Source of the DNA: Paracholeplasma brassicae
GTDB lineage: Bacteria > Bacillota_I > Bacilli_A > Acholeplasmatales > UBA5453
Direction of reading: 5' to 3'
NCBI RefSeq assembly: GCF_000967915.1
Contig: NC_022549.1
Location: 1,228,366-1,292,365, forward strand
DNA length: 64,000 nucleotides
Below are positions 1 through 64,000 of this stretch, in pieces. The position numbers and the translations under genes are program-made. The number at the start of each line of letters is the position of its first letter. Position 1 is the stretch's first letter. Under the pieces are notes generated by a model, which was given only the letters and a program-made list of their open reading frames with translations, was not told where the DNA came from and did no database searches.

Positions 1-155
1 TATTGTTCGTTATAGGTTATTTGAACTTCAAATGCCCTTTCTAGTGACTGATTATCAATACGCTCATCTAAGATTTGATAGGTAGATTCTAGTTTTAGAC
101 TTGTCATAAATTTCTTAAAGGTGTCTAATGAGAGTTCATTGATCACTAAATTCAT
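1..155 (-). CDS. Partial hypothetical protein, N-terminal 51 residues
   Basis: The 5' part of a gene that runs off the left edge of the window. It starts with ATG at 155-153 after an AGGAGA ribosome binding site, and reads MNLVINELSLDTFKKF onward without a stop to base 1. The start lies 20 bases inside the end of the upstream 790-residue frame, so it belongs to the same minus-strand operon and is probably translationally coupled to it. I do not recognise the family from these 51 residues. They are hydrophilic with no signal peptide, unlike the membrane-rich proteins encoded upstream. Confidence 0.7.
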   Translation of the reverse strand, partial: MNLVINELSLDTFKKFMTSLKLESTYQILDERIDNQSLERAFEVQITYNEQ

Positions 156-2508
156 TATTCTTTCTCCTTTCTAATAAATGTTCATCCACCAGATCAAGTG
201 TTACAATATACACTCTTTTTTCAAATGGATGACGATAAATTTTTACTGTTAATTCGATTGCTTTATTTGTTTGTCTTATCAAGCCAGTTTCAGATAAGAC
301 CTGTTGATTAAGTGATGTTATCATCACCATTTTAAATAGGCCACAGCTTAATGGTTTTTTAATGATATAATGGGGCTGTTTTTTAATTTCTATTTTCTTA
401 AGTGGCCGATTCTTATTAATTAATCGTTTTACTAGAACGTCCTTTTGATTCTCGTAATAGTTGTGCACATATTCATTATTTAACACCCGTATTAAAAACG
501 ATTGATTCAGTGAGTTTAGCTTTACTAACAAATAGGCTTGTTTATGGTTTGACACAAACAAATCTTCTTTTTTATTTACTTCAAGTCCTTTATTGTAATA
601 GCTCAAGCTTTCAGATAAACACCAACTATTTGTTATTTCCTTAGGAAAGTCCACACCAGATTCCATGAATTCGATTTGTTTCTTTAAAAGTTTTTTAAAC
701 TTTAGAGTTTCGATCTTGCTTGGCTGTATAATGATTCTTTGTGTAATCACGACCTCTGTGTTTTTGATGGCATAAGTCACGTCATAAGTGCCATATAAAC
801 ACTTTTTGATTTTACCTGAATTCGTGATAACTTGATTAGTAGTGAATTTTAAAGAAAGTATATCACTTAAGTATTGTCGTAAATTAGCACCTTTGCGCAA
901 ATAGATCTCGCGCTGATTTTTTAGTTTTTCTATTCGATTCTTATTGATAACAAATACGCTTACACGTTCGCTTACTTTGTGTTGTTCTTTCTTAATCGTG
1001 ATAAGGACATCCGTTTTGTTACGGTAGGGGCGAATATAGAATTTTCCTTGTTCAATCCAATCACCTTTTTTAGTTGGTTCATAATACGTTTCATAGTTAC
1101 CACTAGGCAAGTCAAAGCCGTCTAGTTTCTGTTTTTGTATTTCTCGCTTGATTTCCTCTTTTTCATAAAGCAAAAGAGCATTTGTACTTTGTGTGTGATT
1201 CAATTCATATCGTTTCATTTGTCCTTGATAAGAAATTCGAATATGAATTGTGGCTGCTTCTTTATCAAAAACATAGGTATTGGTGTGGTTAATTTCATAA
1301 GCGCTTGAGAGAATCTCAATTGTCACCGGTGCATTTTGAAACGTAAACGAACGTATGTATGCAACCTCTTTTAACTCATTATTAATAATCAGGTGTTCAA
1401 ATAAGAAATTAGATTTCGCATCTAGTGGCAACCTAATTCGCCTGACAATGAGATATAAATATCCAAATAAACTTAAAGGCATTAACCCTATAAAAAAGAC
1501 AGGCAAAAAAATGACACTAAGTATTCTAAAGACAAACGATTCAATCATTAATCGCTCATATGCATAACCATTTTTAAAAAGCGCGTCGATTTCTATTTCT
1601 TTGATGACTGATCTCAAACTTTGATAGAAAAGTTGACTTGGTAGATAGCTGTGTTTATACTTAATCAGCTCATAGACATTTGATACACCAATACCTGCAA
1701 TCGATTGACAAGCTATATATAAGATCCTAACGATTGATTTAATGCCATATAGCAAACATAAGGCTAAGAATATCAGTAATAACACTGGTGAAAACAAGAT
1801 GATCATTGTGTAATTAAAATAGTCATTCGAATAGTCGTATATGAAATTTTTAACTGCACTAAATAAACGTCTAAATTGATAACCGATTGGCTCAAAAATA
1901 TGAAGAATAAATACAATAAAGTCAGACAAGTAGGCTAAGCTTAATTCAAGAACCTTCAATAATTTATTCAATAATATACTAAGTCCTTGAAAGACTAACT
2001 TAAATATAAACACATATAAGAAGGCTTTAAACAGCCAAATTATCCCGAAGAGGGTTTTCTTTACCCATAAGAATAAACCGCTTGGAAGCTTTAAGACAAA
2101 TACATACATCTTAACCCACACTTCAAAAAGTGACTGTATCATTCGTAGTATGTGACGATAACACCACCTAAGTAATCTTGCAATACCACCATAAACCCAT
2201 GTAACAAATTTAAAACACCTACCTAAAACGACTTTTATGACGCTAAAAAGCTTAATGGCGATAAACGATAGCACCTCATAGATTTTTTTTATTACCAAAT
2301 AGATCCCTCTGTATATTGTTTTTATCATTGGACTTAGTTTCTTATAGAGATACCAAATGCTTTTCTTGATGATTACCTGATAGATAAAAACAATGCCATT
2401 TTTTACTGGTTTAAAAATGTATTCTATTAATTTTTTATACCCATAGTTTAACCATTTAAAGACAGACTTAACAACAAAAACCAACATCGTTCTTAATGGT
2501 TTAATCAA
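136..2508 (-). CDS. Large membrane-associated protein with 11-residue periodic basic/aromatic N-terminus, unknown function
   Basis: This 790-residue frame opens with a TTG codon that overlaps the TGA of the upstream 77-residue frame. Residues 1-230 are almost entirely hydrophobic, aromatic and basic, with Lys or Arg recurring about every 11 residues (for example K3, K14, K25, K36 and again K63, K74). Clear membrane segments follow at about 235-265 and 325-355. Residues 370-790 are hydrophilic and beta-rich, with no motif I can name. No ribosome binding site precedes the TTG. One extra T in the run of six T at the junction would fuse this frame to the 77-residue one, so the true protein may be about 868 residues. 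A lipid-surface or membrane-lining role would be pure inference. The family is not recognised. Confidence 0.75.
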   Translation of the reverse strand: MIKPLRTMLVFVVKSVFKWLNYGYKKLIEYIFKPVKNGIVFIYQVIIKKSIWYLYKKLSPMIKTIYRGIYLVIKKIYEVLSFIAIKLFSVIKVVLGRCFKFVTWVYGGIARLLRWCYRHILRMIQSLFEVWVKMYVFVLKLPSGLFLWVKKTLFGIIWLFKAFLYVFIFKLVFQGLSILLNKLLKVLELSLAYLSDFIVFILHIFEPIGYQFRRLFSAVKNFIYDYSNDYFNYTMIILFSPVLLLIFLALCLLYGIKSIVRILYIACQSIAGIGVSNVYELIKYKHSYLPSQLFYQSLRSVIKEIEIDALFKNGYAYERLMIESFVFRILSVIFLPVFFIGLMPLSLFGYLYLIVRRIRLPLDAKSNFLFEHLIINNELKEVAYIRSFTFQNAPVTIEILSSAYEINHTNTYVFDKEAATIHIRISYQGQMKRYELNHTQSTNALLLYEKEEIKREIQKQKLDGFDLPSGNYETYYEPTKKGDWIEQGKFYIRPYRNKTDVLITIKKEQHKVSERVSVFVINKNRIEKLKNQREIYLRKGANLRQYLSDILSLKFTTNQVITNSGKIKKCLYGTYDVTYAIKNTEVVITQRIIIQPSKIETLKFKKLLKKQIEFMESGVDFPKEITNSWCLSESLSYYNKGLEVNKKEDLFVSNHKQAYLLVKLNSLNQSFLIRVLNNEYVHNYYENQKDVLVKRLINKNRPLKKIEIKKQPHYIIKKPLSCGLFKMVMITSLNQQVLSETGLIRQTNKAIELTVKIYRHPFEKRVYIVTLDLVDEHLLERRKNNEFSDQ

Positions 2509-2738
2509 AAAACATCTATTTTTAAAATCACAAAACGCCCGCCCTTGAGTAATTGCTTAGAAAGATACACGATTAACGATCCAAGTGGGGCAATGAAAAA
2601 ACGATGAAATTGCCTATATAAAATAACAAGAATTGAGCTGAACCATTTCAAAATAAACCAGATAATCAAATATATCGGTTTAATTAACCGAGCAAATGTA
2701 GTTAGAATCCCTTTAAGCAAATACGTTAACCCATTCAT
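2505..2738 (-). CDS. 77-residue hydrophobic protein, probable N-terminal part of the 790-residue protein
   Basis: The frame starts with ATG at 2738, seven bases after GAGG, and is the first gene of the operon. Its composition is the same as the start of the next frame: hydrophobic and aromatic, with basic residues exactly 11 apart (K9, K20, K31, R42). It contains the motif LIKP, which recurs as IKP and FKP in the 790-residue frame. It ends at TGA directly after a T6 run, overlapping the next frame by four bases. It is either a separate small protein coupled by UUGA, or the N-terminus of one protein joined by a -1 slip or separated by a one-base deletion or sequencing error. Confidence 0.6.
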   Translation of the reverse strand: MNGLTYLLKGILTTFARLIKPIYLIIWFILKWFSSILVILYRQFHRFFIAPLGSLIVYLSKQLLKGGRFVILKIDVF

Positions 2739-2780
2739 TAATAGTCCTCATTTCAAGTGTATTTTAATTAATTTTACTCT

Positions 2781-2789
2781 ATTATATCA
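2781..2789 (-). promoter_or_regulatory. Extended -10 promoter of the membrane-protein operon
   Basis: On the minus strand the sequence reads TGATATAAT, a consensus -10 hexamer with the TG extension, 43 bases before the ATG at 2738. No convincing -35 hexamer sits 17 bases upstream. Confidence 0.45.
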
Positions 2790-2882
2790 TAAAATTAACA
2801 AAACCATTTATGTCATTATTCTCCCTAAAAAGAATTAGATAAGTAAACCTACTTTAAAACAATGGATTTGGTCTGCGTGTTG

Positions 2883-2891
2883 TGATACAAT
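2883..2891 (+). promoter_or_regulatory. Extended -10 promoter of the GNAT gene
   Basis: TGATACAAT lies 38 bases before the ATG at 2930. It overlaps the GTG at 2882 that would otherwise extend the reading frame, which argues against that earlier start. Confidence 0.45.
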
Positions 2892-2929
2892 CTTCCTTAG
2901 AATCTCTTAGAATCGAGGAAATCACACAC

Positions 2930-3433
2930 ATGCTTAAACTAGTCAAACTTGAGGATACACACGAAACATTACTAAATGAGATGATGGACGAATGGACTTT
3001 AACTGGGGAAAAAATCATTCCTTATGTCATTCGTAAAAATGATTATCATCAATTTAAATTTTATAAGGAAAACTTAGATGCCCGTGACACTTACTACGTC
3101 TTAACTACAACGTTATTCTTACTTGATGAAAGTAGCAATTGTTTTATTGGATCAGCTAACATCAGACACGAACTAAACGAAGCACTTCTTCATAACGTCG
3201 GTCACATCGGTCTTGGTATTCGTCCATCAAAACGTGGTAACGGTTATGGCGCTAAGCTACTAGAACTTGCATTATCTGAGGCGAAAAAAATTGGCATTTC
3301 ACGTGTTTTACTTGTCTGTGACAAAGAAAACACTGCTTCTTCTTCTACCATTAAGAAAAATGGCGGTATATTAGAGGATGTTAGAGAAGATAGAGATACA
3401 CTTGTCGAACGTTACTGGATTGATATAAAGTAA
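2930..3433 (+). CDS. GNAT family N-acetyltransferase
   Basis: This 167-residue protein probably transfers an acetyl group from acetyl-CoA to an unknown small-molecule or protein amine in the cytosol. The acetyl-CoA binding loop is visible as RPSKRGNGYG, followed by the ELALSEAKK helix and a VCDKEN strand-turn typical of GNAT motif B. The start is ATG 2930, nine bases after GAGGAA; an upstream GTG in frame overlaps the promoter. A paralogue with the same RGNG and VCDK elements lies at 57255-57785. It is monocistronic and ends at a shared terminator facing the vWA lipoprotein gene. The substrate cannot be read from the sequence. Confidence 0.88.
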   Translation: MLKLVKLEDTHETLLNEMMDEWTLTGEKIIPYVIRKNDYHQFKFYKENLDARDTYYVLTTTLFLLDESSNCFIGSANIRHELNEALLHNVGHIGLGIRPSKRGNGYGAKLLELALSEAKKIGISRVLLVCDKENTASSSTIKKNGGILEDVREDRDTLVERYWIDIK

Positions 3434-3462
3434 GCATGTTTATAAGACTCTTTACAAAGAGA

Positions 3463-3494
3463 AAAAAGTCGATTTATTCGACTTTTTCCTTTTT
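3463..3494. terminator. Bidirectional intrinsic terminator
   Basis: A 10-bp stem AAAAAGTCGA/TCGACTTTTT with a 5-base loop, flanked by A and T runs, lies between the convergent GNAT and vWA genes. Confidence 0.85.
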
Positions 3495-3517
3495 AGGGGG
3501 ATATGTTCAGAGGTTCA

Positions 3518-5053
3518 TTAATCTCTAAGACTGAGTCTTTTTGCTTGTTGAACCAGTTCGATAAATTCTTTTTGATAACCAAATGGGTCACTTGATAGCG
3601 CATTTTCTGCGCGAGCAATGACCGCATCGTAACTTGCAGTACCTTTGTAGGCGGAATTTCTTAAAAGCAATCCAAACTCAACCACACTGGTTGCAAATAA
3701 GAAATCTTTTGTGTTGTTTGACTTTTGATCTTCTGAAGTCACGATCGACTCAATTTTTAATGATACATCACTATCTTTGTGTTTGTATCTAAGTGAAATG
3801 GTAGAAATTTCATGTTCATAGTTGGTTCCATCGTATTTCAACTCTAAAGTTTCATCAAATGATTTTTCTGTGATGTTTGTTTGACTTGAGATTGGGACTA
3901 ATTCATAAAATGCCACAACCACATGCCCAGATCCAAGATCGCCTGCGTCTTTGTCATCATCATTAAAATCCTCATTGTTTAATCGTCTGTTTTCATACCC
4001 GATCAATCGATATCCTTTGATTAAGCTTGGGTTAAATTCAATTTGGATTTTGACGTCTTTTGCGACAGTGTTCATCGTGGCACCTAGTTCATAAACCAAT
4101 ACTTTTTCAGCTTCTTTGATGGTATCAATATAATAGTAAACCCCGTTGCCATTTTGTGCAATTGATTCCATCATATCGTCACGATAATTGCCTGTTCCAA
4201 AGCCTAAAACACTTAAGAATACACCTGAGTCTTTTTCTTTACTAACCAGTTCTTTCAACTCATCTGGATTTGAAATTCCAACGTTAAAATCACCATCAGA
4301 GGCGATGATAATACGATTATTACCACCTACTATGAACTGTCTTTTAGCAACTTTATAGGCCAGTTCTATGCCTTGTCCACCAGCGGTTGAACCACCAGCT
4401 TCTAAACGATCAATGGCGTTATTGATTGCTGAAACGTCACTAATATCGCCACCTTCTAAAACAACACCAGCACTACCGGCGTAAACAACGATCGATAGTT
4501 TATCTTTATCACGAAGATTTTCCACCAATGTCTTTAAGGCTTCTTTTAATAGAGGTAGCTTATCGTAGCTTGACATACTACCTGAGACATCAATCAAGAA
4601 CACCAAATTCATAGCAACAGTTTGATTAAATGTCAACGGTGTTGTTTTTAAACCCACCATAAGGAGTTGATGATCCTTGTTCCATGGCGCTTCACCGATT
4701 TCTTTATATATCCTTAGGTCTTCATCATCACTAGGTCCCTCAAATTCATAAGAGAAATAATTGATCATTTCTTCAATTCGTACCGCATTCTTTGAAGGTA
4801 GAACCCCTTCGTTAAGTAACCTTCTAATATTAGAATAAGATGCTGTATCGACGTCGGTTGAAAAAGTTGAAACAGGCATATCACTCGTTCTAATGTAATC
4901 ATTCTCGATAATTTCATCGTAGGTTTCAGACTCAATGTACTCCCCACGGTCTTTTGGGCCATAATCCATAAATCCATTTTGATAGCCACTACAGCCACTT
5001 AACAACATCAAACTTAGTAAGGCTAGACATAACATGATTTGTTTTTTCATCAT
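3518..5053 (-). CDS. von Willebrand factor A domain lipoprotein (YfbK-like)
   Basis: A surface lipoprotein of about 511 residues. It carries a signal peptide ending in the lipobox LLSGC (Cys21), the family N-terminal motif DVDTASYSNIRR, and a vWA domain with the metal-ion-dependent adhesion site DVSGS (D155, S157, S159). The C-terminal region matches DUF3520-type vWA proteins of the YfbK family. It is anchored outside the membrane and probably binds a protein ligand through a divalent metal; the ligand is unknown. The start is one of two adjacent ATGs (5053 or 5050) after AGGAGG. It is divergent from a two-component system, and the shared intergenic region contains tandem 11-bp repeats, suggesting control by that regulator. 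Confidence 0.88.
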   Translation of the reverse strand: MMKKQIMLCLALLSLMLLSGCSGYQNGFMDYGPKDRGEYIESETYDEIIENDYIRTSDMPVSTFSTDVDTASYSNIRRLLNEGVLPSKNAVRIEEMINYFSYEFEGPSDDEDLRIYKEIGEAPWNKDHQLLMVGLKTTPLTFNQTVAMNLVFLIDVSGSMSSYDKLPLLKEALKTLVENLRDKDKLSIVVYAGSAGVVLEGGDISDVSAINNAIDRLEAGGSTAGGQGIELAYKVAKRQFIVGGNNRIIIASDGDFNVGISNPDELKELVSKEKDSGVFLSVLGFGTGNYRDDMMESIAQNGNGVYYYIDTIKEAEKVLVYELGATMNTVAKDVKIQIEFNPSLIKGYRLIGYENRRLNNEDFNDDDKDAGDLGSGHVVVAFYELVPISSQTNITEKSFDETLELKYDGTNYEHEISTISLRYKHKDSDVSLKIESIVTSEDQKSNNTKDFLFATSVVEFGLLLRNSAYKGTASYDAVIARAENALSSDPFGYQKEFIELVQQAKRLSLRD

Positions 5054-5092
5054 TAATTCCTCCTTGTTTCTATGTCTCAAGTTTAACCTTAA

Positions 5093-5136
5093 GTTGTGTC
5101 AAACCAATGGTAAACTTATGACAAAGTTGTGACAAA
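5093..5136. promoter_or_regulatory. Tandem 11-bp direct repeats, likely OmpR/PhoB-type regulator binding site
   Basis: Four consecutive 11-bp units fill this stretch: GTTGTGTCAAA, CCAATGGTAAA (degenerate), CTTATGACAAA and GTTGTGACAAA. An 11-bp period on one face of the helix is the usual arrangement for winged-helix OmpR/PhoB family regulators. The site lies between the vWA gene and the divergent response regulator gene, so it could control either or both. Confidence 0.5.
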
Positions 5137-5199
5137 TCAAATTGATTATTAATTTAAGAACCTTTTGTGTTATCATTGAACTAGGAAAGAAGGGATTCT

Positions 5200-5865
5200 A
5201 TGCGCATACTTATCATTGAGGATGAAGTTCACTTAAACGACCTGTTACATGATTATTTAAAAGAAGCCTACCCATCTTCTGTCATCACTCAGCTGTTTGA
5301 TGGCTTTATCGCCCTAAAAACAATCACTACGGAGACTTACGATTTAGTCTTACTTGATGTGATGCTTCCACACATCAATGGGTTCGATTTATTAAAGAAA
5401 ATCAAAGAAACCAAGGACGTCCCAGTCTTGATGCTATCTTCATTAACCGATGAAGAATCACAGCTCAAGGGATTTGAATACAAAGCCGATGACTATATCA
5501 CAAAACCATACAGCCCAAAGATTGTTCTTAAAAAAATAGAGGCTATCTTGTCTCGGTACGATAAAGAACCAATTCACACACAGGTTTACGGTATACTAAG
5601 TTATCATTTCGAGCGATATGAGCTCTTTGTCAACCAAGAAAAGATTGCTTTAAATAAAAAGGAATGGGAACTCATGCAGTTATTTCTTACTAACATCGGC
5701 AGAGTATTCTCAAGAGATGACTTATTAAACTTAATTTGGGGCTATGACTACTATGGTTTTGATCGAACCGTTGATACACACATCAAACGTTTAAGACAAA
5801 AATTAGGTCCTGCGAGTAGTTACATCAAAACCATATATAAAACAGGTTATCAATTCGAAAAATAA
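5200..5865 (+). CDS. OmpR/PhoB family response regulator
   Basis: A 221-residue DNA-binding response regulator. The receiver domain (about 1-115) has the acidic pair E7/D8, phospho-acceptor D53 in LLDVMLP, and the conserved Lys in DYITKPY. The C-terminal winged helix (about 130-220) includes the RTVDTHIKRLRQKLG recognition region. It is followed after 20 bases by its histidine kinase, and then a lipoprotein, all on the same strand. The start ATG has an AAGGGA site upstream. The likely targets include the tandem repeats just upstream and the divergent vWA lipoprotein gene, which is inference from position. The signal sensed is unknown. Confidence 0.92.
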   Translation: MRILIIEDEVHLNDLLHDYLKEAYPSSVITQLFDGFIALKTITTETYDLVLLDVMLPHINGFDLLKKIKETKDVPVLMLSSLTDEESQLKGFEYKADDYITKPYSPKIVLKKIEAILSRYDKEPIHTQVYGILSYHFERYELFVNQEKIALNKKEWELMQLFLTNIGRVFSRDDLLNLIWGYDYYGFDRTVDTHIKRLRQKLGPASSYIKTIYKTGYQFEK

Positions 5866-5885
5866 CATCAGAAAGGGGTCTTACA

Positions 5886-7316
5886 ATGAAAATAAGCTTA
5901 TTCATCAAAACATTTTTATTGTTACTCCTTTCTTTTTCTCTTGTTTTCATCGTGAGTAACTATGTATCAAGACAACGGTTTTTACCCCTATACATTGAAG
6001 AAAACATTAATAATGTCAAAACATCGATTTTAAGTAACACCGATAAAATTAAATCAGGTACTTCATTATCTGACACGTCATTAATGAATCTCTCAAGCGA
6101 AACAAGTTTCATCTTGTACACCAATAACGGCATCAAGGAAAGCGTTGGTTCTATCACACTTGATGAGTCATCTGTGCTTTTATTCGTTATTGACCTTTAC
6201 GACCAATCAAACGCCAAAAAAGAAGGTAATTTGCTCTACCACACAACATTAGTAGACGACATTTACCACATCAACTACATTTATCAATTTGAACTGGGTA
6301 CTTATCTAATTATTCAAACACGTATTCAATCACTAAGAAACATCGACACTGTTTTGAATCAAATCAATGTTACTGAAGGCCTGTTCTTCTTTATTATGAT
6401 TGCGATATTATCCTTAATCATTTCATACGGTATAACAAAACCAATAAAGAAGATTACTACCTACGCAACCGAACTTTCAAAACTTAATTTTCAAAGTAAA
6501 TTAAAACTCAAACGTAAAGATGAATTTCAAACATTGATTACCGCTTTAAATGAAATGACTCATAATTTAAAAGTGTCTTATCAATCCCTAGATGAGGCAA
6601 ATCAAAAACTAGAAAAAGATATTATTTTTGAAAAGAGACAAGAAGAGAAGAAAAAAGCACTCATTCACATGATTAATCATGAACTAAGAACACCGCTATC
6701 GGTGATGAAGGGCATGATTGAAGGTATGATTGATGGCGTCGGTAGGTACAAAGATAAAGATAAGTACCTAAACGAGTTATTAAATCAAATCGATGCCATT
6801 GAATCATTGACAAGAGACTTAACCTACTCACTCAAATTAGAAGATAAAATTAAACCAAACGATATTTGCGACACGAAATTAGCCATTGATCAGCTCGATT
6901 CTCTTTTTGAACTCGCTAAGCAAAAAGGTGTTAAAATAACTTCAAGATTCAAACAAACCGTACTTGAAATGAATGAAGAACTCTTTGTATTACTATTAAA
7001 GAATTTACTCAAGAATGCCATTGTTTACACAAAAAATAACGAAGTTGTTTTATTGGGTGAACTCAGTGGGCCATACTTCAGTTTAACGATAAGAAACCAA
7101 GGTCATTTAAATGAAGATGAATTAAAAGATTTATTCTTGCCTTTTTATCGTGGAAATAATGAAAAAGACAATGAAAAAGGCACCGGTTTAGGGCTTTCCA
7201 TTGTCAAACAAATATGTGAACTCTATGATTTGAATCTAGCGCTCTTCAACGATGGCAGTGACGTGGTTGCTAGAGTAGACATTCCAAGAAAGATGATTGA
7301 AATGTCATCACTTTGA
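5886..7316 (+). CDS. Membrane sensor histidine kinase
   Basis: A 476-residue kinase, partner of the preceding response regulator. It has two membrane segments (about 7-25 and 166-183) bracketing an extracytoplasmic sensor of about 140 residues. A HAMP linker follows, then a dimerisation domain with the phospho-accepting H265 in NHELRTPLS. The C-terminal ATPase domain shows an N box (LLKNLLKNAI) and the G box GTGLGLSIV. The sensor region matches no named domain I recognise. The gene lies 20 bases after the regulator, with AGAAAGGGG as ribosome binding site, and is followed by a lipoprotein gene that may take part in signal perception. Confidence 0.92.
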   Translation: MKISLFIKTFLLLLLSFSLVFIVSNYVSRQRFLPLYIEENINNVKTSILSNTDKIKSGTSLSDTSLMNLSSETSFILYTNNGIKESVGSITLDESSVLLFVIDLYDQSNAKKEGNLLYHTTLVDDIYHINYIYQFELGTYLIIQTRIQSLRNIDTVLNQINVTEGLFFFIMIAILSLIISYGITKPIKKITTYATELSKLNFQSKLKLKRKDEFQTLITALNEMTHNLKVSYQSLDEANQKLEKDIIFEKRQEEKKKALIHMINHELRTPLSVMKGMIEGMIDGVGRYKDKDKYLNELLNQIDAIESLTRDLTYSLKLEDKIKPNDICDTKLAIDQLDSLFELAKQKGVKITSRFKQTVLEMNEELFVLLLKNLLKNAIVYTKNNEVVLLGELSGPYFSLTIRNQGHLNEDELKDLFLPFYRGNNEKDNEKGTGLGLSIVKQICELYDLNLALFNDGSDVVARVDIPRKMIEMSSL

Positions 7317-7358
7317 CATAACTAATTGATACGATTACCTTAAAGGAGGTGACCACAG

Positions 7359-8066
7359 ATGAAAAAACGATTGCTTGTATTACTAATACTTCTATTAGTC
7401 CTAACTGGTTGTGCTGGTTATCAACCAGCGGATGGACAGATTCAACCAAATCTCTACTTTAGTGAAACAAGCCTCACTTACACAGACACCCCTAGAAACG
7501 ATATTTTCTATCAAATCGGAAACATTGAAACAGATTTCTTTATACTTTATCAGGTTTATCGTGGTTACCCGCTTGAGCAATCTGCAAAAGACAACTATCA
7601 TTTATTATTAAGCTACTTGAAACTTTACCAATCGTTAAATGCTACCTCTTACACAGAAATCCTAAACTATACATCAAAAGAGCTAAATGATGCCTTAGAC
7701 TCAATAGATGTCACACCATCGATCACGGACGTGGTTGTATTTAATGAAATCAAAACGTTCGTACAAGAATTAAAATCTAACAAGTATAGCGGTGAAATAA
7801 GTAAAAACTTATACATTGAATTAAGACTTGGTAGAACATTGACACAAGATGAAATAGCAAGTCTAGAGGTTTTACAATACTACTACCAAAAATCCTATGA
7901 ATTCAATCAACAATTGCTATTTGAACAATCATTTGATTCGTTTTTTGAAACAATATCAACCCTTGATCAAAGTGTCGATGATAGTCTAAAAAATACTTTA
8001 ATGATCAGTTACGACCTGCTTCAAGTTTTTAATCAAACAAAAAGTCACGATAACCTACAACAATAA
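7359..8066 (+). CDS. Hypothetical lipoprotein, third gene of the two-component operon
   Basis: A 235-residue protein with a signal peptide and lipobox LVLTGC, so it is exported and lipid-anchored. The rest is hydrophilic, mostly helical and rich in Tyr, Gln and Asn, with no recognised domain. A strong AAAGGAGGTGA ribosome binding site precedes the ATG. Its position 42 bases after the histidine kinase suggests that it either modulates the kinase at the membrane surface or is part of the regulon. Its stop codon lies within the terminator structure that ends the operon. Confidence 0.8.
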   Translation: MKKRLLVLLILLLVLTGCAGYQPADGQIQPNLYFSETSLTYTDTPRNDIFYQIGNIETDFFILYQVYRGYPLEQSAKDNYHLLLSYLKLYQSLNATSYTEILNYTSKELNDALDSIDVTPSITDVVVFNEIKTFVQELKSNKYSGEISKNLYIELRLGRTLTQDEIASLEVLQYYYQKSYEFNQQLLFEQSFDSFFETISTLDQSVDDSLKNTLMISYDLLQVFNQTKSHDNLQQ

Positions 8067-8085
8067 GAGGGTTCGTGACTTTTTT
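8039..8085. terminator. Terminator of the two-component operon, probably bidirectional
   Basis: An 11-bp stem AAAAAGTCACG/CGTGACTTTTT, with an inner AACC/GGTT pairing, overlaps the stop codon of the lipoprotein gene and ends in T6. The A-rich left arm could also stop the convergent transcript. Confidence 0.75.
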
Positions 8086-8086
8086 A

Positions 8087-8602
8087 TTATTTATTTATAA
8101 GGTAGGCAAACAATCGGTTAATGTCCTTGCTTGATAAAAACGGATAAATATCATCCATCAGCTCTTCTTTCAAACGACCTTCAATGAATTTATCGACCAA
8201 ATGACTTAATGCTTCTTCGCTAACAAATGGTGCGATGCTTATTGGATTGATTGAGGTATTATGTTCAATTACTATCTTATCAAACAATCGATCACAATCT
8301 GTTTGATTCAAAAACGGTACCACTGACATTAAATCTTTTTCAATTGTCTCATCACCTTTAATGATTTCATCCACCAGTAAGGAAAGTTGTTCATCTTCTA
8401 AAAATGGCAGTAATCCAAGCATTCGCTTCATCTTTTTATTGGACTTGGGTTGTTTAGATTCAAGTGATTCAATAAATACTTCCTTTTCACCTTCATCTGT
8501 GAAGATTATAACCTCGTTGTTTAAGTAGCATTTTATGGCTTCTTCTTTGGTTAATTGAACAAACATTTCTTTATCTTCAATCATCATTCTTTTTACAATC
8601 AT
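8087..8602 (-). CDS. Four-repeat helical protein encoded with an XRE regulator
   Basis: A 171-residue cytosolic protein. After an N-terminal domain of about 55 residues come four units of about 29-30 residues, each beginning with a PF motif: LLPFLEDEQ, VVPFLNQTD, IAPFVSEEA and IYPFLSSKD, followed by a leucine-rich helix such as RLFDKIV. The start is ATG 8602, eight bases after AGGAG; upstream in-frame ATGs lie too near or before the ribosome binding site. It overlaps the end of the XRE gene by 26 bases, so the two are co-translated. Similar repeats occur in small Firmicute proteins encoded beside XRE regulators, but I cannot name the family. A protein-interaction or sensor role for the regulator is inferred. 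Confidence 0.75.
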   Translation of the reverse strand: MIVKRMMIEDKEMFVQLTKEEAIKCYLNNEVIIFTDEGEKEVFIESLESKQPKSNKKMKRMLGLLPFLEDEQLSLLVDEIIKGDETIEKDLMSVVPFLNQTDCDRLFDKIVIEHNTSINPISIAPFVSEEALSHLVDKFIEGRLKEELMDDIYPFLSSKDINRLFAYLINK

Positions 8603-9056
8603 CGTCATTTCTCCTTTTGTTTCCATACAGGAATTTTTTTTCTGCTTCATTTAAATAAACGTGAAACTGGTTAGGGCGTTTCATTTTACCCTCACGAATC
8701 GCGTGTAATATTCTCAAACGCTCTTGTTTACTCAGTTGATAAAATACTTCTTCTAGCTTGATGTCTATTTTATCTTTTAACAACTGATCCATCACATAAA
8801 GACGACTGTGGTTAACAAACAGATTGTCTTTATCGATTGGGACTGCTTTGTTTAAACAAAGTAACTCTTCAATAGACATATTTAGTAGTCTCACTAGTTC
8901 AACAACGGCTTCAATTGGAGGCAGACTGATCCCTGTTTCCCATTTAGATAAGGCTTGTCTACTGATATTTAGGCTTGCACTTAATTCATCTTGTGTTAAA
9001 CCCCTATTTAACCGTTCTTCTTTAATTTTCTTTCCTACTTGAATTTGATCGATCAT
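8577..9056 (-). CDS. XRE family transcriptional regulator
   Basis: A 159-residue regulator with an N-terminal helix-turn-helix of the Cro/C1 type (GLTQDELSASLNISRQALSKWE, about residues 19-41) and a C-terminal region of about 90 residues rich in charged residues, ending KKNDD. The start ATG is preceded by AGGAGGTGCC. It is the first gene of a two-gene operon with the four-repeat protein, behind its own sigma-A-like promoter. A short inverted repeat GCAAC-N5-GTTGC just upstream of the -35 could be its own operator. The wider regulon is unknown. Confidence 0.88.
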   Translation of the reverse strand: MIDQIQVGKKIKEERLNRGLTQDELSASLNISRQALSKWETGISLPPIEAVVELVRLLNMSIEELLCLNKAVPIDKDNLFVNHSRLYVMDQLLKDKIDIKLEEVFYQLSKQERLRILHAIREGKMKRPNQFHVYLNEAEKKFLYGNKRRNDDDCKKNDD

Positions 9057-9074
9057 TTGGCACCTCCTGCATTT

Positions 9075-9118
9075 ATTCTATTACTTTTACTAGTAGTTGT
9101 CACGCAACGATTAGTTGC
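9075..9118 (-). promoter_or_regulatory. Promoter and possible operator of the XRE operon
   Basis: On the minus strand GTGACA and TAGAAT are separated by 17 bases (9103-9075). Immediately upstream lies the inverted repeat GCAAC-GATTA-GTTGC (9104-9118 on the plus strand), a candidate operator for the XRE protein. Confidence 0.5.
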
Positions 9119-9141
9119 AAAAAAAGGACCAAAAGGTCCTC
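9119..9141 (-). terminator. Intrinsic terminator of the nuclease lipoprotein gene
   Basis: On the minus strand AGGACC-TTTT-GGTCCT is followed by a run of T, starting five bases after the stop codon of the gene at 9146. Confidence 0.88.
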
Positions 9142-9145
9142 TTGA

Positions 9146-12100
9146 TTAACAAAACAATTGATGTTCTTTACGATAACTTCCTAAATCTACTTGAATTTCA
9201 AAGATTTTTAACTCAATATAACTCATTAAGAAATCTGGATCAAGGTTATTAAAACTGATTTTTCTGTTAGAATCTTCTTGCATAAAAATAGTCCAAATCG
9301 ATTCAAACAATTCTGGATGATCAATGAAAGGATTTCGATTCTTTTGTGTGCCATAAATGACTTCATTACGATTTACTTCAAATGAATCCACTGGATCTTC
9401 AAGATGCCAGTTAAGTAATACCGCTAGATTTCCCATCGTACGTGAAGGTGCGTTTGACGTTCTGCCAGATTCTGCAACGATTAACTTAAAGTTATCGTTT
9501 CTATAACGAACCGCCATGTACATGAGCATGCGCGCTATGTCACCTTTGTCTTGATCACCTGGGAAGAATCGGTTACTTCCTACCTGCCAATTTGACGTTG
9601 GTGAGGTTGGATTATTGAAGTAGTAATTACTTCTAGCACTATTGGTGCTTACAACCGAAATTCTCAAATGGTGCATATCTGATTTATAAGGACTTGCTTC
9701 ACTAAAAGACGATTGTGGCCAAACGTGTTCTTTGTTGTAACCTGAAATTGAGGTGTGGTCATAAACGCCTAAGTATCCACTACCACTAGGGTGTTTATCT
9801 GAAACCTCTAAGACTTTATTTGTGGCTGAATAAGAAATCGAATGATAATTTCTAGAGATAATGGTTGTTAAGCTTCTTAGTAATTCATCGCCAATCTTTC
9901 CATTTGCCTCTTGGTAGTATCCAGTCAGTGGGTTACCCAAGCGAATCTCTATTACGATACTTGATTGATAAATAATCGTCGAATTTTTTGATAATGTGTA
10001 GTTTAATAAGACGCTTTCTTCTGCCTCAAGCGTGATAATTTTTCCATCATTGGATAGAATTGACTGATTAGAAGATTGATAAGAAACACTTAATCCAAAT
10101 CGCTCATCGGTGTATTTTAGAACTAAGTCATCACTGATGATCATTTGATGATTTAGTCCAAGATGCTCTAAGACCAAATCATTAACTCGGTTTAGGTCAT
10201 TTGGTCTGGTTTGTATATCGTCTTGTTCTAGAACGACAATGTAATAGTTGTTGTTTTCGTAAACGACGTACCCAAGCACTTCAATTACCTCAGCAAATGA
10301 AAAATCAAATGTTGATAAGTAAGACATATCAACTAAGACCACTTCTTGACCAACCACGATTCTTGCGATGTGATTGTTTATGTCACTAAACAGTCCTTCA
10401 AAATAGATATTTTTGCCTACTGTTTCATTAGGTGTTTGCGGGTCATAATTGGTTGGATATATTACTGTTTGTTCTTGTTTGATTAAGCTTGTTACGTCGG
10501 TTAGTTGTTTTTCTTTAACCCCTGTAACATTACCTTTTATAATGTAGGAATACCCTATTTCTAGCTCAGGAATAAAAGCAACATCCAAATATACTTCTAT
10601 GCCAGTGTCTGCGTCTTCAAAAAAAGCGCGAACTTGATTATTCATTGTTATAAATCCAGTCAAAACGCCAGTGGTTTTAACAAGTCCATTGTGTGTTTTT
10701 GCTTCACTTATGGTGATTGGATCACCCTCACCAATAATAAACGCGTGTGTGAAACTGACTTCTTCCGTACCTTTTCGTATAGTCACAACCACACCAATTG
10801 TTTTAACTTGGTTTTCAATCAAAATAACTTCACCTGATATTAAATCAATCAAATGATTATACGGATTTAATCCATCTTGGTAATGGTATGAAATAGCAGA
10901 ATCATAGTTACCGATAGTTACTAAAGATAACTGTTGTTCAAACATCAGTTTGCTTGGAAGCACTAGCGCTTCTTGGTCTTTTAATACCGATTTCATGTCA
11001 TCACTCAATTGGTTATGTGTGATTAAAATATTGTCAATGATAACCCTTGAGGCTGACGCATTTCTTAATTCAAAGGTCACTTCACCTTGAACACCTAAAT
11101 TGATTACTTCATAAGTCATCGTATCTGCAGTAACTAAAAACGTATGTCTGAGCTCGTTATTTAAATAGAGATCTACGTTTCTTGTCGAGGCACCACTAAA
11201 CACGTGTTTAAAATCGATTGAAACACTATTTACCCCGTTTGGGATAATCGTTTTTAAGAATTGCGATGAACTTTGTCCAAAGGTTAATGCTTTGCCATCA
11301 AGTATTTGATCGCCTCTCATACCTTCATAGACCCAAATTAAGCCGTTTTCGCTTTGAAATGAACCGTTCGTATAAGATGATCCTGAGCCAGAGGATTGTT
11401 CAAAAGTTTCCAAAGTTGACAGGTTAACCTCATTTTTTATCGTCAAAGTGGCTTCTACGATTCGTTCGTTATCACTTGAATCAACTGCATAGTAATAGAC
11501 TTTGTACACACCAGGTGTGAAATAATCTACCTCAGAGTCATCAACCCATAACTGTGGACTACCATCTAGGTTATCTGTGACCGTAATTCTACTCAATAGA
11601 TCAATTAAATCACCTAGAAAGATTGTAAGATTTTCTACACCTATTATATTTGGAGCCGTCGTGTCAAGTGTTACTTTTATCCATTTGACATAGACGGTTA
11701 AATTATCTCTAACATATCCATCAAATGGCTTTGTAAATGCTTGATCTAAATATAGTCCTGCAAAATCAAACCCTTCTTTACTAAGTGTTTGATTAAATAG
11801 ACTATCTTTTAGAACAACGTAGTCGCTTTGATTGTCATTATCAACAATCACAAGTGTGTATGTGTCATCACTTTGGGGTTTTGCTTTAACGATAAACGAC
11901 CGGTCAAACGATTGTTGTTCTTCATTGATTGTCACTGTAAGGGTAATCTTGATGGTGACATCCACCTCAGTTGGCACAATTTTTATTTTAAGTCCTTCGA
12001 CTATAGCAACCGTTTGATTACTTGAGGTGTATGTAACCTCAATGTCACTAAACTTGTTTTCTAAGTCAGGCAAAGAAACATCTTTTGTCACATTATTTTC

Positions 12101-12226
12101 TGAATCACTTGAATCATAAGTTAATACAAAAGCGGCATCCACTTTTTCAAACGTGTTTTTTTGATCAAAACACCCACTTAATAGTACTAGAAAAGCTAAT
12201 ACAACTAACACTTTAATACGTTTCAT
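9146..12226 (-). CDS. Surface lipoprotein with C-terminal endonuclease I domain
   Basis: A 1026-residue exported lipoprotein (lipobox LLSGC) probably involved in digesting external nucleic acid. In order I see an atrophied bacterial Ig-like domain, an InlB B-repeat-like segment, a DUF5011-type domain (DNLDGSPQLWV), a jelly-roll-like sandwich, another Ig-like piece and an OB-fold-like domain. Last is an endonuclease I (EndA/Bsn) domain at about 765-1000 with the catalytic-type motif KEHVWPQS, then DMHHLR and NNP. Family members are non-specific extracellular nucleases needing divalent metal. The ATG (12226) lies after AGGAGA; a TTG three bases earlier is less likely. In a cell with limited nucleotide synthesis it would feed scavenging, which is inference. 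It is monocistronic with its own terminator. Confidence 0.88.
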   Translation of the reverse strand: MKRIKVLVVLAFLVLLSGCFDQKNTFEKVDAAFVLTYDSSDSENNVTKDVSLPDLENKFSDIEVTYTSSNQTVAIVEGLKIKIVPTEVDVTIKITLTVTINEEQQSFDRSFIVKAKPQSDDTYTLVIVDNDNQSDYVVLKDSLFNQTLSKEGFDFAGLYLDQAFTKPFDGYVRDNLTVYVKWIKVTLDTTAPNIIGVENLTIFLGDLIDLLSRITVTDNLDGSPQLWVDDSEVDYFTPGVYKVYYYAVDSSDNERIVEATLTIKNEVNLSTLETFEQSSGSGSSYTNGSFQSENGLIWVYEGMRGDQILDGKALTFGQSSSQFLKTIIPNGVNSVSIDFKHVFSGASTRNVDLYLNNELRHTFLVTADTMTYEVINLGVQGEVTFELRNASASRVIIDNILITHNQLSDDMKSVLKDQEALVLPSKLMFEQQLSLVTIGNYDSAISYHYQDGLNPYNHLIDLISGEVILIENQVKTIGVVVTIRKGTEEVSFTHAFIIGEGDPITISEAKTHNGLVKTTGVLTGFITMNNQVRAFFEDADTGIEVYLDVAFIPELEIGYSYIIKGNVTGVKEKQLTDVTSLIKQEQTVIYPTNYDPQTPNETVGKNIYFEGLFSDINNHIARIVVGQEVVLVDMSYLSTFDFSFAEVIEVLGYVVYENNNYYIVVLEQDDIQTRPNDLNRVNDLVLEHLGLNHQMIISDDLVLKYTDERFGLSVSYQSSNQSILSNDGKIITLEAEESVLLNYTLSKNSTIIYQSSIVIEIRLGNPLTGYYQEANGKIGDELLRSLTTIISRNYHSISYSATNKVLEVSDKHPSGSGYLGVYDHTSISGYNKEHVWPQSSFSEASPYKSDMHHLRISVVSTNSARSNYYFNNPTSPTSNWQVGSNRFFPGDQDKGDIARMLMYMAVRYRNDNFKLIVAESGRTSNAPSRTMGNLAVLLNWHLEDPVDSFEVNRNEVIYGTQKNRNPFIDHPELFESIWTIFMQEDSNRKISFNNLDPDFLMSYIELKIFEIQVDLGSYRKEHQLFC

Positions 12227-12315
12227 CAATTTTTATCTCCTAAATTTATTTTAGTTCTTTTAGACACTAAAGTCATTGTAACATAGTTGATGTGTTTTTA
12301 AAACCGTCATTTATG

Positions 12316-12374
12316 AAAAAAAGGGGCTGTAACGAAATGAAGAATTAATTATCTTCATTTCGTTACAGCCCCTT
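12316..12374 (-). terminator. Long-stem intrinsic terminator of the ABC-F gene
   Basis: A perfect 23-bp stem with an 8-base loop (left arm 12321-12343, right arm 12352-12374) is followed on the minus strand by T7. The stem is about twice as long as other terminators in this window. Confidence 0.85.
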
Positions 12375-12380
12375 GTATTT

Positions 12381-13997
12381 TTATTTGTAAAGAACGCTCT
12401 TAACGTCTTTTTTCTTAACGTGATCGATGTATTCGTCTAATGTGCCATTAAAACTATACGCACCTAAATCACCGATTTCAATAATTTTATTGCAGACCGT
12501 GTCAATTAATTTATGGTCGTGAGTGAACATGATGATTGCACCATTAAAAGCTTCTAGACCATTGTTGACGGCTTGAATGGCTTCAAGGTCTAAGTGAATG
12601 GTTGGCGAGTCAATAATCAGTGTGTTCGCATTTGATAACATTAACTTTGAATAAAGTAATCTCATCTTTTCACCACCAGATAAATACTCAACGGATTTGA
12701 GCGGTTGGTCCCCACTAAAAAGCATACGTCCTAAAAAGCCACGAATATAGGATTCCGCTTGTTCATTTGAAAATTGTCTTAGCCAATCAATGAGGTTTAA
12801 ATCAAAGTTTTCAAAGTATTTGTCAATGTCAGAAGAAAAATAATTCGTCTTAATGGTTTGACCCCATTTAACAATCCCACTGAGTGGTTCTTTTTCACCT
12901 GCAAGGATGGCAAGTAAATTTTGTTTAAGTAAGTCGTTGTCACCAACAATAGCGACTTTGTCTCCTCTGTTTATGGTAAAAGAGACGTTTTCAAAGCCCA
13001 TTTTATCATCAATTTTGTAAGAAAGGTTTGATACATCTAAGACATCTTTACCCAGTGGTTTATCAATGTCAAAACCGATGAATGGGTATTTACGTAAGGA
13101 TGGAACAATGTTTTCTAACTCGATTTTTTCTAACGATTTCTTTCTTGATGTTGCCTGTCTACTCTTTGAAAGGTTTGCACTAAAGCGTGCAATAAAGGCT
13201 TTTAGTTCTTCAATTCGTTCTTCTTTTTTCTTGTTACGGTCATTCATTAATCGTTGAATGAGCTGTGAAGACTCTAACCAAAAATCGTAGTTACCTTGAT
13301 ACAGTTTTGCTTGGAAGTAGTCAATGTCAACCATGTGTGTACAAACGTTGTTCAAAAAATGTCTGTCATGCGAAACAGTAATCACGGTGTGCTCGTAATC
13401 AATTAAAAAATCTTCTAACCAACGAATGGCTTCGTAATCTAGGTTATTGGTCGGTTCATCAAGTAATAAGATATCCGGTGTTCCAAAAAGCGCTTGTGCT
13501 AATAAAACTTTGACTTTTTGCTTAGGAACGATATCGGCCATCTTTTGATAAAAATCGCTTTGAGGAACGTTTAATCCATTTAATAATTTCTCCGCGTTAT
13601 ATTCGGCTTCCCACCCATCAAGTTCAGCAAACTCAACTTCTAAATTAGCCAGTTCATAGCCTTCTTTTTCACTTAACGTCTCTAAATTATAGTAATATTC
13701 TTTACTTTTCATGATTTCAAACAAGCGTTGATGCCCCATGATGACTACTTCGATTGCTGTTAATTCATCATACGCATTTTGATCTTGTTTAAGTGTAGCG
13801 ATTCGTTTGTTTTTTTCAACAATGATATCGCCTTTGGTAGGTTCTTTTTCCTTTGAAAGTAATTTTAAAAACGTGGACTTGCCGGCACCATTGGCACCGA
13901 TAATTCCATAACAATTACCTGGCAGAAATTTAATATTTACATCCTCAAATAATTTTTTATCTGAGAAGACGAGACTTACGTTTGAAACATGTATCAT
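12381..13997 (-). CDS. ABC-F ATPase, YkpA/YbiT type, with one degenerate ATP site
   Basis: A 538-residue soluble protein with two nucleotide-binding domains and no membrane segment. It is probably a ribosome-associated ABC-F factor. NBD1 has an intact Walker A (GANGAGKS, 34-41), Walker B with the catalytic E181 and H210, but its signature is IVPKQ (156-160) instead of LSGGQ. NBD2 keeps the signature LSGGE (439-443), but its Walker A reads GDNDLLKQN (352-360) and its catalytic Glu is Ser464 in IIDSPT. Thus the site formed by NBD1 Walker motifs and the NBD2 signature is intact, while the opposite one has lost both faces. The charged linker lies at about 245-300. The start follows GGAGG by seven bases. 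Confidence 0.9.
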   Translation of the reverse strand: MIHVSNVSLVFSDKKLFEDVNIKFLPGNCYGIIGANGAGKSTFLKLLSKEKEPTKGDIIVEKNKRIATLKQDQNAYDELTAIEVVIMGHQRLFEIMKSKEYYYNLETLSEKEGYELANLEVEFAELDGWEAEYNAEKLLNGLNVPQSDFYQKMADIVPKQKVKVLLAQALFGTPDILLLDEPTNNLDYEAIRWLEDFLIDYEHTVITVSHDRHFLNNVCTHMVDIDYFQAKLYQGNYDFWLESSQLIQRLMNDRNKKKEERIEELKAFIARFSANLSKSRQATSRKKSLEKIELENIVPSLRKYPFIGFDIDKPLGKDVLDVSNLSYKIDDKMGFENVSFTINRGDKVAIVGDNDLLKQNLLAILAGEKEPLSGIVKWGQTIKTNYFSSDIDKYFENFDLNLIDWLRQFSNEQAESYIRGFLGRMLFSGDQPLKSVEYLSGGEKMRLLYSKLMLSNANTLIIDSPTIHLDLEAIQAVNNGLEAFNGAIIMFTHDHKLIDTVCNKIIEIGDLGAYSFNGTLDEYIDHVKKKDVKSVLYK

Positions 13998-14026
13998 TCT
14001 AATACCTCCATTAATCAACTTTATAT

Positions 14027-14055
14027 AGTTTAGTCAAAATAGCCTTGAAAGTCAA
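14027..14055 (-). promoter_or_regulatory. Promoter of the ABC-F gene
   Basis: TTGACT and TAAACT are separated by 17 bases on the minus strand, ending 30 bases before the ATG at 13997. Confidence 0.6.
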
Positions 14056-14173
14056 CTAGATAACGCTTACGAAACAAAAACAATCGTTATTGTTGAGGTT
14101 TATTGAAAAAAGAAACCAATAATCGAAAATGAACGACGATTTCTTAAATTACTCAAAGGATGCACTATTCTCT

Positions 14174-14182
14174 TGTTATAAT
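14174..14182 (+). promoter_or_regulatory. Extended -10 promoter of the double GNAT gene
   Basis: TGTTATAAT lies 24 bases before the ATG at 14206. The -35 region is weak. Confidence 0.5.
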
Positions 14183-14205
14183 GAAGGCATAAGGATGGTA
14201 ACACT

Positions 14206-15165
14206 ATGACGATATTAAACTTGACTACTACACATCTAGAAGCTTTGACTAATTTAATTAATGAATCCATTGATGATTATGACTTACGCTTATTAAAAGT
14301 CACGCCAGAGTTAATGAACGTTTACTTCGTTGAAGAAATCGAAGGTTATCAAAAAATAAGTCTAGCGTTTCTATCGGATAAAACCTTGCTTGGGTTTGCC
14401 TCAGGTGTCAGTGATTTCAAGAGAAAAACCAACTATCTCACCTGTCTGTTTGTAAAAAAAGATCATCAACTTCAAGGCATTGGAAAAACACTATTAAACG
14501 CACTCGAAGAAAGACTAATAAACAATGGTTTTGATACCATCGACTGTGTGTTTTTTAATCCGATTCAATGGTCGTTTTTTGTAAATAATCAATCACACAC
14601 TCATAACAACATGCCAGGTGTATTAATCAACAGTCACTACGAATCATTTTTAAAAAAACAAGGCTACTTGCCTTTTGCCTATCAAAACCTTTATCATATG
14701 AATTTAACCCACCTAGATGAATCACCATCTTTGCACTATAAAATAGAGCAACTCAAAGCGCAAGGCATCGTCATTGAATACTTCAATAAAACGACTTGTA
14801 AGAACCACACAAATCTCTTTAAAAACCTTAATAACCCAGGTTTTGAACAGGCATTCAATCAAGCGATTTTAGCAAACAAACCCATACTTATCGCTAGAAA
14901 ATACGACGAAGTCATTGGCTTTACAGGCCCATTAAATGTCATTAACCAAAAAGGTACATTTTCAGGTATTGGTGTATCTTCAGTTTATGGAGGTTTAGGT
15001 ATTGGAAAAGCACTTTTTTACGAGCTGTGTCATCGATTAAAAGCGACGGGGGCCACCTACATGACCCTATTTACAGGAACAGAGAATAAAGCAAGGCGTA
15101 TCTATGAAGCCCAAGGCTTTGAAGTCACACAAACCTTCACAAATCTAAGAAAACGGCTCAAATAA
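14206..15165 (+). CDS. Tandem-domain GNAT acetyltransferase
   Basis: A 319-residue protein with two GNAT folds. The N-terminal domain (about 1-165) shows the acetyl-CoA loop HQLQGIGKT near residue 88. The C-terminal domain (about 180-319) shows VYGGLGIGKA near 265 and the typical NKARRIYEAQGF end. The start ATG follows AAGGATGG. It is monocistronic between two divergently placed promoters. Duplicated GNAT proteins often keep one active and one structural domain; both loops look intact here. The substrate is unknown. Confidence 0.85.
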   Translation: MTILNLTTTHLEALTNLINESIDDYDLRLLKVTPELMNVYFVEEIEGYQKISLAFLSDKTLLGFASGVSDFKRKTNYLTCLFVKKDHQLQGIGKTLLNALEERLINNGFDTIDCVFFNPIQWSFFVNNQSHTHNNMPGVLINSHYESFLKKQGYLPFAYQNLYHMNLTHLDESPSLHYKIEQLKAQGIVIEYFNKTTCKNHTNLFKNLNNPGFEQAFNQAILANKPILIARKYDEVIGFTGPLNVINQKGTFSGIGVSSVYGGLGIGKALFYELCHRLKATGATYMTLFTGTENKARRIYEAQGFEVTQTFTNLRKRLK

Positions 15166-15272
15166 CCACATAAATTAGTCTAAATAAACCGTTTGTTTAG
15201 AAAGATTATCATATGATTTATATTTTATCTCATCGGTTGTTATAATTTGAACTGTAGAAAGAAGGTTATGAC

Positions 15273-15596
15273 ATGTATGTTACCACTCGTGTTCTTAAAA
15301 TGGAAAAAGGACATAAAGATAGCTTTATTACGCGTTTCAATCAACCATTCGTGCTTCAATCATTTGACGGTTTTGTCAAACGTGAGGTATTGATTGATGA
15401 AAGAAATAAATCATACGACTTATATCGTATCTCCGTCTATTTTGAATCTAGACAAGCCTACATCAACTGGGAAGGTTCAGAAACACATAAAGCCATGCAT
15501 CAAAATCCAAATGGGCATAAAAAAGAAATGCCTGGTTTAATTGAAGCCTCAAGAGAAACGTTTCATGAGCTTGTGACACTTTATAAAAACGAATAA
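15273..15596 (+). CDS. IsdG/HmoB-like antibiotic biosynthesis monooxygenase domain protein
   Basis: A 107-residue ABM-fold protein, the usual length for IsdG and HmoA/HmoB heme-degrading enzymes. Trp66 and His76 keep the spacing of the IsdG catalytic Trp and axial His, but the position of the IsdG Asn7 is occupied here by Thr5 in the sequence VTTRV. It could therefore be a heme oxygenase variant, a heme-binding protein, or a stress-linked monooxygenase. The start ATG follows GAAGG. An ATCATATGAT palindrome at 15208-15217 lies upstream, loosely like an iron-responsive operator. It is monocistronic and followed by two terminator hairpins. Confidence 0.75.
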   Translation: MYVTTRVLKMEKGHKDSFITRFNQPFVLQSFDGFVKREVLIDERNKSYDLYRISVYFESRQAYINWEGSETHKAMHQNPNGHKKEMPGLIEASRETFHELVTLYKNE

Positions 15597-15607
15597 TCAT
15601 TTCAAAA

Positions 15608-15640
15608 AAAACACCTTGATACCATCTAAGGTGTTTTATT
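15608..15640 (+). terminator. Terminator of the IsdG-like gene
   Basis: A stem AAAACACCTT/AAGGTGTTTT with a 10-base loop, followed by T-rich sequence, just after the stop at 15596. Confidence 0.8.
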
Positions 15641-15654
15641 TGTCTATAAATAAA

Positions 15655-15684
15655 AAAACAGTCATCGTTATGACTGTTTTATTT
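15655..15684. terminator. Second hairpin terminator, serving the small minus-strand gene
   Basis: An 11-bp stem AAAACAGTCAT/ATGACTGTTTT with a CGTT loop, A-rich on the left and T-rich on the right, directly after the stop codon of the 31-residue minus-strand frame. Confidence 0.8.
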
Positions 15685-15685
15685 G

Positions 15686-15781
15686 TTACAATTGATTAAT
15701 TTTAATGCCTTTTTTCTTTGCGTTTCTGATCTTGTTTTTCTTTAGGTGTTTGCCTCTAGAATCTTTGCCATGAACTTGCAT
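15686..15781 (-). CDS. Small basic protein of 31 residues
   Basis: The ATG at 15781 lies six bases after AAGGAG, and the 31-codon frame (begins MQVHGKDSRGKHL, ends KKGIKINQL) is very rich in Lys, Arg and Asn. It has its own consensus promoter 40 bases upstream and its own terminator, the signature of a real transcription unit. The basic composition suggests RNA or ribosome binding, which is inference. I do not recognise a family, and it is too short for motif analysis. A GGGGATTTCCCC palindrome lies in the short leader. Confidence 0.6.
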   Translation of the reverse strand: MQVHGKDSRGKHLKKNKIRNAKKKGIKINQL

Positions 15782-15820
15782 GATATGCTCCTTTTTATAA
15801 AGGGGATTTCCCCAAGAGAT

Positions 15821-15849
15821 ATTCTACACCTAGTAGACAAAGACTTCAA
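15821..15849 (-). promoter_or_regulatory. Promoter of the small basic gene
   Basis: TTGAAG and TAGAAT are separated by exactly 17 bases on the minus strand, 40 bases before the ATG at 15781. Confidence 0.65.
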
Positions 15850-15910
15850 GAAAAATCCTTTTTATTTTATATTAATTATAAACTGTAATCAAACAATTCA
15901 TGCATTGTGT

Positions 15911-16444
15911 TTAAACTTCAATAAACGCACGAAATCCCCTAGAACCATAGTACGAATCAGCGCCATTACAATAAGTAAATACACGACCATAATGGTAGTC
16001 ACAAAACAGTGCCCCCTTTTGATCTCTGATTGAATTAGGTGTCAAAATCCAACTCGATGTTTTCGTGTCAAATGGTCCTAATTTTTGAAGCTCATAATAC
16101 ATAGTTTCATCTAAAATCTGAAGGTTGTGTTTTTCGACTAGTTCTATCGCACTTGTCTCAGGTGGAAACTTCTTTCTAGATATTCTTGCTTCTTTGTCAT
16201 AACAAATGCTTCTCCTGTCTGGTGATTCTTTTGATGAATCAACAAACACATATAGGTCTTTTTCTTTATTGTGATACCAAAAGGCTGGTTCACCTTTGGT
16301 TTGTTCCATGTAGATTAATGATAGAATAGCTTGTTCATTCTTTAGCAGGCGTTGTTTGATACGGGTAAAATCAACTGTTTCTAAGCGTTTTTCATCTCTT
16401 TTATACCGTAATTCAATCAAATCAATTAGTTGTTCTTTTGTCAT
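15911..16444 (-). CDS. DUF4256 family protein
   Basis: A 177-residue cytosolic protein matching the DUF4256 family over its full length. Conserved stretches seen are GEPAFWYH, SAESP-like SSKESPDRRSICYD, GPFDTKTSSW and the C-terminal GALFCDYHYGRVFTYCNGADSYY. The family has no established function. The start is ATG 16444, ten bases after AAGGA; an earlier in-frame ATG at 16468 lies before this ribosome binding site. It is downstream of the amino-acid transporter genes but separated from them by a terminator. Confidence 0.85.
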   Translation of the reverse strand: MTKEQLIDLIELRYKRDEKRLETVDFTRIKQRLLKNEQAILSLIYMEQTKGEPAFWYHNKEKDLYVFVDSSKESPDRRSICYDKEARISRKKFPPETSAIELVEKHNLQILDETMYYELQKLGPFDTKTSSWILTPNSIRDQKGALFCDYHYGRVFTYCNGADSYYGSRGFRAFIEV

Positions 16445-16492
16445 TAAAATCACATCCTTTATACTCATTTTATCAAAGATTAAGACAACTGT

Positions 16493-16530
16493 AAAAAAAA
16501 ACGACTACCTAGACGTTATCAAGGTAGTCG
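16493..16530 (-). terminator. Terminator of the amino-acid transporter operon
   Basis: On the minus strand a 9-bp stem CGACTACCT/AGGTAGTCG is followed by T9. The permease stop codon (TAG) sits in the loop. Confidence 0.88.
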
Positions 16531-17153
16531 AACTTTTGTTCTAATAGACGGAATGTTTTTACGATAACATAACTAAATACCAAGTAGAAGAGACCTGCGA
16601 CGACAAATGGTGATAGGGTAAAATCTCTTGATACGATTTCTTTTACCCCTCTTAAAACATCAGTTAATGCGATCACTGTAACTAAAGACGTATCTTTAAT
16701 TAAATTGATAACTTCACTTGATATGCTTGGTAGCTCTTTTCTAATGGCTTGAGGCAATATAATATGGCGATAGATTTGATATTTATTTGCGCCCATCACT
16801 TTTGCACTTTCTTCTTGATCTTTTGAGGTGCTTTCAACACCAGCTCTTAAGATTTCAACAAAATAAGCACTATAATTTAAAACAAACGTGAGGTACGCAA
16901 CCATCATGCGATCAATATAAACGCCCATAAATGGCAACCCATACATGAAAAAGAACAATTGAAGCATCAGTGGTGTACCCCTAAATAACCATGTGTAAAG
17001 CCTTAGTATTCCTTTAATGAATGGGTTAATTTTATAAATTGAAATGAGTATTAAACTCAAAATACTCGAGAGCACTAGAGTGACAACAAATAAATTTGTT
17101 GATAACCACATACCATCTCTCAAGTATTTGATTGTACTAATAATGTATTCCAT
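16509..17153 (-). CDS. Polar amino-acid ABC transporter permease
   Basis: A 214-residue inner-membrane permease of the HisMQ/GlnP type, with about five membrane segments and the EAA loop seen as ESAKVMGANKYQIYRHIILPQA (about 113-134), which docks to the ATPase. Its ATG overlaps the stop of the binding-protein gene by one base (TAATG), so the two are coupled. No ATP-binding subunit is encoded next to them, because the following gene is DUF4256 behind a terminator. The ATPase must be shared or encoded elsewhere. Substrate is probably a polar or basic amino acid. Confidence 0.92.
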   Translation of the reverse strand: MEYIISTIKYLRDGMWLSTNLFVVTLVLSSILSLILISIYKINPFIKGILRLYTWLFRGTPLMLQLFFFMYGLPFMGVYIDRMMVAYLTFVLNYSAYFVEILRAGVESTSKDQEESAKVMGANKYQIYRHIILPQAIRKELPSISSEVINLIKDTSLVTVIALTDVLRGVKEIVSRDFTLSPFVVAGLFYLVFSYVIVKTFRLLEQKFDYLDNV

Positions 17154-17947
17154 TAGGAAATTAAGAAGATATCCTCATCAAACCAATTTTGTGAAATGGT
17201 TGTCGTTACACCACGGGTACTTAAAATTTGAAGTGCTTCATCTATTTTTTCCTTCAATTCAACAGATTCCAAACGATATCCAATACCGTAGAATTCTTCT
17301 AAGAAAGATTCACTTGCGACTTGGTAGACACCTTCTTTTTGACTCATGATGTAGCGGCCCATAATTTCATCAATGACCACACCATCAATCGTATTGTTAT
17401 CTAGCTCTAATATTGCTTGATTATAAGTGTCATATTTAATCAGTTCTCCTAATTGACTACTAATGCTGTTTTCTGTTACTGCTTGATCGGCAGCACTTGA
17501 TATTTGAACCCCTAGTTTTTTACCTGCAAGGTCAGATATAGTATCAATCGTAGCACCTGATTTCGTTAAGATGATTTGACGATTGGCTAAGTATGGTAGT
17601 GAAAATAAGATTTCTTTCTTCCTTGCCTCTGTAATGGATAAACCATTCCAAATCATGTCGATACTGCCACTTTTTAACTCTAGCTCTTTTGAATTCCAGT
17701 CAATTGGTTGAAAACGAACCTCAAGACCCAAGTAGTTAAACACGGCCTTTGCTAAATCAATATCAAACCCAACCAATTCATTTTCATTGTTTCGAAAGCC
17801 CATAGGTGCGAATGTATCATCAAGACCAACTATCACATAACCTCTTTCTTCAAATTCACTGTATGTGTTAATAACTTCTTTAGCTGTACACCCATAAAGT
17901 GTTATAAAAGCTGTGAAACCTAAGACAATCATAATTATTTTTTTCAT
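17153..17947 (-). CDS. Amino-acid-binding lipoprotein of an ABC transporter
   Basis: A 264-residue solute-binding protein (SBP family 3) with signal peptide and lipobox TLYGC. Typical family stretches are FAPMGFRNNENELVGFDIDLA and DMIWNGLSITEARK, which line the amino-acid pocket. It captures a polar amino acid outside the membrane and delivers it to the permease encoded next. The start follows AGAGGAGG. A consensus promoter lies 32 bases upstream, overlapped by a CTTTAC-GTAAAG palindrome. Confidence 0.92.
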   Translation of the reverse strand: MKKIIMIVLGFTAFITLYGCTAKEVINTYSEFEERGYVIVGLDDTFAPMGFRNNENELVGFDIDLAKAVFNYLGLEVRFQPIDWNSKELELKSGSIDMIWNGLSITEARKKEILFSLPYLANRQIILTKSGATIDTISDLAGKKLGVQISSAADQAVTENSISSQLGELIKYDTYNQAILELDNNTIDGVVIDEIMGRYIMSQKEGVYQVASESFLEEFYGIGYRLESVELKEKIDEALQILSTRGVTTTISQNWFDEDIFLIS

Positions 17948-17979
17948 TTTGATAACCTCCTCTAAGTTGTCGTACCATC

Positions 17980-18009
17980 ATTATACTTCATCACTTTACT
18001 GTTGTAAAG
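17980..18009 (-). promoter_or_regulatory. Promoter and candidate operator of the amino-acid transporter
   Basis: TTTACA and TATAAT are 17 bases apart on the minus strand. The inverted repeat CTTTAC-N4-GTAAAG (17994-18009) overlaps the -35, a good place for a repressor. Confidence 0.65.
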
Positions 18010-18063
18010 CGTTAAATTAAAAAATAAATTTGAGATGTCCCCCAAACTTATTAGAATTTACGT

Positions 18064-18366
18064 TTATTTAGTTGTTTTGGATGTTCGTTCTAAGACTAGT
18101 TTATAACCATCCGCCCCATAAGAAAGGGATTTTGCGACTCTCGATATGGTTGCTGATGAAGCCAATGTTTCTTTTGAAATATTTTGATATGAGACACCTT
18201 CATTTAAGAGTTTTGCAACTAGTAAACGCTGACTCATGTCTTGTATCTCTTTAATTGTACATAAGTCCTCAAATAACTTGTAGCATTCCTCAACGCTCTT
18301 TAACGTCAAGATAGCCTCAAAAAGTTTATCGATTTCCTTAGTTGCAAATTTCGATTTGTAAGCCAT
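18064..18366 (-). CDS. YerC/YecD family TrpR-related protein
   Basis: A 100-residue protein of the TrpR-like superfamily. The helix-turn-helix is visible in LLNEGVSYQNISKETLASSATISRVAKSL (about 55-83), and the family opening IDKLFEAILTLKSVEECYKLFEDL is intact. YerC proteins are small DNA-binding proteins whose targets are mostly unknown. The ATG at 18366 lies one base after the RmuC stop and uses GAGGG within the rmuC end as ribosome binding site; the GTG at 18375 is less likely. Coupling to rmuC suggests co-expression rather than shared function. Confidence 0.85.
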   Translation of the reverse strand: MAYKSKFATKEIDKLFEAILTLKSVEECYKLFEDLCTIKEIQDMSQRLLVAKLLNEGVSYQNISKETLASSATISRVAKSLSYGADGYKLVLERTSKTTK

Positions 18367-18367
18367 A

Positions 18368-19807
18368 TTATACACCCTCTTCTTCTATGATTATATCACG
18401 ATTCGCTGATTCTTTCTCATCAATGAATGTTTGTGCTTTTTGAAACTCATTTGATAATTTAGAAGACGTAATGTCTAGTTTTTTTGCACTATCATGAAGT
18501 CTTGAAACTAATCTTACATGTTCATCCATTCGTGTTTTTAAGAAATCAAACTGCTTTGAAATACCATTAATCAGTTCTAATATCTCATTTTGGTTGTTCC
18601 TTAATTCATAATCCCTTAAGATAAATGTTAAGATTTGGATTAAAGATACAATTAGGTTCGGTGAGGCGATTACTATGTGTTTGTTTCTAGCGTCTTCGAT
18701 CAAGTCGGGAAACTCTTTAAATAGATCAATAAAGACAGCTTCTGCTGGAATAAACATTATCGCGTAAGGCGCAGTATGGGATTCGATGACGTAGCGTTTG
18801 ACTTCATTTATTCTAGCTTTCATATCATTTCTAAATCGTTTTTTTGCCTCTAATCTGTCTTGAACACTAAGCTGTTCATCAAAAAGAGTGACATAGTTAG
18901 TGTATGGGAATTTGGCATCGATCGGTAGTGGTAAGATGCCCTGGTTGGTTTTAATTTTAAATAAAAAGTCAACGACCAGTTTTTCATTTTTTTCACTTGG
19001 TGTAAGTCTAAACCGATCGACTAGACTAACTTGTGTTTCATAAAAAAGTGATTTAGTCTGAAATCCAAACAGATTTTCTAAAATACGATTCAAAACGTCT
19101 TCTCCAAAATTACCACGACTTTTTTGATTTGATAACAAATCGTTGAATCGATTAATTTCAGTTTTCAATTGCTCAATTTGTCTTGTTGAGGCTTCAATTG
19201 AAGCTGTTTTTTCAATAAACGATTGTATGGCTTCTTCGTTTTTTGTAAAGCCACTTTCTAATGTTTCTTTGACCTGAACTTTCAATTTATCGATTTGAAG
19301 TTCAATTTCTTTATGTGTCTTTAGTTGTTCATCGGTCTGCTGAATGCTTTTTTTTGTATTGACTTCATTTAACTCTCTAATCAGATTTTCTTTTAAGTTC
19401 ATGATTTCTTTTGAGGTTTGTTCGATTAGTTCCTTGATGTTCTTCTCAGTTTGGTACTTGGTATCTAATGATTCTTTTGAAAAGGACTGTTCAACGGCAT
19501 CAAGCTTGGACTTTGTTTCTGATAAAAAAGATGATAATCTTAGTTGTTGGTCAGACGTACTAGAAATCAATCGTTCATTTAGTGAAACTTTTAATGCTTG
19601 TATTTCTTTTGTTTGTTCGTTAAGCATCACTAAATAATCTTTAAATTGACTATTTTTCGTTTCATCTATGATTGATTTGATGTCTTGCTTACTAAATCCA
19701 CTACGCTTACTTTTGATTATCAGATAGCCAATTAAACAAATAAAAACGATCAAAAGACCGATGGTAATTGATAATAATGTGTTAGTTGTTACTTGAAATA
19801 AAGTCAC
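18368..19807 (-). CDS. rmuC: DNA recombination protein RmuC
   Basis: A 479-residue protein with one N-terminal membrane helix (about 10-32), a long coiled coil (about 40-220) and a C-terminal RmuC domain. The domain is marked by NQKSRGNFGEDVLNRILE, LPIDAKFPYTNYV and YAIMFIPAEAVF, residues that belong to its restriction-endonuclease-like fold. RmuC limits recombination at inverted repeats in E. coli and has been linked to defence and replication-fork processing. Translation starts at GTG 19807 after GAGGG. It is the first gene of an operon with the YerC gene. Confidence 0.9.
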   Translation of the reverse strand: MTLFQVTTNTLLSITIGLLIVFICLIGYLIIKSKRSGFSKQDIKSIIDETKNSQFKDYLVMLNEQTKEIQALKVSLNERLISSTSDQQLRLSSFLSETKSKLDAVEQSFSKESLDTKYQTEKNIKELIEQTSKEIMNLKENLIRELNEVNTKKSIQQTDEQLKTHKEIELQIDKLKVQVKETLESGFTKNEEAIQSFIEKTASIEASTRQIEQLKTEINRFNDLLSNQKSRGNFGEDVLNRILENLFGFQTKSLFYETQVSLVDRFRLTPSEKNEKLVVDFLFKIKTNQGILPLPIDAKFPYTNYVTLFDEQLSVQDRLEAKKRFRNDMKARINEVKRYVIESHTAPYAIMFIPAEAVFIDLFKEFPDLIEDARNKHIVIASPNLIVSLIQILTFILRDYELRNNQNEILELINGISKQFDFLKTRMDEHVRLVSRLHDSAKKLDITSSKLSNEFQKAQTFIDEKESANRDIIIEEEGV

Positions 19808-19834
19808 GTTAATCCCTCATTTGTATGTAATACC

Positions 19835-19863
19835 ATTGTATCATAAATCGCTTTCAGTTCTAA
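19835..19863 (-). promoter_or_regulatory. Promoter of the rmuC-yerC operon
   Basis: TTAGAA and TACAAT are 17 bases apart on the minus strand, and a TG precedes the -10. Confidence 0.5.
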
Positions 19864-20065
19864 CGTAAAAACAATATTTGCATTCAATCCTTAATTAAGA
19901 AATTGTCAATTTTTAAAACAATCTATTATAATCTTTTTCCTTAATAGTTCTTGATCATTCTCGATATGATCCATCAAAATGTTCGTCTCATGCGTTATAA
20001 ACTGCTAATCTAAGTGAATATTGCGATAAAAATAATTCATCCTTTACATGTATCTTGAATTATTT

Positions 20066-20074
20066 TGCTATAAT
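20066..20074 (+). promoter_or_regulatory. Extended -10 promoter of the aldolase gene
   Basis: TGCTATAAT, a consensus extended -10, lies 22 bases before the ATG at 20096. Confidence 0.55.
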
Positions 20075-20095
20075 AGAAACGGATGAAAGGATGAT

Positions 20096-21115
20096 ATGAT
20101 GATTAATTTTAGAAACGACTATAACGACATCGCACATGAAGCGATTCTTGACCTTTTGTTAGAGGTTAAAGACCAAAGCAATATTGGTTATGGTGAGGAT
20201 GTCATTACTGATAAAGCAAAACAACTATTACAAACCCACTTTGATCACAAAATTTATACGTCTTTTATGGTCGGAGGGACCATCACTAATAAGACAGTTA
20301 TTTCACATTTATTAAAACCCTATGAAGCCGTTATATCTGCAAGCACCGGTCACATCGATGTTCATGAAACTGGGGCAATCGAACAAACGGGTCATAAAAT
20401 AATAACCATCGATTCTGTAGATGGCAAGATTAATGCATCTGACGTAAAAAGAACTTTAGAACAATTTCAAGATTTTCACAGAGTCATTCCAAAGATGATC
20501 TATTTATCAAATGCCACAGAAACAGGCTTAATCTACAACAAGTCAGAACTAATTGAACTCTATGAGGTAGCAAAACAAAACGATCTGATATTGTTCATTG
20601 ACGGGGCACGTCTTGGTGTGGCTCTAACCTCAAAAGAATCAGATCTTACACTAAATGAAATCAGTTTATACAGTGATATTTTCTACATTGGTGGGACAAA
20701 AAATGGGGCTATGCTTGGTGAGGCAATTATCACAAAACACGAGGCAATGCACAATAATTTAACTTATTCAATCAAACAAAATGGTGGACTTCTAGCCAAA
20801 GGATTTATATTAGGTATTCAATTTCAAGCACTTTTTACAAATAACTTGTTCTTTGAAATTGCATCCAAAGCCAATCAAAATGCAAACTTACTTGTTGAAG
20901 GTTTAAAACAGCTTAGAATTGATTTTAAACCGACACCAACGAATCAGCAATTTTTAAGACTAAAGAAATCGATTGTAGACAGCTTAAAGAAAAACTACCA
21001 GTTTGAAATTTGGGCAGATCACGATGCTGAACAAACTATTCGTCTAGTCACAACTTACAGGCGCAATGAAGTTGAGATTCAATCATTTTTAAGGGATTTA
21101 TCTAAGTTAATTTAA
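20096..21115 (+). CDS. Low-specificity L-threonine aldolase family protein
   Basis: A 339-residue PLP enzyme of the threonine aldolase / beta-eliminating lyase family. It would cleave L-threonine or allo-threonine to glycine and acetaldehyde in the cytosol. Visible features are HIDVHETGAIE (cofactor stacking region), LFIDGARLG with the PLP-binding Asp, and the Schiff-base Lys in YIGGTKNGA (about 211). Two adjacent ATGs follow AAAGG; I take the first. The family length is about 340, so it is complete. It is monocistronic with its own promoter and terminator. It could supply glycine for one-carbon metabolism. Confidence 0.88.
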   Translation: MMINFRNDYNDIAHEAILDLLLEVKDQSNIGYGEDVITDKAKQLLQTHFDHKIYTSFMVGGTITNKTVISHLLKPYEAVISASTGHIDVHETGAIEQTGHKIITIDSVDGKINASDVKRTLEQFQDFHRVIPKMIYLSNATETGLIYNKSELIELYEVAKQNDLILFIDGARLGVALTSKESDLTLNEISLYSDIFYIGGTKNGAMLGEAIITKHEAMHNNLTYSIKQNGGLLAKGFILGIQFQALFTNNLFFEIASKANQNANLLVEGLKQLRIDFKPTPTNQQFLRLKKSIVDSLKKNYQFEIWADHDAEQTIRLVTTYRRNEVEIQSFLRDLSKLI

Positions 21116-21120
21116 TCAAT

Positions 21121-21156
21121 AAAGCGAGTACCGTTCTTAACAGGTACTCGCTTTTT
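21121..21156. terminator. Bidirectional intrinsic terminator
   Basis: A 12-bp stem AAAGCGAGTACC/GGTACTCGCTTT followed by T's, between the convergent aldolase and CorC-like genes. Confidence 0.88.
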
Positions 21157-21159
21157 ATA

Positions 21160-22422
21160 TTAGTCTTCTTCTTGAATTGTTTCTTTTTCTCTTAAATCCT
21201 TAATTAACACTTTTTCAATACGTTTACCAAAAAGTTCAATGACTTCAATTAGAAACTCCTTATTCTCGAAGGTTTCACCAGCTTTAGGCAAGTGCCCTAA
21301 ACTTTCTACAATCCAACCTGACACTGTAAATACATCAACTTCTTTGTTATAATCGATGATTTCAAAGAATTTTTCGACGTTAGCATTACCAGATACAAGG
21401 TATTCATGATTGCCTAGGTCTTCGATTTCGTGCACAATCGTGTCATGTTCATCCCAAATCTCACCGACTAGTTCTTCTAAAATATCTTCCATAGTTACAA
21501 TTCCAACAGTACCACCAAACTCGTCTAGTACGACGGCAATGTGCATTTTCTTTAATTGAAGCTCTTTTAATAAGGAGTCTATTTTTTTGTTTTTTGTTAT
21601 AAATAACGCTGGTTTAATGTAGTTTTCTAGTGGTTCTTCTCGGTTATAAACGTAATTATAAAAGTCCTTATGGTGAATGATCCCTACCACATGGTCAACG
21701 GTGCCTTCATAAACAGGTAGTCTTGAATACCCCGTTTCTTTAAACACATCGGCTATCTTATCAAGTTCGAGATCAATTGAAATAAAACTCACATCGGTTC
21801 TAGGGGTTAAGATATCTGCCGCTTCTAACTCACGAAATTCAATTGCACTCCGAATTAATGTACTTTCAGCTTCATTGATTCCGCCGCCTTCTTTGGCTTC
21901 ATCGACGATTGTTAACAGTTCCTCATCGGTAATGCTTCGGTCTTCTTCGTGTTTAAATATTTTCGAAAGCATCAACTTCCATTTTTTAAACAAATAGTTA
22001 AATGGTGTAAACACCACAATTAATACATTAATGACTGGGGCCGAAAACATCGCAAATTTCTCAGGTGATTCTTTTGCGATACTCTTTGGTGATACCTCAG
22101 AAAATACGAGCACTAGTAGTGTTATGACAACCGTCGATACGGTTGCGCCTACTTCTTGACCAAGTAAATTGACAAAAAGCAGCGTTGAAACAGAGGCCGC
22201 TAAAATATTGACGATGTTATTACCGATTAAAATCGTTGAGATTAATTCATCGTAACGTTCGGATAAATCAAGCACCAATCGTGCTTTCTTATTGCCTTTC
22301 TCAGCCAAATTCTTAACCCTAATTCGATTAAGCGAGGAAAAAGCCGTTTCGGTCGCTGAAAAATACGCCGATAAAATAATTGATACCACAATAATAATTA
22401 AGTATATACTGTCACTGTCCAT
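21160..22422 (-). CDS. HlyC/CorC family membrane protein (DUF21-CBS-CorC_HlyC)
   Basis: A 420-residue protein. An N-terminal DUF21 domain with four membrane segments (about 5-150) begins SAYFSATETAFSSLNRIR. A CBS pair follows (about 200-330, with LPVYEGTVDHVVGIIHHKD and VVLDEFGGTVGIVTMEDILEELVGEI), and a C-terminal CorC_HlyC transporter-associated domain (about 345-410). Members are linked to magnesium, cobalt or sodium transport. The ATG has only a distant AGGAG (about 15 bases upstream), and an in-frame TGA rules out longer starts. It is monocistronic. Confidence 0.9.
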   Translation of the reverse strand: MDSDSIYLIIIVVSIILSAYFSATETAFSSLNRIRVKNLAEKGNKKARLVLDLSERYDELISTILIGNNIVNILAASVSTLLFVNLLGQEVGATVSTVVITLLVLVFSEVSPKSIAKESPEKFAMFSAPVINVLIVVFTPFNYLFKKWKLMLSKIFKHEEDRSITDEELLTIVDEAKEGGGINEAESTLIRSAIEFRELEAADILTPRTDVSFISIDLELDKIADVFKETGYSRLPVYEGTVDHVVGIIHHKDFYNYVYNREEPLENYIKPALFITKNKKIDSLLKELQLKKMHIAVVLDEFGGTVGIVTMEDILEELVGEIWDEHDTIVHEIEDLGNHEYLVSGNANVEKFFEIIDYNKEVDVFTVSGWIVESLGHLPKAGETFENKEFLIEVIELFGKRIEKVLIKDLREKETIQEED

Positions 22423-22519
22423 ATAAGATGAAATTCACTCCTGTTGTTTTTTATATTTGATTTTGTATGAATCATGAAACGATTATAACATAGGTTTTGA
22501 TATTATTGTATCATTTCGT

Positions 22520-22555
22520 AAAAAAACCTAAAAAACATTGAAGTTTTTAGGTTTT
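22520..22555 (-). terminator. Terminator of the 166-residue membrane protein gene
   Basis: A 12-bp stem AAAACCTAAAAA/TTTTTAGGTTTT with T7 on the minus strand, just after the stop at 22562. Confidence 0.8.
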
Positions 22556-22561
22556 AAATGG

Positions 22562-23062
22562 TTATTTTCCTAATTGCGAAACACTATATAATACAGAACT
22601 AACTGCACCTAAAATCGCACTGACTAAAGCAACACTTGAGACGATTGTCAGTTCTGCTTGTTTGTAGTTGATTTTTGAGGTTACGCCAAACACATCAACC
22701 TCACCGATGGTGTTTAAACCTAAATTCGCTAGTAAATATACCGAGGTAATGAATACAGCAGATAATATGATACCAGCAAACAATTTGATGGTTGCTGCAC
22801 TTGATTGTTTAATGATAACAATACCTAAAAGAGAAAAAATCAACGGAAATATAAATGCGATGAAGTTTCTCATGCTAAAAATAATTCTACTACTAATAAA
22901 CCCACCAATGCTGGCCACTTCACCACCAAAAACAGCCAATATGCCATCCATAATTGGTTCGTTATCACTCGTTTCTAAGACATTGAAAAACAGACTAGCG
23001 CATATGATTAACCCAAAGACTAGTGTAAACATTAAAACCACGTCTTGCATTTTTTTTGACAT
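22562..23062 (-). CDS. Hypothetical four-helix membrane protein
   Basis: A 166-residue protein with four hydrophobic segments (about 9-28, 66-85, 91-112 and 138-160) and a short extracytoplasmic loop with acidic residues after the first. The start follows AGAAGGAG. I do not recognise the family. It stands alone between the CorC-like gene and a pseudouridine synthase gene, with its own terminator, so the neighbours say little about its job. Confidence 0.75.
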   Translation of the reverse strand: MSKKMQDVVLMFTLVFGLIICASLFFNVLETSDNEPIMDGILAVFGGEVASIGGFISSRIIFSMRNFIAFIFPLIFSLLGIVIIKQSSAATIKLFAGIILSAVFITSVYLLANLGLNTIGEVDVFGVTSKINYKQAELTIVSSVALVSAILGAVSSVLYSVSQLGK

Positions 23063-23121
23063 AAAATCACTCCTTCTAATCTAATTATATTAGATATTTG
23101 TGTTTTGTCAATTAAATCAAC

Positions 23122-23964
23122 TTAAAATCCCGGTTCGCAAATAATTTCGATTGGTTCAAGATTGTTTGGATGTTTGAACCCTATCTTGTAAAAATGTAGG
23201 TACATTGGCCCCTCTTTATCTTTCGAATACAGTCGATCACCAACAACCGGATGGCCAATGTAAGCCATATGAACCCGTATTTGGTGTTTTCTTCCACCAA
23301 TGATGTTGATTTCTACTCTTGATGTTTCACTTGATGTGATTACCTTATATAAAGAAGTTGCTTTCTTACCTGTGTGACTAACTCGTTCTTTGTTGTTGTG
23401 TCGATCAGATGCAATCGGATGATCAATCACACCATCTTTTGTATTAAACGGATGATGCACGAGTGCGACATAAATTTTACTGACTTCTTTTTCTTCAAAT
23501 CGCTTGGACAGATAGCTAACAACGAGCGGATTTTTTCCAAACACAACCATACCTGTGGTTTCTTTATCGATACGGTGCACAGGAAGTAGTTCATAGAAAT
23601 ACCCCTGACTTTGACGATAAAACTCAACTTGATTGATTAATGCTTGATCATTATTATCGTCATAAATTAAGGTTTTATTTCCTTTATTTACAATCAAAAC
23701 AGATTCATCTTCATAGACAATTTCAATTGGTTTTTGATAAGGTTTAATTCCATGACGCTTAAACGAAGAAAAATCCAATCCCAACCGATCGCCTTCTTTC
23801 AAATGAAAAAAACGAGTGGCTCGTTCTTTATTTAAAAACAGACCATTATTTAACTCTACTAAGTACTGGTTCTTTGCTGAAAAACCATAGTTTGTGAGTA
23901 GTTCTTTGATTGTTTTATCATGATAATCTTTTGATACCTTAAGTTCATAAACCGCTTTTGTCAT
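23122..23964 (-). CDS. RluA-family pseudouridine synthase
   Basis: A 280-residue enzyme converting uridine to pseudouridine in rRNA or tRNA. The catalytic motif is HRIDKETTG with Asp133, a variant of the usual HRLD. The further family motifs are GRKHQIRVHMAYIGHPVVGDRLY and LHFYKIGFKHP. It contains a short N-terminal region rather than a clear S4 domain. The ATG lies nine bases after AAAGG. It is upstream of and divergent from tRNA-Val. Target nucleotide is not predictable here. Confidence 0.9.
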   Translation of the reverse strand: MTKAVYELKVSKDYHDKTIKELLTNYGFSAKNQYLVELNNGLFLNKERATRFFHLKEGDRLGLDFSSFKRHGIKPYQKPIEIVYEDESVLIVNKGNKTLIYDDNNDQALINQVEFYRQSQGYFYELLPVHRIDKETTGMVVFGKNPLVVSYLSKRFEEKEVSKIYVALVHHPFNTKDGVIDHPIASDRHNNKERVSHTGKKATSLYKVITSSETSRVEINIIGGRKHQIRVHMAYIGHPVVGDRLYSKDKEGPMYLHFYKIGFKHPNNLEPIEIICEPGF

Positions 23965-23993
23965 CGATAAATACCTTTTCTTTCAAATTTTAC

Positions 23994-24022
23994 TTGGAAA
24001 TTTTAAATGTTTCGTATATAAT
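23994..24022 (+). promoter_or_regulatory. Promoter of tRNA-Val
   Basis: TTGGAA and TATAAT are separated by 17 bases, ending 10 bases before the mature tRNA. Confidence 0.8.
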
Positions 24023-24032
24023 AGATTTTGTT

Positions 24033-24107
24033 GGAGGTATAGCTCAGCGGGAGAGCACTTGCTTGACGTGCAAGGGGTCATGGGTTCAATCCCCTTTACC
24101 TCCACCA
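24033..24107 (+). tRNA. tRNA-Val (anticodon GAC)
   Basis: A 75-base cloverleaf with encoded CCA. The acceptor GGAGGTA pairs with TACCTCC, the D arm is GCTC/GAGC, and the anticodon stem CTTGC/GCAAG holds loop TTGACGT with GAC at 24065-24067. The T loop is TTCAATC. The T stem contains one T-T mismatch (second pair). It reads GUC and GUU valine codons. It is transcribed alone from a consensus promoter and ends at a strong hairpin terminator. Confidence 0.95.
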
Positions 24108-24121
24108 TTTTATAGATAATA

Positions 24122-24153
24122 ACACTCATCGAAATCGATGAGTGTCTTTTTTT
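24122..24153 (+). terminator. Terminator of tRNA-Val
   Basis: A 10-bp stem ACACTCATCG/CGATGAGTGT with an AAAT loop followed by CT7. On the minus strand it may also end the 118-residue membrane protein transcript. Confidence 0.88.
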
Positions 24154-24508
24154 AATACTGGCTATTAAATACGATATGAATGATAATCATCACCACGGCA
24201 AAGACACCAAAAATTCGGTGTAAGACATAGAAATCTTTTTTCTTAAGTTTTTTAAACAACATGCCCATAACGCCTGTACCTATCAAGGCTAAAAGCGCCA
24301 AAAGCCCCGTCACACGGAGTTCACCTAAGCTAATTGCGATTACCATGTGAACAACCGCAAAGAAACTAGCTGCCATACCAAAGTATTGATGGTTTTTAGA
24401 AATAAATTTTCTTGAATCTTCACTCAAGTACTTTTTAAACCCATTCAAGCTGGCGGCTAAGAATAGCACAATGATCAAAAAACCTAATGCACCTAATAAT
24501 TTATCCAT
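24152..24508 (-). CDS. Small four-helix membrane protein with two heme-ligand-spaced histidine pairs
   Basis: A 118-residue protein with four membrane segments (about 4-22, 42-60, 65-83 and 95-113). Histidines occur as two pairs, H40/H54 and H97/H111, each 14 residues apart on helices 2 and 4. This is the spacing of bis-heme b-type cytochromes such as b561 or ferric-reductase-like proteins. By that pattern it could bind one or two hemes across the membrane; there is no other sequence support. The start follows GAGGTG. It is monocistronic, next to tRNA-Val. Confidence 0.75.
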   Translation of the reverse strand: MDKLLGALGFLIIVLFLAASLNGFKKYLSEDSRKFISKNHQYFGMAASFFAVVHMVIAISLGELRVTGLLALLALIGTGVMGMLFKKLKKKDFYVLHRIFGVFAVVMIIIHIVFNSQY

Positions 24509-24575
24509 AGATTCACCTCTTTACTCCTATTATACATGAATTGTACCGATATGTTTCTATTTTTATAAGTGAATG

Positions 24576-24584
24576 TGGTATACT
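24576..24584 (+). promoter_or_regulatory. Extended -10 promoter of the RluF-like gene
   Basis: TGGTATACT lies 27 bases before the ATG at 24611. A second pairing, TTGTAC-17-TATAAG (24541-24569), is also possible. Confidence 0.45.
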
Positions 24585-24610
24585 TATATGGTAAAAAAAG
24601 AGGGATTATA

Positions 24611-25402
24611 ATGACATACGCAAAAGAATATATATATACCAAACCAAATGAACAACAAATCATCACACATGAAAAAGACAAAGGTATTAGTATAAATAAA
24701 TACGTCGCATCAACCGGACTTACCTCAAGAAGAGGTGCAGAAGCCTACATTAAAGAAGGTCGTATTCGAATAAACGATCAGATTGCTACACTTGGTAATC
24801 GTGTTAATGAAGGCGATCAGGTCTTTTTTGATTTAAAACCAATCCACCCACTAGAAGAAAAAGTCTACATATTATTAAATAAACCAGAAGGAATTACCTG
24901 CTCAACCGATCCAAATATTGCCGATAACATCGCTTTATTTATGAATTATCGATTGCCGATTTTTCCGATTGGAAGACTTGATAAACAAACCACTGGTTTA
25001 ATTCTTCTTACCAACGATGGCGACATCGTTAATAAACTTCTAAGAAAAGAATATGGCCATGAAAAAGAATACATAGTCACATTAAACAAGACTTATGACG
25101 ATGCCTTCATTAAAGAGATGCAGGCAGGTGTTACGATTTATAATTTAGCGAAAAATGAATACGTGGTTACCGATCCTGCAACTCTTTATCCAGTCGCTGA
25201 AGATACCTTCAAAATCGTTTTGAAACAAGGCTTAAATCGTCAAATTAGACGTATGTGTCAAACCCTTGGCTATGACGTCATCTCACTAAAACGCATTCGT
25301 TTTATGCACCTGCACCTCAATGATTTACCCGTTGGTCAGTATCGTTATCTAACGTCAAATGAATTGATTGAACTACAAGAACAAATAAAAAATCAAAAAT
25401 AA
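24611..25402 (+). CDS. RsuA/RluF-family pseudouridine synthase with S4 domain
   Basis: A 263-residue RNA-modifying enzyme. An S4 RNA-binding domain (about 25-75, SINKYVASTGLTSRRGAEAY) precedes the catalytic domain with GRLDKQTTGL, whose Asp is the nucleophile, and LNRQIRRMCQTLGY, typical of the RsuA/RluB/RluE/RluF branch. It is closest in layout to RluF (23S U2604). The ATG at 24611 follows AGAGG by seven bases; the upstream in-frame ATG at 24569 overlaps the promoter. It is monocistronic. Confidence 0.9.
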   Translation: MTYAKEYIYTKPNEQQIITHEKDKGISINKYVASTGLTSRRGAEAYIKEGRIRINDQIATLGNRVNEGDQVFFDLKPIHPLEEKVYILLNKPEGITCSTDPNIADNIALFMNYRLPIFPIGRLDKQTTGLILLTNDGDIVNKLLRKEYGHEKEYIVTLNKTYDDAFIKEMQAGVTIYNLAKNEYVVTDPATLYPVAEDTFKIVLKQGLNRQIRRMCQTLGYDVISLKRIRFMHLHLNDLPVGQYRYLTSNELIELQEQIKNQK

Positions 25403-25406
25403 AAAG

Positions 25407-25458
25407 AAGAACCTACAAGCGCTTTACTTAGTAAAAACGTCCTTATAGGTTCTTTTAT
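25407..25458. terminator. Terminator between convergent genes
   Basis: The arms AAGAACCTA (25407-25415) and TAGGTTCTT (25446-25454) pair around an inner TTTAC/GTAAA hairpin, followed by T-rich sequence. Confidence 0.7.
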
Positions 25459-25459
25459 T

Positions 25460-26494
25460 TTATAATTTTAGTGTTTGATACCCCGCCGCTTTTAGGACAC
25501 GGTTCATAATGGCATAGCCTATATCTTCTTTTGGTAGTTCAATAATGAAGATTTGTTCCATTTCTTTTTCATCCATCTCTCTTAGACTTGAAAAGAGATT
25601 ACTTGCAATTAAATTCATTTCTTCAAGATTACCGAGTGGAAAAACATTCATAAAGGAAAACATTGTTTGATAATCAGTTGCACAAATTAGTGCTGTTTTT
25701 GAGTTTAAAGAAGTGAGCGATTCTAAATAGTTTTTTATATTTTCAATCTTACCACTTAATAGAACAACATTCCCTTTTGGTTTGTAGTGTGTGTATTTCA
25801 TGCCAGGTGACATCACTTTTTCTGTATTACGCTCACCTGATTGATCGATGATTGGTTCATTAAGTACGTCTTCGATTGCTTTTTTAGTAATCGATCCTGG
25901 TCTTAATAAGACAAACACTTCCTTCGTTACATCTAGTACCGTTGATTCCAACCCAATGGTTGATTTTCCACCGTCAATGATGAAGTCTACTTTACCATAA
26001 AAATCTTCTTTGACATGCTTAAACATCGTTGACGAAGGTTTACCTGACAAATTCGCTGAAGGTGCCGCTAAAGGACAACCAACGATGTTTAATAGTTTTT
26101 GTGCAATTGGATTTGAAGGCAAACGAATCGCAACGGTTTCAAGTCCGCCTGTGGTTTGTTTAGGGACAATATCTTTTTTTTGAAAGATTAAAGTCAGTGG
26201 GCCTGGCCAAAAATGGGTCATTAATCGTTTGGCTTTTTCGCTAATTGATAAAGCGTATTTCGCCACTTCTTTTTCATCGTGAATATGAACAATCAGTGGG
26301 TTATCTTGTGGTCTTCCTTTTGCCTCATAGATTGCTTTTGCCGAACATTCATTTAAGGCGTTACCACCGATACCGTAGACGGTTTCGGTCGGAAATATTA
26401 CGAGCTTATTTTGATTGATTGCTTGTTTAAGTTGATCTTGAATCTCGATTTTGTCGAGATCTTCAATGCTTAGTAGTTTGGTTTTGATCATCAT
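25460..26494 (-). CDS. L-threonylcarbamoyladenylate synthase, Sua5 type
   Basis: A 344-residue enzyme making threonylcarbamoyl-AMP from threonine, bicarbonate and ATP for the t6A37 modification of ANN-decoding tRNAs. The YrdC domain (about 15-210) shows PTETVYGIGGNA, KGRPQDNPLIVHI and SANLSGKPSS. The C-terminal Sua5 domain (about 225-344) is present, so this is the long form rather than TsaC. Starts at 26500 (GTG), 26494 and 26491 are all possible after a weak AAAGAAG site; I chose the first ATG. Confidence 0.93.
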   Translation of the reverse strand: MMIKTKLLSIEDLDKIEIQDQLKQAINQNKLVIFPTETVYGIGGNALNECSAKAIYEAKGRPQDNPLIVHIHDEKEVAKYALSISEKAKRLMTHFWPGPLTLIFQKKDIVPKQTTGGLETVAIRLPSNPIAQKLLNIVGCPLAAPSANLSGKPSSTMFKHVKEDFYGKVDFIIDGGKSTIGLESTVLDVTKEVFVLLRPGSITKKAIEDVLNEPIIDQSGERNTEKVMSPGMKYTHYKPKGNVVLLSGKIENIKNYLESLTSLNSKTALICATDYQTMFSFMNVFPLGNLEEMNLIASNLFSSLREMDEKEMEQIFIIELPKEDIGYAIMNRVLKAAGYQTLKL

Positions 26495-26569
26495 TGTCAC
26501 TTCTTTTCTTTTATTATTATATCATACGTGTTAATTGCCAAAGAAAAAGATCAAGCAATAAGCCTAATC

Positions 26570-27613
26570 TCATAAGGATTTAAACGTCACACGATTTCTG
26601 CCTTGGTCCTTTGATTCGTATAAGAGCTTATCAGCTTGGGCAAGAACCCCATTTGCACAAGCGTCTTTTGATGCTTTTCGGTAAACTGCGCCAATCGATA
26701 GCGTGATCTTAAAGGTTCGATTTTCAAAGCTAAACACCTGAGACTCAATGGTTTGTCTGATTTCTTCTGCACGATTTAATACAGATTCCTCTTGTTCTGT
26801 TTTAAAGACATGAACAAACTCCTCACCACCATAACGCGCAAGTGCATCCTCAGGTTTGATGTGATTTAATAAAATACTGGCGATTTCTTTTAAGACGTAA
26901 TCTCCGCCAATGTGGCCATACGTGTCATTAATTGTCTTAAAGTGATCAATATCCATCATCAGAATACCAAGCCCGAATGAACAGTCGTCTTGTACGTTAT
27001 CGTAATACTTAACAAACGCATTTCGATTTGGCAAGCCCGTTAGAAAATCAGTCATTGCCATTTGTAAAATGTCTTGTTGGTATTCTTTGGCAATGTTTAG
27101 ATAATAATTCGCGCTATTGGCAACGCCAACGACATTCGCGATGATATTGATTGTATGTAAAAACATTAAAAACCCAAAGGACTGATCATAGATTGGCTGA
27201 AATTGAAAAGAGACCGCGTGTAAAATCATGAACGACCCTACTTCAAGAAGAATTCCAACTAATTTTTTTCTGCCTGTCCAGTTAGAAAAAACAATCAGCC
27301 CAGACAGATTAAAATAATAATAGTAAAAACCCGCGGTCCTTCCATAAGCTAATACCGAGACGATGATACTAAAATTCATCGCGAGTATAAACACAAGTGA
27401 GGCGTACCCATAAGACTTCTTTTTATTCAAATAAAGAGAAACGCCCGTTGAAATCATACAAATCAAATAGACCATGCTCATTTCAAATGACACCGTAACA
27501 TAGAAAAATGGAATTAAGAATACGTAGGATAAAAACGCGGACAAATAGACTAAGTTTGATTGATCGTAATACTGTCTAGTTGAAAAGTCCTTTTTTAAGA
27601 TGGGTTTATACAT
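26570..27613 (-). CDS. Membrane GGDEF-domain protein (diguanylate cyclase)
   Basis: A 347-residue protein with about six membrane segments (20-175) followed by a GGDEF domain (about 185-347) that would make cyclic di-GMP from two GTP. The active-site loop is GGEEF at 262-266, with FLTGLPNRNAF and DIDHFKTINDTYGH intact. The inhibitory site position, normally RxxD five residues before GGEEF, reads K253-P-E-D256. The N-terminal region may sense a membrane signal. The ATG follows GAGGTGATC. No phosphodiesterase or receptor gene occurs in the window. Confidence 0.92.
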   Translation of the reverse strand: MYKPILKKDFSTRQYYDQSNLVYLSAFLSYVFLIPFFYVTVSFEMSMVYLICMISTGVSLYLNKKKSYGYASLVFILAMNFSIIVSVLAYGRTAGFYYYYFNLSGLIVFSNWTGRKKLVGILLEVGSFMILHAVSFQFQPIYDQSFGFLMFLHTINIIANVVGVANSANYYLNIAKEYQQDILQMAMTDFLTGLPNRNAFVKYYDNVQDDCSFGLGILMMDIDHFKTINDTYGHIGGDYVLKEIASILLNHIKPEDALARYGGEEFVHVFKTEQEESVLNRAEEIRQTIESQVFSFENRTFKITLSIGAVYRKASKDACANGVLAQADKLLYESKDQGRNRVTFKSL

Positions 27614-27689
27614 ATGATCACCTCGATCGAACGATTTAATCTTATTTAATCATAATTATTCCAAAATTGCTAATAACATCATCCATTGA

Positions 27690-29705
27690 CTAACTATTTG
27701 GGTCTAATTCTTTGGATATTTTGATTTGAGAGCGATAAATGTTCGCATAAACGCCATTTTTCTCTAACAAAATTTGATGTGGGCCTTCTTCTACTTTTAA
27801 ACCGGCTTGTAATACAACAATCTTATCGGCATTTTTGATGGTTGATAATCGGTGCGCAATGACGATCGTTGTTCTGCCTTTTTTGACCTTTTCGAGCGCG
27901 GTTTGAATCATTGTCTCCGTCTCTGTGTCAATGTTTGCGGTTGCCTCATCCATGACTAAGATCGCTGGGTCATGAATGACCGCCCTAGCAAATGAAATTA
28001 ACTGTTTTTCACCCACAGATAAGTTACCACCACCGCGAGTAATCACTTGATTAATGCCTTCTTCGTATTTATCAAGGAGTTTTTTACCACCAATTTCATT
28101 AAGGACTTCGATCACTTTTTCATCACTAATGTCGTCATGCCCAAATCGGATGTTATCCCCCAGCGTACCTTTAAAAATGACTGGGTCTTGTAAGATAATA
28201 CCCACGTGTTTTCGATAGGTGCGTTTATCCCATGTATCAATTGGCTTTTCATCCACATAAATTTGCCCCATGTCGTACGATTTCAAGTCATAAAAACGCA
28301 TGAGAAGACTCATTAAGGATGTTTTTCCTGAACCGGTATGACCCACTAGTCCAACCATACTACCTGATGGAATATCTAAATTGATGCCTTTTAGGACTGG
28401 GTTACCTTCTTTATAAGAAAACCATAAGTTATCAAAACGAACGTCACCTTTAAATCGAGGAACAACTTCAAATCGATCACTTTCTTTTTCACCGTCGATG
28501 ATCTTAAAAATACGTTCGGTTCGTACGATGGCGTGTTGAAGGTTTCCAATTTCTCTAAAGAGCGTACCGACCGGTTCAATTAGTCTTGTTAAATAATCGT
28601 TGTAAGCATAGATAATACCCGCAGAAACAACAAACCCTGGAATGGTTAAATACCCATTTCCAAAGTATAAGACAATCACTGCCGTCACAAGCGCCCCAAG
28701 TAGGCGTATCATGTTCCAGCCAATCGATAAGTGAAGTCGTTGTTCCTTAAGTTTTTCTTTTCGAAAATCATCGGATAAATCATTAAACTTCTTTTCGGTT
28801 TGTTTTTTATAGTTAAATATTTGTAAAATACTGATTCCATTAATAATTTCATTTAATTGTGCCGTTAACATGGAACTTTGTTCATTCACCTTAACCGCTA
28901 TTTTGGTGAGCTTCTTAATGAAGTACTTTAACCAAAAATAGACAATAGGAAACACCAAAAAGGTGTATAAGGCAAGTCTAAAATCTAGGTAGAACATCCC
29001 AATATAGGCAAATATTACCGCTAAAGACGCATTGACTAATAAGTTCATGATGGTTGAAAATAAGTTCATCATGCCTCCGACATCCGAGATGATACGGTTG
29101 GCTACCTTCCCAGCGGGTTCTTCTTCAAAATACGTCATTGGCATGCGGTAAAGTGAGCTTACCGCATCTTTTCTCGCATCCCTGACGATATTAACGTTGA
29201 TCATTGAGGTTGAAATTCGCTGTATGTAGGTAAATAATATGGATAAGAAAAATCTTGCGATTAATAGAATTAATAAGATACTTAGTGGTTTAACCACTGG
29301 TTCATAAAACGTTCTTACTTCTTTACTCGTTAATTGTTGCACCTCAAATGTTAAGGTTCTTCCATCTTGGGTCACAATGGTCATTTGATTGCCTTCTAAT
29401 GATTTGTTTCCATTTTCTGCAAGTCCATCGGTAATGTAATACTTGCCCTCGTAAATCACAACAGAAATTGGTGCGCTGTCATTTTTTGTTTGAGTATAGT
29501 AACTGCCCTCGTAATACACGTTGGTTTTATCGGTCGTTTGGTACCATGGCTCTTCAATACTGACTAAATAATCGTCTAAAATTGTTTTGACAATGAGTGG
29601 GGCAACCAGTCCTAAGAACTGTACCACCAACATCGCAATTAACGTGATTGTTAATAACTTTTTATATTTAGAAATGTAACGCCATACTTTTTTCATTGTT
29701 TTCAT
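27690..29705 (-). CDS. ABC exporter subunit with extracytoplasmic insert (BmrD/YheH-like)
   Basis: A 671-residue half-transporter. The first membrane helix (about 18-42) is followed by an insert of about 90 residues (48-135), as in the extracellular domain of B. subtilis BmrD. The remaining helices run to about 400. The ATPase domain has Walker A GHTGSGKTS, signature LSVGE and Walker B ILVMDEAT with an intact catalytic Glu. It forms the catalytic half of a heterodimer with the preceding gene; the two are eight bases apart, with the ribosome binding site overlapping the upstream stop. Multidrug or lipid-like export is the usual role. Confidence 0.9.
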   Translation of the reverse strand: MKTMKKVWRYISKYKKLLTITLIAMLVVQFLGLVAPLIVKTILDDYLVSIEEPWYQTTDKTNVYYEGSYYTQTKNDSAPISVVIYEGKYYITDGLAENGNKSLEGNQMTIVTQDGRTLTFEVQQLTSKEVRTFYEPVVKPLSILLILLIARFFLSILFTYIQRISTSMINVNIVRDARKDAVSSLYRMPMTYFEEEPAGKVANRIISDVGGMMNLFSTIMNLLVNASLAVIFAYIGMFYLDFRLALYTFLVFPIVYFWLKYFIKKLTKIAVKVNEQSSMLTAQLNEIINGISILQIFNYKKQTEKKFNDLSDDFRKEKLKEQRLHLSIGWNMIRLLGALVTAVIVLYFGNGYLTIPGFVVSAGIIYAYNDYLTRLIEPVGTLFREIGNLQHAIVRTERIFKIIDGEKESDRFEVVPRFKGDVRFDNLWFSYKEGNPVLKGINLDIPSGSMVGLVGHTGSGKTSLMSLLMRFYDLKSYDMGQIYVDEKPIDTWDKRTYRKHVGIILQDPVIFKGTLGDNIRFGHDDISDEKVIEVLNEIGGKKLLDKYEEGINQVITRGGGNLSVGEKQLISFARAVIHDPAILVMDEATANIDTETETMIQTALEKVKKGRTTIVIAHRLSTIKNADKIVVLQAGLKVEEGPHQILLEKNGVYANIYRSQIKISKELDPNS

Positions 29706-29713
29706 ACAATCAC

Positions 29714-31447
29714 CTACTTCATTGTCATTTGCTGGATGTATTGATGTTTGTACCAGCCATCTTGTTTTAAGAGCTCTTCGTGAGTTCCTTTTTGTGTGAT
29801 TTGTCCATTTTCTATGACTAGAATCACATCGGCATCTCTTACCGCACTAAACCGGTGAGCGACGATTATATTGGTCTTACCTTTTCTAAAGTCTATTAAA
29901 TGCCCAATGATGGTGTCCTCTGTTTTCGCATCAACCGCTGATAATGAGTCATCTAAAATTAATATCTCAGGTTCTTTAATCAACGCTCTAGCAATGGATA
30001 AGCGTTGTTTTTGCCCACCAGAAAGTGTTGTGCCTGATTCACCAACCATGGTGTGAAGCCCTTGTTGTAAGAATAATAAATCTTTTTCAAAATCCGCTAT
30101 TTTAATCGCCTTATTGATCATATCAACGTTGGCGTTTGGTTTACCAATTAAAATGTTCTCATCAACCCCACGTTTAAATAAGATATGGGTTTGAGGCACA
30201 TAACCAACTAAGTTCCTGATGTCTTCAATCTTGTAAGAATCGATTCGTTGGTTGTCGATATAGATTTGTCCTTGAGTCACATTAAACTCTCTTAATAATT
30301 GTCGAATCAATGTGGATTTTCCACTACCTGTGGGTCCGACAATCCCAATGGTTTGTCCGTTATTTATCTCAAACGTTATGTCTTTAATTACCGGTTGTTT
30401 ATCAAACGGATATAAAAAGGTAACATTTTCAAATCGAATTTGTTTAAAGTCAATGATGTCTTTTGACGTGAGGTCATCATGAACCTCAGGTACTTGAGTC
30501 ATAATTTCATCATAACGATCGATCGAAATGGTTGCGTTATTGATTTGAGTAAAAATAGTCGATATGGCGATAATTGGCCCATAAAGCATACCAACATAAG
30601 AAACAAATGTAATTAATTGACCAAGTGACATTTTCGATTCTAAAATGAAATAGACACCAAATACAAATGCCAAGACATAAGCGATGCCATAAACCACTTC
30701 AAATAATGGGTTAAACCAACTTTCGTATCTAACGATGTAACGCCACGATTCAATGTCAGCATCAATTGCGTCTTTCAATTTGTCCAAATCATTTTCTTCT
30801 TGGACGTAGGCACGAATGGTTTTTTGACCTTCGACTGACTCTAACACTTTTTCGGTCATTTCTGCGTAGATTTCACGGTGAATTTTGACGTACTTTCTCT
30901 TTTTACTTCGAATGATGTTTAAGATAGTTAATCCAATTGGCATGATTGTCACTGAAATGATGGTGAGTTCCCAAGAAATCGAAAACCCCATTACTCCAAT
31001 AGCAAACAAAATCACACCCACATTAAATATGATCCCTTCCATAATCGAACTTGCTGCTTGCGTGATTGAATCCAAATCCGCGGTGACTCTCGAGATTAAA
31101 TCACCTTTATCGTAGAGTTCAAAAAACTTGGAATCCATTTCAAACAAATGACTCAAATATCGTTTTCTAAGTTGAAACGTTAACGTTTGAGCCGTCTTGT
31201 TCGATAAATAGTTATAAACAAAAGAAAGGGCGTACCTTGAAACTGGTAATAATACGAGCGCGCCAACAATCATTACAAGTGTGGATTCATTTAATTTCCC
31301 CGAAATTACGGTATCAATCGCAAACCCTAAGACATACGCTGGTGTTAGTGAAATAAAAGCGATTGAAAGTAGTAAAAACAACATAATGACGTAGGTCACA
31401 CGGTGTTCTATGATAAACCATTTAATTTTTCTGATTATATTTGCCAT
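29714..31447 (-). CDS. ABC exporter subunit with non-canonical ATP site (BmrC/YheI-like)
   Basis: A 577-residue half-transporter with six membrane helices (about 15-310) and a C-terminal ATPase. Walker A is GPTGSGKST and the signature LSGGQ is canonical, but the catalytic Glu after Walker B is Asp (LILDDSLSAVD), as in BmrC, LmrC and TM287 subunits. This marks the degenerate half of a heterodimeric exporter with the gene at 27690. The ATG follows AGAGG by eight bases. It is the first gene of a two-gene operon. Confidence 0.92.
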   Translation of the reverse strand: MANIIRKIKWFIIEHRVTYVIMLFLLLSIAFISLTPAYVLGFAIDTVISGKLNESTLVMIVGALVLLPVSRYALSFVYNYLSNKTAQTLTFQLRKRYLSHLFEMDSKFFELYDKGDLISRVTADLDSITQAASSIMEGIIFNVGVILFAIGVMGFSISWELTIISVTIMPIGLTILNIIRSKKRKYVKIHREIYAEMTEKVLESVEGQKTIRAYVQEENDLDKLKDAIDADIESWRYIVRYESWFNPLFEVVYGIAYVLAFVFGVYFILESKMSLGQLITFVSYVGMLYGPIIAISTIFTQINNATISIDRYDEIMTQVPEVHDDLTSKDIIDFKQIRFENVTFLYPFDKQPVIKDITFEINNGQTIGIVGPTGSGKSTLIRQLLREFNVTQGQIYIDNQRIDSYKIEDIRNLVGYVPQTHILFKRGVDENILIGKPNANVDMINKAIKIADFEKDLLFLQQGLHTMVGESGTTLSGGQKQRLSIARALIKEPEILILDDSLSAVDAKTEDTIIGHLIDFRKGKTNIIVAHRFSAVRDADVILVIENGQITQKGTHEELLKQDGWYKHQYIQQMTMK

Positions 31448-31540
31448 AACGATACCTCTTTAAATATACTATATATTATTATACGCTCTATTCATCATAT
31501 TTATCATTAATTTAGATGAAAATGATTTCAAAAAAATGAA

Positions 31541-31566
31541 AAGAAAAACCGAGAATTTTTCTCGGC
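31541..31566 (-). terminator. Terminator of the aldo/keto reductase gene
   Basis: On the minus strand CCGAGA-N5-TCTCGG is followed by T5C and further T's, 13 bases after the stop codon. Confidence 0.82.
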
Positions 31567-31579
31567 TTGAAAAAGGTGT

Positions 31580-32563
31580 TTACCATAACGGATGAACACT
31601 GGGCTTTATGTATTTATCATAAATCGCTTTTACCTGATTCATTTGATCCATAGATAATGGCGCTAAGTTAATCGCCTCGATGTTTTGCTTGACTTGATAA
31701 GGCTTTGAAGCCCCTGGAATTACCGTAGAAACCGCATCAAACATTAGAATGTATTTTAAAGCATAAGGAATTAAATTATCTGTTTGAAACAAATCCTTGA
31801 GCGCTTCAACCGCTTTTAGCCCCAAATCGAAGTCAACGCCAGAAAATGTTTCGCCCTTATCAAACGATTGTCCATCTCGATTAAACGTACGATGGTCCTT
31901 TTCATTGAAGGTCGTCTTAGATGTATACTTACCTGTCAACAAACCACTCGCTAATGGGACACGCACAATAATGCCGACGTTTTTTTCTTTTGCCATTGGA
32001 AATAACTTCTCAAGTGGTTTTAAACGAAACATATTAAAGATAACCTCGATTGCCGAGACTCCTTCGTATTTCATTGCTTTTATGCCATCTTCGACTTTTT
32101 CGATTGAAACACCGTAATTTTTTATCAACCCTTCAACTTTAAATGAATCAAGGGCTTCAAATACTTTTGGTTCATCGTATAGATCACTTGGTGGACAGTG
32201 CAGTAAGACAAGATCTAATTGACTTACTTTTAATCTTTTAATTGAACCAAGAATAAACTCACGCATGTTTTCTTTTGTATATAAATCTTTGTCTTGTCTT
32301 TCTAATCGTCTTCCAAGTTTTGTAATCACAACTGGTTTTTCATCCATTGACTGAGTAAATTGACCAATTGCTTCTTCAGAAAGTCCACCTGAATAAACAT
32401 CCGCTGTGTCAAAGCAATTCACTTCGTTTTTTGTTGCCTCAGTTAGTGTTTCTTTTGCAAGTTCGTGATTAAATGGCGTTCCCCAACCACCACCGAGTTG
32501 CCAAGTCCCTAAAGCAACCTCAGAGACCATAAAACCTGTTTTTCCTAATTGTCTTATCTTCAT
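31580..32563 (-). CDS. Aldo/keto reductase
   Basis: A 327-residue NAD(P)H-dependent oxidoreductase with the (beta/alpha)8 AKR fold. The catalytic tetrad region is visible: Asp and Tyr in NCFDTADVYSGGLSEE, Lys in VITKLGRRL, and His in LVLLHCPPSD. The C-terminal cofactor-binding VIPGASKPYQVKQN is present. Most similar in outline to the YajO/Tas-like group. The ATG at 32563 lies after GAGGTG; ten upstream in-frame residues are not needed. Monocistronic. The substrate is unknown. Confidence 0.9.
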   Translation of the reverse strand: MKIRQLGKTGFMVSEVALGTWQLGGGWGTPFNHELAKETLTEATKNEVNCFDTADVYSGGLSEEAIGQFTQSMDEKPVVITKLGRRLERQDKDLYTKENMREFILGSIKRLKVSQLDLVLLHCPPSDLYDEPKVFEALDSFKVEGLIKNYGVSIEKVEDGIKAMKYEGVSAIEVIFNMFRLKPLEKLFPMAKEKNVGIIVRVPLASGLLTGKYTSKTTFNEKDHRTFNRDGQSFDKGETFSGVDFDLGLKAVEALKDLFQTDNLIPYALKYILMFDAVSTVIPGASKPYQVKQNIEAINLAPLSMDQMNQVKAIYDKYIKPSVHPLW

Positions 32564-32835
32564 AGAATCACCTCTATTACTATTATACAACAATCTTTAC
32601 TCAAACGATGATTCTCGTAGAAATTAACCCGATTTATAATTTGATTATTATGTATAAACATATATATAAACGCTAGTTTATTATGAAATATATCTACTAT
32701 ATTGTCTTTGTTAAGGCATCAAATCGATTTTTAATATATATATGTTATCTTAATAATGGTATTTTTTTGACAATTATACGATTAAATTATGAATGATTAT
32801 GTTTTATGGTATGATTTTATAAAGGAGAGATTATA

Positions 32836-33489
32836 ATGTCATTTACTAAAAACTTAAAAACATACTTTCTATTTCATCCAGTGAATACCATACTTATTGG
32901 ATTGAATCTACTAATGTTAATCGTTACCTATCTTTTCGGTGGTTTTACAACAGCTGTACTTCTTAAATTAGGTGCCATATTCCCACCTTACATCATCGAT
33001 AATCAAGAGTACCACCGTTTAATACTCGCAATGTTTTTGCACGGCAGCATCATCCATTTCTTGATGAACAACTTTGTTTTATATCAACTTGGTGCCTATT
33101 TAGAACGATTGATCGGTTCGATCAATTATCTAATCCTCTATTTGGTCTCAGGATTGATTTCCTCAATCGTCATTACTTATTTTGGAGAAGTCATGAGTAT
33201 CACAATTGGCGCAAGTGGTGCTATCTATGGCGTCATGGCTGGTCTATTGATGTTGACGTTTATTCGAACGCATTGGTTCTCCGATCATCAAATCAGAAAC
33301 ATTAGACAACTGATGATATTAAACGTCATCTTTACATTCATTGTTCCTAATATTTCCATCTTAGGCCATTTAGGCGGACTGGTCGCTGGTTTGTTGTTGA
33401 TTCTTCTACTTTCACCTAAAAGACCCGATTATCGAAACAAGTTAACCAAAGAAAAATACATCAATGTCCTAAATGAACAAAACCGATGA
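32836..33489 (+). CDS. Rhomboid family intramembrane serine protease
   Basis: A 217-residue membrane protein with about six helices. The catalytic dyad is Ser127 in GASGAIYG and His178 in LGHLGGLVAG. The HFLMNNFVLYQLGAYLER stretch supplies the conserved H/N region of helix 2. It cleaves transmembrane segments of unknown substrates. The start follows AAAGGAGAG. It is alone in its transcription unit, behind a very AT-rich 270-base region shared with the divergent reductase gene, and it ends inside a bidirectional terminator. Confidence 0.93.
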   Translation: MSFTKNLKTYFLFHPVNTILIGLNLLMLIVTYLFGGFTTAVLLKLGAIFPPYIIDNQEYHRLILAMFLHGSIIHFLMNNFVLYQLGAYLERLIGSINYLILYLVSGLISSIVITYFGEVMSITIGASGAIYGVMAGLLMLTFIRTHWFSDHQIRNIRQLMILNVIFTFIVPNISILGHLGGLVAGLLLILLLSPKRPDYRNKLTKEKYINVLNEQNR

Positions 33490-33518
33490 GCCTTCTTGCT
33501 CATCGGTTTATTTTTTTT
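33481..33518. terminator. Bidirectional terminator
   Basis: A stem AACCGATGAG/CTCATCGGTT with an 8-base loop then T-rich sequence. The rhomboid stop codon lies in its left arm and the flavoprotein gene ends in its right arm. Confidence 0.85.
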
Positions 33519-34723
33519 ACAATTGAATAAGATGCTAACCTAGAGGTCGTTAGTGCAATCGTGATATTAAATCCGCCAATCGGTCCTTGAAGATCAACGG
33601 TTTCACCAACAAAATACAACCCTTGATGCTTCCTTGATTCAAAAGTCGATGGATCTAACTCTTTTGTATCAATTCCACCCGCATTAACAAAGGCTTTTTC
33701 CTTATCCTCAACTCGATCGATTTCAACTTGAAAATCCGTAAGATAAGCAATAAGTTTGTTTAAATCTTTTTTTGAAATTTCTTTTAATTTCAAATTCGAT
33801 AGATTTAAATCTTCCATGATTCGCTTGGAGACTTTTTTTGTTGTCACTTGTTCCAAAGTTTTTAATAGTAACTCATTCTTATCTACTGCCTCATTAAACT
33901 GGTTAATTACTTCTTCTTTTGAAAGTTCAGACAAAATAATCGATACCTTCAAACTACCCTCATGTGTTATATGTTCATGAAACAATTCAGAAGCATGTAA
34001 TATTAAAGGTCCAGATAAACCAAAATGTGTGAATAATAGTCCGCCTTCAAATGTTTTTTTAGAACCGACGATTTTTAGCGTTGTGTTAAAGCTAACGCCT
34101 TGAAAGTCACCGTACTGTGAAACAACTTGTTTTGAATAAACATAGGTTTCAGCCGGTGAAAAAGGTATTGTTTTCATGTCTAGTTTTTTTGCGAAAGCTA
34201 ATCCGTCCCCACTTGAACCGGTGGTAGGATACGCATTCGATCCAGTTGATATAATCACATTTTTCGACATGAAGGCGTCATTAGATGTTTTAATCAAATA
34301 ATTGTCACCCATTCTTTCAATGGATTTTACGCCATGATTAAATTTGATTCTTTCTCGATTGATTTGATTTAAAAACACTTCAAGAACAGACGCACTTTTC
34401 ATTGTTTTTGGAAAATATTTAAAATTTTCTTGAAGCACTAATTCAAGGCCTTGCTGCTTGAAATAATTAATGATTTCTTTAGGCCCAAACTCACTTAAAG
34501 CTTTATATAAAAATCGTTTGTGTTTAACGTTTAAGGCTTGAATAAATTGGTCATTTGACAGATTGTTCGTTACATTGCATTTTTTTCCGCCTGTCAACAG
34601 TATCTTTTTTCCTACTTTGTCATTTTTTTCTAGTAATAAGTAATTCAATTGATTTTCTTCAAACACAGAGGCACTCATTAATCCTGCTGGTCCTCCACCA
34701 ATAATTATCACATCATAGATCAT
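33500..34723 (-). CDS. HI0933/BaiN-like FAD-dependent oxidoreductase
   Basis: A 407-residue flavoprotein. The dinucleotide-binding motif GGGPAGLMSA lies at residues 8-17, KKILLTGGKKCNVTN is characteristic of the HI0933 family, and the C-terminal GGFNITIALTTSRLAS closes the FAD site. The family is widespread, and its members have been called aminoacetone oxidases or BaiN-like reductases, but the physiological reaction is uncertain. The ATG at 34723 follows AGGAAG by about seven bases; the longer frame start at 34780 lacks a ribosome binding site. Monocistronic. Confidence 0.88.
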   Translation of the reverse strand: MIYDVIIIGGGPAGLMSASVFEENQLNYLLLEKNDKVGKKILLTGGKKCNVTNNLSNDQFIQALNVKHKRFLYKALSEFGPKEIINYFKQQGLELVLQENFKYFPKTMKSASVLEVFLNQINRERIKFNHGVKSIERMGDNYLIKTSNDAFMSKNVIISTGSNAYPTTGSSGDGLAFAKKLDMKTIPFSPAETYVYSKQVVSQYGDFQGVSFNTTLKIVGSKKTFEGGLLFTHFGLSGPLILHASELFHEHITHEGSLKVSIILSELSKEEVINQFNEAVDKNELLLKTLEQVTTKKVSKRIMEDLNLSNLKLKEISKKDLNKLIAYLTDFQVEIDRVEDKEKAFVNAGGIDTKELDPSTFESRKHQGLYFVGETVDLQGPIGGFNITIALTTSRLASYSIVKKINR

Positions 34724-34795
34724 CTCATCACTTCCTAAGTTTCTATTATAGCACATTTCTATTTTTGGCATGTATGGCATACAAATATAAAACTG

Positions 34796-34804
34796 TGTTA
34801 TAAT
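34796..34804 (+). promoter_or_regulatory. Extended -10 promoter of the ASCH gene
   Basis: TGTTATAAT lies 28 bases before the GTG start at 34833. Confidence 0.5.
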
Positions 34805-34832
34805 ATCTATATATGACTACTGAGGTGATATT

Positions 34833-35279
34833 GTGACCCCAAAAGAATTATGGCAAACATTTTTAGAAGCTCATCCCGTCCATAAGAAAGAGACGTATCG
34901 CATTTTTTCTTATGGGAATTTTCAGTCAAGAACGTTATTTGAACTAACACAATCAGGCTTAAAAACTGCACATTCGAGCTTATATTGTCTTTATGAATTA
35001 GAAGAGATTGATTTACCAGAGATTAACCAATGGACGATTTTATTAAACGAGGATGGCCAAGCATCATGTATATTAAAAACACATGGCGTCAAAATCTCAC
35101 CATTTATTGATGTTAATTCGGCACACGCAAAAAACGAGTGCCTTGGTGATGCCACACTTACCTCTTGGCGTAAAATTCAAATGGCATTTTTTAAAGAACA
35201 ACTTAGAAAATATCACTTGAGTTTCGATCACGATATGTTGATTGTGCTTGAGGAATTTGAGGTTTTCTACAAGGGATAA
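34833..35279 (+). CDS. ASCH domain protein
   Basis: A 148-residue cytosolic protein of the ASCH superfamily, a PUA-like beta-barrel thought to bind RNA or modified nucleosides. Family features include LTQSGLKTAHSSLY (the GxKxxT-like entry) and FIDVNSAHAKNEGLGD-like FIDVNSAHAKNECLG. Some members are nucleoside hydrolases or ribonucleases, but activity cannot be assigned. Translation starts at GTG 34833, seven bases after GAGGTG. Monocistronic with its own terminator. Confidence 0.82.
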   Translation: MTPKELWQTFLEAHPVHKKETYRIFSYGNFQSRTLFELTQSGLKTAHSSLYCLYELEEIDLPEINQWTILLNEDGQASCILKTHGVKISPFIDVNSAHAKNECLGDATLTSWRKIQMAFFKEQLRKYHLSFDHDMLIVLEEFEVFYKG

Positions 35280-35291
35280 CAAATTTGATTC

Positions 35292-35320
35292 AATCGTCCG
35301 ATTTGGACGATTTTTTTTTA
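35292..35320 (+). terminator. Terminator of the ASCH gene
   Basis: An 8-bp stem AATCGTCC/GGACGATT with loop GATTT, followed by T7. Confidence 0.9.
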
Positions 35321-35392
35321 TTTTTATAATGACATAATGTTAAAAATATGATAGTATTTTAATAAAGAAACATCAATAAAGGAGATCAAATT

Positions 35393-36370
35393 ATGATTTA
35401 TTTAGTATTATCCATTGGATTATTTGTTATTCTACTTTTTGTCCTAGGTATTACGGAAGAAAAGAAATGGCGATTAAACAAAAAAATGATTTTGTCGGTT
35501 TTCGCATTTTTACTCGTATTACCTGGCATGATTGTAAAAGTCGATGCCAACGAAACGGGCGTCTTATACGATCCATTTAACGGTGGTATTCAAAATAGAA
35601 CGCTTGATGAAGGCATCCACTTTAAGTCATTATTTACTGAGGTAAAACACGTTTCAACAACGAATAGAACCGCCAACCTGTCGGTAGCTGGTCAAACATT
35701 CGATGCCATTTACGCGGTATTCGAAATCACACTTGTCTACTACGTTGATACGACAGATGCTGCAAATTTTTACAGACGTGCAGGCAACACAACGATATCT
35801 GCAGAACAACTAAACTCACTGACCAAAGAGATACTTCAATCGGTTACGACTCAGTTTGACATTTATGAAGTCTTAGGTAACAAGCTTGAAGAGGTTCGGT
35901 CTCAATTCGTAACCGTATTAAGTACGACGTTAAAAGAAAGATATAACGTCACAGTCGTTTCAGGCTCGTTTGATGACATTGATGCAGGATCAAGAATTGA
36001 AGAGATTATTCAAAACAAGGCAGAAGCGATTCAAATGATTGAAATCGCTGAGCAAGAAAAACAACGTGCTGAAGTTGAAGCTTTAACCGCCATCATTCGT
36101 GCAGAAAACGAAGCTGAAGTTGCGAAAATTCGTGCCGAAGGTAACGCAGAAGCTCAAATCATTTTAAACTCAGTTACCGTTAATGCCATCAAACAAATGT
36201 ACGTCCTGCAATTTGAAGAATCACAAGACACCTCAACACCAGAAGTTTATGGATATTTGACAATTCAAGAAATTGCTGAAATTATCGTTAAGCAACTATA
36301 CTACGATACTTGGGATGGTAAGTTACCAGAAGTCATTACAGATGGTACTGGTATTATCATTAACCCCTAG
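35393..36370 (+). CDS. SPFH/Band 7 (prohibitin-like) membrane protein
   Basis: A 325-residue protein with two N-terminal membrane segments (about 2-20 and 32-50), an SPFH domain (about 50-220) and a coiled coil (about 220-265, rich in EAEVAK-type heptads). SPFH proteins form ring or cage assemblies that organise membrane microdomains and regulate proteases such as FtsH. The ATG follows AAAGGAG. An esterase gene follows after 22 bases in the same unit. No NfeD partner or protease is adjacent. Confidence 0.9.
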   Translation: MIYLVLSIGLFVILLFVLGITEEKKWRLNKKMILSVFAFLLVLPGMIVKVDANETGVLYDPFNGGIQNRTLDEGIHFKSLFTEVKHVSTTNRTANLSVAGQTFDAIYAVFEITLVYYVDTTDAANFYRRAGNTTISAEQLNSLTKEILQSVTTQFDIYEVLGNKLEEVRSQFVTVLSTTLKERYNVTVVSGSFDDIDAGSRIEEIIQNKAEAIQMIEIAEQEKQRAEVEALTAIIRAENEAEVAKIRAEGNAEAQIILNSVTVNAIKQMYVLQFEESQDTSTPEVYGYLTIQEIAEIIVKQLYYDTWDGKLPEVITDGTGIIINP

Positions 36371-36392
36371 TTAATAAAAAAGGAGATTTAAA

Positions 36393-37136
36393 ATGGCTTT
36401 TTTACAAGTTGAATTTGGCTCTGCAATCTTACAACAAAACATGCAATTATCGATTTTAATGCCACAAGACATCAAGCAAGATGAGGAACTTAAAGTCCTT
36501 TATCTTTTACACGGTTATAGCGGTTCATCCATGGATTGGATTAAGTTAACCGGGTTGGAGCGATACTTAAGAAACTACAGAGTGATGGTCGTGATGCCTT
36601 CAATGCATAACAGTTACTATTCAAATGCCGTTTATGGGTATGGTTACTTTGATTATTATACAAAAGAATTACCCACCTTCATTGAATCGACTTTCAGTGT
36701 CTCAAGAAAAAAAGAAAATCGCTACATAGCGGGTTTATCAATGGGTGGTTATGGTGCATTTAAGGCCGCACTTACTTACCCTGAACGTTACCATAAAGCA
36801 GCCAGTTTTTCTGGTGCAATGAACGTTGAAACCATGAGGAAATTAAATCAAACCGCACCTAGAAAAGGGGCATTTGATTCGATTTTCGGTTTTGAAACTT
36901 CAAAAGACACACCAAATGACTTACACTTTTTAGCATCTTCTTGTAAGACCACGCTTCCTGAACTCTATTTTTCATGCGGTAAACAAGATTTCTTATATCA
37001 AGATAATCTCGCGTTTAAAAAACACTTAGAAAACTTGGGGATTCCTTTTGTTTATGAAGAATCCGATGGTGATCATAATTGGGATTTTTGGGATACATAC
37101 ATTCAAAAAGCATTGAAATTCATGTTCGATAAGTAA
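36393..37136 (+). CDS. Esterase family alpha/beta hydrolase (tributyrin esterase / S-formylglutathione hydrolase type)
   Basis: A 247-residue serine hydrolase. The nucleophile elbow is GLSMGG with Ser116, and the remaining triad is likely Asp in CGKQDFLY and His in DGDHNWDFW. The oxyanion region is LLHGYSGSSMDW. There is no signal peptide. Related Gram-positive enzymes such as EstA hydrolyse short acyl esters. The gene lies 22 bases after the SPFH gene with AAAGGAG before the ATG, so the two are co-transcribed. Confidence 0.9.
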   Translation: MAFLQVEFGSAILQQNMQLSILMPQDIKQDEELKVLYLLHGYSGSSMDWIKLTGLERYLRNYRVMVVMPSMHNSYYSNAVYGYGYFDYYTKELPTFIESTFSVSRKKENRYIAGLSMGGYGAFKAALTYPERYHKAASFSGAMNVETMRKLNQTAPRKGAFDSIFGFETSKDTPNDLHFLASSCKTTLPELYFSCGKQDFLYQDNLAFKKHLENLGIPFVYEESDGDHNWDFWDTYIQKALKFMFDK

Positions 37137-37190
37137 AAAAGCCACTCGATTGTAAGAGAGTTTATCTCTTGTCAATTGAGTGGTTTTTTT
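37136..37190. terminator. Bidirectional terminator
   Basis: The arms CCACTCGATTG and CAATTGAGTGG (one mismatch) enclose a second hairpin AAGAGAG/CTCTT and are flanked by A and T runs. Confidence 0.8.
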
Positions 37191-37515
37191 ATTTTTTAAG
37201 AAATACTTCTAGTATTTGTGTCGTTTCTATAAATGCTTGTATCTTTTCTTCTAACTGTATCTTGCCCATCGTAGTGATTGAATAATATTTTCGTTTAACT
37301 TGATTGTTTCCTTCCATCCAATAGGATGAAATCAACCCTTGTTGTTCTAGACGCTTAAAGGCGGTATAAAGCGTCGCTTCCGTTAATTCAAACAGATGAT
37401 TTGAACGTTCTCTGATTGTTTGATTGATTTCATACCCATAGGAATCGCTTTTTCGAAGGATTGACAATATAATGGCGTCCGTATGACCCCTCAGTAAGTC
37501 TCCATATAAGTTCAT
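37189..37515 (-). CDS. PadR family transcriptional regulator
   Basis: A 108-residue winged-helix repressor. The PadR core is clear: LRGHTDAIILSILRKSDSYGYEI, then TEATLYTAFKRLEQQGLISSYW and RKYYSITTMGK. It is short, with only the dimerisation helix at the C-terminus. It lies eight bases after the large membrane protein gene and uses a weak AGGT ribosome binding site in that gene's end. A palindromic operator-like sequence overlaps the promoter of this two-gene operon, so it is probably self-regulating and released by an unknown ligand. Confidence 0.92.
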   Translation of the reverse strand: MNLYGDLLRGHTDAIILSILRKSDSYGYEINQTIRERSNHLFELTEATLYTAFKRLEQQGLISSYWMEGNNQVKRKYYSITTMGKIQLEEKIQAFIETTQILEVFLKK

Positions 37516-37523
37516 ATGCTAAC

Positions 37524-39137
37524 CTATCGATACCTTTTTATTGTACGATATGACAAATAGATTAAACTTGAGGTAATACTAATTAGGACCAAGACAGCTG
37601 CACTTCCACGATTAAACATAAAATACAAATGATCGTCTATTATGAAATTGATTGATAATAAAAAAACATTAAAGACAATCGGTTGTAAACTAAGTAGAAT
37701 TTTATTGTTTCTCTTTAATCCGATTGAGCTTAGAATCAGAATTGATAAAACCGAAACCAAAATAACCCCTGAATAGAATAGATTAGTCTCCATACCGATA
37801 AACGAGTTGATATAACGTGTTGAAATTTCGGTATCTTCATTCATATTTTCGATCGTAATAGGCATAATTGCTAGAATTAAAGTCGGCAATAAGCCTGTTA
37901 CAAGATATAGATAGATGTATTCCATCCGGATGTGTTTGAGGATTGTTTTATGATTTTTAACGAGATACGGTATTATTTTGAACAAACCATAGAACATTGA
38001 TAGGACCCCAGGTAGCAAGACCAGTGCCTGACCAATGATATTAACTGACATCGTGACTTCTTTTGCCGGATTGCTAAGCATGATAATAGAAAAAGACGTT
38101 GTTACGAACTGAATAATAAAAGCGGTTAAAATCACCCAAATGTTTTTGTTCTTCTTGTAATACCATATAAAGGAGAAAATAACTCCAATAGGTCCTATTA
38201 ATAGTAGAAGTCCGTAACCAAATTCCAACGTGATCATTTTAAATATTTGTGTTATAAAAGGGTTATTCCATTGACCACTTTTTGTTTGTATAATCGTATT
38301 TACCAAATAACCAACTGCGTTAATGAAGACCCCAAATACATAAATCAACACAAGATAAATACTATCCATTTTACTATCTTCGGTGTCTTTCATAAAGTCT
38401 AAGGTGTCTTTAAGCTTTCCTTTAATTTGTTTTTCACCAGTCAAAAGATAATACTTGTATTTCAAACGCATGTATATCTTGTATGAAATGATTGTAAACA
38501 CAACAAATGTTAAAACAAATGAAATAATACTAATCATGATGAAGACGCCTACTAGATTTAATAGCTGATCTGGACTTATTTGATTATCAAGCTGCATAAA
38601 GCCTGTTAAAAAAGTAGCAATCGATTGTATGATAACGGCTGAAATGAATGCTAAATTAAAGGTCCAAAATGAAAAACAAGTCTTCATGTATTTGAATATT
38701 TTTCTTAGATACGCCTTATAAAGTTCAATATCCATATCAGCTGACTTCACATGCATGGCTTTTGCATAAAGATAGTAACTCCCAACCGCGTACAGTGAAA
38801 TGCTAAAAGCGGTAAAAATCGCACCAATGGCCCCATTAATTATCAGTAAAATTGTTGAAAATATGGCAAATATGACTGATGTAATCAGTGCATACTCTGG
38901 TAATGCTGGTGTTGATCTTTGAAACTCTAATGGCACATCCTCATTTTGTGGTGCTTGAAAGTCACCCATTGATTTAATTGATTCAACGTAGGCTTTTTCC
39001 TGTTTTTCCCCATCTTCGATCAATGAATTGTAACGATCAATCAAATTTGAAATAATCTCTTCTTTTAAGTCTTCTAACCCCTCTCTATGATCAAATCTAA
39101 AATAGTGGTTAACGTAATTTCTAATTTGTTTTTCCAT
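37524..39137 (-). CDS. Permease-prefix-domain membrane protein partnered with PadR
   Basis: A 537-residue protein. The N-terminal 75 residues (MEKQIRNYVNHYF, then LKEEIISNLIDRYNSLIEDG) match the cytosolic permease prefix domain found in Firmicute proteins encoded beside PadR regulators. The rest has about 12 membrane segments with no known transporter signature. The start is ATG 39137, just after GGAGGG; the longer frame to 39260 runs through the promoter. It is first in the operon and PadR second, the reverse of the usual order. A stress or antimicrobial-response role is inferred from other PadR pairs. Confidence 0.82.
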   Translation of the reverse strand: MEKQIRNYVNHYFRFDHREGLEDLKEEIISNLIDRYNSLIEDGEKQEKAYVESIKSMGDFQAPQNEDVPLEFQRSTPALPEYALITSVIFAIFSTILLIINGAIGAIFTAFSISLYAVGSYYLYAKAMHVKSADMDIELYKAYLRKIFKYMKTCFSFWTFNLAFISAVIIQSIATFLTGFMQLDNQISPDQLLNLVGVFIMISIISFVLTFVVFTIISYKIYMRLKYKYYLLTGEKQIKGKLKDTLDFMKDTEDSKMDSIYLVLIYVFGVFINAVGYLVNTIIQTKSGQWNNPFITQIFKMITLEFGYGLLLLIGPIGVIFSFIWYYKKNKNIWVILTAFIIQFVTTSFSIIMLSNPAKEVTMSVNIIGQALVLLPGVLSMFYGLFKIIPYLVKNHKTILKHIRMEYIYLYLVTGLLPTLILAIMPITIENMNEDTEISTRYINSFIGMETNLFYSGVILVSVLSILILSSIGLKRNNKILLSLQPIVFNVFLLSINFIIDDHLYFMFNRGSAAVLVLISITSSLIYLSYRTIKRYR

Positions 39138-39145
39138 ATGCCCTC

Positions 39146-39204
39146 CATACCTAATCTGTTTATGTATAAATAATATCACTGTCATACCTAATCTGTCAAG
39201 GTAT
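39146..39204 (-). promoter_or_regulatory. PadR operator, promoter and 14-base direct repeat
   Basis: On the minus strand TTGACA (39199-39194) and TATTAT (39175-39170) are 18 bases apart. The inverted repeat ATACCT-N9-AGGTAT (39184-39204) covers the -35. The 14-base sequence ACAGATTAGGTATG occurs twice, at 39183-39196 and 39146-39159, the second copy just before the ribosome binding site. This looks like a two-site repressor operator. Confidence 0.65.
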
Positions 39205-39206
39205 AA

Positions 39207-39240
39207 CAAAAAAAAGAATGAACCAGCCAAAGGGTTCATT
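39207..39240 (-). terminator. Terminator of the rib operon
   Basis: On the minus strand AATGAACC/GGTTCATT (8 bp) is followed by a T-rich run, 24 bases after the stop of the RibBA-like gene. Confidence 0.82.
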
Positions 39241-39264
39241 TTTTCTTCTTTACGATTCAATTAA

Positions 39265-40440
39265 TTAGAAATCAAGCATGTGTCCCATTTTTTCTTTTTT
39301 GGTTTTCATGTAAAATTCATTTTTCTCATTATGATTTAATTGGATTTTCACACGATTTGTAATCTCAATCCCATAGCCTGATAACCCGTGTATCTTTTTA
39401 GGATTATTTGTCATTAATCTAATTTTCTTGACACCCAGTTCTACTAACATTTGAGCACCAATCCCATAATCTCTTAGATCATCTGGAAAACCAAGTGCTA
39501 GATTAGCTTCTACGGTATCAAGACCTTGATCTTGTAGGGCGTAAGCTCTAATCTTGTTAATTAGACCGATACCTCTACCTTCTTGTCTCATGTAGAGAAT
39601 GATACCTCTACCTGCTTTTTCAATTCGTCTCATAGCGGTATGCAATTGTTCACCACAATCGCAACGCTTTGAACCAAAAGAATCTCCGGTTAAGCATTCA
39701 GAGTGAACCCTCATTAACACTGGCTCGTCTGTTGTAACATCACCTTTAACTAAAGCCACGTGATGTTCACCATTCAGTTTATTAATAAATCCGATCATTT
39801 TGAATTCGCCATACCGCGTTGGCATTTTCGCTTCTGCCACTTTCTCAATTAGAATTTCATTTTGGCGTCTTTCGTAAATAATATCAGATATTTTTAATAC
39901 TTGAAACTCTTTTTTTGACTTTTCTAAGTCTTTTAAGAGCACTTGTTGCCCTTTATCATCGGTATTTAAAGAAGCTAAGCAAACCGTAGGTACATTTGCC
40001 ATACGTGCAAGATCAATGATTGCTTCAGCCGGTGCAGCACGTTTTAATAGACCACCTTGTTTGGTTGCTAATAACGGAAATGAGCCTGATAAGTTAAAGG
40101 AATCAAATTTTTTACTTGAATCTAATAATAACTCAATGGTTTCTTTGAACCCCAGTGCCTTGAATCCATGATCGACTTTTTTTGCTGAGATACTTGCGTA
40201 ATCTTCATCGTATTCAAGTGTACTATTTTTCTTAATATTCGTGACTTCACCAAATCGTTCATAGTCCACACAAATTCGAGCTTTATAAGTTAACCATTCA
40301 GTCAGTGCAAGTTCACTAATGTTTTGTCCGAATCCAGCGTAGTACGTTTCATTTTCCAAATTTTCATCATCTACTAAGATAATCTTGTTCTTTTCTTTCA
40401 AAATTGCTAAGCCTTCTTTAACTGTTAAAAACGTAATCAT
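39265..40440 (-). CDS. GTP cyclohydrolase II fused to a degenerate RibB domain (RibBA-like)
   Basis: A 391-residue protein with the RibBA domain order. The C-terminal half (about 203-391) is a canonical GTP cyclohydrolase II: zinc ligands C249, C260 and C262 in HSECLTGD and [20 protein letters not shown]. It opens GTP to the diaminopyrimidinone phosphate. The N-terminal RibB half has lost its active site: DDEDRENEGD is [11 protein letters not shown] (24-34), the essential His of RPGHVFPL is Ser120, and the His of GGHTEA is Pro137. DHBP synthesis is therefore unlikely. Its ATG overlaps the end of the RibD-like gene by four bases. No FMN riboswitch precedes the operon and no ribE or ribH follows. 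Confidence 0.88.
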
Positions 40441-41447
40441 ATGTCTCCCTCTTTTCTTGGCGTGGCCTTGATTATGTAATCACTGCCTCGTTTAATCACT
40501 TTGTTAAAATCTAATTTACAACTTTCTTTTAATGTTTCAAATCCAACACCTTCAACTGCACTTTTTGCAGTCATGCCTCCAATAATGATTGGAGATATGG
40601 TCGAAAACAGTCGATCAAACAAACCACTTTCAATAAATGAGAAGTGTATCGTCGAGCCACCCTCAACCAACATTGAATGAATGCCTTTTTCTTTTAGAAT
40701 TTGAAGGACACGCTTTAAATCTAATGGCTTATTGTCCGTATCTAGTGAAATGACTTCATGTCCTTTTTCCGTTATTTTTCTTACTTTATCGAAGTCAACT
40801 GACTTACTTGTAAAAATGATGGTCTTTGTATGATTTAGTTGACTTAAAATAGGTTCGTTTAAATCGATTTTCAAATCACTATCGAGAACTACTTTAATTG
40901 GGTCTTTTGATTGCCCTTTTAATCGAGTTGTCAACAATGGATGATCAATCATCACGGTATTTATTCCCACCAATATGGCATCATGACTATTTCTAAGTTG
41001 ATGAACAAACGTCCTTGACTTTTGACCTGAAATATACTTTGAATCACCTGTTCTAGTTGCTATTTTGCCATCAAGCGACATACCAAAACTAAGCGTCACG
41101 TATGGTCGATGCTTTAATAAGCCACAATACACCTCATTTAGCTCTTTAAATCTAGGATCATCTAAAAAAAATTGATTTGCGTAATCTATTATTTCTACAT
41201 TACTTGACATGATATAAATCCTGGGTTTATTTAATCTTTTCAAACACTCATTTAGTTTTAAGTTGTCATATAAAAAAGAAACATACAAATCGGTATCTCT
41301 GTCCTGAATCAGGTTCAGTTCATTTATTTTGTAATAATTCAATTTGCCTTGATCGACTTCCAATATTAGAAAATAGGGCGAATCGCTTCTTTCGATGAAT
41401 TGTTTTTTCGTTCTTAAAAACAACGAATTAATAAACTCTTTATTCAC
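40437..41447 (-). CDS. RibD-like pyrimidine reductase with degenerate deaminase domain
   Basis: A 336-residue protein. The C-terminal domain (about 113-330) is a typical riboflavin-pathway reductase: [43 protein letters not shown] and [12 protein letters not shown], which bind NADPH and the ribosyl substrate. The N-terminal 110 residues correspond in length to a shortened deaminase domain, but neither HAE nor the PCxxxGxTPPC zinc motif is present. It should reduce the ribosyl side chain without deaminating the ring, as the fungal and archaeal enzymes do. Translation starts at GTG 41447 after AGAGGGG. First gene of the operon, with a consensus promoter. Confidence 0.85.
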
Positions 41448-41480
41448 TGAATCGCCCCCTCTAGTTAGGTATCTGTCTTT

Positions 41481-41509
41481 ATTTTATCTTAGCATGCTTT
41501 GATAGTCAA
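41481..41509 (-). promoter_or_regulatory. Promoter of the rib-like operon
   Basis: TTGACT and TAAAAT are separated by 17 bases on the minus strand, 34 bases before the GTG at 41447. The short leader leaves no room for an FMN riboswitch. Confidence 0.7.
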
Positions 41510-41632
41510 ATAACTAAACTTGAAAATCTATATTAAGGTATTATTTTTCAATATTATCATTTGTTTATTATGCTTTTCTCTTTTTAAATATCGATAAAAT
41601 TATGTATATTTAAATCTTATATATTTATATAT

Positions 41633-41662
41633 AAAAAAATGACTATGTATGAATAGCCATTT
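41633..41662 (-). terminator. Terminator of the pst-phoU operon
   Basis: On the minus strand AAATGGCTAT-N6-ATAGTCATTT (one G-T pair) is followed by T's, about 12 bases after the phoU stop. Confidence 0.7.
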
Positions 41663-41673
41663 CTTTTTTTATT

Positions 41674-42345
41674 TTAAAATATTTGATTGTTTTTGTGCGT
41701 ACCATTGGTTATAAATATTATCCATTCTGCGATATTAACTGCGTGGTCGCCGACTCTTTCAAAATATTTAGCAACCATCATCACATAGATTGCCTCATTG
41801 GGATCAATTTCATCTTTTTTGAGTTCTTCTGTAATTTTATAAATCAATCTTGAAAATAATTCATCAACCTGATCATCTTCATCGATTACCGTTCTTGCTA
41901 AGTGTTCGTCCAGTGTAATTAATGCATCAATTGATTTTAAAACCATGGATTCGATAATTTCTGCCATTTGAGTTGTTATCGGCATGACTCGATTATTTCT
42001 TGTTTGTGTTAAATGCAGTGTCATTTCTGCAATATCTGAGGCATGATCACCGATGCGCTCTATGTCAGTAATCAGTTTTAAAATGCCTGTGACAAACCTC
42101 AAGTCTTTTGCAACTGGTTGTTCTTTCCAGATGATTTTTATTGCTTGTTTTGCAATATTTTCTTCTAAGTTATCGACCAATTCATCATTTTTCATGACTT
42201 GTTTAGCTTTATCAAAGTCATTTTGTTTAAATGCAATTAAACCTTCTTTTAAATTTTCTATGGCAATTCTGGCCATTTCTTTTACGGATTGTTTTAGCTC
42301 TTGAAGTTCTTGTTCGAGTGTGATTCTTGCTGTCATATTATCCAA
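41674..42345 (-). CDS. phoU: Phosphate transport system regulator PhoU
   Basis: A 223-residue all-helical protein with two PhoU three-helix repeats, each with the metal-binding motif: [13 protein letters not shown] (about 96-108) and [13 protein letters not shown] (about 198-210). PhoU restrains phosphate uptake by PstSCAB and, where a PhoR kinase exists, signals phosphate sufficiency. It is last in the operon, overlapping pstB by eight bases. Full family length. Confidence 0.95.
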
Positions 42346-43096
42346 ACCTTCCTGTAATGTAGTCTTCCGTTTTCTTGTGTTTTGGTGATGAAAATATTTT
42401 TTCAGTTAAATCATGCTCAACTAAGTCACCATTTAAAAAGAATGCCGTTTTATCAGAGATTCTCGCCGCTTGTTGCATATTATGCGTTACGATGACAATG
42501 GTGTATTCTTTTTTTAACTCAACTATTAACTCTTCTATTTTTGCTGTTGACACTGGATCGAGCGCTGAGGTTGGTTCATCCATTAAAAGGACCTCTGGAT
42601 TAATCGCTAGTGCTCTTGCGATACATAGTCTTTGTTGCTGCCCACCAGATAAACTTAGCGCAGAATCCTTAAGACGATCTTTTACTTCCTCATAAAGTGC
42701 CGCTTTTTTAAGTGATTCTACCACAATACGGTCAAGTTCACGTTTGTCTTTGACACCCTGACATCGATTGCCGTAACAAACATTGTCATAAATTGACATC
42801 GGAAACGGGTTTGGTTTTTGAAAGACCATCCCAACTTGCTTCCTTAGATTAATCACATCCATTTTTGAGTGATAGATTGGTTCATTTCGGTACATGATGT
42901 CACCTGTGACTTCACAACCTTGAATTAAATCATTCATTCGATTTAGTGTACGTAAAAACGTGGTCTTACCACAACCCGATGGTCCGATGAGTGCAGTTAC
43001 TTCGTTTTTATGTATGGTCATATTTATATGTTCAAGCGCTGTTTTCGTGCCATAATCGACTCTTAGGTCATTTACTTGAAATAAAGCATTAGACAT
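42338..43096 (-). CDS. pstB: Phosphate ABC transporter ATP-binding protein PstB
   Basis: A 252-residue ATPase energising phosphate import. Walker A is GPSGCGKTT, signature LSGGQQQR, Walker [13 protein letters not shown] and the switch His is in VTHNMQQ. PstB-specific stretches are RTLNRMNDL and [18 protein letters not shown]. It overlaps pstA by eight bases upstream and phoU by eight bases downstream, indicating tight translational coupling. Full length and unremarkable. Confidence 0.97.
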
Positions 43097-44297
43097 GGTT
43101 ATTTATCCCCTTTAGTGTGAATTTTCTTGCGATCAGTTTGATTAGCAAGTTTAAGGTTAATACAATTAATAAGATGATGAGTGCGATTGCCGCTGAAAGT
43201 TCAACATTGGCTGGTTCGTCACTCATCATTTGCCATATATGAACCGATAGTGACGCACTTTGTGTTGTCAAACTTACCTCATCCTTGATTGTTGCACCGA
43301 TGGCAAATACTAAGGCTGCAGATTCACCAATGATACGGCCAATCGATAACAGCGTTGCAGTCAGTATACCTCCAAACGCATTTGGAAGAATAATCTTAAA
43401 TGTGGTTTGATGTTTCGTTGCCCCAAGCGCAATGGACGCTTGTCTGTATTCATCAGGCACAACCTTAAGTGATTCTTCGGTTGTTCTAATAATCACTGGT
43501 AATAGAATAACTGACATCGTCAATGCACCTGAAATGAGGTTTCCACCTGTTGCACTAGTCAACCTAATTGTTAAAGGTACAAATACGGCTAAGCCCATCA
43601 AGCCATAAATGATTGATGGTACACCAGTCAACATTTCAATCAATGATCGTAACACCTTATTTACCCTGTTCGGCTTTTGGTACTCATTTAAGTAAATCGC
43701 TGCCCCAATCCCAATGGGTAAACTAAATACAAGCGACCAAACAATTAAATACAACGTCGTCACAATTGATCCTCTAATTCCACCACCAGGGACTTGAAAC
43801 TCGACTTCTCTAAAGTTATCGACTAAATCCAAATCCTCGATCATTTTTTTTGCACCATATCTAGACAATGAAGATCCTTGATCGTAATAAGCAATACGCA
43901 CAATGGTTTGATCAACCTTTAGCCTTAATGGTTGTTCACTAATGCCTTTATCAACAAGCTCGTTAAACACGGAAGCTTTATCCAAATAAACCACACGTAC
44001 AACTGTTTTGCCCATTAAATCCGTGTCATCGGTTAAACCAATACCCCATTTTTCTGAATAATAGACACGCAGGTCTTTTGTCTCATAAGAACAGTCACAA
44101 TTAACCACAGTCTCACTTGGTCTACCAATGTAGGTTACTGATTCGTAGTTGTTTTTAATTAAGTCTAAATTGATGAGTGATGACCCCTTTACAAGGGCAT
44201 ATAAGACAAGTGACAATAACGTAAGAAACGTAAAACCAATCGAGACATAGGTTAGGCTATAGTAAAATCGGTCGTGTGTTTTTCGTTTTCTAAACAT
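43089..44297 (-). CDS. pstA: Phosphate ABC transporter permease PstA with extracytoplasmic insert
   Basis: A 402-residue permease, about 100 residues longer than usual PstA (near 290). The first membrane helix (about 12-36) is followed by about 125 hydrophilic residues (40-165), including a CDC pair, before the remaining five helices. The EAA loop is [23 protein letters not shown]. The insert is predicted to lie outside the membrane, where it could contact PstS. It overlaps pstC and pstB by eight bases each. Confidence 0.93.
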
Positions 44298-45219
44298 CGA
44301 GATTACCTATCCTTTTCTTAATCTGATTTAAGGTAATGTTGGTGATTAAAATCACTACCATTAATACAATCCCTACGGAGAACCTGATGTCATAGTCTAA
44401 GCCGGTGGTCTCCTTAATACCTTGAAGCATCGCGGTTGTTAGAGTCCCCGTTGACTCAAAAATATTAAAGGTAATCCCTGATTGTCTACCACCAGCAACA
44501 ATTGAAACCGCCGTTGCTTCACCTAAGGCTCTTCCAACGCCTAAAATCGCACTTGAAAATATACCTGACTTTGCTTTTTGAAGAACGACTTTAACGTTGG
44601 TTTGCATTTGAGAGGCACCTAAAGCAAGTGAACCCTCAACCAACTTATTATCCACAGATCGAATCGATACCTCACTTAAGGTAGTGATGGTAGGAATGAT
44701 CATTAAGGCTAAGATAATCACCGTTGCTAAAATACTATTGCCGCCTTTTGATTGAATGCCAAATAATTTACTAAAATTATAAACCAACTCTAAAACGACC
44801 CCATAGCCAAATAGACCATAGATAATCGACGGTATACTCGCCAAGATTTCGATGATTGTCCGAAAGAGTTCTGCAACTTTCCTAGGGGCGATTCGAGCAA
44901 TAAAAAGGGCTGTAAATACGCCAATCGGAAACGCCAGCAGTAATGCTAAAAAAGCAATGTAAACGGTCGAGATAATTAAAAATCCAACGCCGTAAAGATT
45001 TGATTTGAATGCTTCACCAACCAGCCATGTATCGTTCATCAAAAATCGCAGTAAGGAAACTCTACCAAGCCCTGCATTTGATGAAATAAACGGAATGAAT
45101 CCTTTAACCAAAATCACGGCCATAATAATAAAGATGAACGACGCAGATAGATACGTACATCCCCTTAGAATCCATGTCAGTGACTCATTACCTATTTTTT
45201 TAATTGTTCGATTATTCAT
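44290..45219 (-). CDS. pstC: Phosphate ABC transporter permease PstC
   Basis: A 309-residue permease with six membrane helices and the coupling loop VEGSLALGASQMQTNVKVVLQKA (about 195-217). It forms the translocation channel with PstA. The ATG follows AGGAG by nine bases, located just after a terminator-like hairpin that separates it from pstS. This arrangement lets the binding protein be made in excess over the membrane parts. Confidence 0.95.
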   Translation of the reverse strand: MNNRTIKKIGNESLTWILRGCTYLSASFIFIIMAVILVKGFIPFISSNAGLGRVSLLRFLMNDTWLVGEAFKSNLYGVGFLIISTVYIAFLALLLAFPIGVFTALFIARIAPRKVAELFRTIIEILASIPSIIYGLFGYGVVLELVYNFSKLFGIQSKGGNSILATVIILALMIIPTITTLSEVSIRSVDNKLVEGSLALGASQMQTNVKVVLQKAKSGIFSSAILGVGRALGEATAVSIVAGGRQSGITFNIFESTGTLTTAMLQGIKETTGLDYDIRFSVGIVLMVVILITNITLNQIKKRIGNLDV

Positions 45220-45231
45220 ATTTATACTCCT

Positions 45232-45259
45232 AAAAAGAAGGGCAATCTTTCATGCCCTT
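45232..45259 (-). terminator. Attenuating hairpin between pstS and pstC
   Basis: On the minus strand AAGGGCA-N8-TGCCCTT is followed by CT5. It sits inside the operon, so partial termination would give more pstS than pstCAB message. Confidence 0.75.
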
Positions 45260-45268
45260 GTTTGTCAT

Positions 45269-46210
45269 TTACTTGATTGCATCACTTACTTGTTGCCAAG
45301 TAGTAAACGCCCCACTATACATATTTTTTAAGATCACCGCATCCACATCGTTAATCGGGTTGTCTTTGTGTACAATCGCTACAATTGCATCCCAAGCCAA
45401 CTGACCACGATTTGTTTCTGCCACGTCTTTGGTTTCGCTTACTGTGAAATATCTTGATGCAAAACCAACGTCTTTTCCAACAGAGGTATCTTTAATTGAT
45501 GGGTCATTGGTACGCTTGTATCCATCCGAAGAACCCGTATGATCGTGTTCAGCGACGAAGTTACCCGCTTTTGCCTTAAAGGCACTCGTTAATGCTTCTG
45601 CTACTTTTTGAATTGAATCCGATCCACCAAAACGAATTGTTACCGCACGATTGTCTTCTAAGGTAATCGGGTATTGTGATTTAATGTCATCCCATGTTTT
45701 AGTTGCACTTAGACCAATCGCACCTGCGTTATTAATAATGTCTTGTGCATCTGTCGTTGTTAAGAATGCAATAAATGCGTTCACTAATTGTTCAACTTTT
45801 TCACTCGGATAGTCACCTGCTTGTCTTGTCATCCACATAAACGGACGCTTAAGTTCATAGGTGTTATTCATCACGTTAGCCTCGGTTGGTTGAACGCCAT
45901 TAAATTTTAACCCTTTAACTTCCTCATTTAAACTAGAAAGTGAAATGTAGCCGATGCCATATTCGTCAATCTTCATTGCATTGACAATTGCTGTGTTGTC
46001 TCTAATTAAGAAATTAGGTGCTAAGACGCTGTCGGATTTAGCTGCTTCTGAAAACCCGATACCATTCATAAACCCATCTCTAGTACCTGATGAGGTATCT
46101 CTTGTATAAATAGTAATTGTACTTTCGTACTTAAATGAATCGTCTTTAGACGTACAAGACGCCAAACTAAACACAATGCTCACTAACGCAATTAAAATCA
46201 GTTTTTTCAT
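45269..46210 (-). CDS. pstS: Phosphate-binding lipoprotein PstS
   Basis: A 313-residue exported lipoprotein (lipobox SLASC) that captures phosphate for the Pst importer. The domain order is the permuted one of many Firmicute PstS proteins: the TRDTSSGTRDGF phosphate-binding segment comes first (about 36-47), and the FGGSDSIQKV, DVGFASRYF and AWDAIVAIVHKDNP segments, N-terminal in E. coli PstS, come last. Residues for phosphate contacts (Ser, Thr, Arg of SSGTR; Ser-Asp of GGSDS) are present. It is the first gene of the pst operon, downstream of a PhoP-like box. Confidence 0.93.
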   Translation of the reverse strand: MKKLILIALVSIVFSLASCTSKDDSFKYESTITIYTRDTSSGTRDGFMNGIGFSEAAKSDSVLAPNFLIRDNTAIVNAMKIDEYGIGYISLSSLNEEVKGLKFNGVQPTEANVMNNTYELKRPFMWMTRQAGDYPSEKVEQLVNAFIAFLTTTDAQDIINNAGAIGLSATKTWDDIKSQYPITLEDNRAVTIRFGGSDSIQKVAEALTSAFKAKAGNFVAEHDHTGSSDGYKRTNDPSIKDTSVGKDVGFASRYFTVSETKDVAETNRGQLAWDAIVAIVHKDNPINDVDAVILKNMYSGAFTTWQQVSDAIK

Positions 46211-46275
46211 TTTTGATGTTCTCCTTTTTTCTTTTACGGCTTCATTGTATAAAAAAAAAGATGTTCAAAATACCA

Positions 46276-46308
46276 TCCTTTGAAAAGTTATTGTAAAGGT
46301 CTTGTAAA
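46276..46308 (-). promoter_or_regulatory. Pho box: three 11-bp direct repeats upstream of pstS
   Basis: On the minus strand three consecutive 11-mers read TTTACAAGACC, TTTACAATAAC and TTTTCAAAGGA. The pattern TTTACA-N5 is that of Gram-positive PhoP boxes. It lies about 65-100 bases before the pstS ATG, upstream of a TACAAT-type -10. Confidence 0.72.
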
Positions 46309-46312
46309 AAAC

Positions 46313-46344
46313 AAAAAAGACAACGATTATGTCATTGTCTTTTT
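46313..46344 (-). terminator. Terminator of the Pho-type response regulator gene
   Basis: On the minus strand AAAAAGACAA/TTGTCTTTTT (10 bp, 11-base loop) ends in a T run, just after the stop at 46353. Confidence 0.8.
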
Positions 46345-46352
46345 AAAGTTGA

Positions 46353-47042
46353 TTACTCGTAGTCTTTTAAACTATTCAATTTATACCCAGTTCCCCAAAT
46401 AGTCTCGATAACTTCAAATTCACTTGAAAAATGAAGTTTGTTTCTTAACCGTGTAATTTGAATCCCTAACGCATTGTCAGTTGCCGAACGATCGTTTTGC
46501 CATGCGTAATTAATGATTAAGTCCTTTGGCACAACAGACCCAATGTTTTCAAGCAAAATCTTTAATATCTTACTTTCAACGATGGTCAATTTCATTTTCT
46601 TGTTGTAGTTGTAAATGGTCCGGTTTCTAATGTCAATTGATAGTGGTCCAATTTTAAAGGTGTAACTGTTGTTTCTTTTTTTATCCATAAAGTCAACAAT
46701 CGCCTTCACTCGCGCGCTCACGATTAATGAGGAGAAAGGGATTTCGATATACCCTTCGGCACCTTGATCGTGATAAGCTTTCTTTTCTAGCTCGTGATCG
46801 TCTCTTGAAAAAACGAACAAGGGAGCTAAATATTCATCGTTAATAAAACTAATCATCTTGATGTTGTCATCGTAGGTTTCATCTAATTCTAAAAAGACAA
46901 AATCATATAGTTGATCATCTTGAAGTAACTTTTCGATAAAAGAATAATTCTCAACTCTAAATTGAAACTTATCTTTTTCAAAGTGATCAATGAGCGCTGC
47001 GAAATATCTGAAATCTCTGCAAATTAATAGAATATTCTTCAT
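46353..47042 (-). CDS. Atypical OmpR/PhoB-type response regulator next to pst
   Basis: A 229-residue protein with receiver and winged-helix domains. The receiver is degenerate: the phospho-acceptor position in FVFLELDE is Glu52, the usual acidic pair after beta-1 is replaced by ICRD, and the Lys of TKPF is Ile in YIEIPF. The C-terminal domain is intact (VVPKDLIINYAW, NALGIQITRLRNKL, IWGTGYKL). No histidine kinase is adjacent. It precedes the pst operon in the same direction, separated by a terminator, and is the natural candidate to bind the Pho box. It may respond to something other than phosphorylation. ATG after AAGGAG. Confidence 0.88.
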   Translation of the reverse strand: MKNILLICRDFRYFAALIDHFEKDKFQFRVENYSFIEKLLQDDQLYDFVFLELDETYDDNIKMISFINDEYLAPLFVFSRDDHELEKKAYHDQGAEGYIEIPFSSLIVSARVKAIVDFMDKKRNNSYTFKIGPLSIDIRNRTIYNYNKKMKLTIVESKILKILLENIGSVVPKDLIINYAWQNDRSATDNALGIQITRLRNKLHFSSEFEVIETIWGTGYKLNSLKDYE

Positions 47043-47085
47043 ATATGCTCCTTATATATAATATAGCTAATTCAGTTGGTACAAA

Positions 47086-47147
47086 AAGAACATAAGCTCT
47101 AGAGTTTTAGGGTAATTGGGGATTACTACTATAAGTGTTATGTTCTT
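47086..47147. other. Perfect 10-bp inverted repeat in the regulator's leader
   Basis: AAGAACATAA (47086-47095) and TTATGTTCTT (47138-47147) enclose 42 bases that contain GTAAT-N5-ATTAC and CTCTAGAG. On the minus strand the 3' arm is followed by TTTG, like a weak terminator or attenuator, 44 bases before the response regulator ATG. Confidence 0.4.
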
Positions 47148-47463
47148 CTTGCATTTTCATTATAACAAATAAATCCTTTCGTAAGTCTTTCAATGTAGAA
47201 TATTTTTAAAGAAACATTTAACTTTATGGTATCGTTTTTTATAAACTTCATTCGTTTTTAGTTTACAAAATGAAAAACATTCAGTTAGAATAAAATGAGA
47301 CTTTAATCATATTTCTAAGATTCCTCAGGATGACTTAGCAAAGGGCTTAGATGGTTCTTGATCATCTTTATGTCCTTAACCCATTAAACGATTGGATACA
47401 AAATCCAAGTAGTGACCACTTGCTTCATTTATGACAATAACTTATGCGTTATCAACACTTGAG
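47148..47463. other. Gene-free AT-rich stretch
   Basis: Together with the leader hairpin this is the longest gap in the window (47043-47491). No frame with a ribosome binding site is visible. On the plus strand two adjoining open pieces (47299-47361 and 47351-47434, the second reading MVLDHLYVLNPL onward) could be remnants of a decayed gene joined by a one-base shift, but the evidence is weak. No tRNA or riboswitch motif is seen. Confidence 0.4.
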
Positions 47464-47486
47464 AAAAAAGTGAGATAACCTCACTT
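47464..47486 (-). terminator. Terminator of the 90-residue membrane protein gene
   Basis: On the minus strand AAGTGAG-N5-CTCACTT is followed by T4C, six bases after the stop codon. Confidence 0.82.
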
Positions 47487-47491
47487 ACTTT

Positions 47492-47764
47492 CTACTTATT
47501 CTTCTTTAAACTTTGAATGATAAAGATAACCCCAGCTACAATACCAGAGAGTATGGTTGAAACCACAGCAAATAAGACGTAAATTAAATCCGCAAAAGAA
47601 CCTGGCTCATCCTCACCTAAAGTTAACAGAAACAAGCCGATCGCAAGTAGTAAAAAGATTAGTGACAAAACATACTTATACGCTTTTTTCTTTATCACAA
47701 AGAAAACACCAATCAAAAAGATAACGGAGATTACTGCTGTAAACCCAATACCAAAACTATTCAT
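47492..47764 (-). CDS. Hypothetical three-helix membrane protein
   Basis: A 90-residue protein with three hydrophobic segments (about 5-23, 28-47 and 58-84) linked by short charged loops, one of them LGEDEPGSF. The ATG follows GAGGTG by five bases. It is monocistronic with its own terminator, between the phosphate regulator and pyruvate kinase. No family recognised and the context suggests no function. Confidence 0.72.
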   Translation of the reverse strand: MNSFGIGFTAVISVIFLIGVFFVIKKKAYKYVLSLIFLLLAIGLFLLTLGEDEPGSFADLIYVLFAVVSTILSGIVAGVIFIIQSLKKNK

Positions 47765-47835
47765 TATTTCACCTCATTTTTAACCATTTTACATACTTAT
47801 AATTTGAATGTCAAATAAATCATCGTTAATATGAA

Positions 47836-47858
47836 GAAAAACCGGCAAATAGCCGGTT
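47836..47858 (-). terminator. Terminator of pyruvate kinase
   Basis: On the minus strand AACCGGC-N5-GCCGGTT is followed by TTTCTTC, seven bases after the stop. Confidence 0.85.
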
Positions 47859-47865
47859 AAACTTC

Positions 47866-49284
47866 TTAATAAACGTCGATGATTCGTAACGTATTGGTCG
47901 ATCCGTGTTTTTGAGCCCAACCTGAGGTGATTATGATTTTATCTCCTTTTCGTAAGCCGAACTCACGTGCGACTTCCTTAGCGACTTTATCATAAGAACC
48001 AAAGTCAGTAAAGTCTTTTCTTAGTGCAGCAAAAATGCCACAATAATACGTTAACTTACGACAAGTCTCTTCGTTATTTGCAACCGCAATGATTGGTACC
48101 GATGGTCTAAATTTACATAGACGTTTTGGTGTTCCACCAGTTTCTGTAAACGCGATAATTGCTTTGACTTCTGGTAAGGTTTGAGCGGATTGACTCACTG
48201 AAATACCAATGGCATCATTTACCGTCGGTTGACTGGTCAATATGGCCTTTTGAAGTCGTTGATTATAGTCAATGTTTTGTTCAATTGCTTTAGCAATTAA
48301 ATCCATGGTTGCAACCGCTTCAACTGGGTAATCACCAGCCGCTGACTCACCGGATAACATAATGGCGTCACTACCGTCTAAAATTGCATTTGCGACGTCA
48401 GAAGCTTCCGCTCTTGTTGGTCTAGGGTTTGCCATCATAGACTCTAACATGTGTGTCGCCGTAATGACCGGTTTACCTTTTTCATTAGCAACCTTGATGA
48501 TTTTCTTTTGATAGACTGGTACTAAAGACGTTGATACCTCAACCCCTAAATCACCTCTTGCGACCATGACGCCATCGCATTCATCAAGTATATGTTCGAG
48601 TTCATCCACACCTTCTTGTGATTCGATTTTAGCAATCAGTTCAATTTTAGGTGCGTTTAGGTCGTGAAGAATTTCTTTGATTTCTAAAATATCTTCTCTT
48701 CTTCTAACAAATGATAAAGCGAACATATCAACGCCTTGCTTCACGCAAAACTCAATGTCTTCTCTATCCTTTTTAGAAACAAATGGCATTGATAGCTTCA
48801 CGTTTGGTACGTTTACACCTTTTTTAGTCTTAATTACGCCATTATTTTGGATTTCACAGGTTAATACATCCTCCGTCGTCTCTAAGATATTCAATCGAAT
48901 TTTACCATCGTCGATTAAAATGAAATCGCCAACGCTGATGTCATCAAACAATTCAACACAATCGATGTGGAAACGTTCTTTGTTTCCAATGATTTTTTCT
49001 TTGTGGACTTTAACGATGTCGCCTTTTTTGAACATCGCAGCGCCATTTTCAAATTCGCCAGTACGTATCTCAGGCCCTTTTGTATCTGCCAAAATACCGA
49101 CGTATCGTCCAAGCTTCTTAGAAACACGTCTGATTCGTTCGATTCTTTCTTGGTGTTCTTTGTGGTTTGCATGCGAGAAATTCAATCTTGCCACATTCAT
49201 TCCAGTCAAAATCATCTTTTCAATCATTTCGTCTGTGTCCACCGCGGGACCTAGCGTACAAACGATTTTTGTTTTTCTATCCAT
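47866..49284 (-). CDS. pyk: Pyruvate kinase
   Basis: A 472-residue glycolytic enzyme making pyruvate and ATP from phosphoenolpyruvate and ADP. Seen: CTLGPAVDTDEMI and MNVARLNFSHA at the N-terminus, the signature IELIAKIESQEGVDEL with the active-site Lys, GVMVARGDLGVE, and the C-terminal regulatory domain. It lacks the extra PEP-utiliser domain found in Bacillus and other Bacilli enzymes. The ATG at 49284 lies eight bases after GGGAGG; the longer frame start at 49326 is not supported. A 21-bp near-perfect palindrome lies 25 bases upstream in its leader. Confidence 0.97.
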   Translation of the reverse strand: MDRKTKIVCTLGPAVDTDEMIEKMILTGMNVARLNFSHANHKEHQERIERIRRVSKKLGRYVGILADTKGPEIRTGEFENGAAMFKKGDIVKVHKEKIIGNKERFHIDCVELFDDISVGDFILIDDGKIRLNILETTEDVLTCEIQNNGVIKTKKGVNVPNVKLSMPFVSKKDREDIEFCVKQGVDMFALSFVRRREDILEIKEILHDLNAPKIELIAKIESQEGVDELEHILDECDGVMVARGDLGVEVSTSLVPVYQKKIIKVANEKGKPVITATHMLESMMANPRPTRAEASDVANAILDGSDAIMLSGESAAGDYPVEAVATMDLIAKAIEQNIDYNQRLQKAILTSQPTVNDAIGISVSQSAQTLPEVKAIIAFTETGGTPKRLCKFRPSVPIIAVANNEETCRKLTYYCGIFAALRKDFTDFGSYDKVAKEVAREFGLRKGDKIIITSGWAQKHGSTNTLRIIDVY

Positions 49285-49308
49285 CGTATAACCTCCCAAG
49301 TTTAACTG

Positions 49309-49329
49309 CGATCGTATAAAATACAATCG
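49309..49329 (-). promoter_or_regulatory. Palindrome in the pyk leader, candidate operator
   Basis: CGATCGTAT-AAA-ATACAATCG on the plus strand is a 9-3-9 inverted repeat with one mismatch, between the likely -10 (TGGTAGAAT on the minus strand) and the pyk ribosome binding site. Confidence 0.45.
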
Positions 49330-49431
49330 TCTCTTATATAGTTATTCTACCATATTTATTTAGGTTTGTTTGAGTGTAGGTGAAATTATCTCAGAATTAA
49401 CACACTTGATTTATAATTGTCAAAAAATAAT

Positions 49432-49480
49432 TTGGCATGGACCGACATCGGGTGTATAATGAAAGTGACAACAGTGTCAC
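49432..49480 (+). promoter_or_regulatory. Promoter and TetR operator of the ABC exporter operon
   Basis: TTGGCA (49432-49437) and TATAAT (49455-49460) are 17 bases apart. Directly after the -10 lies the palindrome GTGACA-ACAG-TGTCAC (49465-49480), at the transcription start, where the TetR protein would block initiation. Confidence 0.7.
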
Positions 49481-49496
49481 AAAAGGAGATAAAGTC

Positions 49497-50111
49497 ATGC
49501 CAAAAGAGACCTTTATAAAGTTACCTCAAGAGAAAAAAAACACCATTTTGAATGCGGCAGTAAAGGAGTTTCAAGAACGAAGAGTCGAAGACGCAATTAT
49601 CGCTAACATCATCAAAACCGCAAAAATCCCTCGTGGCAGCTTCTATCAATACTTTAATGACATCTATGATTTATACGAGTACATTATCGGTTATATCGAG
49701 GACATCAAAACAGATCACTTCCAAGGTATCTTTTTGTCCTATCATCTTCCTTTTTTAGATCGAGTTCGGTTATTAATTGATAAGGCCATCGACTTTGCCT
49801 CTCAAAACAAAGCCTTCGTTTTCATCGGCAAAAGACACAGTGAATCGGTCTACGTCAAATACAGCATTGACTTACAAAATCGGATGAATGACCTAAAAAC
49901 AACGTTTGATTTATGGATAGATACCGATAAAGAAAGAAACTTAATTCGAAAAGAAGTTGACACTAGAACCTTATCACACGCGGCCGTTACTTTCTTTACA
50001 CAACTGGTCACCGAGTTCTATTTATATGAAAAATACACCAAGAATGAACTTAAAGTTAAAAATGAATGTTTAATTGACATCTTGAAAAACGGGGTGAAGT
50101 TCAATGTTTAA
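49497..50111 (+). CDS. TetR/AcrR family transcriptional regulator
   Basis: A 204-residue repressor. The N-terminal helix-turn-helix reads KNTILNAAVKEFQERRVEDAIIANIIKTAKIPRGSFYQYFNDIYDLYEYI (about 12-61), typical of TetR. The C-terminal ligand-binding domain is all helical. The ATG at 49497 follows AAAGGAG; 20 upstream in-frame residues lie in the promoter and operator. It overlaps the following ATPase gene by eight bases, so it heads a four-gene exporter operon and probably represses it. Confidence 0.9.
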   Translation: MPKETFIKLPQEKKNTILNAAVKEFQERRVEDAIIANIIKTAKIPRGSFYQYFNDIYDLYEYIIGYIEDIKTDHFQGIFLSYHLPFLDRVRLLIDKAIDFASQNKAFVFIGKRHSESVYVKYSIDLQNRMNDLKTTFDLWIDTDKERNLIRKEVDTRTLSHAAVTFFTQLVTEFYLYEKYTKNELKVKNECLIDILKNGVKFNV

Positions 50112-50955
50112 AATCAAAGACTTATCTTACCGATACCCAAAAAATCAAACCGATACAATCAAAGGGATTTCCTTTGAAGTCAAACAAGGCGAGATTTTTG
50201 GCTTCTTAGGGCCTTCAGGCGCAGGAAAATCAACGACTCAAAAACTCTTGATTAAACTACTTGAAGGTTATGAAGGCGAGATTTACTACCTAGATAAACC
50301 CTTAAATACCTTTAAAGAATCGTTTTATCAAGACGTCGGTGTTTCATTTGAAATGCCGATTCACTTCTCAAAACTAACAGCGAGTGAAAACATCGAGTTC
50401 TTTAAACGATTTTATAAAAAGACCATTGATACCGATAAACTCTTAAAACAAGTAGGGCTTTACGAAGACAAAGATAAAAAAGTAGGCGAGTACTCCAAAG
50501 GTATGAAGATCAGATTAAACTTTGTGAGAGCTATGATCAATGACCCGAAAATTTTATTTTTAGACGAACCAACCAATGGCCTTGACCCAACAAACGCTAA
50601 AATCTTAAAGGACTTAATCCTAGATTTTAAAGCACGTGGTGGTACGGTCTTTTTAACCACACACATCATGAATGACGTCGAACAACTATGTGATCGGGTC
50701 GGCTTTATCAAAGAAGGTAGGATCATCGAAATTGATACCCCTAAGAATTTGAAACTCAAATACGGGAAGAAAGTCATTACGGTTGAGTATAAAGATGATA
50801 ATCAACTTACGCTTGTTACATTTGATCAATCCACGATCAAAACTAACGAAGCCTTCTTTGACTTGATGAAACATAAGGAAATCGTCACCATTCATAGTGG
50901 CGAAACGACCTTGGAAGAAATTTTCATCAAAGTCACCAAAGAGAGGATTGTCTGA
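50104..50955 (+). CDS. ABC exporter ATP-binding protein
   Basis: A 283-residue ATPase of the multidrug/fluoroquinolone-export type. Walker A GPSGAGKST, signature YSKGMKIR, Walker B ILFLDEPTNGLDP and switch His in LTTHIMND are all intact. The C-terminal 70 residues form the usual extra domain. It overlaps the TetR gene by eight bases and the next permease by one base, so TetR, ATPase and two permeases form one operon. The substrate is unknown. Confidence 0.92.
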   Translation: MFKIKDLSYRYPKNQTDTIKGISFEVKQGEIFGFLGPSGAGKSTTQKLLIKLLEGYEGEIYYLDKPLNTFKESFYQDVGVSFEMPIHFSKLTASENIEFFKRFYKKTIDTDKLLKQVGLYEDKDKKVGEYSKGMKIRLNFVRAMINDPKILFLDEPTNGLDPTNAKILKDLILDFKARGGTVFLTTHIMNDVEQLCDRVGFIKEGRIIEIDTPKNLKLKYGKKVITVEYKDDNQLTLVTFDQSTIKTNEAFFDLMKHKEIVTIHSGETTLEEIFIKVTKERIV

Positions 50956-51692
50956 TGAAATCGAACTTGTCCTATCTCATTCTTGGCGAACTTGTTAGAC
51001 TAATCAAATATAAAATCCACCTAGTTTCGCTTCTTTTATTGTTCTTGTGGTTTGTGATTCTATCGATCATCAAAGACAATCAACTGTTTAATCAATTTTT
51101 ACCAATGATATTAAGTGTGGATGCGACCATGATGGCAATCTTATTTATTGGATCAATTCTATTTTTTGAGAAGTCAGAACAAACCGTTTCGACACTCCTT
51201 GTAACACCAATCAAAAAAAGACACTTAATTGAATCAAAAATCATCACTAACGTCATTCACTTAACAACGACATCGCTTTTATTAACCTTGCTTTTTGTGA
51301 TCATACGAGGAATTGAAATCAATTTTATTATTTTGATTACGGCATTGATCCTGTCAATATGGCTTCATAGCCTCATCGGATTTTTCTTTTCATTTTTAAC
51401 GAAGTCGTTTACCTCTATGCTTGTTTTTTTGATGGCTTACTCACTACTTTTAATGATTCCTACCTTTTTAAAGTCGAGTAATTTGTTTTTTACTAATGCA
51501 CTCTTTGATTATCTCTTTTTGATTAATCCACAATACGCCGTTAGTATTTTGATTGAGGCAAGTCTAACCTCAAAAGATGTACTTCTTCCAATCCTAGCCT
51601 ACCTATCTATAATTTTATATATTGTATTTTTTTCCTTGGTCGTGGTCTATCCAAACTATCAAAAAAGTGCCATTAAACAAAGTGGGGTGTAA
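50955..51692 (+). CDS. ABC-2 type permease, first subunit of the TetR-controlled exporter
   Basis: A 245-residue membrane protein with six hydrophobic segments. The SEQTVSTLLVTPIKKRHLIESKI stretch (about 74-96) matches the cytosolic loop of ABC-2 and fluoroquinolone-exporter permeases that contacts the ATPase. Its ATG shares one base with the ATPase stop, and its own TAA overlaps the next ATG. Partner of the gene at 51692. Confidence 0.88.
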   Translation: MKSNLSYLILGELVRLIKYKIHLVSLLLLFLWFVILSIIKDNQLFNQFLPMILSVDATMMAILFIGSILFFEKSEQTVSTLLVTPIKKRHLIESKIITNVIHLTTTSLLLTLLFVIIRGIEINFIILITALILSIWLHSLIGFFFSFLTKSFTSMLVFLMAYSLLLMIPTFLKSSNLFFTNALFDYLFLINPQYAVSILIEASLTSKDVLLPILAYLSIILYIVFFSLVVVYPNYQKSAIKQSGV

Positions 51693-52411
51693 TGATGTTC
51701 TATCGTTTATTAAAAACCGAGTTAAAACAAGCCTTTAGAGACCCACTTTACCAAGTGTTCCTATTTTACCCGGTGATACTAGCCTTGCTTGCTTTACTCT
51801 TAAAAGACGTCTTAAGTCAACAACCAAAAACGGCTTATTTACTCGTGCTTTCTTTATTTGTATTGATGGGCGGTTTTATCTTTGGTGCACTCATTGGGTT
51901 TTCACTACTTGATGACAAAGACGACTTTGTCTTAATTAGTTTAAAAACAAGCCCACTCGGTGTAAATACCTACGTCATCTATAAATTACTCATTGGCTAT
52001 TTCTTTGGCCTCATTAGTACCTTAATGATGATTGCTTCATTCTCTTTGTTTGAAATGCCTTGGTATACCATTATCTATGTCACCTTACTAAGCAGTTTAC
52101 AAGGGCCGATAATCGCTTTAATCATTAGTGCTTTTGCCTCTAACAAAGTCGAGGGCTTTGTCATAATGAAAAGCGCTGGCTTGTTATTGATAGCCCCGAT
52201 CATCAGTCTATTTGTTGAAGGCTGGCAAGAAGTATTTTTATACCTCATTCCCGGTTTTTTCCCACTCAGATTATTACTAAGTGATGTCACAAGTACCGTC
52301 TTATTTTTAGGTAACCCTTTATACTATTTTCTATTAGGACTGATCGTTGAGTTATCGATTTTATCTATCTTGTTTATACTTTATCAAAAGAAACTAAAGA
52401 AAATATCGTAA
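51692..52411 (+). CDS. ABC-2 type permease, second subunit of the TetR-controlled exporter
   Basis: A 239-residue membrane protein with six hydrophobic segments. The DKDDFVLISLKTSPLGVNTYVIYKL loop (about 72-96) is the counterpart of the ATPase-contacting loop of the preceding subunit. Two adjacent ATGs are available (51692 and 51695) after GTGGGG. Thirteen bases after its stop begins the remnant of a heliorhodopsin gene, so the exporter operon ends next to a deletion junction. Confidence 0.88.
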   Translation: MMFYRLLKTELKQAFRDPLYQVFLFYPVILALLALLLKDVLSQQPKTAYLLVLSLFVLMGGFIFGALIGFSLLDDKDDFVLISLKTSPLGVNTYVIYKLLIGYFFGLISTLMMIASFSLFEMPWYTIIYVTLLSSLQGPIIALIISAFASNKVEGFVIMKSAGLLLIAPIISLFVEGWQEVFLYLIPGFFPLRLLLSDVTSTVLFLGNPLYYFLLGLIVELSILSILFILYQKKLKKIS

Positions 52412-52423
52412 ATAGTTTAAACG

Positions 52424-52927
52424 TCCTACAATAAAGACCTAATGGTTGGTATTAATCAATTTAGATGGTATGAATACGCACTATCCTCCTCAGTGATGAT
52501 TGTCTTAATCGCGACCTTATTCGGCGTCTATGATTTAGCATAACTTCTGCTCATCTTCGTTGTGAATGCTTTAATGAACATTTTTGGCCTTGTGATGGAA
52601 CAAATGAATCAAAACAAGAAAAAAGGCGATAAGATCGACTGGAGTCCATTCGTGTGGGGGACTGTCGCTGGGCTAGCGCCTTGGATTGTTATCTTAATGT
52701 ATATGTTTGGAACCGGTAACTTTGATATGGTCCCTTGGTTTGTTTGGGCAATTGTAGGCACCTATTTCGTTGCATTCAATACCTTCCCAGTCAACATGAT
52801 TTTACAATACAAAAAAATTGGTAAATGGAGTAACTACCTATATGGTGAGCGTACTTACATTGTCTTAAGTTTAGTTGCAAAAACAATTCTTGCTTGGTTA
52901 GTCTTGTTTGGTGCCATGCAGCCTTAA
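52424..52927 (+). pseudogene. Heliorhodopsin remnant, 5'-truncated with in-frame stop
   Basis: Codons 52424-52540 read SYNKDLMVGINQFRWYEY and ALSSSVMIVLIATLFGVYDLA, then TAA at 52541-52543. The same frame continues as LLLIFVVNALMNIFGLVMEQ through to GAMQP at 52924. This is heliorhodopsin from helix 3 to helix 7, with the RWYEY glutamate that serves as counter-ion and the retinal-binding lysine in SLVAKTILAW (codon 52880-52882). Also present are WSPFVWG, FNTFPVNMILQY and GERTYIVLS. Helices 1 and 2 (about 90 residues) are absent; a stop lies at 52418-52420. A fragment from ATG 52562 (121 residues) is open but would lack helices 1-3. Very probably non-functional. Confidence 0.82.
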
Positions 52928-52942
52928 CCAATTAAATCAAAT

Positions 52943-52969
52943 AAAAAATCCTCGTAATGAGGATTTTTT
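52943..52969. terminator. Bidirectional terminator
   Basis: An 11-bp stem AAAAAATCCTC/GAGGATTTTTT with a 5-base loop between the heliorhodopsin remnant and the convergent ABC operon. Confidence 0.88.
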
Positions 52970-52973
52970 CATA

Positions 52974-53726
52974 TTATTGTAGTTCTAATTTCTTTTCAAT
53001 CGAAACATAAACAAGATAGAAAAATATGCTAGCAAGTGCAAAATAGATCAATGTAAAATACCAAATGAAGTTCATTGCATTTGTATTACCAAGACCACTG
53101 AATAAAAATAGTGGGCCAACTGTAAATATCGAGGTTAAAATGCCTGTTATCTGAGAGATAACAAAATAGACGACAAAACCAACAATCACTTTATGTTCAC
53201 CCTTATATAAGGCGTTTGTAACAGCAAACGTCAACATAATCAGTAGGATGGTGTAAGTCATATAGAATAAAGCTAACATTAAGAATGAGAATATCTCAAA
53301 TGTGTTTTCAAACACAAACAACGTCCCAATCGATTGATAGAATCCAATAAAACCATCAAGTGAAATACTAAGTAGGAACCCACTAAAAGCCAAAATGGCA
53401 ATTAGGATAGAGCTAAATCCCCAAAACACATTAACAAGGACTTTTGATAAGATAATCTGTAAAGCTGATACCGGTGTTGCAAACAATAAATACCCTGGTT
53501 TACCATAAACACGCTTACCAACACTAATGATAATGTTATAAAGGGTTAAAAATACAAGTGCAGCCATTAACAAACCAAGCACACTCATTAATAACGTGCT
53601 TACCTCACTTAGTTTGATTTGTCTAGTTAAAGGCGTAATAATCGAAAAAACAATAACGGCTACGTATACCGGTAGATAGCTACGATAAGACGCCAAAAAC
53701 TCATGTTTGACTAATTTTCTAAACAT
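52974..53726 (-). CDS. ABC-2 type permease, last gene of a four-gene exporter operon
   Basis: A 250-residue membrane protein with six hydrophobic segments, beginning MFRKLVKHEFLASYRSYLP, a start common to YtrC/YtrD-type and related Firmicute permeases. The gene overlaps the end of the preceding ATPase gene by eight bases. It forms an ABC unit with that ATPase. Substrate unknown; homologous systems are often induced by cell-wall-active compounds. Confidence 0.85.
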   Translation of the reverse strand: MFRKLVKHEFLASYRSYLPVYVAVIVFSIITPLTRQIKLSEVSTLLMSVLGLLMAALVFLTLYNIIISVGKRVYGKPGYLLFATPVSALQIILSKVLVNVFWGFSSILIAILAFSGFLLSISLDGFIGFYQSIGTLFVFENTFEIFSFLMLALFYMTYTILLIMLTFAVTNALYKGEHKVIVGFVVYFVISQITGILTSIFTVGPLFLFSGLGNTNAMNFIWYFTLIYFALASIFFYLVYVSIEKKLELQ

Positions 53727-54420
53727 ATCTAAATACCTCCTTGAAGGTTTCTAACAAACTCTTACCTGAGGCTTCTAACACCTTATCTAAATCCTCATGT
53801 AATAAGACTTTACCTTCTTTTAAGAAGATCACTTGATCAAACAAGTTTTCAACGTCATAAATTTGATGCGTTGAAAGAATAATCGTCGACTCTGGTGTGT
53901 GGTGTGCCATAATCGCATTTAAGATGGTATCTCTTAATGCCGGGTCTACCCCACCAATTGGTTCATCAAATATGTAGATTTTTGCTTCTCTTGAAAGGAT
54001 TAAGGCTAACTGTAATTTTTCTTGATTACCTTTGGATAGTTTTTTAATGTATTTACGATCCTCAATTTTAAATGTGGTCATTAGCGAATCAAATTTATCA
54101 ACGTTAAAATCACTAAACATGTCTTTAAAATAACGTTTGACGTCTTTGATCTTCATCCAAGAATCAAAATACAATTGATCTGGTAAGTAACTAATCACAG
54201 ACTTTGAGTCGTAACTAATTAATTTGCCATCGATATAGACTTTTCCATCGTATTGTTTTAATAACCCTGTAATGACTTTAATCAGAGTTGTTTTCCCAGA
54301 ACCATTCGGACCAAGTAGGCCAATGATTTTACCTTTTTCTATTTGCAGATTAACCCCATCAAGCGCTTTAAATCGTTGATAGTTTTTAGTTAATGCTTCA
54401 ATCTTGATTAATTCATTCAT
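53719..54420 (-). CDS. ABC transporter ATP-binding protein (YtrB-like)
   Basis: A 233-residue ATPase with Walker A GPNGSGKTT, signature LSKGNQEK, Walker B IYIFDEPIGGVDP and switch His in LSTHQIYDVE. The modified signature and DEPIGGVDP are typical of the YtrB group. Its ATG lies one base after the stop of the upstream permease gene, so all four genes from 56213 to 52974 form one operon carrying two ABC units. Confidence 0.9.
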   Translation of the reverse strand: MNELIKIEALTKNYQRFKALDGVNLQIEKGKIIGLLGPNGSGKTTLIKVITGLLKQYDGKVYIDGKLISYDSKSVISYLPDQLYFDSWMKIKDVKRYFKDMFSDFNVDKFDSLMTTFKIEDRKYIKKLSKGNQEKLQLALILSREAKIYIFDEPIGGVDPALRDTILNAIMAHHTPESTIILSTHQIYDVENLFDQVIFLKEGKVLLHEDLDKVLEASGKSLLETFKEVFRYV

Positions 54421-54421
54421 T

Positions 54422-55312
54422 TTATTTTCCCATCCTTTTACTGATTCGGTAAGTGGTTAAAATCAAAACGCCAACGGCAAGTAAACTACAAAGACTGAGT
54501 AACACCGTTAAGTTGACATCCAAACCGAATAACCCAATTTCATTTGTCCCATAATAAACTGCGATGTCATCAACGACTTGTTGTGCATCAGTGTCACCAA
54601 AGTTTTGTTTAAGTACCGCCTCATAAGGGACTTCAAGCATGACTCGTTTTAATAAAATCGTCATGTGCGTAAACGGGATGACCGAAGCCACCTTTTGCAC
54701 AACTGATCCAAGTTGTACCAAAGGCATATAAATACCAGAGGCAAACCCGACAAATGTACCAAGCACCCCCGATAACGTACCAAATGCATTGACACTCTTT
54801 AAAAATGAAATGATAAATATCATAATCGAGGTCGAGATAAACGTGTAGAATACCAACAACCCACTAACCTTTAAAATAATGCCAATACCATAAAAATAAC
54901 CCGTGTTCACGTAGACATATAATATTGTCACAAGCCACATAATAAAACTAAAGAATAAGGTCACAATAATCGCACTAAAGTAGTAACTTAAAATGATTTT
55001 ATAGCGTTTGACCGGTGTGACTAAAAACGCATCTAAGCGACGTTGTTCCATATCGACAATAAAACTACCTACCACACCTAAAGAAAGCGTTAAGGTATTG
55101 ATGACTAAGACCCCACCCATCATTTGTGAGGTAACTAAGAAACTAACGAGCTTTGGATCGATAAAATCAAGACCACTACCATAACTTTTTCCGATGAATA
55201 GAAAATAAAGCGCCAGTAAGATAATGATGCTTAAAAACGAAAAGAAAACCGCGGTTTTATCCCTAATAAATATTTTAATACTTCTTAGGGTTAAGTTTGT
55301 TATTTCATACAT
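54422..55312 (-). CDS. ABC-2 type permease (DrrB/NodJ-like)
   Basis: A 296-residue membrane protein with about six membrane helices. The loop MEQRRLDAFLVTPVKRYKIILSYYFSA follows helix 2, as in ABC-2 permeases. An extracytoplasmic loop of about 65 residues precedes the last helix. The start is ATG 55312, five bases after GGTGAG and overlapping the ATPase stop by eight bases; the frame extension to 55324 is not needed. It works with the ATPase encoded just upstream. Confidence 0.88.
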   Translation of the reverse strand: MYEITNLTLRSIKIFIRDKTAVFFSFLSIIILLALYFLFIGKSYGSGLDFIDPKLVSFLVTSQMMGGVLVINTLTLSLGVVGSFIVDMEQRRLDAFLVTPVKRYKIILSYYFSAIIVTLFFSFIMWLVTILYVYVNTGYFYGIGIILKVSGLLVFYTFISTSIMIFIISFLKSVNAFGTLSGVLGTFVGFASGIYMPLVQLGSVVQKVASVIPFTHMTILLKRVMLEVPYEAVLKQNFGDTDAQQVVDDIAVYYGTNEIGLFGLDVNLTVLLSLCSLLAVGVLILTTYRISKRMGK

Positions 55313-56213
55313 GATTCTCACCAATCACATTGATGAATACATCATCAAGTGTGCCTTTGACTACTTCAAATGATTTTATGTTAGTTCTAATTTCATCAAT
55401 GACTAAAAGTGAGTCAGTTGAATCATTGATTTCGATTTGATATTGTTGACCTGATTTAATATAGTTGTGCTTTTTCTTTGTGAAGTAAGCCTCAAGCGCG
55501 ACTTTATCGTTAGGAACGACGCGAAAGTAGTCTTTCGAATACGTTTCTTTAAGTTCTTGTGGGCTACCTTCAACTTTAATTTTACCTTTATCAATAATGA
55601 CAATGTAATCCGCGTTTGCCGCTTCTTCCATGTAATGCGTCGTTAAGAAGACTGTGATGTTTTCTTCTTTTCTGAGTTTTTCAATGACTTGCCAAACCAT
55701 CTTTCTGGTCTCTGGGTCAAGACCGGTGGTCGGTTCATCAAGCAATAACAGGACTGGGTTAGAAAAAAGTGCTCTTGCAATTTCAACCCTGCGTTTTTGA
55801 CCACCAGACAGCGTTTTGAAACGTTGGTTCTCAATTTCTTTTAATTGCAGTTTTTCAACCAACTGGTTGTATCTAACTAAAACGGCCTCTTTTGTTTTTA
55901 GATACAAGGCCCCTCTCAAGATTAGATTTTCTCTTACCGTTAAGTCTGGATCTAATACATTTTCTTGAAACACCACCCCGATTTGTCTTCTAAGTTGCTC
56001 TTTATCATCGGTGCCATTTAACAAGAATTTACCCCCATCTTTTTCTAATAACGTGGTAATCATCTTGATGGTGGTCGATTTCCCTGCCCCATTTGGACCT
56101 AAAAAAGAAAATAAACTACCTTCTAAAACAGAAAATGAGACATCATCGACTGCTTTGATGTCTTTGTAATACTTCTTTAAGTTCGATACTTCTAGTAAAA
56201 CCCTTCGTTGCAT
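55305..56213 (-). CDS. ABC transporter ATP-binding protein (DrrA/NodI-like)
   Basis: A 302-residue ATPase with Walker A GPNGAGKST, signature LSGGQKRR, Walker B LLLDEPTTGLDPE and switch His in LTTHYMEEA. The C-terminal 80 residues are the DrrA-type extension. It is first in a four-gene operon of two ABC units. The ATG at 56213 lies about 11 bases after AGGGG, a little far; the in-frame GTG inside that site is less likely to be used. Substrate unknown; such pairs export lipids, drugs or peptides. Confidence 0.9.
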   Translation of the reverse strand: MQRRVLLEVSNLKKYYKDIKAVDDVSFSVLEGSLFSFLGPNGAGKSTTIKMITTLLEKDGGKFLLNGTDDKEQLRRQIGVVFQENVLDPDLTVRENLILRGALYLKTKEAVLVRYNQLVEKLQLKEIENQRFKTLSGGQKRRVEIARALFSNPVLLLLDEPTTGLDPETRKMVWQVIEKLRKEENITVFLTTHYMEEAANADYIVIIDKGKIKVEGSPQELKETYSKDYFRVVPNDKVALEAYFTKKKHNYIKSGQQYQIEINDSTDSLLVIDEIRTNIKSFEVVKGTLDDVFINVIGENHV

Positions 56214-56311
56214 ATAAAAAATCACCCCTACTTTTCTATTATTATCATAACACATGATTTCTTTAAATTAAAGATTTTTTTAGTAATTCACTAAATTTAC
56301 AATTCTTACAA

Positions 56312-56340
56312 AAAAATGACACCTATTTGGTGTCATTTTT
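56312..56340 (-). terminator. Terminator of the 72-residue membrane protein gene
   Basis: A 12-bp stem AAAAATGACACC/GGTGTCATTTTT with T7 on the minus strand, 13 bases after the stop. Confidence 0.85.
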
Positions 56341-56353
56341 GTATTAGATTTTG

Positions 56354-56572
56354 TTATTTTGATGTTAGACGATTTCGCATCGCTAGTAGTCCAAATCCAC
56401 AAATAAAGCTAAGCATCGTAAACATACCATAAATTAGCGTATCAAAACTCGCCATGATTTGTTCTTGATCTGTGCCATTAATTGAAAAGAGTTTTAAGAA
56501 CGTAACAAGCAATAAACCAACACCTACAAAATTAAGTAATGAACCGACAACCGTTAAAATATAGTCTCTCAT
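56354..56572 (-). CDS. Hypothetical small membrane protein with two helices
   Basis: A 72-residue protein with two hydrophobic segments (about 5-28 and 45-66) joined by a short acidic loop (NGTDQEQIMASFD). The ATG lies eight bases after AAGGAG. It is monocistronic with a strong terminator, between the ABC operon and the HIT gene. No family recognised. Confidence 0.72.
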   Translation of the reverse strand: MRDYILTVVGSLLNFVGVGLLLVTFLKLFSINGTDQEQIMASFDTLIYGMFTMLSFICGFGLLAMRNRLTSK

Positions 56573-56719
56573 GCTTTCTCTCCTTGCTTTTGAAGACGAT
56601 CTATTTGTCTACCGACACGTCTATACTAATTATAATATAACACAATTTAGAATAAATTACTATTTTTTTTAAGATTTATGGAAAACTGACGAAAAAGACT
56701 TGGAAATTGAAGCTTTTTA

Positions 56720-57091
56720 TCAATAGTTTTGTTTCGCAGGAATAACGCCTCTAACCCCACCACGTGGGTTATCAACATCCCCGCGATAGCGTGGAATCAC
56801 ATGAACATGAAAATGAAGTACCGATTGACCGGCCGCATAACCGACGTTTGTTCCAATGTTATACCCATCAGGCATGAACTTACGATCGATTATTTTCTTT
56901 AAATCAACAACGGCATCGTCAACCGCAATACGCTCTTCTCTTGTGCTATCAAAATAATTTAGGATATGTCTTTTGGTTATCACGAGCATATGTCCTTTTG
57001 ACACTGGGTAGTAATCTTTAACAACAAACACTAAGTCATTCTCATAAATGATTTCTTCTTTGTTTTTATACTTATCACAAAATAAACACAT
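56720..57091 (-). CDS. HIT family nucleotide-binding hydrolase
   Basis: A 123-residue histidine-triad protein. It opens with the zinc-type CLFCDKY, and the triad HFHVHVIPRYRGD lies near residue 90. HIT proteins hydrolyse adenosine phosphoramidates or aminoacyl-AMP. The start is ATG 57091, seven bases after GGAGG; the frame extension to 57121 has no ribosome binding site. It is monocistronic and divergent from the GNAT-buk-ptb operon. Confidence 0.93.
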   Translation of the reverse strand: MCLFCDKYKNKEEIIYENDLVFVVKDYYPVSKGHMLVITKRHILNYFDSTREERIAVDDAVVDLKKIIDRKFMPDGYNIGTNVGYAAGQSVLHFHVHVIPRYRGDVDNPRGGVRGVIPAKQNY

Positions 57092-57254
57092 AGACTTACC
57101 TCCATTTGATATCACCTTCAATTATTAGTGATATGATGTTATATTTTACCCTATTTTATGTTAAAATAACAATGGAATTTCAATTTTTCTTTCATATTTT
57201 TGATTGTTATTTCATTTTATTAACTATCTAAAACAAGAAATGGAGTGGATTTTG

Positions 57255-57785
57255 ATGTACCGATTGATTAAACCAACGATTGAAATGAAAACAGCCTATG
57301 AGGCTTACATAAACGACTGGAAAGACGAATCATTAACGCCAGTCACTTCGGACTTAAAAGATAAAACATACGAGCAAATGCTTGATGAGTTTTACCGTGC
57401 AGAACATGACATTAATTTACCAAAAGGCTACGTGCCTGATTCAAACTACTTTTTTGTCAATGAGCATAAGGAATTATTGGGTTTTGTTAACATCAGACAC
57501 TACTTAGACGACATATTATTTAAAATACGTGGTCATATTGCCTACGGCTTAAAGCCAAGCGCTAGAGGTAACGGTTTAAGTAAAATCATGCTTGACCTCG
57601 CAATCGAAAAAGCAAGAGAAAAAGGCATTAAGAATATATTGATGGTCTGTGATAAATCAAACATCGCATCAAGAAAGACCATTGAAGCGTGTGGCGGTGT
57701 GCTCAAAGACGAAGTTTATGACGTCACCGACCACGAAATCATCCAACGTTTTTGGATTAGTTATGAGGAAAAAAAACATGAGTAA
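57255..57785 (+). CDS. GNAT family N-acetyltransferase, first gene of the buk-ptb operon
   Basis: A 176-residue acetyltransferase. The acetyl-CoA loop is KPSARGNGLSK, followed by MLDLAIEKAREKGIKNILMVCDKSN, closely matching the paralogue at 2930-3433. The start is ATG 57255, nine bases after GGAG; upstream in-frame ATGs lack a ribosome binding site. It overlaps the butyrate kinase gene by eight bases, so it is co-translated with it. The substrate is unknown; the link to acyl-phosphate metabolism may be only positional. Confidence 0.88.
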   Translation: MYRLIKPTIEMKTAYEAYINDWKDESLTPVTSDLKDKTYEQMLDEFYRAEHDINLPKGYVPDSNYFFVNEHKELLGFVNIRHYLDDILFKIRGHIAYGLKPSARGNGLSKIMLDLAIEKAREKGIKNILMVCDKSNIASRKTIEACGGVLKDEVYDVTDHEIIQRFWISYEEKKHE

Positions 57786-58857
57786 ACCCTTTTACATACT
57801 CGCAATAAACCCAGGATCAACCTCAACTAAAATTGCTGTATTTAATCATGACACACTTCTATTTAAAGAAAGCATCTCACACAAAGAAGAAACACTTAGG
57901 ACATACAAAAGCATTGTTAGTCAATTCCAGTTTCGTTTAGAAACCATTAAAGATGCTTTGGCAAAACACCAGTTTGATTTAAGATCACTTAACAGTATTG
58001 TCTCAAGAGGCGGCATGTTAAAACCAATTGAAAGTGGCACCTATTTAATTAATGACGCCGTCATCAATGACTTGAAAAACGCTAAATACGGCGAACACGC
58101 ATCAAACCTTGGTGCTTTGATTGCCTATGAACTCTCTAACGAATTAGCAATTGATGCTTATTTTGTTGACCCTGTGGTGGTCGATGAAATGACCGGTATT
58201 GCTAAAATGACGGGCTTAAAATCCCTCAAGCGTCGTTCGATTTTTCATGCCCTTAATCAGAAAATGGTCGCTAAACGTTATGCAAAAGAGCATAACAAAC
58301 CCTATGAGTCACTAAACTTAATTGTCTGCCATCTAGGTGGTGGCATTAGCGTTGGCGCACACCATTTGGGTCGTGTCATTGACGTTAATAACGCTCTAAA
58401 TGGGGATGGACCAATGTCACCTGAGCGTACTGGAAGCCTACCTGTCATTGATTTAATTGACTACATATATACCCAAAAACCATCCAAAGAATCACTCTTA
58501 AAATTGATTGCTGGGGGTGGTGGGTTTGTTAATCACCTAAATACCAATGAAGGTTTGAAAGTGATGGAAATGATTAACGAAGGCAATACCTACGCAAAAA
58601 ACGTCCTAGAAGCCATGTGTTACCAGGTCGCAAAAGAAATTGGTTCAATGGCTTGTGTACTCAGTGGAAAAATTGACGGCATCATCCTTACAGGTGGTCT
58701 TTCTTATAATGCTACCATCGTGTCCTTAATTAAATCTCGAATTGACTTCTTGGCTCCCATCACAGTTTATGAAGGTGAAGATGAAATGCTTGCCTTAGCC
58801 CTAGGTGTCTTAACTTGTAAGGATCACAAAGACCAAATCAAACATTATGGAGGATAA
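57778..58857 (+). CDS. buk: Butyrate kinase (or branched-chain fatty acid kinase)
   Basis: A 359-residue acetokinase-family enzyme that transfers phosphate from butyryl- or branched-chain acyl-phosphate to ADP, yielding ATP. Signatures are INPGSTSTKIAVF at the N-terminus, CHLGGGISVGAHHLG, GPMSPERTGSLP and ILTGGLSYN. The ATG at 57778 lies after GAGGAA and overlaps the GNAT gene. It is followed directly by the phosphotransacylase gene, so both steps of the acyl-CoA to acid pathway are made together. The order buk-ptb is the reverse of the classic clostridial ptb-buk. Confidence 0.93.
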   Translation: MSKPFYILAINPGSTSTKIAVFNHDTLLFKESISHKEETLRTYKSIVSQFQFRLETIKDALAKHQFDLRSLNSIVSRGGMLKPIESGTYLINDAVINDLKNAKYGEHASNLGALIAYELSNELAIDAYFVDPVVVDEMTGIAKMTGLKSLKRRSIFHALNQKMVAKRYAKEHNKPYESLNLIVCHLGGGISVGAHHLGRVIDVNNALNGDGPMSPERTGSLPVIDLIDYIYTQKPSKESLLKLIAGGGGFVNHLNTNEGLKVMEMINEGNTYAKNVLEAMCYQVAKEIGSMACVLSGKIDGIILTGGLSYNATIVSLIKSRIDFLAPITVYEGEDEMLALALGVLTCKDHKDQIKHYGG

Positions 58858-58858
58858 C

Positions 58859-59764
58859 ATGCAACTTCTAGAAAACTTACTAAGTCAAACAAATGATCGT
58901 CCAAAAACGGTCGTCATTCCTTGTGCCTGTGACAACCACGTTCTTCTTGCTGTTGAGATGGCTAGAAAAAACGGTTTGATCAAGGCCATCCTAATTGACG
59001 ATAAGAACAAATTACTCCATTTGATGTCTTCTTTATCAATTGATCCGACGTCTTATGAAATCATTGACGAATCGGACGTCGATTTCGCTTTATCAATTTC
59101 GATGCTTGTCATTCAAAACGGACGTGCCGATTTCTTAATGAAAGGCCTAATTGATACAAAACTCATCCTAAAAAAAGTGCTTGATAAAAAATATGGTTTT
59201 CGTAAAAGTAACCGCATGACACATGCCACACTCGTTGAAACTGCTTTTTATCATAAACCTTTTTTACTCTCTGATGCCGCAATGAATATTGACCAGTCAT
59301 TTGAAACAAAAATCGAAATCATAAAAAATGGTGTTGGTCTCTTACACAAGCTTGGCATTAATCAAGCAAAGGTTGCGGTATTATCCGCTGTCGAGAAAAC
59401 AAACGAAAAGCTTGAATCTACCCTAATTGCACAACAATTAAAAGAACTCAGCTTAAATGAGGATTTTTACGGGGCGATCATTGAAGGCCCACTTCAGCTT
59501 GATAACGCGATCAATAAAGAATCAGCAACGCACAAACAAGTGGATAACCTCGTTGCAGGTGATGCGGATTTCTTAGTCATGCCGAATCTAGAAGCCGGTA
59601 ACATCTTTTACAAATCACTGATGTTTTTAAGTGAGGCAAAAAGTGCTTCTGTTGTCTTAGGTGCTTCTTTTCCAATCGTTGTTACCTCAAGAGCCGATTC
59701 ATCAGTTACAAAGTATCACTCCATCTTACTTGCCTCATTATTATGTGAAAAAAAGGACATTTAG
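58859..59764 (+). CDS. ptb: Phosphate butyryltransferase (phosphotransacylase)
   Basis: A 301-residue enzyme exchanging CoA for phosphate on butyryl-CoA or a related acyl-CoA, providing the acyl phosphate used by butyrate kinase. Family motifs include FLMKGLIDTKLILKKVLD, LLSDAAMNIDQSFETKIEII, GAIIEGPLQLDNAI and ADFLVMPNLEAGNIFYK. The ATG at 58859 starts one base after the buk stop codon (58855-58857) and uses GGAGG. The stop codon lies in the loop of the bidirectional terminator and overlaps the end of the convergent helicase gene by four bases. Confidence 0.93.
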   Translation: MQLLENLLSQTNDRPKTVVIPCACDNHVLLAVEMARKNGLIKAILIDDKNKLLHLMSSLSIDPTSYEIIDESDVDFALSISMLVIQNGRADFLMKGLIDTKLILKKVLDKKYGFRKSNRMTHATLVETAFYHKPFLLSDAAMNIDQSFETKIEIIKNGVGLLHKLGINQAKVAVLSAVEKTNEKLESTLIAQQLKELSLNEDFYGAIIEGPLQLDNAINKESATHKQVDNLVAGDADFLVMPNLEAGNIFYKSLMFLSEAKSASVVLGASFPIVVTSRADSSVTKYHSILLASLLCEKKDI

Positions 59765-59775
59765 TCCTTTTTTTT
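59748..59775. terminator. Bidirectional terminator formed by two gene ends
   Basis: An 11-bp stem AAAAAAAGGAC/GTCCTTTTTTT with loop ATTTA. Both ptb and the helicase gene end inside it, in opposite directions. Confidence 0.85.
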
Positions 59776-62112
59776 CTCCATTTCTAGCCAAAAATCACTT
59801 AATACCATTTCAAGCGCTTCTGGTGTTTTACACACCTGTTGGTTTGTCCAATGAGAAGGCATAAGCTTGCGATAAACCGATTTTGAGAAGCGATCATCAA
59901 TTAGTATCGCAACCCCGTAATCGTCATCTCTTCTGATCACACGACCAACCGCTTGAATGACTTTATTCATCCCAGGATAAGTGTAGGCGTAGTCAAATCC
60001 TTTTTGAAACGTCAGGTCATAATAACTTTTCAACTGATCATTTTCGTGGTTAAGCATTGGCATTCCAACCCCAACAATAATTACCCCATTAAGCATATTA
60101 CCCACGTAATCAATGCCCTCTGAGAACACACCGCCCATCACAAAAAATCCAAGTTGAGAAATTGGTGAGTCCGCCCTAAATTTAAGCAACGTTTCATCCC
60201 TTGATTGCACATTCATGTCACGTTCTTGTACGATTATTAGCGCATCAAGGCTCTTAGGTAAGACTTTTTTTACCGCATTTAAATACTGATAACTAGGGAA
60301 AAAGACAATGTAGTTTCCCTTTTTTTGCGCAACTACTTTTTTGATGACTTCAACAATTACATCTAAACTTGCTTCTCTGTGTTGAAATCGTGTATTGATT
60401 TGGTCCATCACAATCACTTTTAGTCTTGATGGGTCAAATGGGGAGGCAATCGTTAAATCGTAGCCTTCGTTTTGATTGATAAGCGTTTTATAGTAATCTA
60501 GTGGACTTAAGGTTGCACTAAAAAACACCGCAGATTGAATCTTATTATTAATTGTTTGTTTCAAATATTCACTCGCATCAAGACAAGAAAGACTAACGAC
60601 CAAGTCATCACCTTGTCTCATCACGTTGGTTTTATATGCTTGATTGTAATACTCCATAATCACCGAATAGTTTAGTAGTTTTAAATAACCTTCCATCACT
60701 TCTGATTTTTTAGGATAGTCTTGATTTTCTTTTAATGAACTTTGAATCTTTTTCATTAAAAAGGTCACTTTTTCAGAAAGCGTATAATCCGGTAAATCAT
60801 TACTAAGTAGATGCGCTTCTGCAAGTTTTTCATCAAGCGTGTCAAAATACTCAATGACTTTATTGACTTGATTTCGAATGGAGGGTTTTAATTTACTGCC
60901 TTTTTTTCTAAGGTCAATCAAATCTTCTTTCGATAGTTTAGCCGAATACATATCTCTTGATCGGCTAATCAGGTTATGTGCTTCATCAACAAGGACAATC
61001 GGTTGATAGGTCTCATCATCAAAGTAACGAATCAAATGAACTCTAGGGTCAAACACATAATTATAGTCACAAACGATCACATCGACAAAGTAAGAAACGT
61101 ATAAGGAATATTCAAAGGGACAAACCATGTGTTTTCTAGCGTACTCTTCAATAACCTCTTTTGTTAATATGGTTTCATTCATAAAGATGTCTTGCATCGC
61201 CTCAGTCAACCGATCAAAGAACCCTTTCGCAAACGGGCATTTTTTGGGATCACAATCTCTTTTTTCTAAAAAACAAATAGTGTCTTTTGATGTGATTTCG
61301 ATCATTTTGGTTTCTAATCCGTTTTGGTGTAGCGTTTGAAGTGCTTCAATAGCGACGTCCTTACCTTGATTTTTTGCCGTTGCATAAAAGATCTTTTGCT
61401 TGTCATTATCCAATGCTTTAATACTTGAAAATAATGCGGCCATTGTCTTACCAATCCCCGTTGGAGCGACTGCAAATAGGGTTTCTTTTTGTTTGACACT
61501 ACTATAGACATAGGTCATCATCTCTCTTTGACCTTTACGATACTCACCAAAAGGAAACTTTAAGGTTTCAATTGAACCTTCTTTCTTTATCTGATGCGCT
61601 TCAAGAATTTGTAGCCATTGTAAATAATTTGTTAACGATTCGATATAAAATGGTTCTAATTCTTCAAGTGTAAAATAGAATTCGAATCCTCTTGTTTTAT
61701 AATCACTAATTTGAATGTAGGTGAGTTCTGTGTTTAAATCAAATAGGTGATTGTTCTTCATGAACATGTAACTGTATAGTTTTAATTGAGCTAAGTGTTC
61801 ATTTGAATAGAAAAAATAATCGTCAAAGATGTTCTTCTTTGTTGATTTTATTTCTTCTAATCGATAGTCATTTAGTTTTTTCTTTACCCCATCGATACGT
61901 CCTGAAAGCGTAAACTCATACCCTTCAATTTTACTCATATATTCAATTGGGTATTCACTGATGTCATCGATTTCGTACTGCCCTTGAATGTGCTGATGGG
62001 CATTTATTCCTTCAAGTGCAACCACATTTTGGAAGTTTTCACTTGATAAATCCCCACTTTGATACAAGAACGTGACTAAATCTCTAACACCGACTTTGTA
62101 TGTTTTATTCAT
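59761..62112 (-). CDS. DinG/XPD-like DNA helicase with N-terminal Cas4-like nuclease domain
   Basis: A 783-residue superfamily 2 helicase. Residues 1-170 resemble a PD-(D/E)XK nuclease of the Cas4/AddB type: D74 in SGRIDGV, E87-I-K89, and QLKLY at 109-113. The helicase core has Walker A APTGIGKT (216-223) and DEAH (VLVDEAHN), and ends with QAVGRVIRRDDDYG, the arginine-finger motif. Four cysteines between the Walker motifs (TIC, RDC, KKC and MVC) fit an XPD-type iron-sulfur cluster. It probably unwinds and trims DNA 5'-3' during repair. The ATG follows AGGTG. Monocistronic. Confidence 0.9.
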   Translation of the reverse strand: MNKTYKVGVRDLVTFLYQSGDLSSENFQNVVALEGINAHQHIQGQYEIDDISEYPIEYMSKIEGYEFTLSGRIDGVKKKLNDYRLEEIKSTKKNIFDDYFFYSNEHLAQLKLYSYMFMKNNHLFDLNTELTYIQISDYKTRGFEFYFTLEELEPFYIESLTNYLQWLQILEAHQIKKEGSIETLKFPFGEYRKGQREMMTYVYSSVKQKETLFAVAPTGIGKTMAALFSSIKALDNDKQKIFYATAKNQGKDVAIEALQTLHQNGLETKMIEITSKDTICFLEKRDCDPKKCPFAKGFFDRLTEAMQDIFMNETILTKEVIEEYARKHMVCPFEYSLYVSYFVDVIVCDYNYVFDPRVHLIRYFDDETYQPIVLVDEAHNLISRSRDMYSAKLSKEDLIDLRKKGSKLKPSIRNQVNKVIEYFDTLDEKLAEAHLLSNDLPDYTLSEKVTFLMKKIQSSLKENQDYPKKSEVMEGYLKLLNYSVIMEYYNQAYKTNVMRQGDDLVVSLSCLDASEYLKQTINNKIQSAVFFSATLSPLDYYKTLINQNEGYDLTIASPFDPSRLKVIVMDQINTRFQHREASLDVIVEVIKKVVAQKKGNYIVFFPSYQYLNAVKKVLPKSLDALIIVQERDMNVQSRDETLLKFRADSPISQLGFFVMGGVFSEGIDYVGNMLNGVIIVGVGMPMLNHENDQLKSYYDLTFQKGFDYAYTYPGMNKVIQAVGRVIRRDDDYGVAILIDDRFSKSVYRKLMPSHWTNQQVCKTPEALEMVLSDFWLEMEKKKD

Positions 62113-62144
62113 CTAATTCACCTATTTCAATTATACCTTATTTG

Positions 62145-62179
62145 ATAAAGAATAAAACAAAAGATCCCTAAGGACCTTT
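62145..62179 (-). terminator. Terminator of mutT
   Basis: On the minus strand AAAGGTCC-N4-GGATCTTT (one G-T pair) is followed by TTGTTTTATTC, five bases after the stop. Confidence 0.65.
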
Positions 62180-62183
62180 ATTG

Positions 62184-62567
62184 TTAGTTTAAGATATCAA
62201 TAATTGGTAAATCTGCTGCTGCAAAATCAAAAGCGGCCATTTCTTCTTTTGTTAACCATTTCTGATCTAAATGCTCTGTAGTATCAAGATCTCCCTCAAT
62301 CACTTCACACTCATAAGCGTGCATCACTAAATTAAACGTATTATACTCATGATTCACTGTAATTAGAAAATCTTTTACCTCAATAATGGTGTTTAACTCT
62401 TCTTTTATTTCCCTCTTTAGTGCCTTTGCTTGGGTTTCCCCTTTTTCAATCTTTCCGCCTGGAAACTCCCACTTTCTTGCAAGTTCTCCCTGATCTTTAC
62501 GTTGTGCACAAAAATACGTGTTATCCTTTTTGATTACCGCTGCGACTACTTCTATTCTTTTTTTCAT
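62184..62567 (-). CDS. mutT: NUDIX hydrolase, MutT/8-oxo-dGTP diphosphatase type
   Basis: A 127-residue pyrophosphatase. The Nudix box reads GGKIEKGETQAKALKREIKEEL (about 38-59), with the metal-binding EE. WEFPGG before it and AAVI near the start are typical of MutT, which removes oxidised dGTP. ATG 62567 is chosen; the in-frame GTG at 62576 is possible, and the ribosome binding site is weak for both. A helicase remnant lies upstream on the same strand, and MutT-type NUDIX genes often accompany DUF3427 helicases. Confidence 0.9.
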   Translation of the reverse strand: MKKRIEVVAAVIKKDNTYFCAQRKDQGELARKWEFPGGKIEKGETQAKALKREIKEELNTIIEVKDFLITVNHEYNTFNLVMHAYECEVIEGDLDTTEHLDQKWLTKEEMAAFDFAAADLPIIDILN

Positions 62568-62634
62568 TTTCTTCACTCTTTTCTATTTTTAATGTCAGTT
62601 TTCTATACAAGTCGAAAGGGACTTCGTTTTCTAG

Positions 62635-62953
62635 TTAAAATTGGAACGTGATCGGGTTATTCCCTTCGTAGTTCAATACTTTTACTTTGCCTAAGTAGAT
62701 AAAATTCTCACTATAGCCACTTCTAAGACCACCATTTAGTGCGGATTTACGAACCAGTAAATGTAAGTTAAATCCACGCTTAACGTGTTCAATCATGTTT
62801 TGACCATCCTCACTCATTTGAGTTGTTCGATTCATTGATTGCCACACTAAAAGAAAATCGTTTGCATCCTTCTAGTGAATTAATTAAATGATGATAGAAT
62901 GACTTATCACGATCGTTTTTTATAAATTTTATCTGGTTTTGTATTAGATTCAT
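62635..62953 (-). pseudogene. Remnant of a DUF3427 DEAD/DEAH helicase with a large internal deletion
   Basis: From ATG 62953, after GAGGTC, the frame reads MNLIQNQIKFIKNDRDKSFY and HHLINSLEGCKRFSFSVA. This is the N-terminus of phospholipase-D-like superfamily 2 helicases. Near 62845 it meets, in the +1 frame, the C-terminal end VWQSMNRTTQMSEDGQ, HLLVRKSA, FIYLGKVKVLNYEG and NPITFQF, which is the end of the DUF3427 domain. About 850 residues of helicase and most of DUF3427 are missing. The 70-codon fragment at 62635-62847 starts only with GTG. It is a deletion pseudogene beside mutT. Confidence 0.7.
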
Positions 62954-63030
62954 TTGTTCAGACCTCATCTCTTATAAACCATTGTACCTCACAATAATCT
63001 ATTTAAGACCGAATAATTGATATCTAACAA

Positions 63031-63060
63031 AATAAAAAACCTAAGCTTTCGCAGAGGTTT
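63031..63060 (-). terminator. Terminator of the DtxR/MntR-type regulator gene
   Basis: On the minus strand AAACCT/AGGTTT with an inner GC/GC pair and GAAA loop is followed by a T-rich run. Confidence 0.65.
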
Positions 63061-63070
63061 ATTTGTTATC

Positions 63071-63721
63071 TTACATTTCCCCAAACAACATATCGGCTAC
63101 TTTGCTTGAGATAATCATCTCTTTATCATTGACATCAATCTTCAACAAATCTTCAAATGCCATTTTTTCTACCACTTTGATGGTATCACCTAAATTGATT
63201 TGGTTTTTATTTAAAAAGGTTAAAAGCTCTTTATGGTCTAACACCCTTATTAATTTAAACGATTCATTCTGATTTAATGACAGTAAGGATAATCTTGCCG
63301 GATTTTGTGTCGGGCCTTTGATGCTTGGGATTGGATTACCATGACTACAATGCGTCGGTCTACCCAAGTAATCAAACAGTTTTTCAACCAGTCTTGGTGA
63401 GGTTGCGTGTTCTAAACGTTCGGCTTCTTCATGAACGTCTTGCCATAAAAAACCGAGTTTTTCAGTCAAAAAAACTTCCCAGATACGGTGACTTCTAGTC
63501 ATCCTTATGGCTTGTTCAAGGCCAGTTTCTGTCAGTTTAATTCCTTTATAGGGAATAAAGGTTACTAATCCTTTTTGACTAAGTTTTTTAATCATTTCAT
63601 TGACGGACTGATCGGTGTAGCCAAACTTAGAGGATAGATCGGAAGTCTTAATGAGCTCAACGTCATTTTCAATCGCAAGTTCGTATATTAACTTAATATA
63701 ATCTTCTTCTGCGTAATACAT
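63071..63721 (-). CDS. mntR: DtxR/MntR family metal-dependent regulator
   Basis: A 216-residue regulator with the three DtxR parts: helix-turn-helix (about 8-65, KTSDLSSKFGYTDQSVNEMIKKLSQKGLV), metal-binding dimerisation domain (about 70-140, RSHRIWEVFLTEKLGF, HEEAERLEHATS, HCSHGNPIP), and a C-terminal SH3-like FeoA domain (about 150-215). Metal ligands include the His and Glu of HEEAE and His of HATS. The start is ATG 63721 after AAGG. It lies just downstream of the end of a probable metal transport gene, and so likely controls manganese or iron uptake. The MntR name rests on that inference. Confidence 0.88.
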   Translation of the reverse strand: MYYAEEDYIKLIYELAIENDVELIKTSDLSSKFGYTDQSVNEMIKKLSQKGLVTFIPYKGIKLTETGLEQAIRMTRSHRIWEVFLTEKLGFLWQDVHEEAERLEHATSPRLVEKLFDYLGRPTHCSHGNPIPSIKGPTQNPARLSLLSLNQNESFKLIRVLDHKELLTFLNKNQINLGDTIKVVEKMAFEDLLKIDVNDKEMIISSKVADMLFGEM

Positions 63722-63752
63722 AACATACCTTCTTTTCAAGTCTTTTAACTAT

Positions 63753-63761
63753 AGTATACCA
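63753..63761 (-). promoter_or_regulatory. Extended -10 promoter of the metal regulator gene
   Basis: On the minus strand TGGTATACT lies 31 bases before the ATG at 63721, just past the stop of the upstream gene. Confidence 0.5.
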
Positions 63762-63773
63762 ATTATTATGAAG

Positions 63774-64000
63774 TTAATCCAAATCAATTAAGAATTGTTT
63801 GTACTTTTGATAGCCATCATCTAAAAAGAACAGATGTCCTTGTTGGTTTATAAAATACCCTTTTTTGATGCCTTCGTTTAAAACACTTAAAAAACGTTTA
63901 TCACTCCAATTCAGTTCTATTGGTAGTTTCGTCAATTTTGTTCTTGAAGGATTGTCTTGGTGATTATCCAAATGAAGCATTAATGATAACATCAAAAAAC
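63774..64000 (-). CDS. C-terminal part of a protein ending in a winged-helix tail, possibly a metal ABC permease
   Basis: The frame is open to the right edge and has no convincing internal start, so this is the 3' end of a longer gene. A short hydrophobic piece (MLSLMLHL) is followed by about 60 residues that look like a winged helix: LNWSDKRFLSVLNEGIKKGY, then FINQQGHLFFLDDGYQKYKQ. Some manganese/zinc ABC permeases of Firmicutes end with such a domain, and the MntR-type gene follows directly, which favours a metal transporter. Function is inferred from context only. Confidence 0.5.
   Translation of the reverse strand, partial: FLMLSLMLHLDNHQDNPSRTKLTKLPIELNWSDKRFLSVLNEGIKKGYFINQQGHLFFLDDGYQKYKQFLIDLD

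Follow-up and report, generated by a model that had tools for sequence, protein, structure and literature searches.

A putative riboflavin pathway cut short at a ribitylated aminopyrimidine in Paracholeplasma brassicae, with a possible role in redox defence

The window analysed here, a stretch of 64,000 nucleotides from the genome of Paracholeplasma brassicae, carries on its minus strand two genes related to riboflavin synthesis, encoding a RibD-like protein and a RibBA-like protein. The two reading frames overlap by 4 nt (ATGA) at the start of ribA. A promoter-like site and a ribosome-binding site lie 5' of ribD and an intrinsic terminator stands right after ribA, suggesting that the pair forms a self-contained two-gene operon. 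Promoter-like sites have a high background (22 found versus 25.5 expected), and five terminators were found versus 1.9 expected. The features of the locus are as follows.

41481-41509, minus strand: promoter-like site TTGACT-17-TAAAAT, 34 nt 5' of the ribD start codon, called by consensus match alone
41455-41460, minus strand: ribosome-binding site AGGGGG, 5' of the GTG start of ribD, read from the sequence
40437-41447, minus strand: RibD-like open reading frame, from the sequence and the list of open reading frames
41112-41447, minus strand: N-terminal 112 amino acids of the RibD-like protein, at the position of the deaminase, with no zinc motifs
41088-41090, minus strand: codon of RibD Ser120, at the place of Lys151 of Bacillus subtilis RibG in the alignment
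40437-41111, minus strand: reductase domain of RibD with intact NADPH and catalytic motifs (VEGGS), compared with RibD_C, TIGR00227, TIGR01508 and structure 2azn
39265-40440, minus strand: RibBA-like open reading frame, from the sequence and the list of open reading frames
39859-40440, minus strand: dead RibB (DHBP synthase) half of the RibBA-like protein (R28L, D33Y, H120S, H137P, E158L)
39265-39858, minus strand: GTP cyclohydrolase II half, zinc and active-site motifs complete (Pfam 263 bits; TIGR00505 277 bits)
39217-39240, minus strand: intrinsic terminator directly 3' of ribA
39199-39170, minus strand: promoter-like site of the next unit, 3' of the terminator

The next unit (37189-39260, minus strand), which has its own promoter-like site and lies outside the rib operon, encodes a membrane protein with permease prefix domain 1 and a PadR-type regulator. 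There is no ribE, ribH or FMN riboswitch near the operon in the window, as an earlier note on this DNA had stated, and ribE and ribH are missing genome-wide as well.

Alignment of the RibBA-like protein with 22 canonical RibBA proteins indicates that its RibB half has lost the Arg and Asp of the acidic loop (now Leu28 and Tyr33) and both conserved His residues (now Ser120 and Pro137), with the residues and numbering as given earlier. The conserved CE pair is also gone (Ser157 and Leu158), and the loop acids Glu29 and Glu31 are retained. The protein scores 49 bits against the ribB model TIGR00506, below the cut-off of 177, and 277 bits against the ribA model TIGR00505, above the cut-off of 206. 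Its GTP cyclohydrolase II (GCHII) half has an intact zinc motif and RQEGRGIGL, and aligns over the full length with E. coli GCHII (2bz0). Of the two sites of a bifunctional RibBA, the zinc and catalytic motifs of GCHII are present and the DHBP synthase site (Arg/Asp acidic loop, two His, and CE pair) is not intact. The scores against curated models, and the recurrence of this pattern of RibB death among about 20 relatives, exclude chance as an explanation. A fusion of a dead DHBP synthase (DHBPS) half with a GCHII half is also found in Arabidopsis RIBA3, the activity of which has been shown by assay (PMC3509567). However, the plant still makes riboflavin through other isoforms, whereas the genome containing the window is without any RibB.

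The reductase domain of the RibD-like protein matches Pfam RibD_C (175 bits) and TIGR00227 (207 bits), and its model superposes on 2azn (TMt 0.94, 1.5 Å) and on 6p8c at about 1.5 Å. The HMM scores and alignments thus bear out the reading of the GCHII zinc motif and the reductase motifs as intact. No deaminase domain is recognised by Pfam in the same protein, and the HAE and PCxxxGxTPPC motifs, already reported as lacking, are deleted in the alignment. A sequence-recognisable deaminase in the N-terminal 112 amino acids was ruled out, since this segment matches deaminases no better than shuffled controls do. A low-confidence model of the protein superposes on RibG over its full length, a fold match that counts as weak evidence, since deaminases were among the sequences aligned as input to the predictor and confidence in this region is about 40 to 63. 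With its motifs missing and the N-terminal segment unrecognisable by sequence, the deaminase is better described as gone than as dead; the earlier statement that both second domains are dead stands for RibB and is reworded in this way for the deaminase. A search of plasmids with the RibD-like protein matched ribD-type genes alone.

The reductase also differs from its relatives at the residue that recognises position C2 of the substrate. Where B. subtilis RibG (PYVTLKAAASLDGK) has the C2-recognition residue Lys151, the alignment places Ser120 of the window protein; Lys occupies this position in 82 of 82 related RibD loci, a set that includes some overlapping copies of one gene. This Lys makes bacterial RibD prefer the deaminated substrate; the corresponding residue is Asn in archaea and Thr in fungi, and the T35K change in yeast Rib7 shifts substrate preference (PMC3631187). 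The window protein therefore has neither the zinc deaminase domain nor the C2-recognition Lys of a bifunctional bacterial RibD, and has the RibD_C fold with a non-Lys C2 site of archaeal and fungal reductases. Its resemblance to the archaeal/fungal RED enzymes (Rib7/ARFC), which are 2,5-diamino-6-ribosylamino-4(3H)-pyrimidinone 5'-phosphate reductases, lies in this residue and in the superposition on 2azn and 6p8c; unlike them, it sits behind a vestigial N-terminal domain, is unstable in trees, and would use Ser, not Asn or Thr. Against the archaeal reductase model TIGR01508 it scores 161.4 bits, below the cut-off of 186.5, versus 117 for RibD of Paracholeplasma vituli. From sequence, the loss of the deaminase appears to have been accompanied by a change in the reductase that fits the use of an un-deaminated substrate. 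Ser120 in place of Lys and the TIGR01508 scores lend support to the earlier proposal that the pair may make the 2,5-diamino-6-ribitylamino intermediate, in the fungal/archaeal order.

The genome containing the window is a single contig of 1,877,792 bases and is 99% complete; the genus also contains P. vituli (G016, locus L090). Family-by-family searches found no RibH, RibE, or second RibB in it, with controls positive in 11 to 14 of 14 reference genomes. Two other matches to the deaminase family were found, one scored as TadA and one of the dCMP type that resembles a match present across relatives. With neither RibE nor RibH encoded, the riboflavin pathway is incomplete, and hidden riboflavin genes were rejected on the basis of these whole-genome searches. 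The claim that the product is not riboflavin withstood the search, as the set of genes that would contradict it (ribB, deaminase, ribE, and ribH elsewhere) was sought genome-wide and not found. The genome has one FMN riboswitch, 92 kb ahead of the window; it precedes an ECF importer, suggesting that riboflavin is most likely imported. The ECF S-component behind the riboswitch (L209:2306-3040, minus strand; G000:C1:1135306-1136040) is near the cut-off of the "MPN527 family", and this suggests that the family is a riboflavin importer.

Homologues of the pair are present in 29 of 150 genomes of the order, and several relatives are without the genes altogether. In most homologues the RibB half is clearly dead, by differing changes. 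Context clustering identified a tight operon, gpx-ohrR-ribD-ribA(dead RibB)-HAD phosphatase, at 13 loci in Acholeplasmataceae, with gaps between genes of mostly a few bases. It comprises a glutathione-peroxidase-like gene, an OhrR-type regulator with the reactive Cys, and a ribD with an intact deaminase; beyond gpx, ohrR, and HAD, the operon has no companion gene that is conserved across genera. The closest solved structure to the regulator is B. subtilis OhrR (1z91/1z9c), and TTGATAAAATTAAATTGAATACAATT, or a close variant of it, is common to the gpx promoters and contains an OhrR-like dyad, AATTG-N-AT-N-CAATT. The OhrR core is reported to be AATT-N-AATT in a study where an OhrR homologue controls gpx (PMC4999210). 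The arrangement resembles the OhrR/OspR-gpx peroxide regulons, in which a repressor of the OhrR family adjoins, and probably controls, a glutathione peroxidase gene (PMC4999210), but riboflavin-pathway genes in such a regulon were not found in our literature search. Mean identity in the truncated clade is 40% between RibB halves and 87% between GCHII halves, versus 72% and 75%, respectively, in canonical proteins. The suggestion that homologues share the same double degeneration holds for RibB, which is degenerate across Acholeplasmataceae, and fails for the deaminase, the RibD form without it being found in the genome of the window alone among 13 genomes of the family.

Several loci depart from the 13-locus arrangement. 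Two near-complete Acholeplasma genomes, G021 and G070 (L085 and L087), have the dead-RibB cyclohydrolase alone, with no operon partners and no RibD anywhere in the genome. Genomes G095, G138, and G147 (L194, L195, and L004; 80% to 99% complete, 2% to 4% contamination) have the truncated OhrR-type operon and a separate ribE-ribBA-ribH operon without an adjacent ribD, so that their sole complete ribD is that in the OhrR operon. In G095, ribE has an FMN riboswitch in front of it. These three genomes may have regained the synthesis of riboflavin around the truncated pathway. Locus L092 (MKRK01000240.1), filed under "Clostridiales bacterium 43-6", has a ribA*-HAD pair 98% and 90% identical to Paracholeplasma relatives and is probably a mis-binned contig. 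At L075:11300-20000, and at the same place in L076 to L082, a conserved set of genes comes after the truncated operon, encoding a 2Fe-2S protein, flavin oxidoreductases, and an L-glutamate gamma-semialdehyde dehydrogenase. This gene set resembles a proline/hydroxyproline catabolic cluster and occurs in one genus; it was set aside, not being conserved outside that genus.

The HAD phosphatase connects the truncated operon with ordinary riboflavin synthesis. Used as a query over 84,980 species, it was found as the last gene of ordinary ribD-ribE-ribBA-ribH-HAD operons in Clostridia, Carnobacteriaceae, Izimaplasma, and others (L106, L110, L112-L115, L117, L118, L128, L137, L140, and others). An FMN riboswitch stands in front of five of five canonical HAD operons tested and of none of four OhrR-type loci. 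Since HAD closes canonical operons under FMN-riboswitch control, it is very probably the pathway phosphatase, and the family is a good candidate for the dedicated 5-amino-6-ribitylaminouracil 5'-phosphate phosphatase, which has not yet been identified in most bacteria (PMC12051542). The truncated operon evidently derives from the canonical FMN-riboswitch operon ribD-ribE-ribBA-ribH-HAD. Comparison of the two indicates that the Acholeplasmataceae operon keeps precisely the genes reaching 5-amino-6-ribitylaminouracil (RibA, RibD, and the phosphatase) and has lost exactly those that serve riboflavin only, RibB by mutation and RibE and RibH by deletion. The truncated form shares the RibD and RibBA proteins with the canonical Firmicutes operon, as well as HAD in the relatives, but lacks RibE and RibH, has a dead RibB and no riboswitch, and in the relatives stands behind an OhrR-type promoter with gpx. 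Some Oscillospiraceae RibBA proteins flagged as degenerate by motif were treated as canonical in these comparisons; their operons contain ribE and ribH, and the one examined in detail keeps both His residues.

The window pair stands apart from the clade of its relatives. In free trees, the truncated clade forms one group (97 to 100), with the window pair placed elsewhere, close to Clostridia. A grouping of the pair with the clade gave AU p values of 0.12, 0.65, and 0.33, so that a common origin of the pair and the relatives' operon is not rejected. The window RibB keeps Glu29, Glu31, Cys57, and Asn72, which are kept by none of 14 clade members, and is without other residues that several clade members retain. 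These different losses suggest that RibB was inactivated at least partly independently.

Regulation differs as well. In the genome of the window, gpx and ohrR lie side by side in divergent orientation, about 113 kb from the rib operon, with OhrR-type boxes of 26.6 and 19.8 bits between them, and ribD-ribA neither adjoins them nor lies behind such a box. The best score of a box scan 5' of ribD is 10.8 bits, no better than chance (11 to 17 bits), and the scan thus gives no support for OhrR control of the window operon. Insertion-sequence transposase genes lie directly behind gpx (L192:8262-9865), and their insertion is a possible cause of the separation of gpx and ohrR from the rib genes. A dedicated HAD phosphatase was not found in this genome (best match 49 bits, versus more than 350 in relatives), and the product may therefore stay phosphorylated.

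We propose that the window operon is a riboflavin pathway cut short and kept to make a reducing ribitylated aminopyrimidine, probably for peroxide or redox defence, a reading in which our confidence is evenly balanced. Judging from its intact motifs, GCHII would open GTP to 2,5-diamino-6-ribosylamino-4(3H)-pyrimidinone 5'-phosphate. The reductase, with intact motifs and Ser120, would then take this un-deaminated compound and convert the ribosyl to a ribityl group with NADPH. No enzyme would lead onward to riboflavin, flavin being imported, so the pathway would end at a ribitylated diaminopyrimidine that oxidises easily. The oxidisable 5,6-diamino pair is present in both the 2-oxo and the 2-amino form, and a role as reductant would thus tolerate loss of the deaminase. 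In sister species the truncated pathway, with its deaminase and phosphatase, would end at 5-amino-6-ribitylaminouracil (5-A-RU), encoded in an operon with gpx and OhrR, and the window species would have a shortened, differently regulated version of the relatives' system. Given the neighbours in relatives and the chemistry, the most likely role would be that of a reducing metabolite in peroxide or redox defence. This is consistent with the reported instability of 5-A-RU in air and its proneness to oxidation (PMC5798775), and with the place of E. coli ribA in the SoxRS regulon (PMC6092379). The distance to gpx and ohrR, the missing OhrR box and phosphatase, and the lack of RibD in G021 and G070 would speak against such a role in the window species. 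More tentatively, and with somewhat less than even confidence, we extend the proposal to the family: in Acholeplasmataceae a peroxide-responsive truncated riboflavin pathway may make a reductant (5-amino-6-ribitylaminouracil or its 2-amino analogue), and in one species the reductase may have been re-tuned to skip the deaminase.

The main rival explanation is that the cyclohydrolase mainly cleans the nucleotide pool under oxidative stress by hydrolysing 8-oxo-GTP and 8-oxo-dGTP, with the reductase and phosphatase disposing of the product. E. coli GCHII, encoded by ribA in the SoxRS regulon, hydrolyses 8-oxo-dGTP (PMC6092379), RibA is the one constant member of the system (G021 and G070 have it without RibD), and the neighbouring OhrR and GPx fit a role in oxidative stress. 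However, the reductase has been kept, as have the deaminase and phosphatase in relatives, and the apparent substrate-matching change in the window reductase would be unexpected in a mere disposal enzyme; we consider this explanation unlikely. There is a modest chance that the pathway instead feeds another dedicated product, such as a lumazine, a deazaflavin, a toxoflavin-like or vicine-like pyrimidine, or a signal, through an unrecognised enzyme. Products of GCHII are diverted in known cases: faba bean VC1/RIBA1 leads to vicine, and thus to pyrimidines with redox-active breakdown products (PMC12202586), although this plant protein has both domains, the enzymes downstream of it are different, and no ribityl compound is made. 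With no consuming enzyme conserved beside the operon, one could be encoded elsewhere, but the same absence of conserved genes beyond gpx, ohrR, and HAD across genera counts against a dedicated product. F0/F420 was excluded as an end product (CofH/FbiC in 0 of 32 genomes), as was Chlamydia-type folate synthesis via GCHII (FolK in 0 of 23 genomes, FolE absent in 22 of 23). Within the earlier idea of a dedicated pathway to a pyrimidine-like or pterin-like product, a pterin for folate is therefore unlikely.

The operon could also be a decaying, functionless relic of riboflavin synthesis, as the loss of RibB, the deaminase, RibE, and RibH, the import of riboflavin, and the complete absence of the genes from several relatives might suggest. 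We regard this as improbable, because the GCHII half is strongly conserved (87% in the clade; 76% between the window and a Lachnospiraceae homologue) while the RibB half drifts freely, the reading frames, promoter-like site, and terminator are intact, and the loss of RibB function, at least partly in parallel, left the rest in place. It is very improbable that the genome has an ordinary riboflavin pathway whose parts are scattered or unrecognised. The separate ribE-ribBA-ribH operons of G095, G138, and G147 could use RibD of the truncated operon, but in the genome of the window no RibE, RibH, or intact RibB was found by searches with positive controls, and an importer behind an FMN riboswitch is present.

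A dead DHBPS half with an active GCHII half (RIBA3) and the diversion of a GCHII product (vicine) are already known. New, as far as the literature was searched with incomplete coverage, is a riboflavin operon that stops at the aminopyrimidine stage and is associated with OhrR and gpx; within the same coverage we found no report of OhrR with ribD or of 5-A-RU as an antioxidant. The lineage constitutes a natural experiment, in which the same pathway has been truncated with losses of RibB that are at least partly independent and in which the substrate order of one enzyme appears to have shifted through a change in a residue that was known beforehand to determine that order. If the proposed role is true, intermediates of vitamin B2 synthesis would be end products with a redox role, beyond their known place on the way to flavins, deazaflavins, and MAIT-cell antigens, and the small-molecule reductant would be a type of bacterial antioxidant for which our searches found no earlier description. 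Bacteria that do not make riboflavin would still make compounds of the 5-A-RU type, which would change how the potential for MAIT antigens is read from genomes.
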